Shown here: positions 1 to 64,000 of the stretch, in pieces | How the letters are laid out: each line of letters begins with the position of its first letter | How positions within the stretch are numbered: position 1 is the stretch's first letter | Assembly (NCBI RefSeq): GCF_002237575.1 | Contig: NZ_CP022535.1 | Location: 1,054,001-1,118,000 of the forward strand | Length of the DNA: 64,000 nucleotides | Direction of reading: 5' to 3' | DNA from: Spiroplasma corruscae | GTDB taxonomy: Bacteria > Bacillota_I > Bacilli_A > Mycoplasmatales > Mycoplasmataceae | The notes under the pieces: generated by a model | Databases searched by the model: none | The model's input: the letters and a program-made list of their open reading frames with translations, nothing else | Told to the model about the DNA's origin: nothing | Translations under genes and position numbers: made by a program

Positions 1-2540
1 ACACCTAAGTTAAGATTAAACTTTTTATTCACAAACTTAATTAAATCTCGTAAGTCTTTTGTATTTGTATTTAATGAGTCATTAATTTTATTTATTTTAA
101 CTAAAACTTTATTTTTTTCAATCTCTAATAACTCACTATCTTTATTTATTTGTTCTTGGTTTTTATATGTTTCCATATTTGCTTGAAGTCTTATTTTTTC
201 AATTTTAAGTTCATCTATTATATTGTCATATAATGTTATTAATTCCTTAAATACTAAATCATTATTTACTATTTGGAAAAGACCATTTAATCTACTTTCT
301 TCATTTTTAAGCAACTCTACTTCAAATGTTTTCTTATAACTTTGTATTAAGATTTTTGATTGTTTAATACTTTTAAAAAGTTCGCTCTTTTCAAATACTT
401 CTTTATTTATCAAAGTTAAAAGATTGTAGTAGTTATTATCATTAAGACTATAATCAATATCTGTATACTTAAGAATAAAATTTTTAAGTTCTAACTTAAA
501 ATGCTTATCAAAAAATGAAACTAGGTTCTCAGAAAAAGAAACAACACTATCAAAACTTTTTTCCTCTAATGAGTATATTAAGTTCTCAATAGTAAATAAA
601 TCTTCTTTCAGAGTATTGATAAGTTTTTTATAATCAAGAGTCGTTAGGTTAATCTCTTTAATCTTATCATTAATAACACTTAGCTCTTTTTTTAGTTCTC
701 TTATTTCTTTATTGTCTTTATGAAAACTTTTTTCTAAAATTATAAGACTCTCTAATTTTTGTTTTATAAAACTAAACTCTTTAAGAGATGAATTGCTATT
801 ATTTATATCATCAAACATTTTTTTGGCAATTGATCTATAATAGTTATACACAACTCTTTCAGGAGAAAAATTATTAGCAGCTGATGATTTAGTATTTAAT
901 TGATTAACTAATCTAACTCTGTTAATGTTTGGATCGATTGGCAATCTATCTACAACATTTTTAATAGCTTCATGATTTTGACTAGATAATAATATTTTTT
1001 TTTCTTCTTTAGAAAGTTGGTATATAATTTCACAAATAACTTGTGTTTTACCTGTTCCTGGCGGACCTTGTAAAATAAAAACATCTTTTGTATTTACAGC
1101 TTTGCAAACAGCATCTTTTTGTTCTTTATTTAACTTAAAATAGAAATCTTTATCATCAATAACCTCTTCATCACTACTTTCTGATAGTGATATTAACTTT
1201 GTATTAAATAAATAGTTAATTAAATAAGGATTCTTTGTATTACCATCAGATATTCTTTTTAAAACTTGTCTTGATCTTTCAATCAAAACATCATCTCCAA
1301 ATCCTAAATATGATATATATCCTGAGTTCAAATAATCTATATTGTTTTTTATATTAAAAAAATCTAATTCTACTTCTTGACTTAATTCATAACTCATTTT
1401 ATAAACTTTATAATCATCCATTTCTGTAGGATACTTAGAAATGTATTTATTAAATATCAATTCTCCACCAAGAACTATATCTTTATTAAGCTTTCAATAG
1501 TTTTTAAGAGATACTTCTTCTTGGGATATTCCTATCATCAATTGTAGTGGTACAATTCGGTTTTGATCACTTTGATTTATTAAATCAAAATCAAATAACG
1601 TTTCAATATTTTCCAAAAGATTATGTGTATTCAAAATATTTTCATTATAGGATAATGGCAAAACATACAAATCTTGTGTTTTTTTTAATTTATTAATCTT
1701 ATTAATATTATCTGATAATACATCAAAGGTAACAACTTTGGTTTGGTCAAAATTAATATTAAGCGATGATAAAACACTTACTGCTTCTTGTTTTAAAAAT
1801 ATAAAACTTTTTGTCTTATAATTGTTAAGGACAAAGTCTTGCAAATCATTTGTATATAAAATTTTGTCTATTTTAATAACATTATTTGTTACTGCGCCAA
1901 GAAAAGGCAACGAATTTTTTCTCTGAAGTTTTAATAAATCTTCACAAAAATCTAAATAATTTAATCACTTGTATTTCTCTTCTTCAAATGTTGATAAAAG
2001 TTTTCCAATGCTTAGTAATGTACTTGAATTTAATATATTTCTTCTTAATACTTCATCAACTGGCACTTGATTTTTGTGTCTAAGTACAAAAATTGTTGTT
2101 TCATCAATTGTAGTTTCAAATTCTTGTGCTATAGGTTTTAATCTAGTGATAAATATTGAGGCAACAGTTAATGTAGCATCTTTTGGATCTATATTTACAA
2201 AAAACCCTAGATAAGTTCCTTTCTTAAAAAAAGATTGATTATGTGTATCAAGCTCAAGTCTTATTATTCCATCATACGTTTCCTTTAATGAGTCTTTTTT
2301 TGATATAACTCTGGTTTTATTGTCTATTAAACAAATAAAACTTTTTTTTACCAGTGATTGCTTCAAGAAGTTTAAAAACTCATTGTATGTATTTACACCA
2401 CTTATTTCTAACTGTACCACTATGTTATCTAGTCCTAATAAATTATCTTTGAATTTCACATTCTGCATAAATGAGAAATCAAATATTAATTCTTTATTTT
2501 CTTCATTTTTTATTATACTTGGCACATTTGACACATCCAA
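1..2540 (-). CDS. Superfamily 1 DNA/RNA helicase, partial (C-terminus off left edge)
   Basis: In code 4 one frame stays open from a TTG at 2540 to the left edge (at least 846 residues). A Walker A motif GPPGTGKT lies near residue 492, followed by ILLSSQNHEAIKNVVDRLP, which fits the motif Ia region of UPF1/Dna2-like (AAA_11/AAA_12) SF1 helicases. The stretch after it is long, Lys/Glu-rich and probably coiled coil, an insertion common between the helicase motifs of this family. The N-terminal 490 residues are not recognised. The start is uncertain: the only ATG nearby (2544) is in another frame that closes quickly, and no clear Shine-Dalgarno precedes the TTG. Its role (repair, RNA processing or phage defence) cannot be decided without the C-terminus. 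Confidence 0.75.
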
Positions 2541-2551
2541 TCATGTAAAGT

Positions 2552-2570
2552 TATTTTAATTATAACAAAT
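2552..2570 (-). promoter_or_regulatory. Possible promoter of the helicase gene
   Basis: A perfect TATAAT -10 element on the minus strand lies about 20 bases before the TTG start at 2540, just after the leuS terminator. A -35 box is not convincing. If used, the 5' leader would be only about 10 bases, which fits the lack of a visible ribosome binding site. Confidence 0.35.
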
Positions 2571-2608
2571 TAAACTTGATTACAAAGTATTATGACAAGC
2601 ATTTAAAA

Positions 2609-2639
2609 TCAAATAAAAAAGTACTTCTCAGTACTTTTT
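2609..2639 (-). terminator. Rho-independent terminator after leuS
   Basis: A perfect 10-bp stem (AAAAAGTACT / AGTACTTTTT) with a 4-base loop sits directly after the leuS stop codon and is followed on the minus strand by a T-rich tract. Confidence 0.85.
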
Positions 2640-2640
2640 A

Positions 2641-5055
2641 TTATTTAATAACAAAATTAACTATTTTATTTGGTACAACAATCTCTTTTATAATTTCTTT
2701 GCCTTCCAAATAACTTGAAATTAGTTGTTTGGCACTTTCTTTTACTAAATCAGGATTTGTGTCTATTTCTAATTCTATAGTGCCTCTTAATTTTCCATTT
2801 ACTTGAATTGCAATAGTTGCCACATTAACAACTAACTTAGTTTTGTCGAAAACGGGCCATTTAGCATTATAAATACTTGCTTTATTTCCTATTTTTTCTC
2901 ATAATTCTTCAGCTATATGAGGGCAAAACAATGAAAACATTACTAAGAAGTCTTCTATATATTTTCTAAATATTTTTTGTCCCTCTTTATAAACTGCATT
3001 TACAAATACCATTAATTGAGATATAGCAGTATTAAACTTGCAATCTTCAATCATATTTGTCACCTTCATTACAACATCATTAAATACAAAGTCTAAACTT
3101 GAGTTGTTATCATTTACAAGTTCATAATTATCAATCATTCTATACACTCTGTCAATTCATTTTCTTGCTCCATCTAAACCTTTGTAACTTCAAGGTAGAG
3201 ATGCTTCTAGTGGACCCATAAATAGCTCATAAAGTCTTAATGTATCCGCCCCATGCGATTCGATTATTTCATCAGGATTAATTACATTCCCTTTTGATTT
3301 ACTCATTTTTTCACCATTATCTGCTAAAATCATTCCTTGATTTATTAATCTTTGAAATGGTTCAGGCACAGGAACAACTCCAATATCAAATAATACTTGA
3401 TGTCAAAATCTTGCATATAATAAATGAAGCACAGCGTGTTCTTGACCACCAATATATAAATCTACTGGTAATCATTTTTTGAATAAGTTCATTGCTTCTT
3501 CGCTTGTTATATCAATTAAGTTATTAGGTGTCTTAGTAAGTATATAAGCTAAATAATATCAACAAGAACCTGCTCATTGAGGCATAGTATTTGTTTCTCT
3601 TTTCACTTTATTACCTTTGTACATTGTGTTTACCCAACTATCAATGTTAGCAAGAGGAGATTCTCCTGAGTTTGAAGGTTTAATGTAATCAGTCTTAGGT
3701 AATTCTAATGGTAGATCATTTTCATCAATTAATGATATATTACCATCACTAGTAAAAATAATGGGAAATGGCTCTCCATAAAATCTTTGTCGTGAGAATA
3801 ACCAATCTCTTAATTTGTAATTTATTTTATGCTCAGCCTTATTTAATTCAATTAATTTATCTGCAACTATTTTAATGGCTTCAGATTTATTTTTAACACT
3901 AATTAATAATTCAGAATTAATGTATTCACTTTCACCAACAAATGCTTTTGATATATCTTTTGATTTTAATACAAATTTTATAGGTAATTCATACTTTTGT
4001 GCAAACTTTCAATCCCTACCATCGTGAGCAGGAACAGCCATAACTGCACCAGTACCATAATCATTTAAAACATAATCAGATATTCAAACAGGAATTTTTT
4101 CATTGGTTATTGGATTTAATACATAAGAACCAGTAAATAAACCAGACTTTTCTTTTGAATCGTCTTGTCTATCAATATCAGTTTTCTTACTTGCTTCTTG
4201 TATATAATTCTCAATACTATTTTTATATTCGTCTTTTGCTAGTTTAAATACAAGTTTATTTTCTGGTGCCAATACTAGGTAAGTAACTCCATAAATAGTA
4301 TCTGGTCTTGTTGTAAATACAGGTATCTCTAATTCTTTATCTAAAACATCAAACTTAATTATTAGACCTTCTGATTTTCCAATTCAGTTTTTTTGTAATT
4401 CCTTAACTGAGTTTGGTCAATCTAGTCCTTCTAGTCCTTCTAATAATCTATCTGCATAATGAGTTATTTTAAGCACTCACTGCTTCATCGGTTTTTTTAC
4501 AACTTCAAATCCACCAATATCTGATACCATTTTACCATCAACATTTATTACTTCTTCATTTGCTAATACAGTTCCTAAACCTTCACATCAATTTACATTT
4601 GCTTCACGCACTTCTGCTAAGTTTTTTTTATACAACTGTTGGAATATTCATTGTGTAATTTTATAATAGTTAGGATTACTTGTGTTCACTTCTTTATTAT
4701 AATCAAAGCTAAAACCTAGTTTTTTTAATTGTTCTCTAAATACTATTATATTTTTTTCAGTAAACTCCCTTGGGTCATTTCCAGTTTTTAAAGCGTATTG
4801 CTCAGCTGGCAGACCAAATGCATCTCAACCTATTGGGTGTAAAACATCATAACCTTGTGCTTTTCTCATCCTTGCAAAAACATCTGTAGCTGTATATCCT
4901 TTTGGGTGTCCTACATGTAAACCAGCCCCGCTAGGATAAGGAAACATATCTAAAATATAAGCTTTTTTTTCATTTACATCGGTAGTTTTAAAAGTATTTT
5001 TTTCGTCTCAGAATTTTTGTCATTTCTTTTCAATTAATTTATGTGAGTATTCCAT
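2641..5055 (-). CDS. leuS: Leucyl-tRNA synthetase
   Basis: Charges tRNA-Leu with leucine in the cytosol. The 804-residue product has the class I signatures: HVGH (HIGH motif) at residues 47-50 in the context [16 protein letters not shown], and KMSKS near 583-587 followed by KGNV. The large insertion between the two halves of the Rossmann fold includes [18 protein letters not shown], the editing (CP1) domain. The length matches bacterial LeuS. The frame contains many TGA codons at Trp positions (for example KKWQKFWDEK at the N-terminus). The start ATG at 5055 follows an AGAAAGG-type ribosome binding site. It is a single-gene transcription unit with its own extended -10 promoter and terminator. 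Confidence 0.98.
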
Positions 5056-5095
5056 TTTTACCTTTCTAATTTAGAATATAAAATATTATATTTCT

Positions 5096-5103
5096 ATTAT
5101 ACA
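5096..5103 (-). promoter_or_regulatory. Extended -10 promoter element of leuS
   Basis: TGTATAAT on the minus strand about 40 bases before the leuS ATG. Mollicute promoters usually have a strong -10 and a weak -35, as here. Confidence 0.5.
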
Positions 5104-5145
5104 TTCTTTAAATAAATTATCTTTCATATTATAATCGTAATTTAT

Positions 5146-5173
5146 AAAAGAAAAACTAGTTATACACTAGTTT
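5146..5173 (-). terminator. Rho-independent terminator after mgtA
   Basis: An 8-bp stem AAACTAGT / ACTAGTTT with a 5-base loop begins five bases after the mgtA stop codon and is followed on the minus strand by TTCTTTT. Confidence 0.7.
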
Positions 5174-5177
5174 GAAT

Positions 5178-7868
5178 TTATAATCATTCTTTGAACAACT
5201 TTATGTAACCTATTTTTACAGTCTGAGCCATACAAATGTATAGTAATACAAAACCAATTCCAATTGGCATAAACTCAAGTGGTGGCGTAGCCATTTTAAC
5301 TGTTGCATTAATTGGTGTGTATGGAATAATTATTGCCATTGAACACACAAATAATGTTGAAACATTAACTTGCCACGCTGCTCTTGATTGTATAAATGGT
5401 ATTTTTTCAGTTCTATACATTTGCATTACAGCTGTTTGGGTCATTAAACCAACAAGAAATCAACTCGCGTTAAACATTTCTTTTGAGTTTTCGAAAAGAA
5501 GATTATCCGAATTTGAAATACCGGGAATTACTCCAACTTTTGATTGGAATGCATACAATAAAACAATAAATGTTGATATATCAAATATTGAGCTTACTGG
5601 TCCATTAATTAAAGCAAACCATATCATATTTTTGGTTGTAAATGGCCTTGGTTTTTCTAAAAACTTCTTATCAACTTTATCGAATATGAAAGCAAACATT
5701 ACAATATCATAAAGAAGATTTTGTAATAATAAATGCAATGGTTGCATTGGTTCAACAGTAGTTAAAAATAACGCAACCAAGACACTTAATACGTTACCAA
5801 AGTTAGAAGCTATCGTTACTTTTATATATTTTAGAATATTTGCTAAACTATATCTTCCTTCCGTAACAGCTGAGTCAATTGCCATTAACGACTCACCCAT
5901 TATGATCATATCAGCGGCTTCTTGTGCAATATTCGATGCATCACTAAATGATATCGCTATATCTGATTCTCTAAGTACTGGAGCATCATTAATTCCATCA
6001 CCCATAAAACCAACAACATGACCTTGTTTTTTTAAAGTTTCAATAATAGTTGTTTTATGAAGCGGACTTAATTTTACAAATACATTAGCTTCTTTTACTG
6101 CCTTGTGTAAGTTCTCTTCACTCATCTCTTCAATTTGTTTACCGGTATATAGTTTTGTAATACTAAAATCAACGTTTTTACAAATTGATCTTGTTATAAC
6201 TTCGCTATCTCCGGTTAAGACTTTGGTTGTTATTCCTTTAATTTCTAATTTTTTTATAATTTCTTTTGATGTTTTCTTTGGTTCATCATAGAAAGTAGCA
6301 TAACCATAAAATACTAAGTCATCTTCAATGTCTTCGTCTTCTAAAACGTTATGCGCAATTCCAATAACTCTAAATCCATCAGAGTTTAATTCATGACTTT
6401 TTGAGATGATTTTCTCTTTGTGTTCTTTTGTTATTTCCTTAATTTCTCCATTTATTGAAATTCTGTTACAAACTTTTAAGATTTCTTCAACTGCACCCTT
6501 AGTAAAGATTTCTTTTTGTTCATCTTTTGTTAAAATTACAGATAATATTTTTCTTTTAAAATCAAAAGGAACTTCTCATTCTTTTTGATAACCATCCAGA
6601 GACGGTTTTTTAATCTTTTTACTTAATAATACTGCTTGATCAATCGGGTTTTGAAACCCAGATTGAAAATAACTATTTAAATATAAGATTTTTTCTATAT
6701 TTTCCTCAGATTTTTGATTTGTAAATGTCAAAGTTTTGTCGAGTGATATCTCACCACTTGTAATTGTTCCTGTTTTATCAGTACAAAGTATATCAATTGC
6801 ACCAATATTTTGAACTGCATTTAAATTTTTTACAATTACATTATTTTTTTTAATTTTAGAATAGCCTCTTGAAAGGTTAGAGGTTACTATTATTGGGAGC
6901 ATCTCAGGGGTTAACCCAACTGCTACTGCTACTGCAAATAATGTTGCATTAAATCATTTATTATCAATTTCACCTGGTCTTAGTGCGTAAACCGCAAAGA
7001 CAATTGGAGTTACTGCTAGCATAAATGCTATTAAAAATAGAATTACTTTTTTAATACCTTTTTCAAATGAGCTTTTTGGTCTTTTTTCTTTAACTTTTTT
7101 ATCAATTAATGAGAAGTATGTATTCTCACCTGTTGCAACAACTATTCCTAATCCACTACCAGAAACCACCTCTGTACCAGTATAACAAATATTTTCGTAC
7201 TCCAAATAGTCGTTTTTCTCTAGTGAATGCTTATCTTTTTTTTGAACAGGGAATGATTCACCTGTCAACGAAGATTGGTTTAAGTATAGATTATTTGATC
7301 AAACAATTCTTGTATCAGCAGGAACAAGGTCTCCATTTGAAAAGTATACTAAATCTCCATAAACTATTTCATCGTTTTCTACGAGTTCTGCTTCTTTGAT
7401 TAGTTTGATAGAGTTTGCATTATCTATTGATTTAAAGTTAAAATTTACTCCTCTAATAATTTTTGATTGTTGTCTACTTTCTATTAGCATTTTTTTTATG
7501 ACTAAGTGTGATCTAATCTCTTGTACAAAATATATAGTACCACTTAGTAAAATCATAAATAAAACTAGTAACGCTCCAATTAAATCAAAGCGATCACCAT
7601 CTTCACTTAAATATGAGTAGAAACTAAATGCATCAATTATTATTAGAATAATATTAAATGGACTTAAAAATGATTTAGTAAAAGTTAAGAATACGTTTAA
7701 TCTTTTTTCTTTAAGTTTGTTTGAACCGTATTTTAATCTATTTTCTTCTACTTTATCATCAGTTAATCCAAACTGAGTTGAGTCAATTTTTTTAAGTAAT
7801 TCTAAATGATCTAATTTAACATAATTTGAGAGAGTTTGTTCTTTTTTTACTTTTTTTATTATTTTCAT
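5178..7868 (-). CDS. mgtA: Magnesium-transporting P-type ATPase
   Basis: P-type (P3B) ATPase driving Mg2+ uptake across the cell membrane. The 896-residue length equals that of enteric MgtA. The phosphorylation motif CTDKTGTIT has its Asp near residue 364, preceded by the MgtA-typical GLTPEMLPIIVTS and IVKNLNAVQNIGAIDIL. The actuator motif LTGESFP and the hinge GFMGDGINDAP are present, as are hydrophobic segments before and after the cytoplasmic loop. The start ATG follows a GGAGAG ribosome binding site. Reading TGA as Trp joins five apparent fragments and adds WL at the C-terminus. A possible leader peptide gene lies 17 bases upstream. Family membership is firm; Mg2+ specificity rests on similarity to MgtA/MgtB. 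Confidence 0.93.
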
Positions 7869-7885
7869 AATCTCTCCAATCTATA

Positions 7886-7975
7886 TTAAATTTTCAATTG
7901 ATTATTTTTATAGGTTAAATAACCAAAAATATTCCTACTGGAATGTAAATCAGAATTATCGAGCGGAACTATCAT
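7886..7975 (-). CDS. Possible 29-aa leader peptide upstream of mgtA
   Basis: A 29-codon reading frame starting MIVPLDNSDLHSS and ending NNQLKI opens with ATG preceded by a good ribosome binding site (AAGAGGTG, 7-base spacing) and ends 17 bases before the mgtA start. It lies between a TATAAT promoter element and mgtA, so it would be translated from the same mRNA. Two short hairpins sit inside its second half (ATTCC/GGAAT and GGTTA/TAACC). Position and size recall the mgtL leader peptide that couples translation to mgtA expression in enterics; the sequence itself is not similar as far as I can judge, and a regulatory role is inference. Confidence 0.5.
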   Translation of the reverse strand: MIVPLDNSDLHSSRNIFGYLTYKNNQLKI

Positions 7976-8001
7976 TGATTATCACCTCTTTACCAAGTTA
8001 G

Positions 8002-8007
8002 ATTATA
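8002..8007 (-). promoter_or_regulatory. -10 element of the leader peptide-mgtA unit
   Basis: TATAAT on the minus strand about 27 bases before the leader peptide ATG, downstream of the terminator that ends the preceding unit. No convincing -35. Confidence 0.45.
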
Positions 8008-8049
8008 TAATATAACACCTAGAAATAAAACATTTTTTATAATAGATAC

Positions 8050-8084
8050 AAAAAAACTTTTAAAAAATGTTTTATTTTTTAAAA
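8050..8084 (-). terminator. Strong rho-independent terminator after the surface-protein gene
   Basis: A perfect 12-bp stem (CTTTTAAAAAAT / ATTTTTTAAAAG, 4-base loop) overlaps the stop codon of the upstream gene and is followed on the minus strand by seven T. This is the first terminator met downstream of purE on this strand, so it may end the whole purine transcript. Confidence 0.85.
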
Positions 8085-9769
8085 GCTGTTTTATCTCTGT
8101 TTTTATATCTTTTAACAAAGTAAGGAACTGAAATAGCTAATATTATGATTATAAAAACTATTGATAAAAATGTTATAAATAAGTATATTGCCAATAAAAT
8201 ATTTTTTGTCACTGACTGAGCAACTTCACCAGAATGTTCATTCCATCCAATAATCTTACCTTTATAAAGTACGGAATTATTCATTTTAAAAGAAGTTTCT
8301 GGGTATGATTGAATTAAATAGTTCGCTCCTTCTTTGGTTCTTCCTAAATATGAATCAAGTACTTTCCCGAACTCTTTATTAAAATTAACATAAGGACTTG
8401 GATTACTTTCTTTTCCTATTTTATAATTTGTTGAGTATGCTTCTGCATTATTACTATCAATATAATTTATTGCAAAAATTAAGTAACAATAACCAGCTGA
8501 TTCATAAATTCCATTAAATCTACTTTTAATAAAAGAATAACCTGTATAAGATTCAACATCACTTTCTTGCTCACCACTTAATAATAATTTTTCATCTGGT
8601 GTAAATATCATCCCAATAATAGCATATGAAAAATCATCTATATTATTACTAAGGAATGTAAGTTTATAACATATATTAAAAATATTTAGAATGGTATTTT
8701 TTAAATTTTCTAACCTTTCCTCTGATCATTTATATACTTTCGCTAATTCCTTCATTACAATACTCAAAGTAATATTAGCTCCGGGATTCTTTCTCCTATT
8801 ATGGGTTATATCTGAATAATATTTATCTAATTCATCAAAATTTTTAAACTTTATATTCTGTGATAAGAAAATTTGAAATTTACTTATGGATTCATCTGAT
8901 GCTTTTATATAATTAGAATTATTTCATGTTTTTAATTTTTCATACTTTACTAAACAATCATCCATTTTTCCATTGCAATAATTTGAAATAACTATTTTAT
9001 CAGCAAGACTTTTCATGCTAGTAATCTTATTATTTATCCTTAAATCACCATTACTTAAGGCAAACTTGTATGAGCTAATCAATAAGTTTTGTGCATAAGG
9101 AAGATAACTTGAATCACTATTTGCAATTCCAAAATTCTCACTATCATAAAATAAATCTCTTGAAGTTAATAAATTTTGATTTTCTAAAGAATTAAATGTA
9201 AATGAATATATAAGGCACTTTGAATTAGAATCAAAGTCACGATCAATTATTTCTTTAGTCTTATCAAAACTATCTTGACCTGCTAATTTTATTTTTAAAT
9301 TAGTATATAAATTAGTGAAGAAATAATTTAAAAGTTCTCAAGTTAAGTTTTCTTTAACTGTCTTATAGTTAAGTCATTTGCTAAATGCCTGTGAGAAAAA
9401 ATCTTGGTACGAAGTCATTCCATTTAATGATACCAATATTGTATTTGAAGATAAACTCATCAAATAATATAACTCTTGTTCTGAAGTAAGATTTAAACTT
9501 TTTTTTAAAGTACCTGTATATTCATCAAATGTTGTATGTTTATACAAAAAATATTGTAATGCTTTTCCAGCTCATAAAAAATCATTTGATAAAATAGTTG
9601 TTTTTTTGGAACTTCTATTTTCCTTTAAATTAGATGTTATGGTATCAGGAAAATTATTAACAAAGTTTTTGTTTTCGGAGTTTATTGAGTATGAAGCATT
9701 CAAAAAAGTTGTAAATACTAATGTATTAAATCCAAATAATATTGTAATTTTTTTAAATATATTCTTCAT
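8072..9769 (-). CDS. Uncharacterised exported membrane-anchored protein
   Basis: A 565-residue protein not recognised as any family. It begins MKNIFKKITILFGFN, a basic then hydrophobic signal peptide ending near residue 25, without a lipobox Cys. The C-terminus has one clear membrane helix (roughly residues 515-550) followed by a short basic tail KRYKNRDKTAFKK. The bulk would therefore lie outside the cell, anchored at the C-terminus. It is rich in Asn, Ser, Asp and Tyr. The ATG at 9769 is chosen over 9787 because AAAGAGG lies just before it. It follows purD by 39 bases with no terminator between, and ends at a strong one, so it may be transcribed with the purine operon. Function unknown. Confidence 0.8.
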
Positions 9770-9808
9770 TTTTGCCTCTTTAACCATTTTTATTTTACTT
9801 CATTTTAG

Positions 9809-11071
9809 TTATTTTCCGATATCTCTTCTATAATAAAAACTTCTAAAATCAAGTTTGTCAATACTCTTATATAAATTATCTATACATGTTTTTTTATTTT
9901 CATGACTTTCTAAAATAAAAACTAACCTTCCACCATTACTTTGGAATTCTTTTTTCTCATGATTATATTTTGTACCCATATGGTAAACATTTTCTATATT
10001 ATAAATCAACTTATTAGTAAATGGTACACCTTTTTCAAAGTTTTTTGGGTAACCTTTACTTGCTATTGTTACTCCAATGAAATACTTTTTATGTCATTCT
10101 AAAGTAGGTTCCTCCTTATTTAAAATTTTTAGTATAACCTCAATAATATCGTTTTTCATCGCAGGCATAAGAACTTCTGTTTCTGGGTCACCAAAACGGC
10201 TATTAAATTCAATTACCTTTATTTCATTATTTCTAGTTAATATTAACCCAGCGTATAATACACCTTTATATATTATCCCTTCATTTTTAAGGGCTTTAAT
10301 AGTTTTACTTATAATATTTTTATTACTTATTGATAAAATTTTTTGGTTGATATATTCGACAGGTGTATAACAACCCATACCGCCTGTATTATCTCCTAAA
10401 TCATTATCAAATATTTTTTTATAATCCTTAGCTGGTTGTAGGGAAACATAAACATCTTCGTTAACAAGAGCTAATAAACTAAACTCTCTTCCATCTAAAA
10501 ACTCTTCAATAACTACACCGCATTTTTTATTATTAAAGATATTTTTATCAAATATGTCTTTAATAATTTCTTCTCCTTCACTTTGTGTTTTTACAATAAA
10601 CACTCCCTTACCACTAGCCAAACCATCATTCTTTATTACAATTGGGTATATATTTAAACTCTTAATATAATCAAGAGCATCTTCTTTTTTTCTTGTAGCA
10701 AAATAATCAGCTGTTGGGATGTTATACTTTTTAAACAGATTTTTTGCAAATATTTTTGAAGATTCTATTTTGGAAGCTTTCATTGTAGGTCCAAATATTT
10801 TTAAATTATTTTTTTCAAATAAGTCTACAACTCCATTTGATAGAAACAATTCATCACCAACAATTGTAAGCCCAATATTTTGGGTTTTAGCAAAGGTTAA
10901 GATTTTTTCATTATCTAAGTAATCAAAATCTTCATAAACATTGGCACAATCACTAATTCCATAATTTCCAGGTATTACAAATATATCATTACAAAGCTGA
11001 GACGTTCTACACTTTCTAGCAAGAGCATGCTCTCTTCCACCTTTTCCAAGAATTAATATATTTATCTTCAT
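9809..11071 (-). CDS. purD: Phosphoribosylamine-glycine ligase (GAR synthetase)
   Basis: Second step of purine synthesis: joins glycine to phosphoribosylamine using ATP. The N-terminus MKINILILGKGGREHALARK is the diagnostic PurD start; the ATP-grasp region shows KNDGLASGKGVFI and the C-terminal EFNSRFGDPETEVLMP. The 420-residue length is normal. One TGA (Trp) near the C-terminus would truncate it at residue 325 under the standard code. Last biosynthetic gene of the operon, one base after the purH stop. Confidence 0.97.
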
Positions 11072-11072
11072 A

Positions 11073-12614
11073 CTAATGTTTAAAGTGTCTGATATTAGTA
11101 AATATCATCGCTATTCCTTTCTTATTAGCTAAATCAATTGACTCCTTGTCTTTAATTGAACCACCTGGTTGAATTATTATTTTTACATTATATCTTGATG
11201 CTAGTTCAACAACATCATTAAAAGGCAAGAAAGCATCACTTGATAATATTGAACCATCCGCTTTTTTTCCAGCATGTTCTAAAGCTATTTTAGCTGACCC
11301 TATTCTATTCATCTGACCAGGTCCAATTCCAATGGTTTGATAGTTTTTTGTTAAAGCTATCCCGTTTGATTTAACATGTTTTACTATTATGTATGCAAAT
11401 CATGCTTCCTCTAACTCTAAATCTGATAGTTTATTTTTAGTAACAACTTTTCAATCTTTTATATTATGTTTATATGAATCTTTATTTTGTATTAGAAGAC
11501 CTTGATCCACTGAATGATATTCAAATTTGTTAATTTTTAGATTATCTGTTTTAAAATCAAGTTTTACTAATCTCAGATTTTTCTTTTGGGATAGTAACTC
11601 AAGAGCATCTTCATCGAAATCCTGAGCAATTATTATTTCTAAAAAAATGTCTTTCATAATTTTTGCTACATCTTTATTAATAACTTGATTAGTAGCCACT
11701 ATTCCTCCAAATATTGATTTAGAGTCACTGTCCAAAACCTTTAGTCATAAATCCTTGACATTTCCTTTGATCGCTACTCCACATGGATTTAGATGTTTTA
11801 TACCTACCATACAATTATAATTATTTAAGTCCTTGACTATTCCAATAGCGGCATTAGCATCTAAGATATTATTATATGAAAGTTGTTTGCCATTAAGTAG
11901 TGTACCATTATTTATTGATATTTCCTTATGAAATATATCTGTATACCAATACGCTTTTTGATGTGGATTTTCACCATATCTTAGCTCTTCTTTTTTTAAT
12001 ACAGAAATAGTAAGTACCTCTGGCATATAATTATTATCCAACTTGGTAAGCATATAATTATTTATCAGTGAATCATAACTAGAAGTATGAGCAAATGCTT
12101 TTTGAGATAAAGTTAATTTAAATCTATTATCTACTTGATTAGACTTTAGTTTTTCAATAACAAGCATATAATCATTAATATCACATATAGTTAAAACATC
12201 TTTATAGTTTTTTGCTGCGGCCCTTAATAAACTTACACCACCAATATCAATATTCTCTACAATATCTTCATGTAAACTACTATCATTTTGTATTGTTTTT
12301 AGAAATGGATATAGGTCAATAGCAACTATGTCAATAGATTTTATATTATGTTCCTTAATTTGATTAGAATGAGACTTGTTGCTTCTAATAGATAATATTC
12401 CACCATATATTAGAGGATGTAAAGTTTTTACTCTACCATCTAATATTTCCGGAAAACCAGTTATACTTTCAACCATTACTGCTTCAATCTTGTTTTCTAC
12501 CAAATATTTATAAGTACCTCCAGTGCTAATTATTTTATAATCTAAACTTGTAAGTTCTCTCGCAAATTCGATTAAATTTGTTTTATCAGACACTGATATT
12601 AGCGCATACTTCAT
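11073..12614 (-). CDS. purH: Bifunctional AICAR formyltransferase / IMP cyclohydrolase
   Basis: Catalyses the last two steps to IMP. The 513-residue protein has the N-terminal cyclohydrolase (MGS-like) domain, starting [18 protein letters not shown] with [22 protein letters not shown] and VAIDLYPF, and the transformylase domain with [31 protein letters not shown] and SSDAFLPF. All typical motifs are present and the length is normal. Three TGA-Trp codons interrupt it under the standard code. Its ATG overlaps the purN stop by one base (TAATG), implying translational coupling. Confidence 0.97.
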
Positions 12615-13189
12615 TATTCTTCATCTCCTCTAATTATTTTATTTATAACTTTTCAATAATATTTATGCTCTTGCTTTTGTATTCTAAATTGTAATTTCTC
12701 TGGAGTATCATTCTTATATACCCTAACTTGTTTTTGAAATATTATTTTTCCTGAGTCAACATCTTGGTTAACATGATGGATTGTAAAACCTGATAAATAA
12801 GTACCGTATGACAATGTTTCTTCTATTGCGTTTTTACCTTTAAAACTTGGTAAAAGTGATGGGTGAATATTAAATATTCTATTTCTATATCTTTCAAGTA
12901 AAACTGATGATATCAGCATCATATATCCGGCTAGAAAAATATATTTAATTTTTTCCTCTTCAAGCACTTTTAATATCTCTTCCTCATAAGAAACTTTACT
13001 AGAATAATTTTTCAATATAAAAGTATAATTCTTAATTTTGTTTTGATTTGCAATTTTAATTGCATTTATATTTTCTTTGTTGGCAACTAAAATTATTTTC
13101 CTTACCAACAATTTATTATTTTTATAGGCATCTACTATTGATTGAAAGTTACTACCATTACCAGAAGCGAATATCGCTATATTAATCAT
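12614..13189 (-). CDS. purN: Phosphoribosylglycinamide formyltransferase
   Basis: Formylates GAR with 10-formyl-THF. Starts MINIAIFASGNGSNFQS, with the catalytic IFNIHPSLLPSFKG motif and GFTIHHVNQDVDSGKII. The 191-residue length fits. The ATG at 13189 overlaps the purM stop by 8 bases (ATGATTAA), a typical coupled arrangement, and is preferred over an upstream TTG. Choosing PurN (folate-dependent) rather than PurT means a 10-formyl-THF supply is needed. Confidence 0.96.
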
Positions 13190-14225
13190 TATTAATAACA
13201 ATCCTTTCTTCCTGATAATTTATAATTTCTCCTATTGTAAATGCCTTGTAACTTTTGTAATTATTTATAAGTTTTAGCAACCTGGCTTCATCTTGATCTT
13301 TGACTATAACAACAAAACCTACACCCATGTTAAATACATTAAACATTTCATAGTCATTTATAGAAGAAATTGATTGCATAATATTAAAAATTGGAGGCAC
13401 TTCTATTTTATTTTTGTTTATCCTTGCACATAAATTCTTTGGAATAACTCTAGGAATGTTTTCAATAATACCGCCTCCGGTTATGTTTGCCATTGCAGAT
13501 ACTTTTATTCCACTATTAATTATTTCATTAATTATATCAGCATAAATTTTTGTTGGTTTTAATAATTCTGTTATTAAATCACAATCTAGTTCCTCAAATT
13601 TATGATCAAATTTATAATTATTATCTTTAAAAAATATTTTTCTAACTAAAGAATAGCCATTTGAATGAACCCCTGAAGATTGAATTGCAATTATTTTATC
13701 TTTTACCTTAACATTATTAAAGTCTATTATTTTTTCTTTTTCTACACAACCGGTTATGAATCCAGCTAAATCATAATGATTTTTTATATACATATCTTTC
13801 ATCTCAGCTGTTTCGCCACCAAGTAAAGAACAATCACTTTCTAAACAGCCTTGTACAATACCAATTATTATGTCCTCAATTTTGTCTACATCAATTTTGT
13901 CAATTGCAATGTAGTCGAGAAAGTATAAAGGTTTTGCTCCTAAAGTTAAAATATCATTTACACACATTGCAACTAGATCAATTCCTATTGATTTATGATT
14001 ATTAGCTTCTATTGCTAGTAACAATTTAGTGCCCACACCATCAGTGCCTGAAACTAATATTGGCTTTTTGTAATTCAATTCAGATAAATCATATGAGCAA
14101 CCAAAACTTCCAATGCTACTTATGAACTTTGTATCCAATTTATCACTAACTATTTTTTTTATACGATTCACTACTTCATAACCTTTGTGTATGTCAACTC
14201 CTGATTTTTTATAGTTTTGACTCAT
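13182..14225 (-). CDS. purM: Phosphoribosylformylglycinamidine cyclo-ligase (AIR synthetase)
   Basis: Converts FGAM to AIR with ATP. The 347-residue protein starts MSQNYKKSGVDIHKGYEVV, followed by ILVSGTDGVGTKL, IGIDLVAMCVNDI, LLGGETAEM and ANITGGGIIENIPRV, the standard AIRS/PurM motifs. It begins two bases after the purF stop. No internal TGA. Confidence 0.97.
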   Translation of the reverse strand: MSQNYKKSGVDIHKGYEVVNRIKKIVSDKLDTKFISSIGSFGCSYDLSELNYKKPILVSGTDGVGTKLLLAIEANNHKSIGIDLVAMCVNDILTLGAKPLYFLDYIAIDKIDVDKIEDIIIGIVQGCLESDCSLLGGETAEMKDMYIKNHYDLAGFITGCVEKEKIIDFNNVKVKDKIIAIQSSGVHSNGYSLVRKIFFKDNNYKFDHKFEELDCDLITELLKPTKIYADIINEIINSGIKVSAMANITGGGIIENIPRVIPKNLCARINKNKIEVPPIFNIMQSISSINDYEMFNVFNMGVGFVVIVKDQDEARLLKLINNYKSYKAFTIGEIINYQEERIVINND

Positions 14226-14227
14226 AA

Positions 14228-15607
14228 TTACTCCCCTTTATTTAAATCATAAATATCAGCAGGGTATTCACCTGTAAAAATATCAAAGCATCCTTGATTA
14301 GGAGCAAATAATTTCTTAAGATTATCAATGCTTAGAAAACTTAAACTATCACACCCAATATATTCAATCATTTGATTAATAGTCATATTTGCTGCAATTA
14401 GTTCTTTGTATGTTGAAATATCAATTCCATAATAACTTGGGTACTTAATTGGTGGGGAAGCTACTCTGACGTGAACTTCCTTAGCACCATTATTTTTTAA
14501 TAATTTTACAATGTACTTACTTGTAGTACCCCTTACAATTGAGTCATCAATCAAAATTACTCTCTTATCTTTTACAACATCTTTAATTACAGAAAGTTTA
14601 TTCCTAACACCAATCTCTCTTAGTTCTTTTGTTGGCTGAATAAATGTTCTTCCTGAATATTTATTCTTTATTAATCCAATGTCAAAAGGTAATTTAGATT
14701 GTTTGGAATAACCCAAAGCAGATGAAGTTGAAGAGTCTGGAACCCCAATAACTATATCACCCGGATAATTATTCTCCTGTGCTGCTAATAATTTTCCTGA
14801 TTCAACTCTAAAATTATGTACATTTATATTATTAATATTGCTACTTGGATGAGAAAAATAAATATACTCCATTGAACAAACGTTATTAAAATTATTTTTT
14901 GAAAAATAGAAGCTTTCTAATCCTTTGTTGCTAATTTTAACGATTTCACCCGGATTAACATCTCTAATATAAGTTGCGCCAGTAACATCAAAAGCATAAG
15001 TCTCAGATGCAACAACATAACCATTATTAAATTTACCAATTGAAAGTGGTCTCAAACCATTTCTATCGCGTATGGCATATAACTCATCTTCAAATAAAAG
15101 TAAAAAAGCAAATGCTCCACTTATTACATTTAGTGAACTCTTTATTTTATCAAGTCTTTGAGTCTCTTTACTTTTTGTATAAAGATGTGCCAATATTTCT
15201 GAGTCACTTGTTGCTTGAAATATACTTCCTTCTGATTCCATCTTATCTTTTATGATATGAGCATTTGTTAAGTTACCATTATGGACTAAACCAAACTTAT
15301 CATCTTTTATATTGAAATAAAATGGCTGAACGTTACATTCAATAGAGCCACCGGTCGTTGAATATAAAACATGACCTATTGAGTTTTTTGCTTTTCAATT
15401 TTTAAAGTCCGTACTTTTAAACTTTTCAGAAACTAACCCCATCCCTTTTTTTAATATAAAGTTCTCTAATTTATCATAACCTAATATTCCACAACCCTCT
15501 TGTCCTCTGTGTTGCAAGGCATGAAGACCATAATAGTTTATTAAGGGTGCATTTTCAATGTTAAAGCAACCAAAAACACCACATTTTTCTTTTATTACAT
15601 CCCCCAT
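14228..15607 (-). CDS. purF: Amidophosphoribosyltransferase
   Basis: Committed first step: transfers glutamine amide nitrogen to PRPP. The N-terminal nucleophile glutaminase domain begins after a short propeptide, MGDVIKEK-CGVFG, with HALQHRGQEG and LVHNGNLTNA; the PRTase domain has VILIDDSIVRGTT. Length 459. In the Bacillus-type enzyme the C-terminus ends with a CxxC pair before FTG that binds a 4Fe-4S cluster; here the segment reads GCFDIFTG, so the second Cys appears to be Ile. The cluster may therefore be lost; this rests on my recollection of the Bacillus sequence. One TGA-Trp near residue 71 splits it under the standard code. Confidence 0.97.
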
Positions 15608-15608
15608 A

Positions 15609-16313
15609 TTAAATACTTATGCTTTCTAATTTATCTAATATTATTTTATATATGTAAGTAATATCATCTAAATCTTCTCTAAAACAGTCCTTATCTAGTT
15701 TTCTTTTATTTTCATCTCAAAACCTGCAAGTATCAGGGCTTATTTCATCGCCTAAACAAATATTATTCTCATCATCAATACCCATCTCAATTTTAAAGTC
15801 AACAACTGTTATGCTTACTTTTTTAAATAATGTGCATAGTAATTGATTAATTTCTAATGCTACTTTTTTAATTTCTGCTAACTGTGTTGAATTGGTTAAA
15901 CCAAGAGTAACACAGTGGTCATCATTTATTAAAGGATCTCCATAGTCATCATTTTTATAACATATTTCAAATATTGGTTTATTGAAAATAGTTCCTTCTT
16001 TAATTCCAATTTTCTTTGTAATACTTCCTGAAGCTATATTTCTTATTATTATTTCAATATCAAACATTTTTAACTTTTTTACCAAAATATTTTGTTCATC
16101 TAAAACTCTTAGCAGATGGGTTTTTATACCATTCTTTTCTAAATAATGAAATATGATATTTGAAATTTTTGCGGTAAGTATGCCCTTAGAATCGTAGCTT
16201 GCTTTTTTTAAACTATTAAAAGCTGTAACATCATTTTTAAAATACATTTTTAACTCATTACTTTTTTCTGTTGCATAACATATTTTTGATTTACCTTCGT
16301 ATAATTTATCCAT
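15609..16313 (-). CDS. purC: SAICAR synthetase
   Basis: Joins aspartate to CAIR with ATP. Starts MDKLYEGKSKICYATEKSNEL, with the family motifs IIRNIASGS and [29 protein letters not shown]. Length 234 is typical. The final Trp-Asp segment is lost if TGA is read as stop. Two bases separate it from purL and one from purF. Confidence 0.97.
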
Positions 16314-16315
16314 AA

Positions 16316-19300
16316 TTATTTTTCCCTTTCTTTATTTCTTAAAAAATATTTAACAGCACTCATAAATATATCCTGCTTTTTATTTCCATAGATATTTTTA
16401 CAAATATCTTTACCGTATCTTTCACTATGTCCCATTTTACCGAGTACTAATCCACATTTTGATATAATACCTTCTATATTGTAATAAGACCCATTTGGGT
16501 TATTTGACTCATCAATATATTCAAAAGCTACCTGATTATTAGAAATAAGTTTTTTATATTCTTTATGATTAATAACAAATCTTCCTTCTCCATGTGAAAT
16601 GGGAATGTTTATTACATCTCCTATTGTTAATTCTTGTGTTCAAGGTGAGCTATTATTTGTAACTTTGCATTTTACATATTTAGATATGTGTCTATTTATA
16701 TTGTTTCTTATTAAAGATGGATCATCTTCACTTAATTCTTTTGCTTCGCTGTGCATCAATATTCCAGATTTAAGTAAAGCTTGAAAACCATTACAAATAC
16801 CAAGTATAAGTTTCTTCTCTTCTAAGAAATCTTTTATTGCATCTTTTACATTTTTATTTTTTAGTACATTTGCAATGTACTTTCCGCTACCATCTGGTTC
16901 ATCTCCAGAACTAAATCCACCAGGTATAACTAAGATATGTGCACTCTTAATTTTTTTAACAAGTTCTTCAATTGAATAACATATACTTTCAGTATTTAGA
17001 TTATTAAATATAAATTCTTCATAAATTATATTTTCTTCTTTAAAAGCATTTTTAATATCATATTCACAATTAGTTCCAGGAAAAATTAGAGAAATAACTT
17101 TTACCTCCTTAACTAAATATGGGAAGTAAACTTTATTTTTATAAGTATTATCTTTTACTTCTGGTAGTGGGTATGACTCGTCTCCTTCATAATATATTTT
17201 TTTTATTGGACCTATATAATTCTCAAACGACTTTTTTTTATCAATATTAGTTTCATTAATTATAAAACCATTAGAAACTTCACCTAATAATACTATGTTA
17301 TTATCATTTATCTCTTCTTTTGACTCAAATAATATTGAGCCATAAAGGGGTTTAAAAATATTTATGTTAGTATTAATATTAAAACCTAGGTCATTTCCAA
17401 ATGCCATTTTAGCTAGTGCTTCAGCAATACCTCCTTGCTGAATTGCAAATGCAGACTCTACTTTTTCATATTTAACTAATTTATTAAATGAAATAAATAT
17501 TTTTTTTAGTTGTTTAAAGTCTGGGAAGTTATTATCCATTTTATGAATATATAAATAAATTTTATTACCTATCTTTTTAAAATCAGTTGATACAATTTTA
17601 TTTGTATATCCTGTTGTTAATGCAAAACTTACTAAAGTAGGTGGAACATTAAGATTTTGGTATGTTCCACTCATACTATCTTTACCACCAATTGCAGGCA
17701 CACCTAGTTCTTTTTGTACAACTAGTGCACCAAGTACTGCTAAAAGAGGTTTACCTCATTTATAGTTATCATCTTCTAGTTTTTCAAAATACTCTTGTAA
17801 AGTTAGTTTAATATTTTTGTACAATCCTCCACATGCAATAATTTTTGTTATACTCTCAACTATACTTAACATAGAACCGACAAATATATTCTTCTCACAA
17901 ATATAAGGATTAAATCCGTAACCCATTATAGTACATACATTATTATTTATTTTTAAGGGAATTTTATTACAACTAACTTGTACTTCTGATAGCTGGTGTT
18001 CTCCACCATGCGGCGCTAATACTGTTGTAGTCCCTATTGTTGAGTCAAACATTTCAATCATTGGTTTTTGCGACATCACATTTAAATTTTTCAAATTTGA
18101 AATAAAATTATGCTCTAGGTTTTCAAAACTATTATTATTTTGTGAGTCTCAATCTTCTAAGATGCTTTTAGATATTTTTATGCTGATGTGATTTCTTACT
18201 CCACCAGTATCAATAAAATCTCTATCAATATCAACAACTTTTTTCTTTTTATTATAAACAATAAATTTTTTTTCTTTTATAACTTCTCCAATTTTAACTG
18301 CCAGTAGATTATTCCTGAAGGCTTTTTCAATAAAAAAACTTGTATTCCTATTACTTAAAACAACAACCATTCGCTCCTGAGATTCTGATATTAATATTTC
18401 CTTACTAGTTAGACCAGAATTTTTTAGAGGTACTCTATCAAGATAAATTTTTATTCCTTCAGACAACTCTCCAACTCCTACTCCTATTCCTCCAGCTCCT
18501 AAATCATTTGCTTTTTTTATTATTTTTGAAACTGCTGGATCTGTAAAAAATTTTTGAAGTTTCCTTTCTTCAACAGGATTTCCTTTTTGGACTTCACTAT
18601 AAGAATTCTTTTGTGAACTTTCGTTTTGTTTTTTTGAAGATCCCGTTGCTCCTCCAATACCATCTTTACCAGTCAACCCTCCAACTAATACTATTACATC
18701 TCCAGGCTGTGGTTTTTTTCTAACAAGATTTTTGATTTTGCTAACTCCAACAACTGCACCTATTTCTAACCTTTTAGCTTTATAACCTTCATGATATATT
18801 TCTTTCACTAATGTTGTTGGTATTCCAATCTGATTACCATAACTGGAGAAACCATCTGCTGCTATACGTGATATTTTTGATTGAGGAAGTTTGTTTGGTA
18901 ATGTGTTCTCTATATCTTCTAATATATTTCCAGAACCTGTTACTCTTATTCCTTGGTAAACATAAGATCTTCCAGATAATGGGTCTCTTATTGCACCACC
19001 AAGACAAGTGGCAGCTCCTCCAAATGGTTCGATTTCTGTTGGATGATTGTGTGTTTCATTTTTAAATTGTATTACACACTTATTTTTTTTACCTAAATCA
19101 ACATAAATAGAGGCAGCATTAATTTCATCTGATATCTCTAAATCTTCAACATTATTATTTTGAATTAAATGTTTTATGTAACTTGTTGCAATACTCATTA
19201 ATGAAAATTCTGATCTCGTTTTTATAGAATTATAATAGTCAATTGCCTTAACCACTTTATCTTTATAAAAATTATTTACATCGGTATCAAAAGAGATATT

Positions 19301-19981
19301 ATCTATTATTGTTTCAAATGTCTTATGTCGACAATGATCACTTCAATATGTATCAAGTAAATATAACTCAGTATCTGTTAGACTTCTATTTACAACATTG
19401 TTATAGTGATTAACTAAAAATAGGAAGTCTCTAAGATTCATAGCTAGATTTAGTTCAGAGTATAACTTGGATAAATTTTTTTGATCTAGATTTATGTCAA
19501 TTGTTCTTTCTTCTTGACTTTGCACTTCTTCTAATCAATTATTATTATTTAAATTAAATTCATATGACTCAACAGGGTTAATTAATAACTTTTTAATTTT
19601 ATAAATAGTTTCATCATTTAGGGAATTATTAAATACATAAAGTTTAAATGTTTTTATTTTGATCTTTTTAAATAGTAAAACATTTGCACATTCAGATGCA
19701 CTTTCTTCTCTTGGATTAAATTGACTATCAAAAGTTTTGACTACAAGGTGCTTTTTGTTAACTAAGTTCAATTCTAAATATGTATTATCAATGTTTGGTT
19801 CAGATAATATATTGTTAATAATTTCTTTTAGTTCAACTTCATTCACATCGTATATATCATATACATTAAAAACTTTACAAGTAATATCATTAATTTTTAA
19901 ACTTTGTTTTAACTCCTGAGTTAAGTTCTTTGATTCAGTATCATAATCTTCTTTTTTACATATAAAAACTCTATTAAACAT
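16316..19981 (-). CDS. purL: Phosphoribosylformylglycinamidine synthase, large fused form
   Basis: Converts FGAR plus glutamine to FGAM. At 1221 residues this is the large single-chain enzyme: a PurS-like N-terminus (MFNRVFICKKEDYD), the linker with YWSDHCRHKTF, two AIRS-like synthetase halves (FKNETHNHPTEIEPFGGAATC; GGLTGKDGIGGATGSS; AIGGKDSMSGT), and a C-terminal glutaminase domain with FPGTNCEYD, LGICNGFQ holding the nucleophile Cys, and ISHGEGRF. It thus replaces the separate PurS, PurQ and PurL of Bacillus. The ATG at 19981 has a strong GGAGGAAG site and overlaps the purK stop by 8 bases. Five or more TGA-Trp codons fragment it under the standard code. Confidence 0.97.
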
Positions 19982-21053
19982 TTTCTTCCTCCAAAAATTT
20001 TTTGATCTCATTGAATTTTTTTATCAGATTTTTTTTATTATTATCCGATATATTTATATGTCCCATTTTTCTTTTTTGGAGTGGTTCCTTTTTTTTATAA
20101 TCATATCTATATACGTTATTTAATATAAAACTCGTATTTATTTCATTACCTAATAAGTTATACATGATTGTCTTTTTTAATAATTTTGGTTTAATTATTT
20201 TTCTACTTGTTATAGCAAGTATATGGTTTCTGAACTGACTTACATTACAACCATCTAATGAGTAATGACCTGTGTTGTGAACCCTGGGTGCCATCTCATT
20301 AAAATATAGTTCTTTATTTTTTACAAAAAACTCAAATGCTACGGTGCCAATTATATTTTCTTTTATTAGAATTTTTTTTATTATTTTTTTTAATTTACTA
20401 TTTATTAAGTTTTTTTTAGCTAGTACTAATGATTTTTTTAATATACCATTCTCATGATAATTTATTGGAGTTGGAAAAAAGTATATTTGTTTTAGTGTAC
20501 TTCTTGTAACTAACACACTAGTTTCATAATCGAAATTGAAAAACTCTTCAAGTAAATAAGAAACGTTATATTTAATTTTTAAATAATCTTCTTTGGATTT
20601 TATTATATATTGTCCCTTACCATCATAGCCACCTGAGTTAACTTTTAGTATGAATGGGTAGTCTATTTTTTTATAAAATATAAGATCCTTTATTTGATCT
20701 TGGGAATTGATTGGATAAAATAATAATGTTTTAAGTCCATAATCTTTAGCAAAAACCTTCTCCTTAAATCTATTTTTTGAAACCTTTAAAAAATCTATTC
20801 CAGGTTTTATTTTAGATTTAAATTCATTAAGAACGCCATCATCAATATTCTCAAACTCATATGTTATAACATCTACTAAACTTGACAGCTTTCTTAATGC
20901 TTCCTTGTCATTATAATCATAATTTAATATAACTACACCAAGGTCCGAGCAACTATTATCTATTTTTGGCTCTAAAACAATAAATTCTGTGTCTGGTGAA
21001 GAAAGTATTAACATCCTTGCTAGTTGACCACCACCAATTATTCCCACTCTCAT
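19974..21053 (-). CDS. purK: 5-(carboxyamino)imidazole ribonucleotide synthase
   Basis: ATP- and bicarbonate-dependent conversion of AIR to N5-CAIR. Starts MRVGIIGGGQLARMLILSSP, with ATP-grasp elements YPFILKVNSGGYDGKGQY and the C-terminal EMAPRVHNTGHYSLDGC typical of PurK. Length 359. The ATG at 21053 lies one base after the purE stop and is preferred to an upstream in-frame ATG within purE. Confidence 0.96.
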   Translation of the reverse strand: MRVGIIGGGQLARMLILSSPDTEFIVLEPKIDNSCSDLGVVILNYDYNDKEALRKLSSLVDVITYEFENIDDGVLNEFKSKIKPGIDFLKVSKNRFKEKVFAKDYGLKTLLFYPINSQDQIKDLIFYKKIDYPFILKVNSGGYDGKGQYIIKSKEDYLKIKYNVSYLLEEFFNFDYETSVLVTRSTLKQIYFFPTPINYHENGILKKSLVLAKKNLINSKLKKIIKKILIKENIIGTVAFEFFVKNKELYFNEMAPRVHNTGHYSLDGCNVSQFRNHILAITSRKIIKPKLLKKTIMYNLLGNEINTSFILNNVYRYDYKKKEPLQKRKMGHINISDNNKKNLIKKFNEIKKFLEEENV

Positions 21054-21054
21054 A

Positions 21055-21534
21055 CTATATAACCTCAATATCTAATACTTTTTGAGTTTGCTCATTTATA
21101 TATTTATTCAAGTTTTTAGATATTTTATCGTTATATAAAGATAAAATTCGGGCCGCATATAGTGCTGCATTTTTAGCCCCGCTTTCTCCAATTGCCATTG
21201 TAGCAACAGGAACGCCACCGGGCATCTGTACAATAGATAATAATGAATCAATTCCATTTAATGAACTGGATTTTACAGGTATACCTATAACAGGTAAACA
21301 TGTTAAACTTGCGACCATACCAGGTAAATGTGCGCTTCCACCAGCAGCGGCAATAACTAAATCAAACTTATCAGCAGCTGTCTTTGCGTAATTAAAAAGT
21401 AAATCAGGTGTTCTATGGGCTGAAACAACTTTTATATCAAAAGTAATTTCTAGCAAGTTTAGTATTTCAATACATGGTTCAAGTGTTTTTTTATCACTTA
21501 TAGAACCCATTATTATACTTACTTTATTCTTCAT
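21055..21534 (-). CDS. purE: N5-CAIR mutase
   Basis: Class I PurE converting N5-CAIR to CAIR. The 159-residue protein has the signature MGSISDKKT, the catalytic SAHRTPDLLF loop and AAAGGSAHLPGMVASLT. Presence of PurK beside it fits class I. First gene of the purine operon, 17 bases after the riboswitch terminator, with an AAAGG ribosome binding site. Confidence 0.97.
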   Translation of the reverse strand: MKNKVSIIMGSISDKKTLEPCIEILNLLEITFDIKVVSAHRTPDLLFNYAKTAADKFDLVIAAAGGSAHLPGMVASLTCLPVIGIPVKSSSLNGIDSLLSIVQMPGGVPVATMAIGESGAKNAALYAARILSLYNDKISKNLNKYINEQTQKVLDIEVI

Positions 21535-21550
21535 TTGTACCTTTCTAAAT

Positions 21551-21579
21551 AAAAAAAGACCCCTATATAAAAGGAGTCT
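21551..21579 (-). terminator. Riboswitch-controlled intrinsic terminator before purE
   Basis: Stem AGACTCC / GGGGTCT with a 9-base loop followed on the minus strand by seven T. Its 5' arm and loop (21566-21578) are complementary at 12 of 13 positions to the 3' strand of the aptamer P1 plus adjoining bases (21604-21616), so terminator and aptamer-disrupting antiterminator are mutually exclusive. Ligand binding should favour termination. Confidence 0.85.
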
Positions 21580-21608
21580 ACAACAAAAAAGGCACTGCTA
21601 TATGACTC

Positions 21609-21676
21609 ATTTTATAGTAAAATAATTTTCGGTTATTTGTAGAAACGTCCGTCCATATTACGAACATATATAAAAT
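21609..21676 (-). ncRNA. Purine riboswitch aptamer (guanine type)
   Basis: All elements of the purine aptamer can be laid out: P1 ATTTTATA / TATAAAAT (8 bp); P2 GTTCGT / ACGGAC; loop L2 AATATGG; junction GTTTCTAC; P3 AAATAA / TTATTT; loop L3 CCGAAAA; and J3/1 containing ACTATA. The GG of L2 and CC of L3 needed for loop-loop contact are kept. The specificity base (position 74 in xpt numbering) is C, predicting guanine/hypoxanthine rather than adenine. The junction lacks the changes reported for the Mesoplasma 2'-deoxyguanosine variants. It precedes purE, as expected for feedback control of purine synthesis. Confidence 0.9.
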
Positions 21677-21690
21677 GATATTACAAAATT

Positions 21691-21696
21691 ATTATA
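21691..21696 (-). promoter_or_regulatory. -10 element of the purine operon
   Basis: TATAAT (context TGTTATAAT) on the minus strand, about 15 bases before the aptamer. Transcription from here would give a leader of about 150 bases holding aptamer and terminator. Confidence 0.55.
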
Positions 21697-21726
21697 ACAT
21701 AACAAAAATTTGAGATTCAGCATAAA

Positions 21727-21754
21727 AAAAATATAAGATTAATCTTATATTTTT
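21727..21754 (-). terminator. Rho-independent terminator of the ecf-truA unit
   Basis: A perfect 28-base palindrome centred at 21740/21741 (effective loop TTAA) followed on the minus strand by a T run. It lies about 150 bases past the truA stop and insulates the purine operon from upstream transcription. Bases 21755-21903 hold nothing else I can identify. Confidence 0.75.
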
Positions 21755-21903
21755 AAGCTAGTTTTAATTAAAAGATATTTATATATTTTTCCTTATAAAC
21801 ATCCAAAAAAATAGTAAAATATCCATTAGTTATGAGTGTACTTTTACTAGCATATAAATATAATATATCAAAAAAATATAAAAATATTTTTATTATATAC
21901 AAA

Positions 21904-22647
21904 TTAATTGTAATTAACAACTTTTACAAGTGCAAGTCCCTTTGCCTCAGCTTTATAAGGTAATTTAATTTTTTTTAAGTCTAAAACATCTTTAATATTA
22001 TCTAGATTTATTTTTCCTAAACCTACTGCAATGACAGCGCCCATTATCATTCTGATTTGGTATCTAATAAAGCCCTTTGCTTTAAAATAAATATATATAT
22101 TATTCTTTTTTTTAATAAAACTAATTTTTTGAATTGTTCTTACAGTATTTATAATCTTAGATTCTTCTATTGTTAATCCAGAGAAGTTTATAAAGTTGTG
22201 TTTACCTACGAAAAATGATAGTGCTTTTTTCATAATCCTATAAGAAAGTTGCTTTGGAATATAAACATAAAATCTATTTTTTAATATATTTAAGTTATCA
22301 TTTGAAATTGAGTACTTATATATTTTATATTTACAGTTTCTTACTCTATATTCCTTATTAATTTTTGACATACTAACTATTTTTATTCCAATAGGTAATG
22401 TTTTATTCAATGCTAATAAAAAACCTGAGATATTTGGTGAGAAGCTAAGTTCTACTCAAACTTTTTGATCAAAAGCATGAACACCAGCATCTGTTTTTGA
22501 TGCACCAACCAATCTAAGTTCTGAGTTTGGAGCTACTTTTAAAAATGCTTTTTCAAGTTCACCTTGTATTGTGCTTTTATTTTTCTGTTTTGCTCAACCT
22601 GAAAAATCTGTACCATCATATGCAATTGTTAGTAAAAAATAATACAC
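21904..22647 (-). CDS. truA: tRNA pseudouridine(38-40) synthase
   Basis: Makes pseudouridine in the anticodon arm of tRNAs. The 247-residue product starts with a GTG directly after the ecfT stop: MYYFLLTIAYDGTDFSGWAKQ, with the catalytic Asp in GASKTDAGVHAFDQ and the C-terminal RYQIRMIMGAVIAVG. Two TGA-Trp codons near the N-terminus hide the true start under the standard code. Clustering of truA behind ecfA-ecfA-ecfT is common in Firmicutes. Confidence 0.95.
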
Positions 22648-23544
22648 TTATCTTTTTAAACCCAAAATAAAATCTATTCTTGGTATTTGTATTTCATGTA
22701 ATACATTGATATATGGATAGCAAAACATTAAAACTGCTACACCCATAACAATTAAGAATATTAATAAATCTATAAATCTAAATTTGACTTGTCTATATCT
22801 AGTTCTTTTAGCATGCGGATCATAACCTCTTGAATCCATTGCATATGCAAGATCTTCTGCCTTTTGAAATGCAGAAACTAATAAAGGAATTATTAGTGAT
22901 GTCATAGCCTTAGCTTTATCTTTAAACTTACCATTTTTAAAATCAATTCCTCTAGACGATTGGGCCTTCATTATTCTTCCAGCCTCATCAATTAGTGTTG
23001 GAATCATTCTTAGAGCAATAGAAATTATAATTGAGAAAATATATACTGGTATTTTTATTAATTTTAATGGTCATAGCAAGTCTTCAATTGCCAGTGTTAA
23101 TTCTAATGGTTGAGTGGTACCTGTTAAAATAGTTGTTAATGTAATCATTAAAAATATTCTTATAGTCATATATATTGCAGAGTAAGCAGCTTTCTCTGAA
23201 AAATATAAAACTTTTCATTTGAAAATATAACCAAAATCTTGTGTTAAATATAATCCATCAGCACTTTCTTTAAGAAACTCTGGTTTAAGCATAAATATAT
23301 TTATTAATACTAATACAATAAATATAAATGTAATAGGAAAGAAAAGTTTAAGTAACATTTTAAAGCTAAGTTTACTGATAAAATACATAAGAAAAATAAG
23401 ACTACCTACTAATACAAAACCTGTAAAACCAATTGGAAAAAATACAACAATAATTAGCGAAACTATCATAAGAAGTTTCATTCTTGGGTCCATCTTATGA
23501 ATTACAGAGTTATAAGACATGTACCTACCAAAAACCATTCTCAT
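22648..23544 (-). CDS. ecfT: ECF transporter transmembrane component EcfT
   Basis: Membrane scaffold of energy-coupling factor vitamin transporters. 298 residues with several hydrophobic segments (for example LLMIVSLIIVVFFPIGF) and the cytoplasmic coupling motifs: AQSSRGIDF and AMDSRGYDP, the two ARG-like signatures that contact the ATPases. Start MRMVFGRYMS preceded by GGAGG. It would assemble with the two EcfA subunits and with substrate-binding S components, none of which is in this window. Confidence 0.95.
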
Positions 23545-23555
23545 ACTTTTACCTC

Positions 23556-24755
23556 CTATTTTTTGCTTTCTTTAATAAATTTTACAAGTTCATTTATAGT
23601 TCTAAACTTTTTATCTGTGATATCTAAACCTTTATCCTTAAGTTTATGTGCTAGTTTATAAAGTTTTGGTGGTTCGATTTCAATTTTATGTAATAAATCT
23701 GAGTTTGAGAATATTTCAAATGGTGTTCCAACTGAGATTACTTTTCCTTTATGCATTACAATAACTTCATCTGCAATTTGTAATACGTGGTCCATATTGT
23801 GTGTGACAATTATAATTCTTTTGTTTTTCTCTTTATTTAAATTATAAAAAAGTCTCATGAAATCCTCTTCACCTTGTGGATCAAGACCACCAGTAGGTTC
23901 GTCAAGCACAAGTGTATTTCCATCCATAGCAATAATACCTGCTATAGCAACTCTTCGTTTTTGACCACCACTTAAATCAAAAGGACTTCTTTTTGCATAT
24001 TCTTCTGGTAGATCAACCAGTTTTAATAGACTAGGAACTTTTTTTATTGAATCTACCTTATCCGCTCCTAGGTTAATTGGTCCAAAAGCAATATCTTTTT
24101 CAATAGTATCTTGAAATAATTGATACTCAGGGAATTGAAATACTAATCCAATTTCTCTTCTAAGCTCTTTAACAAGTTTAATTTTTTTTGTCCTTGCAAT
24201 AATAGGGAAGTTTCCTACCATTGTTCTACCAGTTTCAGAAATAATAAGACCATTTGTTAATTGTATTAATGTTGATTTACCACTACCAGTCATTCCGATA
24301 ACCGCTGTAATTTTACCCTTTTTAATTTTTAAATTTGCACTATCAAGAGCTTTAAATTCAAAGGGTGTACCCCAACCATAAGAATAAGATACATTTTCAA
24401 AAATTATTTCTCCGCTAAAATCGTACTTTGTTAACTTAGCTTTTGTTACAAGGTTTTTTAGTTTTTTATTTGTAACATCTTTGGAATCTTTATTTTCTAA
24501 GTATCATTTTTTTGCATCAGATATTCTATTCTTTATATTTTTTTTATCTTCTTTAATAAAATTTTTATATTCCTTATTATACTTTAATATATTTGGTTTA
24601 TCTTCTTTTATTGACTTTTTAGTTCTATTATGTAGTGTTTTTCTTTCTTTTTCATCTTCTTTATGTTTTTCATTTAAAAGTTTTAAATGATTCTTATAGC
24701 TTGCTTTATCATTTTTTAAACTTTTTTTCTCAATATTGTTTTCTAAATTTGACAT
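23556..24755 (-). CDS. ecfA2: ECF transporter ATPase, second subunit, with N-terminal extension
   Basis: ABC ATPase powering ECF transport. The nucleotide-binding domain has Walker A MTGSGKST, signature [13 protein letters not shown] and Walker [13 protein letters not shown]. Unlike the usual 280-290 residues, it has 399: the first 110 or so are extremely Lys/Glu/Asn-rich and probably helical ([20 protein letters not shown]), before the domain proper at [20 protein letters not shown]. Its ATG overlaps the end of ecfA1 by 13 bases. Confidence 0.92.
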
Positions 24756-25945
24756 ATTTTTTCCACCAGTTCATCTAAGTTTTCACTACCAGAAACTTCA
24801 ATACCTACATTTTGCAAAGCTTCTTCAACTTGGGCAACAAAAGGTATATCTAAATGTATAGATCTTAAGAAATTTTTATCTGATAATATTTCTTTTGGAC
24901 TACCAAATCTTACCAATTTACCTTTATTCATAACCATAACTTTGTCAGCGTTTAGTATTTCATCCATATCATGAGTTATCGAGAATATAGTTTTCTCTCT
25001 TGTATTTTTTAACTCAACCATTATTTGTTTAACTTCACTCTTACCTTTTGGATCTAACATACTTGTCGCTTCATCAAATATTAATATATTTGGTGAAAGT
25101 GCTAATGCAGATGCTATTGCTACCCTTTGTTTTTGACCACCACTTAACATCAAAGGCTCGTGGTCTAAAAAATTTTCCATGTTTACTTTTTTAGCAGCGT
25201 TTATAATAATTTCATTCATTTTTGATGGTGCTACTCTTCTGTTTTCTAGCCCAAATGCAATATCATCTCTAACTGTCGAACCAATAAATTGGTTATCTGG
25301 ATTTTGAAAAACAATACCTAAAAACTTCCTTATAATATTTATGTTACCTTTTGTTACTTTATTTCCGTAAACCTCAATACTACCTTGAGTAGGTTCTAAA
25401 ACACCAATAATTATTTTGGATAGAGTAGACTTTCCACTTCCATTATGTCCAATTATTGCAACATAATTACCATGTTCAATTTTAACTGATACTCCATCAA
25501 CTGCAAAAGGATGATTTTCTCTGTATTTAAATTTTATATCATTTAATTTTAAAGCAGTGTTATTAATGATGTTTAGTTCACCACCAAATCCACGTTCCTT
25601 AACAGTTTCTTTGTAGCCTTTATATAATAATTTTGCTTTTTTATATTGGTTTAAAATTGTATTGTAATTTTCTTCTTGTTTTGATGTCTTCGATAGATTT
25701 AACTTTGCTGTTTTTAAATTATCATAAAATCTTTCATCTTTACATCCTTCTAAATATCTTTTTTTAGCATTCTTATATTGGTTAACATATTCATTAACAA
25801 AATCTTTCTCTACTTCTCTTTTTGAGAATTTACTCTTTGCAATAACTAATTTTTTTCCAGCTCTAGTTAAATTATCATTAAGATCATTTAGCTTAAGTTT
25901 GAAATCATTTAAATCAGAATCATTTAGAAACTTATAATCAGACAT
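24743..25945 (-). CDS. ecfA1: ECF transporter ATPase, first subunit, with N-terminal extension
   Basis: Partner ATPase of the ECF module. Walker [11 protein letters not shown]-loop FQNPDNQF, signature [12 protein letters not shown] and Walker [16 protein letters not shown]. The 400-residue protein carries about 130 extra N-terminal residues rich in Lys, Asn and Tyr ([19 protein letters not shown]), before [21 protein letters not shown] starts the ABC domain. The first gene of its operon, with its own promoter and an AAGGAG ribosome binding site. Confidence 0.93.
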
Positions 25946-25968
25946 AATAATCTCCTTATACTTTAAAC

Positions 25969-25974
25969 ATTATA
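25969..25974 (-). promoter_or_regulatory. -10 element of ecfA1-ecfA2-ecfT-truA
   Basis: TATAAT on the minus strand 24 bases before the ecfA1 ATG, between the rplQ terminator and the gene, so the ECF unit is separately transcribed. Confidence 0.5.
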
Positions 25975-26076
25975 GCAAAAATTTATTTATAAAAAATATA
26001 AATTATGTATCAATATTTTTAATATTATATAATATTTCCCTAAATATTACTATTAATTATAATTATAAGATTTAGG

Positions 26077-26105
26077 TAAAAAAAACCAATACTATTTGTA
26101 TTGGT
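26077..26105 (-). terminator. Terminator of the ribosomal protein operon
   Basis: 8-bp stem ACCAATAC / GTATTGGT with a 5-base loop, followed on the minus strand by eight T. It lies 19 bases after the rplQ stop. Confidence 0.85.
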
Positions 26106-26124
26106 AATTATTTATTATTAAAAA

Positions 26125-26484
26125 TTATACTAACTCAATAATACACATAGGAGCATTATCTCCACGTCTATTATCTAGTTTTAAAATTCTTGTGTACCCA
26201 CCATTTCGTGTTTTGAACTTCTTGGCAAGTTTAGTAAATAACTTTTGTAAAGCATCTTCTTTTTCATTTACATCAATATGTCTCAATCAAGCAGCAGCTT
26301 GTCTTCTTGAATGAATATCACCCTTTTTAGCAAGTGTTACCATATTATCAAAATGTCTTCTTAATTCTTTTGCTCTTGCTTCTGTTATTTCCAATTTTTC
26401 ATGAATTATAAGTTCTGTTGTTAAGTTTCTTAATAAAGCTATTTTTCAAGCAGTATTTTTACCTTGTTTTTGAATATATGACAT
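26125..26484 (-). CDS. rplQ: 50S ribosomal protein L17
   Basis: 119 residues starting [21 protein letters not shown], then [20 protein letters not shown] and the closing [16 protein letters not shown], typical of L17. Two TGA-Trp codons hide it under the standard code. Last gene of the alpha operon, directly after rpoA. Confidence 0.95.
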
Positions 26485-26497
26485 AATTTACTCCCTC

Positions 26498-27454
26498 CTA
26501 GTCTTGTCTGAATGTAAGGCCTAATTGAACAACCTTATCTTTAATTTCCTTAAGTGATTTTCTTCCTAAGTTTCTTATTTCCTGGATGTCATCTTCACTT
26601 TTTGAAACTAAATCACGTAATGTATTAATATTTGCTCTTTTTAAGCAATTTAAACTTCTTTGTGTGAAATCTAAATCTTCTACAATTTTATCCAATTCTT
26701 TTTCGTCTTCTTCGCTAGTAGCACCAATAACTTTAATATCATTGATTTCTTCATTTAGATTTACAAAGAACTCTAAATGTTCAACTAGTATTTTTGCAGC
26801 TGTAGCAACAGCATCAGCAACTGATAACGTTCCATTTGTTTCAACCTTCATTACTAACTTTTCTAAATCAACTGATTTACCAATTTTAGTTGTTTCTACT
26901 TCATAAGCAACGTTTAGGATTGGTGAGTAATTTGAGTCAATAGTAATAGCATCAGCTAATAACATTTTTTCTTTTTTGTTATCTTTGAATGTTCTATAAC
27001 CTCTAGAGTTTTTTGCAAACATAATTAAATTAATGCTTCCACCATCAGCTATTGTACAGATTTTTAAATCTTTGTTAACAACTTCCACACCAGTAGGAGT
27101 CTCTATATCTCCTGCTGTTAATTCTCCAACAGTTGAAGATTTAAGTTTTATTTCTACAACTTCATCATCTTCAAAAATATTTGAATCTATTCTAATTGCT
27201 AGTTTTTTAATATTTAATATAATTCTACTTACGTTTTCAACAATACCTTCTATTGAAGTAAATTCATGAGCCGCTTTATCTAACTTTATTGCATAAACTG
27301 CTGCTCCTGGTGTTGAAGAAAGTAAAGTTCTTCTTAAAGCATTACCTAAGGTAATACCAAAACCCCTTTCAAGAGGTTCTACTTGAAATTCCCCATAATT
27401 CTTACTTTTTTCTTCTTTTATTAATTTAAATTCTGGTCTTGAAAATTGTTTCAT
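26498..27454 (-). CDS. rpoA: RNA polymerase alpha subunit
   Basis: Dimer platform for RNA polymerase assembly. The 318-residue protein starts MKQFSRPEFKLIKEEKSKNYGEF with GITLGNALRRTLLSSTPG in the N-terminal domain; the C-terminal domain (from about residue 245) has FTQRSLNCLKRANINTLRDLV and IRNLGRKSLKEIKDK. Complete, standard length. Confidence 0.98.
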   Translation of the reverse strand: MKQFSRPEFKLIKEEKSKNYGEFQVEPLERGFGITLGNALRRTLLSSTPGAAVYAIKLDKAAHEFTSIEGIVENVSRIILNIKKLAIRIDSNIFEDDEVVEIKLKSSTVGELTAGDIETPTGVEVVNKDLKICTIADGGSINLIMFAKNSRGYRTFKDNKKEKMLLADAITIDSNYSPILNVAYEVETTKIGKSVDLEKLVMKVETNGTLSVADAVATAAKILVEHLEFFVNLNEEINDIKVIGATSEEDEKELDKIVEDLDFTQRSLNCLKRANINTLRDLVSKSEDDIQEIRNLGRKSLKEIKDKVVQLGLTFRQD

Positions 27455-27457
27455 TGA

Positions 27458-27850
27458 TTATCCTCTTGGTCTCTTTGGGGGACGTACACCATTATGGGGT
27501 ATTGGTGTTGTGTCTTTTATTGAAGTTATTTCTAGTCCAATTCCTTGCAAGCTTCTAACAGCCGCATCTCTTCCTGGACCCGGTCCTTTTACTTCTACAG
27601 AAATAGTCTTTACCCCATTATCTATAGCACCTTTACCTGCTGCTTCTGCTATTAACTGAGCAGCATAAGGAGTTGACTTTTTGCTTCCTTTGAATCCAAG
27701 TGCCCCAGCACTTGATCATGCAATAACATTACCTTTTTCATCAGATATTGTAACAATTGTATTATTAAATGTTGAGTGGATGTGAGCAATACCCTTAGCA
27801 ATATTTTTTTTGACTTTTTTCTTTGTTGTATTTTGCTTAACTTTTGCCAT
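27458..27850 (-). CDS. rpsK: 30S ribosomal protein S11
   Basis: 130 residues; N-terminus [19 protein letters not shown] then [20 protein letters not shown] and a conserved [21 protein letters not shown], ending [15 protein letters not shown] at the Trp position breaks the frame under the standard code. Confidence 0.97.
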
Positions 27851-27866
27851 AGTTTATACTCCTTTT

Positions 27867-28232
27867 CTATTTTTTCTTGTTAGCCACAGTTTTACGTGGA
27901 CCTTTTCTTGTACGGGCATTTTGTTTAGTAGATTGACCTCTAACTGGTAAACCTTTTCTATGTCTTAACCCTCTATAACATCCAATTTCCATTAATCTTT
28001 TAATGTTTAAAGCAACTTCTCTACGTAAATCACCTTCTGTTTTAAACTTTGTGATTTCTTGAGATATTAATTTAATATTTTGCTCAGACAAGTCTTTTAC
28101 TCTTGTGTCTTCACTTATTTTTGCAATTTCTAAAACTTTCTGTGAAGTTGTTAATCCGATTCCATAAATATATGTAAGTGCAATAACAACTCTTTTTTCA
28201 TTTGGAATTTCTACACCGTTTATACGAGCCAT
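27867..28232 (-). CDS. rpsM: 30S ribosomal protein S13
   Basis: 121 residues with [21 protein letters not shown] at the start, the helix-hairpin-helix TYIYGIG, and the C-terminal [21 protein letters not shown]. First gene after rpmJ in the alpha operon. Confidence 0.98.
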
Positions 28233-28274
28233 TACTTGTTTCCTTTCTAAAATTAATTTCTATTAATTACTTGA

Positions 28275-28388
28275 TTAACCTTGGCGTTGTTTATGTTTAG
28301 GCTGTTCACAAATAACCATTACACGGCTTTTACGTTTTATAATACGACACTTGTCGCATATTTTTTTTACAGATGATCTAACTTTCAT
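28275..28388 (-). CDS. rpmJ: 50S ribosomal protein L36
   Basis: 37 residues, [20 protein letters not shown]. The zinc ligands C11, C14, C27 and H32 are all present, so this is the Zn-binding (C+) form. Position between infA and rpsM is the canonical one. Confidence 0.96.
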
Positions 28389-28425
28389 CTATTTGGACCT
28401 CCCATTTCAATTGTTTAAGTCATTC

Positions 28426-28653
28426 TTACTTCGAGTTTTTAAATCTATAAGTAATTCTTCCACGTGTATGATCGTAAGGTGAAATTGCTACAGTTACTTT
28501 GTCACCTGGTAAAATGCGGATGTAATTCATACGGATTTTACCAGACACGTGGGCATCAATAACTATTTCATTATCTAATTTCACCTTAAAAGTAGCGTTT
28601 GGTAATACTTCTAAAACGATTCCATCTACTTCTAAATAATCTTCTTTTGCCAT
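28426..28653 (-). CDS. infA: Translation initiation factor IF-1
   Basis: 75 residues forming a single OB fold, [20 protein letters not shown], with [16 protein letters not shown] and the closing [11 protein letters not shown]. Binds the 30S A site during initiation. Canonical place between map and rpmJ. Confidence 0.98.
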
Positions 28654-28669
28654 TTAAAACTATCTCCTT

Positions 28670-29425
28670 TTATTTAATTAAAGTTAATATTTCTGGATCG
28701 CCTTCTGTTACTAAAATAGTATGCTCAAAATGAGCTGACATACTACCATCTTTTGATAACACTGTTCATTTGTCACCATCTACGACTGTTTTGTCCGTTC
28801 CAACTTGAACCATTGGTTCAATACATATTGTCATACCTGGAACTAATCTCATTCCAGTATTTTTTATACCAACATTTGGTATAAAAGGATCTTCATGCAT
28901 CTCTAACCCAATCCCATGTCCCGAATAACTAGTTGGCAAATGAAAACCATTTTCTTCTATAAAATTTTGAACAGTAGAAGATATAGTTCCGATGCGTACA
29001 CCGGCTCTTACCTGTTCAATTGCCAAGTAAAGTGACCTTTCAGTCAATTCGACTAATTTTTTGTGTAACTCATTTGATGATGTTCCGCAAATGATAGTAA
29101 AAGCACTATCACTATTGTAGCCTTTATAAATGCAACCAGCATCAATAGACACAATGTCACCATCTTTTAAAACTCTATTTTTTGGTATTCCATGTATTAA
29201 TTGCTCATTTATTGATACACAAATATGTGCAGGATACTCGTAATAACCTTTAAAATTACTTTGACATCCTTTTTCAGTTATGAACTCAATAAAATCTTTA
29301 TCTAAATCAAGGCAATTCACACCAGGTTTTATCATTTTTTTCAATCTCAATAAAGCTTCTGCTAATACCTGACCAGCGTATTTCATTTTTTCAATTTGTT
29401 CGCTATTTTTTATAGTTATTGACAT
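28670..29425 (-). CDS. map: Methionine aminopeptidase, type I
   Basis: Removes N-terminal Met from nascent proteins. 251 residues starting [20 protein letters not shown]. Metal-binding regions are visible: [31 protein letters not shown] and CIEPMVQ, and the final GWSAHFEHT-like segment reads [23 protein letters not shown]-Trp at residue 220 splits it under the standard code. Its ATG overlaps the adk stop by one base. Confidence 0.97.
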
Positions 29426-30060
29426 TAAATACCTAGAGCTTCACTTATTATTGCAAACAACTCTTCTGGTCTTTTATTATTAGCATTTATTTTTATTAAT
29501 CTGTCCTTATAAAATTCAATCAAAGGTTTTGTTTGAGTGTTATAAGTTAATAACCTTTGGTTAACTTTATCTAAAGTATCATCTTCTCTTACGATTAAAT
29601 TAGTACTGTCAAAATCACATATATTTTCTACTAAGGGTCTTCTTGTAATTTTATGATAACTTCTTTTGCAAGTAGGACAAACTAAACGATTAACAATTCT
29701 GTCAAGCAAGACAGAATTGTCAATGTCTAAATATATAACATGACTTAGACTTTTATCGTACGTTCTTAACATAATATCAAGTTCAATGGCTTGATCAATG
29801 GTTCTTGGGTAACCATCAAATATAAGATTATCAGATTCACTTTTTAAAAAAACCTGTACCATTTTATTTGTTACATCATCAGGAACTAAATAACCTTGAT
29901 TTATGTATGACTTTGCCAATAATCCTAACTCTGTTTCACCACTAATGTTTTTTCTAAATAGATCACCAGTAGATAGATGTATAAAAGCTTTCTTATCACA
30001 AAGTAGTTCTGATTGAGTACCTTTTCCGCTACCTGGAGCACCTAACATTAATATATTCAT
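29425..30060 (-). CDS. adk: Adenylate kinase
   Basis: Interconverts AMP, ADP and ATP. 211 residues with the P-loop LGAPGSGKGTQ, the AMP-site motif DGYPRTIDQA and a LID domain carrying CPTC and a later CDFD, the Cys3-Asp zinc site seen in Gram-positive enzymes. Between secY and map as in Firmicutes. It supplies ADP from the AMP branch downstream of IMP. Confidence 0.98.
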   Translation of the reverse strand: MNILMLGAPGSGKGTQSELLCDKKAFIHLSTGDLFRKNISGETELGLLAKSYINQGYLVPDDVTNKMVQVFLKSESDNLIFDGYPRTIDQAIELDIMLRTYDKSLSHVIYLDIDNSVLLDRIVNRLVCPTCKRSYHKITRRPLVENICDFDSTNLIVREDDTLDKVNQRLLTYNTQTKPLIEFYKDRLIKINANNKRPEELFAIISEALGI

Positions 30061-30076
30061 TTAATAAACCTCTTTA

Positions 30077-31522
30077 TTATCATATGTGTGAATTATGCTC
30101 GTCCACTGTTTTAGTAAATTTATCATCTTTTTTATCTAAGAATGATTGTTGAATTAATCTACCTTTTAATTGTTGAACTGTTTGAATTGCAACTGATATA
30201 ACTATTATTAAACCAGTACCACCAATTGCTAAACTACTTGGCAGACTGATTAACTTAGATATAATATATGGTAATATGGCGATTCAAGCTAAGAATATTG
30301 AACCAAGTATACTTAGCCTATTAACAGTACCTTGAATGAATTTTTCTGTATCTTTACCGGGTTTAATACCTGGTATAAATGTACCTGACTTCTTGAAGTT
30401 CTCGGCAATTTTTTCAGGATTAATTTGAACTTGAGCATACAAGAATGTAAATAATATTGTTAACACTCCATATATAGCAATTCCTCATCACGTACCAAAA
30501 GAAAGATAAGACTGCGTGAATAGAACAAAGCCATTTTGAGGATTATTTGCACCAATTATTTGTGCTACAGTCATTGGTGTGGATATAATTGCGGATGCGA
30601 ATATAACTGGTATAACACCGGCATTATTAATTTTTAATGGTAGGTGTGGCGTATGCTCCTTAGTATCAACTAATCCAGAACCAGTTTGTTGAATTGGAAT
30701 TTTTCTTTCCGCTTCGTTCATCAATACAACTATAAATATAACTAATAAGAATGCTACAACATAAATTATAAACTTAAGAATTCCATCAAATAAAATTGTT
30801 GCATCTTCATTTCCTTTTACTCAAAATTGGAATGTTGATTTAAAGTTGTTTGGCATTTGAGCAACTATACCTGCAAAAATTATTATTGATATACCATTAC
30901 CAATTCCTTTAATAGTTATTTGATCAGCAATTCATAACATTAAGAAAGTACCACCAAGCATAACCATTGGAATTAATAAATAATAAAATCATGATGGTCC
31001 TGTACCAAGTTCATTTGTACTTCATTTAGCACTTATTAAACCCTGACTTGATAATGTAAAAATTGTTGCTGTAGATTGCATAACTGCAAATGGTATTGTA
31101 AGCACTTTTGTTAATCTATCTAATTTTCTTCTTCCTCTTTCCCCAGATTTATTTCATCTAGTTAAAACAGGGATAACATCAGTTGAAAGTAGTTGGACAA
31201 TAATTGATGCAGTTATATATGGCGAAACACCAAGTGCAATTATCGAGAATTGACCAATTGAACCTCCCCCTAAAGTTGAAAGTAGTTGAAAAAACTCTTG
31301 ATTCCCAATACTATTTTGAAAATCAGAACTTAAACTAACACCTGGAACTGTTAATAAAGTCCCAGCTCTAATTATAACTAAAACCAATAAAGTAAAAACG
31401 ATTCGTTTAATTAGGTCTTTGTTACGAATAAAGAAATTACCCTTAGCGAACTCGTTTTTATTTTTTAATGATTTGGTTCTTTTTTTAACTTTTGCTTTAG
31501 TTTTGTTAGCTTTTAATGCCAC
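30077..31522 (-). CDS. secY: Protein translocase subunit SecY
   Basis: Channel of the Sec translocon. 481 residues with ten predicted membrane helices; recognisable stretches are NKDLIKRIVFTLLVLVIIR, LGVSPYITASIIVQLLS, RKLDRLTK and GFIPGIKPGKDT-like GTFIPGIKPGKDTEKFI. It starts with GTG immediately after the rplO stop, with GAGGTG overlapping the end of rplO as ribosome binding site. The N-terminus has an extra Lys-rich stretch. Six or more TGA-Trp codons fragment it under the standard code, and the last codon before TAA is TGA. Confidence 0.97.
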
Positions 31523-31960
31523 CTAAATCACCTCTACTGTGCCTCCGGCACTTTTAATTGCCTCTTCGGCACTTTTTGACACTTTATTTACTTTTAAAAC
31601 GATACCTTTAGATATTTTACCATTACCTAGTACTTTAACTAAAGTTTTTTCATTTTTTATTACTTTTTTTTCAAGCAATGTTTTGTGATTAACTTCTTTA
31701 AGACCTAACTGTTCTAGTAAATCTAAATTAATAATTTTGTATTCTTTTCTATTTAAACTAGTAAAACCAACTTTGGGTATTCTTCTAAATAAAGGAGTTT
31801 GTCCCCCTTCAAAACCTGGTCTTACACCACCACCTGAACGTGAATTTTGACCTTTGTGACCTCTTGTTGATGTTTTACCTTTTCCAGAAGCATTACCTCT
31901 ACCAACACGAGTGGCTTTTTGTTTGCTTCCCTCTGTATATTTTAATTCATGTAATTTCAT
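31523..31960 (-). CDS. rplO: 50S ribosomal protein L15
   Basis: 145 residues, [20 protein letters not shown], with the basic [19 protein letters not shown] and [12 protein letters not shown] segments typical of L15. Confidence 0.98.
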
Positions 31961-31976
31961 AAAATATCTCCTTTAA

Positions 31977-32633
31977 TTAGTTAGTTTTACTAACTATTTG
32001 TTTTTTATCATCAACTTGTTTACCACGTAGTCTTGCAATTTGTTCTGGTGTTTGCATTAATTTTAAACCTTCTAATGTAGCGCGAATCATATTAATTGGT
32101 GAGTTTGATCCTAGTGATTTTGTATAAATGTCTGAAATTCCTGCTAATTCAACAACTGCACGAACAGGTCCACCAGCAATAACACCAGTACCCTTTCTAG
32201 CAGGTTTAATCATAATTTTACCTGCTCCGAAATGACCAATTGTATCATGAGGAACTGTTGAGTCTGATAATGGTACTCTGATTAGTGATTTTTTAGCTTC
32301 TTTAATAGCTTTTTTAATTGCATCAGGTACTTCATTTGCTTTACCAGTTCCTAAACCAACTCTACCTTTTTTATCTCCAATTACAACAACTGCCGCAAAT
32401 CTAAATCTTCTACCACCCTTTGTAACTTTTGTTACACGGTTAATAGTAACAACTCTTTCTTCAAAAGGATTGTCTTCTTTTCTAAATTTGTTGTCTCTTT
32501 TAAATCTGTCTCCGCCTTGTCTTGGGTTTCTTTTAAAATCCCCACCTTGTTGAGTTCTTGGATTAGCGTCTTTTTTAAATTCTTGGTTTTGTGCAGTCTT
32601 AGTTTCAACTTCGACTTTTTTTTCTTCTGCCAT
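31977..32633 (-). CDS. rpsE: 30S ribosomal protein S5 with N-terminal extension
   Basis: 218 residues against about 165 in E. coli. The first 55 residues are low complexity, rich in Lys, Gln, Arg and Asp ([19 protein letters not shown]); the S5 body starts at [19 protein letters not shown] and includes [13 protein letters not shown] and [19 protein letters not shown]-terminal S5 extensions occur in other Mollicutes. Confidence 0.97.
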
Positions 32634-32650
32634 TTTTACAATCTCCTCTT

Positions 32651-33001
32651 TTAGAATTTCATACCATTTTCTTTTGCAGAATCCGCAAAAGCTTTTACTT
32701 TACCATGGAATAAATACCCACCACGATCGAACACTACACTACTAATTTTTTTAGACTTAGCTTTTTCAGCAATGTCTTTACCAACAGCTTTTGCTGCTTC
32801 TAGATTACAACCATTTTTTAAACCTAACTTCATTGAAGATGAAGCTACAAGTGTAATACCTTTTGAATCATCGATAATTTGAGCATAGAAGAATGTATTA
32901 GATTTGAAAACATTTAATCTAGGTTTTTCACTTGTACCAGCAACTTTTTTTCTTACTCTGAAGTGTCTTCTTTTTCTTGCTTCTGCTTTTGTGTATTTCA
33001 T
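32651..33001 (-). CDS. rplR: 50S ribosomal protein L18
   Basis: 116 residues, [20 protein letters not shown] with [14 protein letters not shown] and [19 protein letters not shown]; binds 5S rRNA. Confidence 0.98.
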
Positions 33002-33024
33002 AAAAATCTCCTTAAAGCTGGTTA

Positions 33025-33567
33025 TTATTTACCAGCAGCTTTACCTTGTTTTCTAATAATTTTTTCTTCTCTATATTTTACACCTTTACCTTTATAAGGT
33101 TCAGGTCTTCTATATGCTCTAATATCAGCTGCTACTTGACCAACTAATTGTTTGTTTATACCAGCAATTTTAATTTCAGTTGGTTTTGGAATTTCAACTG
33201 TTATTCCTTCTGGAATAATATATTCTACTGGGTGTGAAAACCCTAATGATAAATTAATTTTATTTCCTGCAAGAGCTGCACGATAACCAACCCCTACAAT
33301 ATCAAGTTCTTTTAAGAATCCCTTGTGTGTACCAACTAACATACCTTCAAGAAGTGAATTAGTAGTACCATGTAATTGTTTTGTATGCTTAATTTCGTTT
33401 ACTCTGACTGTTGTTATTTTTTGGTCTTCAACAGTAATTTTTATTAGTGGGCTGAATGATTGTTTTAATTCACCTTTTGGCCCTTTTATAGTTACAACAT
33501 TATCTTGATCGACGTTTACTTCAACTCCTGCAGGGATTGGTAATACTCTATTTCCTATACGTGACAT
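33025..33567 (-). CDS. rplF: 50S ribosomal protein L6
   Basis: 180 residues, [20 protein letters not shown], with [25 protein letters not shown] and the C-terminal [13 protein letters not shown] motif. Confidence 0.98.
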
Positions 33568-33582
33568 AAAATATCCCCTTTC

Positions 33583-33972
33583 CTATCAAATAAATGCAAG
33601 CACTTCTCCACCAATGTTTTGTAGGCGCGCTTCTTTATCTGTCATAATACCCTTTGAAGTTGAAACAACAGCAATACCAAGTCCGTTTAAGACGTGAGGT
33701 ATTTTATGTGCATTTGAATATACTCTAAGTCCTGGTTTTGAGATTCTTTTTAACCCTTTAATAACTCTAATTTTCCCTTTGTATTTTAAAGTAATTGTAA
33801 TACCTTTTTTAAAATCATCTGCAACTGTAAAGTCTTCAATGAATCCTTCTTGCTTTAAGATATTTGCAATTTCTAATTTCACTCTACTTCCTGGAATAAA
33901 GACTTCTTTATGAAAACGTTGGTTTGCATTTCTTATTCTAGTAAGCATATCTGCTATTACATCTGTAGTCAT
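33583..33972 (-). CDS. rpsH: 30S ribosomal protein S8
   Basis: 129 residues, [20 protein letters not shown], ending GGEVLAFIW. The last residue is encoded by TGA immediately followed by TAG, so a standard-code call would drop the conserved C-terminal Trp. Confidence 0.98.
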
Positions 33973-33992
33973 ATCTTATAATTTTCCTTTCA

Positions 33993-34178
33993 CTATCATG
34001 ATGCTTTTTTAACACCAGGGATTTGTCCATCATATGCAAAGTTTCTAAAACATACTCTACATAGATTAAATTTTCTCAAAACAGAATGTGGTCTACCGCA
34101 GTGTCCACAACGTGTATACTCTCTAACTTTGAACTTTTGAACTTTAGCTTGTTTAGCTTTTAATGATTTTTTTGCCAT
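33993..34178 (-). CDS. rpsN: 30S ribosomal protein S14, zinc-binding type
   Basis: 61 residues ending GVKKASW, the last Trp being TGA followed by TAG. Zinc ligands form two CxxC pairs (CGHC at 24-27 and CRVC at 40-43). Type Z S14 in its normal place between L5 and S8. Confidence 0.98.
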
Positions 34179-34193
34179 ATTATAACTCCCTCA

Positions 34194-34751
34194 CTACTTA
34201 GCGAAAGGCATTCCTAATTTTTGAATTAGAGTAAATGCATCTTCCTTATTTTTTGCTGTTGTAACTAATGTTATATCCATACCACGAACTTTGCTTACTT
34301 TATCGTAATCAATTTCTGGGAATATAATTTGTTCTTTTACACCAAATGTATAATTCCCTTGCTTATCAAAACTTGACTTCGGAACACCTCTAAAGTCCCT
34401 TACACGAGGTAAAGCAACATTAATAAGTTTTTGTAAAAACTCATACATCCTTTTTCCTCTTAAAGTGACTTTAGCTCCAATCGGCATACCCTCACGAAGT
34501 TTAAATGCTGCTAAAGACTTTTTAGCCTTTGTTACTAATGGTTTTTGTCCAGTTATTAATGATAATTCTTGAACAGCTGTATCAAGTCTCTTTGTATCTT
34601 GAACAGCATCTCCGACTCCCATATTAATAACTATTTTACTTACTTTCGGAACTTCCATTAATGATTTATATTGTTTTTCCTTAAATAACTCAGGAACAAT
34701 CTTTTCTTTATATAAAACTTCTAAGCTATTTCTATTTTCAGTTTTTGCCAT
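34194..34751 (-). CDS. rplE: 50S ribosomal protein L5
   Basis: 185 residues with [37 protein letters not shown] and a C-terminal [19 protein letters not shown]; contacts 5S rRNA. Confidence 0.98.
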
Positions 34752-34766
34752 TTGATTATCCCCCTT

Positions 34767-35084
34767 CTATTTAATTTCTACTCCAGATCTCTTAGCAACT
34801 CTTACTTTTTTTCCGTCAGTTATTTTGTAACCGACTCTTGTAGTGTTTCCCTTGCTTTTTGGATCTATTAATGCTACGTTTGATATGTTTACTGGAACTG
34901 CAATTTCTTTAATTCCACCTTCTTGGTCTGTTTCAGAAGGTTTAACATGTTTTACTCCATTAACACCTTCAACATAAACCTTTGTTTTATCTTTTGATAT
35001 TTTTTTTATTGGTCCTGTTTTACCCTTATGACTTCCTGAGATAACTTTTACAACGTCACCTTTTAATATTTTTGATTTATTCAT
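34767..35084 (-). CDS. rplX: 50S ribosomal protein L24
   Basis: 105 residues, MNKSKILKGDVVKVISGSHK with the KOW motif GDVVKVISGSHKGKTGPI. Confidence 0.98.
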   Translation of the reverse strand: MNKSKILKGDVVKVISGSHKGKTGPIKKISKDKTKVYVEGVNGVKHVKPSETDQEGGIKEIAVPVNISNVALIDPKSKGNTTRVGYKITDGKKVRVAKRSGVEIK

Positions 35085-35095
35085 AAAAGAACCTC

Positions 35096-35464
35096 CTATA
35101 ATACTTCTGGCGCAAGTGATGCGATTTTGTTAAATCCTGCATCCTTTACTTCTCTTGCGATTGGACCAAAAATACGTGTACCTCTTGGGTTTTTATCATC
35201 TTTTATTATAACTGCGGCATTTTCTGAGAACTTAATGTATGTACCATCACTTCTTCTCATACCCCTAACAGTTCTAACTATTACAGCTTTTACTACTTGA
35301 CCTTTTTTAACAGCACCACCTGGTGTTGCTGCTTTTACAGTTGCTACAACAATATCTCCAATATTTGTGAATTTTCTAACACTACCACCTAAATTACGTA
35401 TTACTAATATTTCTTTAGCTCCTGAGTTGTCTGCGACTTTTAATCTTGATTCATTTTGTATCAT
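35096..35464 (-). CDS. rplN: 50S ribosomal protein L14
   Basis: 122 residues, [20 protein letters not shown] and C-terminal [10 protein letters not shown], the standard L14 signature. Confidence 0.98.
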
Positions 35465-35478
35465 AATCTACCTCTTAA

Positions 35479-35736
35479 TTAAATAATTGCTTTTTCAACA
35501 ACTCTTACCAACCTAAAGTTTTTAGTTTTACTTAATGGTCTTGTTTCCATTATTTCAACTCTATCTCCTAGATGGGCTTGTTGATTTTCATCATGAGCTT
35601 TATATTTTTTTGAATACTTAACACGTTTTTTATATATAGGGTGGTTTTTATAAGTTTCAACTAGCACAGTAATAGTTTTGTTCATTTTATCCGAAACAAC
35701 TTTACCTACGTAAGTTTTTCTAATATTTCTTTCCAT
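35479..35736 (-). CDS. rpsQ: 30S ribosomal protein S17
   Basis: 85 residues with [19 protein letters not shown] and [22 protein letters not shown]-fold protein binding 16S rRNA. Confidence 0.98.
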
Positions 35737-35738
35737 AA

Positions 35739-36692
35739 CTAGTTTTCTCCTTTTTTAGACGTTGTTTTTTTTGCAGTTGTTGGTTTATCTGCTGTAGTTT
35801 TAACTGTTTTTTTTGCAGCTAATTTTTTGTTAGCTTCTTCAATTTGTTTTTTTGCTTCTTGCGCGTTTGAACCAAATGTATAAGTTTTAGCATTTTTTGG
35901 TTTTGCTGAAAGTTTTAAATCAATACCTTCAACATTTTCCGCTTGTACAGTTCCAACTTTTATTGATTTTGTTTTAACATCTTTTAAAGCTGCTTTTCCT
36001 TTACCTGTACCCTTAGCTTCAGAAGTATCAATTTGATGTAATTCAATTTCTTCTTCTACAGTTTTTGTTTTAGCTGAAGCTTTACCAGTTTTTTTGGCCG
36101 CTTCTTTATTTAGAGCAACTTCAACATTTTCCGCTTTTACAGTAGTTTCTTTTTTAGCGGCAGGTTTTGATTCTGCTTTTACAGTAGTTTCTTTTTTAGC
36201 AGCTGGTTTTTTGGTAACTGGTTTTGATTCTGCTTTTACAGTAGTTTCTTTTTTAGCAGCTGGTTTTTTGGTAACTGGTTTTGATTCTGAATCGTCAACG
36301 GCTGCATTCATTGCAGCAAGTATTGCGTCCTCAGAAACTTGATTACTATTTTCATTTCCACTTTGTTCTTGCTGTAATTTTTCTAACATTTCACGTTGTT
36401 TTTTACGTACTTCTTTACCTGCTTTTTCAGCATTTTCAACAGCTTTTGTATAATCTGGTTTAATAACTATTTGATCAACTTTCTCACCGGATTTTCTTCT
36501 CTCAACTAATAGAAGTTCAATCCTTGCTATATCTTTTCTTAAAGCTTTAATTTTGTGAGTTTGTTCTAGACTACCAATTGCAGCTTGAAATTTAAGTGCA
36601 AATAATTCAGCACGACGATCTTCACCTAATTTAATTAAATCTTCAACTTTTTTTGTTCTTAATTCCATTACGAAATCTGTGCTTTTTGACAT
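35739..36692 (-). CDS. rpmC: 50S ribosomal protein L29 with very long C-terminal extension
   Basis: The first 70 residues are L29 ([52 protein letters not shown]). A typical L29 ends there at 60-70 residues, but here the frame continues to 317. The tail has a helical charged part (about 70-115), then repeats of [19 protein letters not shown] (about 135-190) encoded by a 57-bp DNA repeat, then further Lys/Ala/Thr-rich sequence to SKKGEN. No TGA interrupts it and the overlap with rplP (TAATG) and spacing to rpsQ (2 bases) show it is one gene. The tail would protrude near the polypeptide exit tunnel, where L29 sits. Extended L29 is known in Mollicutes but this one is unusually long. Confidence 0.93.
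36133..36288 (-). repeat. 57-bp direct repeat inside the L29 tail
   Basis: Two near-perfect 57-bp units (36175-36231 and 36232-36288) and one 42-bp unit lacking 15 bases (36133-36174). All lengths are multiples of three, so copy-number change keeps the reading frame. Confidence 0.85.
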
Positions 36693-37105
36693 TATTCATC
36701 ACCTCTTTTTACAATTTTGCAAGTAACAGGAAGTTTATGCATAGCCAATCTTAATGCCTCACGCGCAACTTCTTCTGAAACACCCGCAACTTCAAACATA
36801 AATTGACCAGTCTTAACTATTGCTACTCACTCTTCTGGTGAACCTTTACCTGAACCCATACGTACTTCTAAAGGTTTTTTAGTTTTAGCCATATGTGGGA
36901 ATATTCTAATTCAAACTTTACCGAAACGTTTCATATAACGAGTCATAGCAATACGTGCTGACTCTATTTGTCTTGAAGTAATTCATGCTCCATCTAGTGA
37001 CATTAAACCATATTCTCCAAAGACAATAGTTTTTCCACCTTTTGCTTTACCTTCGTAACTAACTCTATGAGGTCTACGGTATTTAACTCTTTTAGGCATT
37101 AACAT
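36692..37105 (-). CDS. rplP: 50S ribosomal protein L16
   Basis: 137 residues, [20 protein letters not shown]. The ATG at 37105 matches the family start (Bacillus [11 protein letters not shown]). Several TGA-Trp codons keep it from being found under the standard code. Confidence 0.97.
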
Positions 37106-37111
37106 AACTTT

Positions 37112-37825
37112 TTAACCTCCCTTTGAAACTTTCTTAAATGTTCTATTTTCTTCGATAACTTTTGAATCTCTATTACTTTGCATTCCTTTACCAAGAATTT
37201 CTCCATGGTTAATTCAAACTTTTACACCAATTTGCCCATATGTAGTTCTTGCCTCATATAGTGCATAATCAATATCACTTCTTAAAGTTGATAATGGTAC
37301 AGAACCTTCAAGATAACCTTCAGTTCTTGCCATTTCCACCCCACCAAGTCTTCCTGAAACGGCAGTCTTGATTCCTTTTGCTCCCGCTTTTAGAGCTTTT
37401 CTAATTGCTAATTTTTGTACAGTCCTAAAACTTGCACGATTTGTTATTTGATCTCCAATAAATTGAGCAACAAGTCTTGCATCAATATCTGGATTTTTTA
37501 TTTCTATAACTTTTACTTTCACAACAGCTTTTTTGTCGTGAATTGTTTTTTTAACTACTAAAACAATATTTTCAACATTTTTACCTTCTTGACCTAAAAC
37601 AATTGCTGGGCGAGCTGAACGGATAACTAGAGTAATTTCTTTTTTTGTTCTTTCAATTTCAATCTTTGAAACTGCAGCGTTTTTTAATTTTTTAAGAACA
37701 GCACTTCTTATTTTGATGTCTTGGTGTAATCATTTAACATATTCTTTTTTTTCTGCATATCAACGATTATCTCAACTTCTAATAATTCCAATTCTTAAAA
37801 CATTAGGAGATACTTTTTGTCCCAT
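37112..37825 (-). CDS. rpsC: 30S ribosomal protein S3
   Basis: 237 residues, MGQKVSPNVLRIGIIRSWDN, with KH-domain segments VIRSARPAIVLGQEGKNVEN and the C-terminal SGRLGGVEMARTEGYLEG and TYGQIGVKVWINHGE. Four TGA-Trp codons, including the one in the final VWINHGEI motif. Confidence 0.97.
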
Positions 37826-37840
37826 ACTTCTAATTCCCTT

Positions 37841-38176
37841 CTAGTTCTCATCACTAACTACTATAGTTATGTGACTTGTTCTTTTTAAAATTTCATAAGC
37901 TCTACCGTGTGCTCTTGGTCTAAATCTTTTTAATGTTGGTCCTTCGTTAACAAATATTGTTTTAACAAATAACCTATCTGCTTCCATACCGTTATTATTA
38001 ACAGCATTTGCTACTGCAGAATTTAATAATTTTAATACTGGTTCTGATGATCTTTTATCTTGATTTTGAAGAATAGCGATTGCGTTTGCAATTTTTTTAT
38101 TTCTGATAGAGTCTGCTACTAGTCTAACTTTTCTTGGTGATATTCTAATCATCGTTAATTTTGCTTTTGCTTCCAT
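37841..38176 (-). CDS. rplV: 50S ribosomal protein L22
   Basis: 111 residues with [20 protein letters not shown] and the loop [21 protein letters not shown] lining the exit tunnel. Confidence 0.98.
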
Positions 38177-38195
38177 GTTGAACTCCTCTTAATGA

Positions 38196-38465
38196 TTATT
38201 TTTTCTTTTTCTTGTCATCACCATGTCCACCAAACTTACGTGTTGGTGCAAATTCTCCTAATTTATGACCTACCATATCTTCTGTTACATAAACTGTGAT
38301 AAATTCTTTTCCGTTGTGAACGCTGAATGTGTGACCTACAAAACTTGGGAAAATAGTTGAACGACGTGATCAAGTTTTAATAGTTTCTTTTTTACCGGTC
38401 ATCACTTCTACTTTTTTTAATAAGTAACTATCAGCGAATGGACCTTTTTTTAATGATCTAGACAT
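38196..38465 (-). CDS. rpsS: 30S ribosomal protein S19
   Basis: 89 residues, [20 protein letters not shown], with [17 protein letters not shown] and [17 protein letters not shown]. The Trp is TGA. Confidence 0.97.
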
Positions 38466-38478
38466 ATACTATTCCCTC

Positions 38479-39321
38479 CTATTTGCTTTCTTTACGTCTT
38501 CTAATTATTAATTTTGTTGACGCTTTTTTACTATCACGTGTTTTTACACCCAATGCTTTTTTACCTCAAGGAGTTAAAGGAGCTTTTCTACCAATTGGCG
38601 CTTTACCTTCCCCTCCCCCATGTGGGTGATCATTTGGGTTCATAACAGAACCACGTACTGTTGGTCTAATTCCTCTTCAACGGTTTCTTCCAGCTTTACC
38701 TCAGTTAACTAAGTTATATTCTTCATTTCCTACTTCACCAATTGTGGCGAAACATTCAGCTAACACTTTTCTAACTTCACCTGAACCTAGTTTTAATGTT
38801 ACGTATTTTCCGTTTTCATCTTTACCAAGTATTTGAACTTTACTTCCAGCACTTCTTGCAATTTGTCCACCTTTACCAGGTTTTAATTCAACGTTATGAA
38901 CCAATGTTCCTTCAGGTATATTTTTAAGTGGAGCTGCATTACCTAACTTTATATCTGCATTAATTGATGAAATAATTTCTTGTCCTACTTTCATCCCTTT
39001 AGCATATAATACATATCTTTTTTCACCATCAATGTAACTAACAAGACAAATGAATGTGTTTCTGTTAGGATCATATTCAATTGTCTTAATTTTTCCTACA
39101 ATATCAAGTTTGTTTCTTTTAAAATCAATTATACGATACTTTCTTTTGTGCCCTCCACCTTTATGGCGAGTAGTAATGTGACCCTGGTTATTTCTTCCTG
39201 CCTTTTCATTAAGTTTTGAAAGTAATGAACTTTCAGGCTTTGAAGTTGTAAGGATACTATAATCTAAGCTTGTCATATTTCTACGACCGTTAGTCGTTGG
39301 CTTATACTTTTTGATTGGCAT
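38479..39321 (-). CDS. rplB: 50S ribosomal protein L2
   Basis: 280 residues, [20 protein letters not shown], with [20 protein letters not shown] and the peptidyl-transferase segment [16 protein letters not shown]. Three TGA-Trp codons in the C-terminal third. Confidence 0.98.
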
Positions 39322-39366
39322 AATTATCCTCCTTTTATCGCCGAATCTTTAATAAAATAACTTCTA

Positions 39367-39651
39367 TTATTCTTCGTTTAATATATCTAATTTTTCTCCA
39401 TCTTTTAAAACAATTATTGCTTTTTTATATGAAGCAGTCTTACCAGCATATTTACCCATTCTTTTATCTTTTCCATCATAATTCATGGTTCTTACTGTTT
39501 CAACTTTAACATTGAATATTTCTTCAAATGTTTTTTTAATTTGAGTTTTGTTTGCTCTTTTATCAACTACAAATGTATATGAGTTATTTGAATGACCAAT
39601 GTATGTTTTTTCTGTTAACAAAGGTTTTTTAATTACTTCTGTTAAGTGCAT
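39367..39651 (-). CDS. rplW: 50S ribosomal protein L23
   Basis: 94 residues, [20 protein letters not shown] with [23 protein letters not shown] overlaps the rplD stop by one base. Docking site near the exit tunnel beside L29. Confidence 0.98.
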
Positions 39652-40277
39652 TATGCATACACCTCCTCAATTTTGTTTACAGCTTCTTCTGTAACCAACA
39701 ACTTAGTTGCATTTAATAAATCAAACAAGTTCATTTTTTGAAAATCTAATGTTTTTACGCCTTGTAGGTTCCCAGCAGATCTAACAACTACATCTTCGTG
39801 TTCTCTTGTAACAATTAATGTTTTTTCGTTCACTGCTTTTAAATTTGTCATTACTTCTATCATTCCTTTAGTTGAAGGTTTCTCGAAGCTAAATTTATCT
39901 AGAATAATTAAGTTATTTTCTTTTGCTTTAATACTTAGAGCACTTTTAATAGCTAATCTTCTAATTTTTTTATTAACTGCTTTTTTATAGTTAACATTTG
40001 GTGATGGACCAAATACTATTCCCCCACCTCTTCATTGAGGTGCTCTAATTGAACCTTGACGGGCACGTCCTGTACCTTTTTGTCTTCAAGGTTTTCTTCC
40101 TCCACCACTTACTTCTGCTCTTGTTTTAGTTTTTTTAGTACCTTGTCTTAATGCTGCTTGTTGTGAGATCAATGTGTCATATAAGGCTTGATTGTGAGGT
40201 TCAATAGCTCAAACACTATCATTTAAGTTAATGTCTTTTACTGAAGCACCTTTAATATCTAATACTTTTGCTTTCAT
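39651..40277 (-). CDS. rplD: 50S ribosomal protein L4
   Basis: 208 residues, [20 protein letters not shown], with the central [20 protein letters not shown]-type loop and [23 protein letters not shown] encodes Trp in the loop, so only the C-terminal part is visible under the standard code. Confidence 0.96.
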
Positions 40278-40294
40278 AATAACTTACTCCTTTA

Positions 40295-40996
40295 TTAGGC
40301 AATAACTTCGTCAGCTTCTTTTTTTGGTGAACTATTAGATGATTGTCTATTTAGTAACACTGAAGCCTCTGCTGCTTTTTTACCTTTTGCATTTTCTCTT
40401 ATCACAACAAAACTTTTTCTTGGCCCTGGTACTGAACCTTTAACTAAAACAACATTTTTATCTGTATCAATTTTTATTATTTCTAAATTTTGGATTGTAA
40501 CTTGCTCGTGTCCTAAATGTCCAGCCATTTTTTTAGATTTGAATATTCTATTAATAATAGCTCCCATAGACCCAATCCCACGGTGATAACCTGATCCGTG
40601 TCCCATTGGTCCTCTTGCATAGTTATGTCTTTTGATAGCACCCGCAAATCCTTTACCTTTAGATATACCTGTAACGTCCACAAACTGACCTGAAGTAAAT
40701 AAATCTTCTATCTTTACTTGTGAACCAATTTCATATCCGTCCATATCTCGAATTTCTTTAACGAAGCGCTTAGGTTCTGAGTTAATTTTTTTAAATTGAC
40801 CCATGTCTGGTTTGTTTAATAAGTTAGCTCTCTTTTTAACACATGCTAGCTTAAGTGCTTTATACCCATCTTTTTCGACTGTTTTAGCTTGTAAAACAAC
40901 ATTTGGTTCTACTTCAATAACAGTTACAGGGATTAACTTACCACTTTCGCTAAAAATTTGTGTCATTTCTAACTTACGTCCTAAGATTCCTTTCAT
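40295..40996 (-). CDS. rplC: 50S ribosomal protein L3
   Basis: 233 residues, [20 protein letters not shown], with [20 protein letters not shown] and [20 protein letters not shown]. The last 30 residues are a small low-complexity tail. Confidence 0.98.
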
Positions 40997-41041
40997 GTTG
41001 ATATTTCCTCCTGAATTTTTATCATGTATACCTTGTTATGC

Positions 41042-41350
41042 CTATAGTTTTATTTCTATATTTACACCTGTTGGTAATTGCACTCTTGTTAATGAGTCCA
41101 TAGTTTTTGGTGTAGGTTCAACAATTTCTAGTATTCTTTTATGTGTTCTCATTTCAAATTGTTCTCTACTATCTTTGTATTTGTGAGTAGCTCTTAAAAT
41201 TGTAATGATTTGTTTTTCTGTTGGTAAAGGTATTGGACCACGAACTTGTGCTCCAGTTGATTCTGCAACCTCAATAATTTTTGCAATTGATTGATCAATA
41301 ATTGCGTGATCATACCCTTTTAACTTAATTTTAATTTTCTGTTGGGCCAT
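41042..41350 (-). CDS. rpsJ: 30S ribosomal protein S10
   Basis: 102 residues, [20 protein letters not shown], with [21 protein letters not shown]. The ATG at 41350 has an AGGAGG ribosome binding site; upstream in-frame codons are not part of S10. First gene of the S10-spc-alpha cluster. Confidence 0.98.
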
Positions 41351-41423
41351 TTTTCCTCCTAAGTATCTAACAACTTTTCTCAGTGTGTTGTCTATTTTGA
41401 ACACAAAATATACATGCTTTTTG

Positions 41424-41452
41424 ATTATTACATATTAAATGTACCAATTCAA
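41424..41452 (-). promoter_or_regulatory. Promoter of the S10-spc-alpha operon
   Basis: TTGAAT (-35), a 17-base spacer and TGTAATAAT (extended -10) on the minus strand, about 75 bases before rpsJ. It lies between the terminator of the upstream permease gene and rpsJ. It is the best -35/-10 pair in the window. Confidence 0.6.
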
Positions 41453-41491
41453 GTATTTTATACAAAAAAATAAGTTTTTGAGCTTGAAAAT

Positions 41492-41516
41492 AAAAAACCT
41501 TCTATTATAAGAAGGT
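41492..41516 (-). terminator. Terminator after the FtsX-type permease
   Basis: 7-bp stem ACCTTCT / AGAAGGT, 6-base loop, then TTTTTT on the minus strand; 17 bases after the permease stop codon. Confidence 0.8.
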
Positions 41517-41533
41517 CTCTCTAAAATAAGTTT

Positions 41534-44500
41534 TTAATTAGCTGCCCCAGTTAACGAAGCTAATTTAACTCTAAATAATGATTTAATAATAATCAAGTAT
41601 GCAGTTGAAAAAATTGCGACTGAGACAAAGAATATAGATACATAAACATATCATTCAATCATTAATGGTATTGCTATTTCAAGTGATAGTAACATTTTAG
41701 GGACTAATCCAAGTAATAGACCCATAGTTGTACCTATAGCTAATAATGAGAAGATGAACGTTAGAGGCAAGAATATTCAAATAATAATTGAATTTATTTC
41801 TTTTATAGAATAACCTTGAACCCTCATATAATTCATGAAGCTTTTGTACTTACCGACAAATAAATCTGTAATTACATAGATAATTATTATTCCCACTATC
41901 ATAGAAATGGTAATAAATACAACAGATATGCTTGCAACCGAGGTAATAAGATTTGATGTTGCTAATTTTTTGAGAGAAATATAGTCAGTGAATCCAATGG
42001 CATCACTCATATATTTATTAGCATTATTGGTTGTATTATTTCAGTTTTTAAATTTAACTATTGCTCTATCGTACTTATCAGTAGGTTCTGGATTAGAGCT
42101 CATTTTTGCATTACTTCAGATATTTACACTCTTATTATCATTAAATTTAACAGATGAGTCATATTTTCTAAATCCTATAATTTTATTCAATTTAACTTGG
42201 TCCATATATATTTTTGGACTATCGTAAACTTTTTCTACCTTTACAATATTACCTTGAAATGACTTTTGTACTAAGTTGGTTTTGAATAATCCTTTTTCAA
42301 GAGCAATGTTTCATCAACTATTAGTTCCTGAAATAAGATCCGAGATGTTTATGTCTTGTGGTTTACCATTCTCATAATGTCTAATATCAAAAGGATTAAA
42401 TTTAAACTCACCAGATGATGGTTTTAATTCATTACCTGAGACTTCTTTATAATCATTATTTGTATCATTTAATAAGGTTTGATTTAGTATACTTACATCT
42501 TTTATTTTTAGTGATATTTTATTAATATCTTTATACTGTTTATATTCACCATTTTCAAGATAATATAACGTATTTGTAGGCTTATTCGAGTCTTCTACAG
42601 GGTAAGAGGCAAAATGACCTAAATCCAATTCATTTACATCTATGTCTTCACCGTCATATTGTCACACAAAGTTATTATCATCTGCAACTTCATTATTATT
42701 ATTAACATAACCAAGGTTTTGGACATCGAACTTAAGATTAATTTTATCTCCTACGTTATAACCTTTAAGTTTCAATGTTTCATTGATTGATACATTAATA
42801 TCATCGTTATTTGTGTATAAAACACTTCTATCAGTTAGATTAATATTTTTTACTTTGGTATACTCGTTTAATCCATATATTTTCAAATCATTGTGTTTTT
42901 CATCGGTTGCTTTAATATTTGTATATATCTCATCTTCATTTTGATTATACGAAATAATATTAAAGTTAAAACTAAAGTTTAAAAATGAGTTTACATCATT
43001 TTCTCAACGTTGTTTTATTGTTGTTGGAATGATGTTATTTGTCATTGATTTTACACATTCATCATATTCAGCACCTTCAATTGGTGGTTGATTAAATAAT
43101 GAAGGCAATATACTACAAGCAATATTTTTAATTTGCGTACTTGGTCCTTTGTTATTTTTACTTACCTGTAATGAAGTGTCAATTATTTGTTTCATGTTCC
43201 CAGTGGATAATAAATAACCGTTTAGACCAAGAGCCTTATATTTAATAATGCTCTCAAAAAAGTTACTGTAGTCACTTGCATTTTTGCTTCATCCTTCGTT
43301 ACTAAATAAATTTAAATACTTTCCATCTGTATTTTTCATATATGAAGAAAATAATGAGTTTTCATTGTTGAATTTGGCATTGTCACCATTAGTTTCACGC
43401 CAGTTATACTTAGTAAATGGATTATTTGTAACAATATCAGTATATGAATAATCATTATTGTAATTAATTGCATTATAGTACTCTTTCGACATTGTTGATA
43501 AAGCATTAGGAATAGAAGCGGAGATGGTTAAAATCATCGTACTTACAAATATTACAAATGAAAATATAATGAGGTCTTTTAATGATAGTGCAATTAATGA
43601 TCCTCTAATTTTATTAGTAAATTTAGTAAACGATAACTTGTTAAAGAACTTAGTAAGTGATAAATTAGGTTTATTACCTTTACTTGGTTGCATTAAGATA
43701 AGTGGATTTTTCTTAACAGTTCTATAAGAAATAAATCATATTAAGAATATAGCTAAAATTGCAAATATTAATCATTCTACTAATAAAAACTTTCAATCAA
43801 TAATAGTAACTATAGGAATGTTAAAATATATTCCAAATATATTTAGTAAAGGTTTTTCTAAGGCAATACTTAACCCTCATCCAATAGGAACCATTATTAT
43901 TATTGGTAAGCTTAAATATAAAATAAAGTTGATAATAATTTTTGTTTTTCTAACACCTAAAGCTTTAAGATTTCCTATTTGACCTCTTTGTGAAGTTAAA
44001 AACTTTTTAGTTAAATTATAAGTAATAAATAAAATTACTGATAATAAAATGACACAGAATATAAACGAGATTAATAGAAATACTTTTGATGCTTGTCCAA
44101 AGAATCCACTTCTCATATTAAATACTTTTGTATCTTTGAATGCTTTTGGGTTCAATCTAGTTAATAAGCTATAATCATAATCTGAATTTAAACCACTATT
44201 TGTAGAAGAGAAGTTGTTGATTTGTTGTGATACTTCTTTAAGATTAATAACATTATCAGCAGCATATAATCTAAATAAATTAATATCATATTCCATTGAT
44301 TTATTATCACCATTATGTTTTAAATATGCTTTTGAAACGTCTTGAAATTTATTATTACTAATTTTGCTATCTTCATCAGATTCTGATGAGTTAAAAAAAT
44401 CTTTGAATAATTGAGTATTTATATAAAAAATCGCGTCATTAACTTGGTTTGCTAAAATATCTTCATCATAAATTGTTGGATATATATTTAATGCATCTAC

Positions 44501-45988
44501 TCCGACAGCATCTAATTTTAATTTTGATTGTGCAGCAGAATCCTCACCAGCGTTAAACGATCCTTGTGGAATAACACTATATTCCTTACCAAGTTGTAAA
44601 CTATTGTTTTTATAATAACCATAGGTAGTCATAAAAGATCTTTTAGTAAAATAACTTTCTGACTTATCATTACCTTCATAAACTGTATATAAATTATCAT
44701 TATTAAATTTATAACCGTGTTGTTTAGTATTATCATCAGTATAATCTGTAAATGCAGATATAAATCTATATTTACCTTTTGAATCTCACATAACAACTTC
44801 ATTGGTATAAGTAATATTAAAATTAGTTAGATCTGATAGGATATCATAATACGAATTAAATAAATCTTTAGCTCTTAGGAAAGTATTTTTGTCTAAGAAA
44901 TATTGGGTTGGACTATTACCAGTTTTAAATAAAGCCTCAGATTCATAATTTTTTAATAAATAACTACCATAATTTTTAATATTATTAGAATCTCATAATT
45001 TATTAGAAATTGAATTATAATTATTATTTATCGAAGTAGATTCATCATCGATAATAAAATATTTATAAACACCTTCAGAACTTTTATATAAATTTCCTAT
45101 TCTGCCTTTATATCCATTTTTTTTAAAATCTTCAATAGAATTATAACCTTGTTCACTACTATTATTAGAATAATTAACAAATTGATTTACTTTATCTGCT
45201 AATTTTTCATCATTTAAGTTATCTTTAATTATATTGTTAAGTAAGAAATTTTTTATTGAAGCTGTGAAAGAGGAATTATTCAAATAAAACATGTAGTTAT
45301 AAATGTCTAAAGCAGCTTTTTTTTGACTTGCATTCAACACTTCATCTTTAAAATCATTATTTTTTTTATATACTTGTCCAATCATTGAACTTTGAAATGC
45401 TTTTGATTTTTCATTAAATCTATAAAATCTACCAAATGCCTTTGATTTTACTATATCAATTTTTTTATCTTCTGTATAGTTAAAGACAGACTCACTTGAT
45501 AATGGGGTATAACTATAAGTTTTAACATTATCATCTTTTTTATATCCTTCTGTATCACCAAAACCAAAGTTTAGTAATAGATTATCACTAGAATCATCTT
45601 GAAAATAATAAATATAAGAGCTATAACTTGATTTTCCATCTTTATTAACAGTACCACTAAAATTGAAGCTTAATAATACTGAGTCTTCTCCTCCAATAGT
45701 TATTGTTGGAAAGCTTATTTTATCATAAGATACATAATCATTGCTAAATGCAAATAAGGGAGAAATTGTTTGAGTGTCGTTTGAACTATATGAACTTGAT
45801 GTATATTTATAACTATAATCATAACCTTGGAAATTCTTAGATACATTATTATTTGTACGAACCAAGTTTGAAGAAACAACTCCAAAGGCAGATGTAAAAA
45901 TTACACCAATACTTATTAAAGTTAGATAAATTATAAACTGTAGTCAATCTTTAAACAGTTGCTTTATACCATTTTTAAATAAAAGCAT
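41534..45988 (-). CDS. Giant FtsX-domain ABC transporter permease
   Basis: In code 4 a single 1484-residue frame runs through more than ten TGA codons. The N-terminus has one membrane helix (DWLQFIIYLTLISIGVIFTS, about residues 12-32) followed by a large predicted extracellular domain rich in Ser, Tyr, Asn and Asp. Two FtsX/MacB-like membrane blocks follow: about 615-740 (FLLISFIFCVILLSVILFIT; RGQIGNLKALGVRKTKI, the typical cytoplasmic loop) and the C-terminal 200 residues (VQGYSIKEINSIIIWIFLPL; then helices to SLTGAAN). A further segment near 780-830 precedes a second extracellular domain. The ATG at 45988 follows AAGGAAG. No ATPase gene is adjacent, so its partner must be elsewhere. Substrate unknown; such permeases commonly act in lipoprotein or peptide export or cell-surface remodelling. 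Confidence 0.85.
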
Positions 45989-46030
45989 AGGCACTTCCTT
46001 TTTCTTAATATACATTTTTAATGCAATACA

Positions 46031-46036
46031 ATTATA
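46031..46036 (-). promoter_or_regulatory. -10 element of the permease gene
   Basis: TATAAT on the minus strand 43 bases before the permease ATG, downstream of the alaS terminator. Confidence 0.45.
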
Positions 46037-46129
46037 ATTAATATGAGAAGAAAAATCTACATATTAAAACAAATATATAGTATTATTTTTAATTAAAAAT
46101 AGATTTAAAACAAAAGTTTTTTTATAAAT

Positions 46130-46159
46130 ATTAATAAAAAATACAACCTTAGTTGTATT
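46130..46159 (-). terminator. Terminator after alaS
   Basis: 8-bp stem AATACAAC / GTTGTATT with a CTTA loop, overlapping the alaS stop codon, then a TTTTTATTAAT tract on the minus strand. Confidence 0.85.
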
Positions 46160-48836
46160 AAGAAATAATTTTCCCTTGTGCTAATAAGTTATTTCCTCCA
46201 CCTTTTAATGTATGGGTTTTGACTGATTTAAAAATATTAATTGCACTATATTTTTCTGTTAGTGTTTTAGAAACCGAAACATAATATGTCATTTTAGCAA
46301 CATTCACGATATGAATAACTAAATTTTCATATTTATTTTGTAATATGTCCATTAGAGTTTTAGTTTCATAATCATCTAGGTCATTTACTTCAAGTATTAT
46401 TTCGTTGTACCCATCTTTGCTTATTGGTGATACTTCTTTGTATTTGCTCACCTTTTCTTCAACGCTAATATCTCTAAATTTCTTTTGTAAATCTCTGAAT
46501 TCTTCTTTAATATCATTTATTAAAATTTTAAGATCTTCAATATTATACTTGTTGATTACAAACTCATTAAAACTATTAATAAGACTATCTATTTTATTTA
46601 TGCTTAGTTTTTCTTTAATTTGTTCTAGTTTGTTAGTAATATTTAATATTTCAACTTTATAAGTATCATATAGTTTATTTAAGTAATTATTAATTGCTGA
46701 GTGACTTGTTAGAGCACTATATCTATATAAACCACTACCTTTAGAATCGACATTAGTTATTAATAAATCCTCTATTTCTTTTGTTGAATTAACATGTGTT
46801 CCACCACATAATTCACACGAGAAAGTACCGAACTTTATAACCCTGACAATTTCATCATACTTTTCAGTGAATAATGCAAGTGCATTATACTTATCAAGAG
46901 CCTCTTTTAAACTACAATAAATAGTTTCTCTTGGTAAATCATTTTTTATTTCTCTTTCAACAACTTGATGTATTTGCTTTAATTCTTCTCTAGTTGGAGG
47001 TCTTTTATATGAAATATCAATTCTAAAACCTTCTTCATCGTTATAACTTCCATTTTGAATAGCTTCTCTACCTAGTACTTCTTGAATAGAAGCCTGTAAT
47101 ATATGTGTCCCTGAGTGATTTTTTAAAGTAAAATATCTTTTATCTTTATCAATTATTGCGTGAAATTTTTGTCCAACTCTTACTTTGTTTGTAAAAATAA
47201 TCTTATGAATATTTTGTTTATTTGGGCCTTGTTGTACATCAATGACCTTGTACGAGTTATTATATTCATCAATTACATACCCATTATCAGCTGCTTGACC
47301 TCCTTTTTCAGCATAAAAAGGGGTTTTATTAAAAATAGCATATACCGTTTGATTTTCTACTTCATCAAGTGGTTTATCATCTCAAAACATATAATTTAAG
47401 ACTACATCACATTCTTCTAAATCATATCCGACAAATTCTGAAGTTACATTTAGAGAAGTAAGGATTGGAGATTGCTTATTTCAAACTTTATCATTTTTTC
47501 TAGCACTCCTTGAAAGTTCTTTTACATTTTCAAGCAACTCATAATACTTTTCTAATTCAACAGTTACATTATATTCATTAGCTAACTCTGAAGTTAATTC
47601 TATTGGAAAACCATATGACTCAAATAAAAGTAGTGCATCTGCAGCACTTACAAATTTTTTGTTTTTTATAATTGATTCTAATAAATCAAAACCTTTGTTT
47701 AGTGTTTTTAAGAACTTTTGTTCTTCATCTATGATAACTTCTTTTACTAGACTTTCTTTTTCTACAATATATGGATAAAAATAACTCATACTATCAATAA
47801 CTTTATCTACTAATTTATACAAGAAGGCTTCATTTATACCAAGTTTTCTTCCGTATACAGAACTTCTTCTTATTAATCTACGGATAATGTAACCTCTATC
47901 TTTGTTACTTGGGAATACACCATCACTAACTGCAAAAACAACAGCCCTAATATGGTCTGCAATTACCTTAAATGCAGTGTTTATTTTTTGCTGATTTAAC
48001 TTAATATTTTGATAATCTTCATATACATAATTATGTTTATTTGAACACAATACTTCTAATTCTTTAATTGTAGGTAAGAATAAATCTGTTTCAAAATTTG
48101 TGGGTGTATTTTGGAAAATAGATGCTAGTCTTTCTAAACCTGCACCTGTATCAATATTTTTTCTTGGTAAATCATTGTAATTATTATTACCATCATTATT
48201 ATATTGAGAAAAAACAATATTTCAGATTTCAATGTATCTATCATTTTCTAAATCTTCTTTTAGTAATTTTGTCCCTAACTTATCTTTATCTCAATATTCC
48301 CCTCTGTCAAAAAAAATTTCAGTATTTGGTCCACAAGGGCCTTGTCCAACATCTCAGAAGTTTGTATCGCGACTTCCTTTGAATATATGGTCAGGCTTAA
48401 CTTTAATTATATTTGATCATATATCAAATGCCTCTTGATCATCTTCATATACAGTAATATACAAAAGTTCCTTATCGATTCCAAATCATTTATCAGAAGT
48501 TAATAATTCTCACGCAAATGAAATTGCTTCCTTTTTGAAATAATCTCCAATAGAAAAGTTACCCAGCATTTCAAACATTGTTTGATGACGCGCTGTAATA
48601 CCAACATTTTCTATGTCATTAGTACGTATAGATTTTTGTGAATTAGTTAATCTTGGAGATGGCGGAACTAACCTTCCGTCAAAATAAGGTTTTAGTGTTG
48701 CGACTCCAGAATTTATCCATAATAAACTTGGATCATTAATAGGTACCAAGCTAACTGGTTCTAAAAAATGATGTTCTTTTTTTTTAAAAAATTTAATTCA
48801 AGTATCTCTTATTTCATTAGTTGATAATTTTTTCAT
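46158..48836 (-). CDS. alaS: Alanyl-tRNA synthetase
   Basis: 892 residues. The class II catalytic domain begins [20 protein letters not shown] and holds the alanine-pocket region [38 protein letters not shown] and DIGFPIEL-like [12 protein letters not shown]. The editing domain contains HSGTHILQ-type and CGGTHV-type sequences (read around 47100 and 46800), and the C-terminal C-Ala region ends [14 protein letters not shown]. Length is normal. Third gene of the pepF-small protein-alaS unit. Confidence 0.97.
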
Positions 48837-48845
48837 AGTTCTCCC

Positions 48846-49103
48846 TTATATTGAACACTTACAATGAACAGCAAGTGTTATGCCACTAAACTTATTTTTA
48901 TTAAAAAATTCATTGTTATAAAATTTTATATTTCACGCCTCATTAGAAGAGTCACATGAATAATGTTTATTATAATTAATTGTTTCGTTACATACTATAC
49001 ATATTCTATGTATATCAAACTTATCCTCAGTCGCACCACATTGACACTCTAGTGCATTGCTTCAAGCATTTTCTGCTATTTTATCAAGTTCTATCTTATC
49101 CAA
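48846..49103 (-). CDS. Small cysteine-rich protein (possible zinc ribbon)
   Basis: 85 residues, not recognised. It starts with TTG, supported by AAGGAG eight bases upstream, and contains two TGA-Trp codons, so it is invisible to a standard-code or ATG-only search. Cysteines are arranged as CxC (20, 22), CxxC (35, 38), C50 and a C-terminal CxC (81, 83), with His 32, 47 and 80; this suggests metal binding. It lies 13 bases after pepF and 9 bases before the alaS ATG, so it is translated within that operon. A role is not evident. Confidence 0.72.
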
Positions 49104-49116
49104 AATAAATTCTCCT

Positions 49117-50892
49117 TTATAACAATTCATGTAATAAATTTAATAATCTATCCACTTCATTAACTAATGGTAAATATACATTATCATCTTCAAAATCTAC
49201 TCCAACTTGTTTTAAGGCATCTAAAGGATCTAAGGACCCTCCTAATTTAAGAAAACTTATAATATTTTCTTTTTTATTATTCTTAAAATCTTCATATAAC
49301 TTGAAACTTGCGACTATATCTATTGCATATTTATAAACATAATATGGTGAGTAAAAGAAGTGTGATATTTGAGACCAAAAGAATGTTTTTCTTTCTTTGT
49401 TATCAAATAAATCATACCCATACTCATTTTCAATGTCTTTATAAATTGACTCTAATTTTGATGCACTAAGTGGTTCACCATTGGCTATCATTGTATGAGC
49501 AGTATGTTCAAACTTAGCAAACTGTATTTGTCTGTAGAAAGTAGAGACTATATCAAATACCCTTTGTTGAATTAATGATATTTTTTCATTATTATCCTTA
49601 GTTTTATTTATCATAAATTCAAATAGAATATGTTCGTTAAATATTGATGCCACTTCAGCTAAAATTATTGGATAGTTATTTAAGGGGTATGGTTGAGCCT
49701 TTGTTGAAAATATTGTATGTACTGAGTGACCGATTTCGTGAGCTAATGTATTTAGAGATGAAAACTGATTATCTCAATTCATTAAAATTATTGGGTCTAA
49801 CTTATAATCACCTGATGAATAAGCACCACTAACTTTATTAACGTCCTCATAATAATCTATCATATTATCCTTAAATGCTACATCTAAATTATTTTTATAT
49901 TCATCTCCTAGTAACGATAATGCTTCTTTAACTATATTTATACCTTCTTGGACAGAATATTTAGTAGCATCAACATTTGTAAGTTTTAATTCTTTATCTG
50001 TTGAGAACATTTCTTTTAAGCCATGTGTCTGTTTAACAAGGTTAAAATATTTTTTTAATGTAGCGATATGAGTTTTACCTGCTTTTAATAACTTTGTATA
50101 AATCGATTCAGAAACTTTATCAGACTCTAAATGCATATTAATCGCCGAACTATAATTTCTTAATATATAATCTTCTTTATCTTTGGTTAAAATACTTTCA
50201 TAAATTTTTGCGTAGGTATGTTTATTTTTTGCATACTTTTCAAAGTATTTATTTACATAATCCTGACGAAATTGTTGATCTTTAATAGGGTCTGAATTCT
50301 GCATAACATCTCTAAATGTTGATGTATTTAAAATATATTCTTTCTCTTGATAAAGTATTTTTTCTTCACTAACATCTGCATATGTCAAAGTTTCATATAT
50401 ATCAATATAATTCGATCTACTTTGTTCAATTTTAGATATAAGTTCTTCTTGTTCCTTTTTTAGATGATGTTTTTTACTTTCAAATAAATCTTTATAACCT
50501 TTAACGTATCTTTGTAAGTTATTATTTTCTAAAGTTGTTAGAACATTATTCTCATCCAAAGATAAAATTTCGGGTACTACAAAACTTGTCATAACGTCAA
50601 CTTCTTGTGATATGTTTGAATATATAGTACTTAATTCTTGCAATGATTCATCAGTCTTGTCCAAGTCTGAAAGGTGAAGATACCTGGTAAGTTTTGCATC
50701 AATTTCGTCCATACCTTCTTCAACGCTAATTAACTTTAATAAGTTATTTTCTTGTCCAAGTTTCCCTTGTAGTTTATAAATTTCTTTAGATAATTCTAAT
50801 AATTTTTTAGAATCTTCTTTCCATTCTCCAATATTTTTATATATATTAGTAAAATCTCATTTGTATTTTATACTTGCGTTATTTCTTTTCAT
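49117..50892 (-). CDS. pepF: Oligoendopeptidase F (M3 metallopeptidase)
   Basis: Cytosolic zinc peptidase cleaving short peptides. 591 residues. The zinc motif HEIGHSVHT starts at residue 385 and is preceded by SGAYSSGDYKLDPIILMNW, and followed by FEFMINKTKD, FYRQIQFAKFEHTAH and HFFYSPYYVYKYAIDIVAS, all typical of PepF. Length matches the family. The start ATG at 50892 has no ribosome binding site but a TATAAT seven bases upstream, suggesting a leaderless mRNA. Confidence 0.95.
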
Positions 50893-50898
50893 ATCATT

Positions 50899-50904
50899 AT
50901 TATA
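50899..50904 (-). promoter_or_regulatory. -10 element placing transcription start at the pepF ATG
   Basis: TATAAT on the minus strand ends six bases before the pepF ATG, so the usual start point falls on or next to the initiation codon. No Shine-Dalgarno sequence is present. Confidence 0.45.
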
Positions 50905-50945
50905 AAAGAATACTTCTAGATTTATAAGAAAATATTATTATAACT

Positions 50946-51512
50946 TTATAAAGCTTTTAATTTTTTGATTGGGTATAACTTTTCATAAACTTGATTATAA
51001 ATAATATCGGTTGTTTTACTTTCTTTAAAATATTTAGTAACTACACTTGAAAGAAATAGTGTAAATTCTTTTTCTCTTACGACCCCTCTTATAGAAAAAA
51101 TATAAGAACTAGTTATATGTATAGTTTCAGTGTCTTCTTCGATATATACATAATCATCTAACCCAGTGAATATTTGTCTTGCAGCAATAGATATTGGATT
51201 TGCCCCATTTTCTATTTTTTCATCTAGAAATTTTAGGTATGTTCCATTTAATTTGTTAGCTTTTATTCCGGCTTCATTAACTTCCTGAGTGTCTTCGTAA
51301 GTTTTAGCAAGTCGTGACGTAGTCATTTTAACTGGTTCATTATACAAAGGAACTAACGCTAGTACGTTACTTGTTATTAATTCACGAACATCTTTGGTAG
51401 TTTTGCCACTTCTTAAGTTAAAAACTTTAGTACAACCAACAACATTAGATGTAGTGGTTAATAATGAAGTTGAAAGCAATGTTAATGACAGAAATTTTAG
51501 AATCTTTTTCAT
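50946..51512 (-). CDS. Predicted lipoprotein
   Basis: 188 residues. The signal peptide MKKILKFLSLTLLSTSLLTT ends in a lipobox TSNVVGC with the lipid-modified Cys near residue 27. The mature part (about 160 residues) is unrecognised, with a C-terminal YEKLYPIKKLKAL. The ATG at 51512 is chosen because GAGGATTAAT precedes it. It lies between pepA's terminator and pepF; no obvious terminator separates it from pepF, but pepF has its own -10. Function unknown. Confidence 0.8.
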   Translation of the reverse strand: MKKILKFLSLTLLSTSLLTTTSNVVGCTKVFNLRSGKTTKDVRELITSNVLALVPLYNEPVKMTTSRLAKTYEDTQEVNEAGIKANKLNGTYLKFLDEKIENGANPISIAARQIFTGLDDYVYIEEDTETIHITSSYIFSIRGVVREKEFTLFLSSVVTKYFKESKTTDIIYNQVYEKLYPIKKLKAL

Positions 51513-51583
51513 ATTAATCCTCATATTTATAATTAAAATTATTATACAAATTAATTAAGTTTTTATTAATATTATTTAAGGAA

Positions 51584-51619
51584 TATAAAAAAAACTTCAT
51601 ACTCTTGAAGATGAAGTTT
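51584..51619 (-). terminator. Terminator after pepA
   Basis: 9-bp stem AAACTTCAT / ATGAAGTTT with a 10-base loop, then eight T on the minus strand. Confidence 0.85.
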
Positions 51620-51628
51620 CTTTAACTA

Positions 51629-52963
51629 CTATTTTAAAAGTTCAAACATTGTTTTTAACATTGGAGCTCTTCCTCTATGTTCGTGGTCTGCTGTTGCTGC
51701 AATATCAAGGTGTAAATACTCCTTACCTTCTGAGAATGATTCTAAGAAAGCTGCGGCTGTTGATGAACCTGCTTCTCTTCCTGGTTCAGAGTTTGTAATA
51801 TCAGCTATTTTTGAGCATTTCATTGCTTCAAGATGATCACAAATTAAAGGTTGTCTTCAAATTGGTTCCATTGACTCCGTTGACGCTTTGTAAAAATCAT
51901 CATAAAAACTATCCGACTTACTAAATGCACCAGTAAACCATTTACCTAAAGCAATTACTATTGCACCAGTTAAAGTTGCAACTGTAATAACTCTTTCGGC
52001 CTTTTGATTTCTTACTGCATATGTTATACCATCAGCTAAAACCAATCTTCCTTCTGCATCCGTATTATTTATTTCAACAGTCATTCCATTCATTGAAGCA
52101 ACAACTGATTCTGTTAATGTTGCATTCCCACCAATTCTGTTATCTGTAAACATTCCAACTGCAACTACATTACATTTAGCTTTTCTTTTAGCTAAAGCCA
52201 TTACTGTTGATAAAGTAATTGCGGCTCCAGACATATCAAATTTCATATCATCTAAATAGTTAGAAGGTTTTAAATTATAACCCCCTGAATCAAATGTTAT
52301 ACCTTTACCAACTAAGGCAATTTTTTTAGCGCTTGGGTCTCCATTGTATTCCAAGACAACAACTCTAGGGTCTACATAAGAACCTTTATTTACAGCTAGT
52401 AATAAGCCCATTTTCATTTCTTCAATTTGTTTTTTATCAAAGATTGTTATTTTAACATTCCCTAACTCATTTGCCTTTGCTTCAATTCTTTTTGCAAGTT
52501 CAACAGAAGTACCAACGTTTGGTGGTAAATCTTGTAAATCACGCGCAAAGTTCATATACTCTAGTTTAATTGAAGATTCTTCATATAAATCTTTGAATTT
52601 TGAATCAAATACAAAATTATAGTTCTTACATTTACATTCTTCTTTTTTCATTGAGAACTGTTTGTGTGTTTCAAATAATGTTGTTTCTACGACAGCTTTG
52701 AAAGCTTTATTTGCGTCTTTAAATAGACTAACGAATGAGTTTACATCAATATTAATATCATATTTATTAGTTTTAAAAAATGGTATCAAAACCTTAACAA
52801 GGTTTTTTAAACAACAATCATCCTTCAAAAACATATAAATTGTTTTTTCACTTTCAATTAAAGTACTTACTCCATGTTCTTTTATAACAAGACTATTTAA
52901 GTTGTACTTTGAATTAACCGCTTTTAATGTTAATTCTAAATTTTTATCATTTATTGTTATCAT
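51629..52963 (-). CDS. pepA: Leucyl aminopeptidase (M17 family)
   Basis: Removes N-terminal residues from peptides; two-metal enzyme. 444 residues with VGKGITFDSGGYNLKPS, DMSGAAITL and the signature NTDAEGRLVLADG, plus GNATLTESVVASMNG. The N-terminal domain (to about 150) is poorly conserved, as usual for M17. One TGA-Trp splits off the C-terminal 65 residues under the standard code. It follows the GIY-YIG gene by 15 bases. Confidence 0.96.
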
Positions 52964-52978
52964 AAATTTTCTCCTTCT

Positions 52979-53590
52979 TTATATTCTATTATAAAGTAAT
53001 TCTTTGTTATGACTTATATTAATTACTTCTTTACATAATTTATTTCTACATTTTATATATATACTAAGTCTGAATTTAGCTTTTTGTAAATTATTTAATC
53101 TTGAGTACATATTACCGTGATTATTACTACACTTTGCTCTTTTTGATACTAATTTTGTGTTCATGTTGTATCTTTTTGATCTTAGTATATAAATATAATA
53201 AGTCTCTAAAAATAATCTTTTACTTTGGTCCTTTTCCAAACTTAAAATTAGAAATTTAATATTACTTTCTGTTGCTCCAAGTTTACTCATTATACGGTAT
53301 TTTTTTTTATTTGAGTTAAGACCTTGAATATGTTGTTTAAACCTTTTGAATAAATCTATCGACTCACCAACATAGCTAAATATAATACTATTATCAATTT
53401 CACAATACATTAAATACACACCAGAAAGGATTACTCTTTGTTTTTTTATACAACTAATGTCTATCTTAATTTTTGTATCCTTAAAATAATTTACTAGTTT
53501 ATTCATATAAATATCTTCAATTAATTTATAATCGTTTATTATTTTTGTTTTAATATCATAAACTATTTTAAATTTTTCAGTTGGTTGCAT
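52979..53590 (-). CDS. GIY-YIG nuclease domain protein
   Basis: 203 residues. A GIY-YIG core is visible: GVYLMY at 57-62, SYVGES at 72-77, the catalytic Arg in FKRFKQH (R83) and the metal-binding Glu in FLETYYIYIL (E129). This order and spacing fit the fold. The 55 residues before and 60 basic residues after (KRAKCSNNHGNMYSRLNNL) are unrecognised; they lack UvrC helicase-linker motifs, so it is not UvrC. Resemblance to UPF/homing-type GIY-YIG proteins is only at the domain level. It starts with ATG after GAGGAAACTT and has its own TATAAT upstream (53625-53630). Possibly a mobile or restriction nuclease, or a cell-specific nuclease; not determined. Confidence 0.75.
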   Translation of the reverse strand: MQPTEKFKIVYDIKTKIINDYKLIEDIYMNKLVNYFKDTKIKIDISCIKKQRVILSGVYLMYCEIDNSIIFSYVGESIDLFKRFKQHIQGLNSNKKKYRIMSKLGATESNIKFLILSLEKDQSKRLFLETYYIYILRSKRYNMNTKLVSKRAKCSNNHGNMYSRLNNLQKAKFRLSIYIKCRNKLCKEVINISHNKELLYNRI

Positions 53591-53624
53591 AAGTTTCCTC
53601 TTATATTAATGTGTATTTATAAAA

Positions 53625-53630
53625 ATTATA
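53625..53630 (-). promoter_or_regulatory. -10 element before the GIY-YIG gene
   Basis: TATAAT on the minus strand 35 bases before the ATG, between the tuf terminator and the gene. Confidence 0.4.
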
Positions 53631-53674
53631 TATCTTTAAATAACTTTTGGTATCTTTACTTTAATAATTAATTT

Positions 53675-53707
53675 TAAATTAAAAAAACTTTACGAATAAA
53701 GTTTTTT
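53675..53707 (-). terminator. Terminator after tuf
   Basis: Perfect 11-bp stem AAAAAACTTTA / TAAAGTTTTTT with a CGAA tetraloop, followed by a T-rich tract on the minus strand; 10 bases past the tuf stop. Confidence 0.88.
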
Positions 53708-53717
53708 AATTATATTA

Positions 53718-54905
53718 TTATTTTTCAATACCAGTTACAGTACCAGCACCAATTGTTCTTCCACCTTCTCTAATTGAGAATTTTGTTCCTTGTTCAACAG
53801 CAATTGGTTTAATTAACTCAATTGTTAGTTCAACGTTATCACCAGGCATAACCATGTCTGTTCCTTGTGGTAAGTGAACTTCTCCAGTAACGTCTGTTGT
53901 ACGGAAATAGAATTGTGGTCTATATTTATTAAAGAATGGTTTGTGACGTCCACCTTCTTCTTGTGTCAATGCATATACTGATGCTAATAATCTTGTGTGT
54001 GGATTAATAGTTCCTGGTTTTGCAAGAACTTGTCCACGTTCAATATTACTTCTATCAACACCTCTTAAAAGAGCTCCAACGTTATCTCCAGCTTCAGCAT
54101 AGTCAAGTAATTTTCTAAACATTTCTAGTCCAGTAACAACTACTTTTTTTCTTTCTTCAACTAAACCAACAATTTCAACTTCATCGTTAGTTTTGATAAC
54201 TCCTCTTTCAACTCTACCAGTTGCAACAGTTCCACGTCCTGTAATTGTGAATACGTCTTCAACAGGCATTAAGAAAGTTTTTTCTTTATCACGAGTTGGT
54301 GTTGGGATGTATTCATCAACTGAGTTCATTAGTTCTTCAACTTTTTCAACTCATTTTGCATCACCATTTAAAGCTCCTAAGGCAGAACCATAAATAACTG
54401 GTGCTCCATCTCCATCAAAATCATATTGACTTAATAACTCTCTAACTTCCATTTCAACAAGTTCGATCAATTCTTGATCATCAACCATGTCACATTTATT
54501 TAAAAACACAACGATTGCTGGTACTCCAACTTGTCTTGATAGTAAGATATGTTCTCTTGTTTGAGGCATTGGTCCATCAGTTGCAGCAACAACTAAGATA
54601 GCTCCATCCATTTGTGCAGCTCCTGTAATCATGTTTTTAACATAATCGGCATGACCTGGACAGTCCACGTGAGCGTAGTGTCTTTTATCTGTTTTATATT
54701 CAACGTGTGATGTATTAATTGTAATACCACGTTCTCTTTCTTCTGGTGCGTTGTCTATATTTGCATAGTCTTTAAACTCAGCTCCACCTTTTGCTGCTAA
54801 TACTTTAGTAATTGCAGCAGTTAAAGTAGTTTTACCGTGGTCAACGTGACCTATTGTCCCAATATTAACGTGAGGTAAACTACGGTCGAATGCTTCTTTT
54901 GCCAT
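53718..54905 (-). CDS. tuf: Elongation factor Tu
   Basis: 395 residues. G1 GHVDHGKT, G3 DCPGHADY and G4 NKCD are intact, as are RERGITIN and the domain 2-3 segments [21 protein letters not shown] and [11 protein letters not shown]. The ATG at 54905 ([19 protein letters not shown]) has AAAGGAA upstream. One TGA-Trp in the middle splits it under the standard code. Confidence 0.98.
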
Positions 54906-54999
54906 AATCTTAATTCCTTTCAAAAAATTTTATAAAATGTCATAAATTATTTTAATTGATTTTATATAAATTACAATAGTTTTTATTTTAAGTTAATTT

Positions 55000-57069
55000 T
55001 TATTTTTGAGATTTTTTAACAATCTCTTCTGCAATACTTTTTGGTGCTTCATTATAATGACTAAATATCATTGTATAGTTTCCACGCCCTTGAGTAAATG
55101 ATCTTAGTTCAGTTGCATAACCAAACATTTCTGATAAAGGCACTTTTGCTTTAACAGTTTGAGCATTTCCTCTTTGTTCTGATCCTTCAATAAGACCACG
55201 TTTTGATGATATGTTACCCATAACATCCCCATAATATTCATCTGGAACAGTTACTTCAACTGACATTATTGGTTCTAATAATACAGGATTTACTTTTTTT
55301 GCTGCTTCTTTTAAAGCTAGTGATGCAGCAATTTTATAAGCCATTTCACTTGAGTCAACGTCATGGTATGAACCATCAACGATTGTTGCTTTGACATCTA
55401 TCATTGGGAAACCTGCAATAACACCATTTTGTAATGCATTTTCTAACCCTACTCTTGCAGCGTTGATATATTCTTTTGATATTTTACCACCAACAATTTT
55501 GTCAACTCATTCAAACCCTTTATCATGATTAGGTTCAAATTCAATAACAACGTGACCATACTGTCCACGACCACCTGATTGTTTAACATATTTACCTTCT
55601 ACTTTTGCTGATTGTTTAATAGTTTCTCTATAAGAAACTTGTGGTGCACCAACATTAGTTTCGACTTTGAACTCTCTTTTAAGTCTATCAACGATAATGT
55701 CTAGGTGTAATTCACCCATTCCAGCAATAATAGTTTGACCTGTTTCTTCATCAGTGAATGTTCTAAAAGTAGGATCTTCTTCTGATAATTTATTTAAAGA
55801 AATTCCTAATTTTTCTTGATCAGCTTTTGTTTTTGGTTCAAGAGCTAAGTGAATAACCGGTTCTGGGAATACCATTGATTCTAATATAATTGGATTTTTT
55901 TCATCAGATAATGTATCACCAGTTGTTGTATCTTTTAATCCAACAGCAGCCGCAATATCTCCGGCATATACTTCTTCAATTTCTTCTCTATTATTTGCGT
56001 GCATTCTTAATAATCGACCAACACGTTCTTTTTTGTCTTTTGTTGCATTAAGAACATAACTTCCTTTATTCAATATACCTGAGTAAACTCTAAAGAAAGT
56101 AAGTTTACCAACAAATGGATCTGTCATTATTTTAAATGCTAACGCAGAGAAAGGTTCTTCATCAGTTGAATGTCTTTCTGATTCACTACCATCTTGTAGA
56201 ATACCTTTAATTGAAGGTACATCTAAAGGTGATGGTAGGTAATCTACAACGGCATCTAGTAATAACTTTACACCTTTGTTTTTAAATGCAGACCCGGCTA
56301 ATACTGGGAAGAATTCAGCTGATATAACCCCTTTACGAATTGCACCTTTTAATTCAGGGATAGTAATTTCTCCCCCATCAAGGAATTTCATCATTAATTC
56401 TTCATCATATTCAACTGCTGCTTCAATTAATTGTGCTCTTAGCTCTTCTGCTTGTTCTTTTAAATCGCTTGGTATTTCAATAGGTTTAGCTATTTCTTCG
56501 GCTGCACCATCAAAATGTCAAGCCTTCATTTCAACCAAATCAATAATTCCGTCAAACTGATCTTCAGCACCTATTGGTAATTGAATTGGTGATGCTTTCG
56601 CACCCAGTCTATCACCAATAGTTTTAACAGAGTACATAAAGTCTGCACCTGTTTTATCCATTTTGTTTACAAATACTACTCTTGGAACTCTATATGTAGT
56701 TGCTTGACGTCAAACTGTTTCAGTTTGTGGTTCAACTCCACTTTGCCCATCAAGAACAGCAACTGCTCCATCTAGTACTCTTAAGGATCTTTCAACTTCA
56801 ACTGTGAAGTCAACGTGACCTGGAGTATCAATAATATTGAATCTATGGTCGGCTCAAAATGCAGTTGTTGCAGCAGAAGTAATTGTAATACCACGTTCTT
56901 GTTCTTGTGCCATTCAGTCCATTTGTGATTCTCCTTCATGAGTTTCACCTATTTTATGAATTTTACCAGTGTGGAATAAAATACGTTCTGTTGTTGTAGT
57001 TTTACCTGCATCAATGTGAGCCATAATACCAAAGTTTCTTGTTTTATCTAAACTATAATCTCTTGGCAT
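55000..57069 (-). CDS. fusA: Elongation factor G
   Basis: 689 residues, [20 protein letters not shown], with the G1 motif [15 protein letters not shown], then [13 protein letters not shown]-type switch region and domain IV/V sequences [12 protein letters not shown] and [14 protein letters not shown]-like [20 protein letters not shown]. Full length. Several TGA-Trp codons. Preceded by rpsG as in the str operon. Confidence 0.97.
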
Positions 57070-57087
57070 AATTGCACCCCCTTAAAA

Positions 57088-57555
57088 TTATCAACGATAG
57101 TGTGCAAAAGCCTTATTTGCCTCTGCCATTTTGTGAGTATCTTCACGTTTTTTAACTGAACCACCAACACCGTTTGATGCATCAATTATTTCGTTTGCTA
57201 ATCTTTCAATCATTTCTTTTTCATTTCTTAATCTTGAGTAATTAATTAGCCATCTTAATGCAAGAGTAACTTTTCTCTCATTTGAAACTTCGATTGGAAC
57301 TTGATAGTTAGCCCCACCAATACGTCTAACTTTTAATTCTAAGTGAGGTTTAATATTTTCTATTGCTTTATTAAAAACTTCTATAGGACTTACCTGAGTT
57401 TTTTCTTTTATTATATCGAATGCTTTATATAAGATATGTTGAGCTGTTCCTCTTTTTCCATCTAACATAATTTTATTAACTGCTTTAGTTACTAATTTAG
57501 AATTATAAATTGGATCAGGTAGTACATCTCTTTTTTCCGCTTGATGTTTACGCAT
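57088..57555 (-). CDS. rpsG: 30S ribosomal protein S7
   Basis: 155 residues, [20 protein letters not shown], with [21 protein letters not shown] and the C-terminus [15 protein letters not shown]. The terminal Trp is TGA followed by TAA. Confidence 0.98.
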
Positions 57556-57576
57556 TGTTTTTCTCCTTTCTAATTA

Positions 57577-57996
57577 TTATTTTTTTTCTTTAGGTCTTTT
57601 AGCACCATATAAAGAACGACTTTGCATTCTTTTATTAACACCAGTTGTATCTAATGTTCCCCTAATTATATGGTAACGAACTCCGGGTAAATCCTTAACC
57701 CTACCACCACGTATCAATACAACACTATGTTCTTGTAAGTTATGTCCTTCTCCTGGTATATAAGCAGTAACTTCCATACCGTTTGTAAGTCTAACCCTTG
57801 CGTATTTTCTTAACGCAGAGTTAGGTTTTTTAGGAGTCATTGTAGCAACCCTTGTACAAACTCCTCTTTTTTGAGGAGAAGATACTTTAGTTACTTTTTT
57901 TAATAAAGTATTAACTCCTCTATTTAATGCAGGCGCTTTAGTTTTTCAAGTTTTTGCTTTTCTTGGTTTTCGAACTAATTGGTTTATTGTAGCCAT
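57577..57996 (-). CDS. rpsL: 30S ribosomal protein S12
   Basis: 139 residues, [20 protein letters not shown], with [17 protein letters not shown] and the decoding-centre [17 protein letters not shown]. The family length fits. A TGA-Trp at residue 17 and the N-terminal 50 residues are missed under the standard code. First gene of the str cluster. Confidence 0.98.
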
Positions 57997-58047
57997 AAAT
58001 TTTCCTCCTTTCCACAATACCGAGTGTTTTGTTCTTACACAAAGGTA

Positions 58048-58053
58048 ATTATA
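58048..58053 (-). promoter_or_regulatory. -10 element of the rpsL-rpsG-fusA unit
   Basis: TATAAT on the minus strand 52 bases before the rpsL ATG. Bases 57997-58128 otherwise form the spacer between two divergent units. Confidence 0.45.
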
Positions 58054-58128
58054 TACTTAATTTTAATAAATATCATACTTTTTTTAAAATTCTCCAATAA
58101 TATTTAGTAATAAATTAATTTTAAATAT

Positions 58129-59225
58129 ATGGAAAAAATATTAGCAGTACTTGGCCTACGAAAATTATTACATCATCATCAAGTTTAGTTATAGTATGTG
58201 GTAAAACTGATGATACTAATTTAAATATAAAATTTTACTTCAAATTATAAAACAGCTGAGTCAGCAAAAGGTGCTTATGATACATTTAAGTGGGATAATA
58301 CTCCTAAGGATAGTCCAAAATTAATAGTAAATTTTAAATTACCTGGAGGCGTTAGTGGAAATTAATTTTAATAAAGACCAGTATACAAAAAAATCACTAG
58401 CAACGGTAACCAAGAAATCCTTAAAGAACTTAGAAAAGTAAAGGGGAAATTTGAAAATAAGACTGACTTAAAAGATGTAGGAGAAAATATGCAAGAAGCA
58501 TTTAACAATTATTATGTTACAAATCAATTTATGGTTGATATGAAAGAAAAGTTTATTGATGCTGCTTCTAATAGTAATGGAGTTATTGAAATATCAAGTG
58601 CGTATAAAGAAAAAAAACACTGAGTATAACAATCTATCATCATATATCCAAGATTGAATGATTAAGGCAGTAGATACTTCAATTCCTGAGAATACATATA
58701 TTTCAGAAATGATTTACATACTAAAATAGGTTGGAAGATTCATATTTTTCTAACAATTAATAAGAATAACAACGGTTATAGTGATGATGATACAGATAAA
58801 TCAAATTAAATTGGTCTAACGTAAAAAAATAAGTGCTAATGTAACACAAGAAGAAGTTGATGCTGAAATTAAGAAATTAGTAGAATGGATAAAGTTAAGG
58901 ATACAATAGCATTAGGGGTTTACAAACTTAAGTTATTTGTCCAACAACTAGTTTTAACTAATGGGAAAGATTGGTTATTAGATGTAGTTACAGGATTATT
59001 AACAGGATTTTCAAAGTTTGCTTTAGATAAGATTCCTGTGCTTAATACATTATTTAAAGTGCCGGGTTCACAATGAATAACTAATAAGTTAGTTATAATA
59101 CCTTTAAGTGCAAAATTAGCAACTTATTGTTAATTTAATAATTGAATTAGCAGATAGCAATAAAATTAGTAGTGAACTTTTAAATCGTATAAATCTTCGA
59201 TTATTATCAAAGTATAAGATTAGCT
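58129..59225 (+). pseudogene. Decayed lipoprotein gene (multiple frameshifts)
   Basis: Pieces of one protein can be followed across all three plus-strand frames. It opens MEKILAVLGL and, in the next frame, SSSSLVIVCGKTDD, which together reproduce the Spiroplasma lipoprotein signal and lipobox Cys. Later pieces include TAESAKGAYDTFKWDNTPKD, DLKDVGENMQEAFNNYYVTN, IQDWMIKAVDTS, KIGWKIHIFLTINKN, NVTQEEVDAEIKKLVEW and DWLLDVVTGLLTGFSKFALD. I count at least six frame changes or stops. Tryptophan is written both TGG and TGA. No intact reading frame over 63 codons remains. The original protein family is not identified beyond lipoprotein. Confidence 0.75.
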
Positions 59226-59233
59226 ATAATAAT

Positions 59234-59266
59234 AAAAACGCTAACATATGTCAGCGTTTTTTTATT
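59234..59266 (+). terminator. Terminator after the decayed lipoprotein gene
   Basis: Stem AAAACGCT..AGCGTTTT extended inward by ACAT/ATGT with one mismatch, followed by TTTTTTTATTA on the plus strand. On the minus strand it also ends in T5 and could serve the gene at 59421-60179. Bases 59267-59420 hold no other feature I can support. Confidence 0.75.
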
Positions 59267-59420
59267 AGTCTTTATTACATTTTTCATTTAACATTGTATT
59301 TGTTGTTTTAAGTTTTTAGTAGATTAGATATTATATTACACTTATTCTAAAAAATACAATCATTTTATATGTAGATGTTACGTAAGGTATTTATAAAAGG
59401 ACTTATTCATTTAGTAAAAC

Positions 59421-60179
59421 TTAGTTAAATAAATTTATATTTGGTAACATATTAATAAATGTTGTTTCGTTCATTAATCCTTCATTTAAAGGGTAAGTTA
59501 GTACAAGTTCAAGAATTAACACTAGTAGATAATATGTCTCGATATAATCTAAAAATAGGGTTACTCTACTATTATTAAATTCATCTTCTTTAATACTAGT
59601 TATTTTGTTATTCAATTTCTTATAGTTATCTATAAAAGAGAATATATTATCTATAAGCATAGAGAATGCCAGCATAGAGTCTTGTTCAATAACAGTATTA
59701 AGTCATAAGTTAAAATTCTTAAATACCTCTTGTGAATCCTTCTCCATCATTAATTCATTATATTTAAATGTAAGATCACTAAACTTTACACCAATAGCTT
59801 GAACAGCAGTTGAAATCATAACATCAACACCTTTTTTGGTTTTAATAGTATTTTTCTCAAGACCCTCTTTTTTTAAATTTGTATTTATTGATAAAATTAC
59901 TACCATTGCATTCTTAATTATAGATAATATGTAATTAATAATAATTATTTCATTTTCGTTATTAATAGGTTTTCATTCTTTTATTGAACTATTTACGCAT
60001 TCTCCAAATCTTTCCACTTCTTTTATAGAGTTAATAGCAGGAAAATCTTCAAAAAAATCTAACACTACTTTTGGTACTTCAAAACTATTACGAATATTTT
60101 CTTTTAAGTTTTTGTAAAACACATCCACTCGATTTATAATAATTTTTTCATGATTTAATGGCTTTATATTATTTTTCAT
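59421..60179 (-). CDS. Uncharacterised 252-aa protein
   Basis: Not recognised. Reading TGA as Trp joins three fragments into 252 residues, MKNNIKPLNHEKIIINRVDV to INMLPNINLFN. It is Asn/Ile/Leu-rich, predicted mostly helical and soluble, although VTLFLDYIETYYLLVLILEL near 205-225 is hydrophobic. No signal peptide or motif. The ribosome binding site is weak (TGAGA). A TATAAT lies at 60205-60210, and the next gene is divergent. Confidence 0.6.
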
Positions 60180-60204
60180 GGTGTATTCTCATTTCTATGT
60201 ATAT

Positions 60205-60210
60205 ATTATA
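60205..60210 (-). promoter_or_regulatory. -10 element of the 252-aa protein gene
   Basis: TATAAT on the minus strand 25 bases before the ATG, in the divergent spacer. Confidence 0.35.
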
Positions 60211-60318
60211 TTTAAATATTAATTGTTTGTTTAAATAATTAAAATAAAAAGTTTAACTCATTATTTATATTAATTTATTAGGGTATAAAGCTATTATTAA
60301 AAAATTAATTTTACTATT

Positions 60319-60324
60319 TATAAT
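60319..60324 (+). promoter_or_regulatory. -10 element of the 377-aa membrane protein gene
   Basis: TATAAT on the plus strand 25 bases before the TTG start, followed by AAAGAGGTG as ribosome binding site. Confidence 0.45.
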
Positions 60325-60349
60325 ATAATATTTTAAAGAGGTGTTAATT

Positions 60350-61483
60350 TTGTGAGGAGAAAGTAATACAAGATATTTTATTGATTGAGCTGATGCTTGC
60401 CAAAGTGAATCAATTAGAAAAAGATCTATTAATTCAACAGGTGGATACAATTATAAAGAAAACCTTAGTTCAGATGTATCCAGAAAAGCTATGGTTGATA
60501 TACTAAGTCTAATAAAAAATAATAGAACTTTAAGTGTGCAGCATTTTTTTAATATTGCACCTCCAACTTATGTGTCAAATCCAACAACAAAGTATTTACT
60601 GCTACAATTATATTTTGAAGATTGCATAAAGTTAAAAGGAGAGGTTGATAATTCAACATATAAAGAAAAAAACTATACAATGTTATTTTCAAAGGAATTA
60701 AGTTCAAAACAACCACAAACAAATATAAATAATTCTGTTAAACGTGGGCATTCAAATATAGAAAGTATGATTGATAATAATTGAGCTGCAACAGGTAGAA
60801 AACTTGACTTCGAAAAAAAACAAAAAGAGAGTAAACGAGAATTTAACATAAATTTAAAAAACCCAAACACAGTTACTACTAATAAACCTGCAGTAAAACC
60901 TATAATTCAAACCCAAAAAGAAAAACAACCAGAAGAAGTTAAACCAATAATACCAACTAATATTTTTGAAAAACCAAATATAAAAGTTGAAGAAACAGTG
61001 AAAAGTATTAAATACATAAATATACCAAAACCAGAAGTTAAAGAAGAAGTTAAATTAAACAACGTTACTCTGAATCTTACAGAAAGACCAAAACAAATTG
61101 AACCAGAAATTATAATTGATAATAAAAAGTTCGCTGGACTTAATTCTTATGAGTTATACTTTATATATAATTTTTTGAAAGATACAATAAACAGAAATAT
61201 AGAAGCAACATCAAGTATTAAAAACTTTAGTAAAATTGTTTTGACAAGAGCAGATATGGAGTTTTTAAAAGAAGGTAATGGCGTAAGCTTAGTTATAAAA
61301 ATACTAGTAGTTATATCAAGTTTATTATTAATTGGCTTATTTTTTCTAGGTATAGTTTTTAAAAATAAACAAAAAAGTAAAGCAAGAAAAGATTACTTGA
61401 AACAAATTAAAGAAAGTTCTTATAAAAGAATCAATGAAGATTTAAACTATAAATATCCAAATATAATTACAAAATTATATTAA
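60350..61483 (+). CDS. Uncharacterised membrane protein with proline/lysine-rich linker
   Basis: One of the few plus-strand genes. The frame is open well upstream of the first ATG (60492); the best start is TTG at 60350, six bases after AAAGAGGTG, giving MWGESNTRYFIDWADACQSE and 377 residues. The first 110 residues look like a compact helical domain (SVQHFFNIAPPTYVS; LLLQLYFEDCIKLKG). Residues about 150-250 are Pro/Lys/Glu-rich (PEEVKPIIPTNIFEKPNIK) and likely disordered. One membrane helix near 315-340 (VVISSLLLIGLFFLGIVFK) is followed by a basic C-tail. There is no signal peptide, so the N-terminal domain and linker are probably cytosolic and tethered to the membrane. Family not recognised. 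Confidence 0.7.
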
Positions 61484-61486
61484 AAA

Positions 61487-61515
61487 ACGCCTATCATAAA
61501 TGGCGTATTTTTTTT
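61487..61515 (+). terminator. Bidirectional terminator between convergent genes
   Basis: Stem ACGCC / GGCGT (61487-61491 and 61502-61506) flanked by A6 on one side and T8 on the other, so it can stop transcription in both directions. It overlaps the stop codon of the minus-strand gene. Confidence 0.75.
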
Positions 61516-61708
61516 ATAAATCTTGCTCTTTTTTTGTACTTTTTAGAGATTTAATATGATTTTTCGCAGTTTTTAAATTATTTTTTTCATTTTTTAATGC
61601 AAATTTTGCTTGCTTGATTGCTTCTTTACAACCTTTAATCTTTGTCTCTATCTCAGTTTTCTTTTCTACTAACTTACTTTTTTTTTCTTTAAATTCTTCT
61701 TTAGTCAT
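61514..61708 (-). CDS. Small coiled-coil protein
   Basis: 64 residues, MTKEEFKEKKSKLVEKKTEI onward, almost half Lys plus Glu, with heptad-like Leu/Ile/Ala spacing that suggests a single coiled coil. AGGAG lies five bases before the ATG, which supports real translation. Not recognised. It follows the terminator of the large repeat protein and ends in the shared terminator. Confidence 0.6.
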   Translation of the reverse strand: MTKEEFKEKKSKLVEKKTEIETKIKGCKEAIKQAKFALKNEKNNLKTAKNHIKSLKSTKKEQDL

Positions 61709-61733
61709 TTTCTACTCCTATCTAAGCAATTAT

Positions 61734-61759
61734 AAAAAAAATAAAAGTTAAAAACTTTT
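61734..61759 (-). terminator. Terminator after the repeat protein
   Basis: 7-bp stem AAAAGTT / AACTTTT with an AAA loop, then TATTTTTTT on the minus strand. Confidence 0.7.
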
Positions 61760-61806
61760 AATTTAATAATAATACAATATTATTTTAACATATTTCAAAA
61801 ATGTTT

Positions 61807-63987
61807 TTATTGGTTTCTTTTTTTGTTATAGTTATATTTTTTTAAAAAATCGTCAACACTTTTTTTACTATTGTTTGATTCTTTTTTTTCTAACTCTTCA
61901 TAAATTAAATTTAGTTTTTTTACTACTGTATCAATTTCATCGCTTATTACATCTCTTCCTGATTTAAGTGATAAATTTTTAAGCAACTCTTCTATATTAT
62001 TAATTCTTTCTTCAATTTTATCAATTTTTTCAAATGTTGTTTTATCATAAACAGACTTATCCATTTCTTTTTTTGATAGTTGGGTATCTAGGTCTAAAAT
62101 GTTTTTTAAATCTTCTTCAAGAGCTATATCTCTAAATTCTTTTGATTCATCTATTAAAACATTATCTTGATTATATTCAATTATAGTTTCTTTTTCTTCA
62201 TTATAAAGATTTTTAAATTTATTTATAAATGTATCTTCATTAATAAAATCATGATTTTTAAAATCATTATTAATTATTTTATCGTCCAGACTTTGAGAAC
62301 TTGTTAGCTCCTTATTCAATGGAACAGTTGTAGAATCATTTTCTACAGTATTTTGTTCATAGATATTTATTTGATTATTATTTATAGGTCTCACAAACGT
62401 TCCTAAAGGAGTATAATCAGATTTCTTCACAACGTCTTTTTGTTTTGTTTCACTTATGGTTATTTTTTCTTCAAGATTAAAATCTTCAAAAATACTTTTT
62501 AGTTTTGTTTCTACTAAACTTTCTGATTCTTCTAATGAATTAACATCCATATTAATGGCTCTATCCATTCTTTCTTTAATAAAAGCTTCACCTAAAGCAT
62601 TTGTACTAGGTGCTGATGAGTCAATTCTAGTTTCAGGTCTAACAAAAGTTTCTATACTTTTATTTTTTTTATCTAGTATATCTTCTTTACTAAACTGATT
62701 GTAATTATTTTGTTCTTCAAGATCAAAATCTTTAAAAATTATACTAAGATTAGTTTCATCATTGATGTTGGTATGATAATTGTTTAGATACTTTAAATCC
62801 ATATTAATGGCTCTATCCATTCTTTCTTTAATAAAATCTTCACCTAAAGCATTTGTACTAGGTGATGATAAATCAAGTCTAGTTTGTGGTCTAACAAAAT
62901 TGTTTTCAGTAATAGTATTATTTGCAGCTAATGTTGGTGTTACTAATGTTCGATCAATTATAGTTTGTGGTCTAACAAAAGTTTCTAAATTATTATTTAT
63001 ATCTTCTGAAATTGATTCTTCATTACCAAATTGTTTATAGTTATTTTGTTCTTCAATAGAAAAATCTTTAAATATATTATCAAGGATTGTTTCATCACTA
63101 CTATCTGATTGTTTTAAAGAGTCAATATCCATATTAATTGCTCTATCCATTCTTTCTTTAATAAAAGTTTCACCTAAAGCATTTGTACTAGGTGCTGATG
63201 AGTCAATTCTAGTTTCAGGTCTAACAAAAGTGCTTTTATTTTCTGCTTCCTTAGATGAATCATCAGTATTTTTTTCGCTGTCAACTAAGTCTAAGTTTAT
63301 ATCTATAATATTTGTTTGTTTTTCATTTATAAAATCATTTTCTAATTTTTCGTTATCATCAAATGATTTCAGAGATTCATTTTTCTTATATTCCACACTT
63401 AAATCAGTTAAAATACCGTGACTATCAAAATCCAGATCATCTAAAATATCAGTTTTTTGATTTAGATCATCATTAATATTTAGCTCAGATAAATCCATTG
63501 TAATAGCTCTTGAAAGTTTTTCACTTACATAATTTTCTTCATTATTATTTTTTGCTATTAGTTTCTCACCATAATTTGGGTAGATACTCTCAAACTCCTC
63601 AAGTTCTTCTGTTGAAAATGTTTCTATATTAAGAGCCTTTTCATCACTTTTTTCTTGTTCATGATATTCCTTATACACATCTTCAATTGAATGATCAAAA
63701 TCATCAGATTCTATATCATTTGCTATCATTATCTTTTCTTCTAATAAATTTAGTTTAAATTCAGTTTGTTGCAAATATTCAATAAACTTATCTTCAGATA
63801 TATTAAGTTTTTTAGCTAGGTCATTAATTTTTTTGGCTTTAGAGTTAAAATAATTTATCAGTTTTGTTTTTACATTTTCATTAACTTCTTTTTCATCAAA
63901 AAGTATTGTTTCTCTTAATTTTAATAGAGAATCTTTTTGTTTGTTTCATCTCTCTATTTTACGTTTTAATTTAGTTTCATTTTTCAT
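61807..63987 (-). CDS. Large acidic repeat protein, start uncertain at right edge
   Basis: At least 726 residues if ATG at 63987 is the start; the frame is still open to the edge, so it may be longer. The first 90 residues are basic and helical (ETKLKRKIERWNKQKDSLL). The middle 500 are acidic, Asn/Asp/Ser-rich and carry three copies of a 35-residue repeat with FVRPETRIDSSAPSTNALG and FIKERMDRAINMD, spaced 84-110 residues apart, plus shorter FVRP and KLSRAITMD echoes. Between copies another motif recurs: SIEEQNNYKQF / DLEEQNNYNQF. The C-terminus (about 620-726) is a predicted coiled coil, KIEERINNIEELLKNL. No signal peptide or membrane helix is visible. Family not recognised; a scaffold or cytoskeletal role is only a guess. 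Confidence 0.75.
62545..63231 (-). repeat. Three dispersed 103-105 bp coding repeats
   Basis: Copies at 62545-62649, 62797-62899 and 63127-63231 are nearly identical at the DNA level and code for the FIKERMDRAINMD / PSTNALGE / FVRPETRID block in the same frame. The outer two copies are closer to each other than to the middle copy. Confidence 0.85.
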
Positions 63988-64000
63988 AATTTCTTCAGGC

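Follow-up and report, generated by a model that had tools for sequence, protein, structure and literature searches.

A candidate guanine riboswitch as the predicted transcriptional OFF switch of a de novo purine operon in a probable Spiroplasma

How might a wall-less bacterium with a reduced genome regulate a de novo purine operon, and what would its switch sense? We examined this question in a 64,000-nucleotide stretch of DNA (hereafter the window), where a preliminary description had read positions 21551-21676 as a guanine riboswitch that turns the operon off; the strand, which it did not give, is minus. The element is real: a family match, its helices and core residues, an antiterminator, and a terminator are all present. 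The covariance search proposed there as a check matched Rfam RF00167 at 21693-21595 on the minus strand with 64 bits, the cut-off being 37 (cmscan; E 7.8e-9 in 64 kb), and this was the sole match in the window when all of Rfam 15 was scanned at curated thresholds. A permissive scan of 21400-21900 found no credible family besides RF00167, and the plus strand folded no better than shuffled sequences (z -0.69). The element lies where it had been placed but runs slightly past 21676, as P1 starts at 21678 and a -10 box occupies 21696-21691. Judging from sequence, we consider it very probable (about 0.92) that this is a class-I guanine riboswitch serving as the transcriptional OFF switch of the de novo purine operon purEKLCFMNHD—the reading first proposed, now supported by the covariance match, the core residues, the conserved antiterminator and terminator, and the operon downstream. 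The parts of the aptamer are as follows, with residue numbers in xpt aptamer numbering from our own alignment through the Rfam consensus.

21607..21678, minus strand: aptamer, P1 to P1' (RF00167, 64 bits, helix coordinates)
21678-21669/21616-21607, minus strand: P1 helix, 10 bp (fold)
between P1 and P2, minus strand: J1/2, UAU
21647..21665, minus strand: P2-L2 hairpin, P2 21665-21660/21652-21647, loop AAUAUGG (cmscan and fold)
21639..21646, minus strand: J2/3, GUUUCUAC, with U47 at 21645 and U51 at 21641 (cmscan alignment, xpt numbering)
21620..21638, minus strand: P3-L3 hairpin, P3 21638-21633/21625-21620, loop CCGAAAA (cmscan and fold)
21617..21619, minus strand: J3/1, UAC, with the guanine-specifying C74 at 21617 (cmscan alignment)

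The cmscan alignment places U22 (21668), U47 (21645), U51 (21641), and C74 (21617) as a complete guanine-class core, and the C reported at the specificity position is thus confirmed as C74. Residue C74 points to guanine over adenine as the ligand. Both the GG of L2 and the CC of L3, with which it would be expected to pair, are present. In an alignment of five orthologous leaders, 94.5% of aptamer cells are paired, and two P2 pairs have changed on both sides between orthologues (U-A/C-G and A-U/U-A). P1 is very AU-rich (nine A-U pairs and one C-G) and may be weak in vivo, which counts against the favored explanation. So do two departures from consensus, U24 in the window and U rather than A at position 73 in the four orthologues; each is likewise seen in certain further members of the class. 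L3 does read CCGAAAA rather than CCGUAAA, as noted earlier; we rejected it as a special feature, as orthologues carry CCGAAAA, CCGUAAA, or CCUUAAA at the same operon, and the difference therefore looks like neutral, ordinary variation.

How would binding be coupled to transcription? Two mutually exclusive structures follow the aptamer.

21566..21616, minus strand: antiterminator hairpin, 21616-21595 with 21586-21566, of 7+5+8 pairs with one U.C mismatch and one bulged A (fold)
21557..21579, minus strand: intrinsic terminator stem-loop, followed by a U run at 21551-21556 (terminator scan)

The antiterminator shares the P1 3' strand and the 5' strand of the terminator. The complementarity first reported between the 3' side of P1 and the terminator is exact: TATAAAATGAGTC (21616-21604) pairs with GACTCCTTTTATA (21578-21566) at 12 of 13 positions, and when the downstream leader was dinucleotide-shuffled 20,000 times, only 4 shuffles reached this value. 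The proposed competition with both P1 and the terminator stands as well, whereas the length needs revision, since past the bulged A eight further pairs join UAUAGCAG (21602-21595) to UUGUUGUA (21586-21579), giving 20 pairs rather than 12. Across the five congeneric species 97.9% of antiterminator cells are paired, a figure that falls to 40-57% once the partner strand is shifted by 1-3 columns; the conservation could stem in part from the close relationship of the five sequences. All changes in the antiterminator are one-sided (G-U) in this five-sequence alignment, which contains no two-sided covariation; support for the hairpin therefore rests on conservation, shuffles, and energies. Each of the five orthologous leaders has a terminator hairpin, with energies from -9.4 to -11.6 kcal/mol, and shuffled sequences average 0.2 terminator-type sites (stem plus T run).

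By computed energy, the antiterminator state is favored by 3-7 kcal/mol at 119-125 nt, with the terminator still incomplete; at 128-131 nt the balance passes briefly to aptamer plus terminator, by 1.3 kcal/mol, and at 143 nt the antiterminator leads again, by 3.3 kcal/mol. These energies fit an OFF attenuator, in which a ligand-sized stabilization of P1 could tip the balance to termination; on the computed values, ligand-free RNA should read through and RNA with a ligand-stabilized P1 should terminate. RNA polymerase would make the aptamer first. Bound guanine (or hypoxanthine) would lock P1, so that the antiterminator could not take the P1 3' strand; the terminator stem would then form and transcription would stop before purE. 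With no ligand, the 3' strand of P1, together with the nucleotides that follow, would join the downstream strand as the 20-pair antiterminator, which would hold the 5' half of the terminator and allow the operon to be transcribed. We infer the ligand, its binding, termination, and the direction of control from sequence, family membership, conservation, and predicted energies.

Which genes would this switch control? Directly downstream lie nine unbroken frames (genetic code 4), in the order purE-K-L-C-F-M-N-H-D, together with the following signals.

21691..21696, minus strand: -10 box TATAAT of the putative pur promoter (sequence; invariant in the five orthologous leaders)
21540..21546, minus strand: Shine-Dalgarno-like AGAAAGG, 5 nt before the purE ATG at 21534 (sequence)
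21055..21534, minus strand: purE (TIGR01162, 190.5 bits against a cut-off of 149.6)
19974..21068, minus strand: purK (NF004675/TIGR01161, E 1e-94 to 1e-81, under the strict equivalog cut-offs)
16316..20011, minus strand: purL, single-chain with a glutaminase domain, five in-frame TGA (TIGR01857, 1346 bits)
15609..16313, minus strand: purC (TIGR00081)
14228..15607, minus strand: purF (TIGR01134)
13182..14225, minus strand: purM (TIGR00878)
12614..13201, minus strand: purN (TIGR00639)
11073..12614, minus strand: purH (NF002049/TIGR00355)
9809..11071, minus strand: purD (TIGR00877)

The transcript presumably starts at about 21684; a consensus scan of the pur promoter found no good -35 box. The other four leaders carry GAAAGG, similar to the AGAAAGG of the window. 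The family assignment of purK is clear despite a score under the strict NCBIfam cut-offs. With purB located elsewhere in the same genome, all steps to IMP are therefore encoded. A 571-aa frame directly after purD (8072-9787, minus strand) has no match in Pfam or NCBIfam.

Could the aptamer bind something other than guanine? We rejected an adenine riboswitch, which needs U74 where this element has C at 21617. The xanthine-II and guanine-II variants are defined by an insertion in J2-3 (plus U51G for xanthine-II) (PMC9295807), and they too were rejected, as J2/3 is GUUUCUAC, without insertion. A preference for 2'-deoxyguanosine, as in the Mesoplasma florum variants from the same broader bacterial group, would suit a host related to Mesoplasma in whose relatives, and in its own genome, other purine riboswitches carry Mesoplasma-like L2/L3 loops. 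The 2'-dG-I and 2'-dG-II classes, however, need C at the position equivalent to 51 (PMC8872408), and the element keeps U there (21641), on which core residue we rejected this reading; its L2/L3 loops are also of the common guanine type rather than the Mesoplasma type, and the controlled genes serve purine synthesis, not ribonucleotide reduction by ribonucleotide reductase. We regard 2'-deoxyguanosine as an extremely unlikely ligand.

Nor does the direction or level of control seem likely to differ from transcriptional OFF switching. Purine riboswitches that act as ON switches or on translation do exist, and here the terminator has the Shine-Dalgarno AGAAAGG close by; control of translation, or ON switching, is nonetheless highly improbable, because in all five species an antiterminator that shares the P1 3' strand excludes a clear intrinsic terminator, and the window leader folds without aptamer-dependent pairing that hides the Shine-Dalgarno. 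Least probable of all is a decayed relic that matches the family and no longer switches. Short AU-rich helices in a reduced-genome host would fit such decay, yet aptamer, antiterminator, and terminator are kept in five species whose PurL is only 60-63% identical to that of the window, the flanks upstream of the promoter diverge while the switch parts are kept, and every operon frame is open under code 4. A guanine-responsive transcriptional OFF switch thus remains our preferred reading.

How widespread is this arrangement? In a genus sample of 20 members, including the window genome (G000), purE occurs in five (G000, G007, G011, G012, and G016); the canonical riboswitch is found in 5/5 genomes with purE and 0/15 without it, the remaining members having only Mesoplasma-like purine riboswitches or none. 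The operon adjoins truA in G000, G011, and G016. In G007 and G012 truA lies about 83 kb and 56 kb away, respectively, and the riboswitch is still directly before purE, which ties it to purE and not to the neighborhood. In other genomes of the class (G089, G071, G165, G083, and G147), purE is likewise immediately preceded by a same-strand RF00167 match and followed at short distance by a single-chain purL; shared by several class genomes, the arrangement is therefore common. Pairs of RF00167 matches about 1.6 kb apart precede purE in several class members, at G071:C1:259980 and 261610, at G147:C2:402012 and 403628, at G083:C4:155059 and 156678, and at G089:C24:32896 and 34520.

Further purine riboswitches turned up in these searches. 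The window genome has a second one (L002/L053, G000:C1:916786-916691, minus strand), which scores 46.8 bits and combines U51/C74 with L2/L3 loops like those of Mesoplasma; the next sizeable frame downstream of it codes for a solute-binding lipoprotein (SBP_bac_8). In G007, an element of similar make (L060) precedes a transporter of the Xan_ur_permease family. Ten riboswitches from other genera of the family (L007, L010, L011, L013, L014, L018, L019, L035, L036, and L038) have Mesoplasma-like loops and U74 (GATTATAAGT and similar), that is, they are adenine-type. Five elements in genus members without purE (L023, L028, L030, L031, and L032) are altered on the 3' side of P1 (CTAAAGGC or the like) and lack an obvious standard J3/1; they are possibly degenerate or variant switches.

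Where did the operon come from? The window genome is 1.2 Mb in two contigs; many genes contain in-frame TGA, and its relatives are mostly small (0.4-2.1 Mb), which fits a Mollicute, probably Spiroplasma. Among the Mollicutes covered by a 2013 survey, none was found to have purine-biosynthesis genes (PMC3749518), and our text searches, with most subscription journals outside their coverage, found no paper on a Spiroplasma purine operon or its riboswitch. A PurE search of named genomes returned mostly streptococci (57-61% identity), which first suggested horizontal transfer; a tree of the longer PurL shows no close donor. In that tree the five genus members group together as a separate clade (support 100/100), and this clade and the Mollicute G039 fall on one side of a branch supported at 87/95, with long branches and biased composition. 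G039, from the same order, is a 0.65-Mb genome that likewise has in-frame TGA; purE and single-chain purL lie close together in it, with purH nearby (L246, G039:C1:262000-272000), and no RF00167 match was found in it. The PurL tree is compatible with retention and reacquisition alike. We tentatively suggest, at somewhat less than even odds, that riboswitch and whole operon are a module inherited vertically from a Bacilli-like ancestor of Mollicutes; nearly all Mollicutes would have lost it, the exceptions being a handful of Spiroplasma-like species and, with no riboswitch detected there, one further lineage of the order.

The riboswitch is of an ordinary kind, whereas complete purine operons are rare among these reduced bacteria; that a Mollicute has the operon at all is less usual than the riboswitch itself. 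A well-supported guanine riboswitch is thereby added to a group known in the field mainly for 2'-deoxyguanosine variants. The complete pathway to IMP, and probably guanine feedback with it, persists or was regained in some Mollicutes, which bears on the extent of genome reduction in this group and predicts that species with the operon may grow without supplied purines.

How does the element compare with known systems? The purine riboswitch of Bacillus subtilis acts as an OFF switch by terminator and antiterminator and is placed before purE, and the layout predicted here is alike in both respects. With the RF00167 guanine class (B. subtilis xpt and purE type), the window element shares the three-way junction, the GG of L2, the CC of L3, and U22/U47/U51/C74; it differs from the B. 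subtilis type in the very high AU content of its stems, L3 CCGAAAA, U24, an antiterminator extending 8 pairs beyond a 12-pair core, and a host that reads TGA as Trp. The riboswitch-purE-(purK)-purL loci of the class have the same layout in different host families, and some of them carry two riboswitch matches before purE (e.g., G071, G147, and G083), whereas the window has one. The 2'-dG-I riboswitch of Mesoplasma florum belongs to the same fold family and comes from a related host, but it carries C in place of U51 and its L2/L3 loops differ (PMC8872408); the window element shares neither feature.
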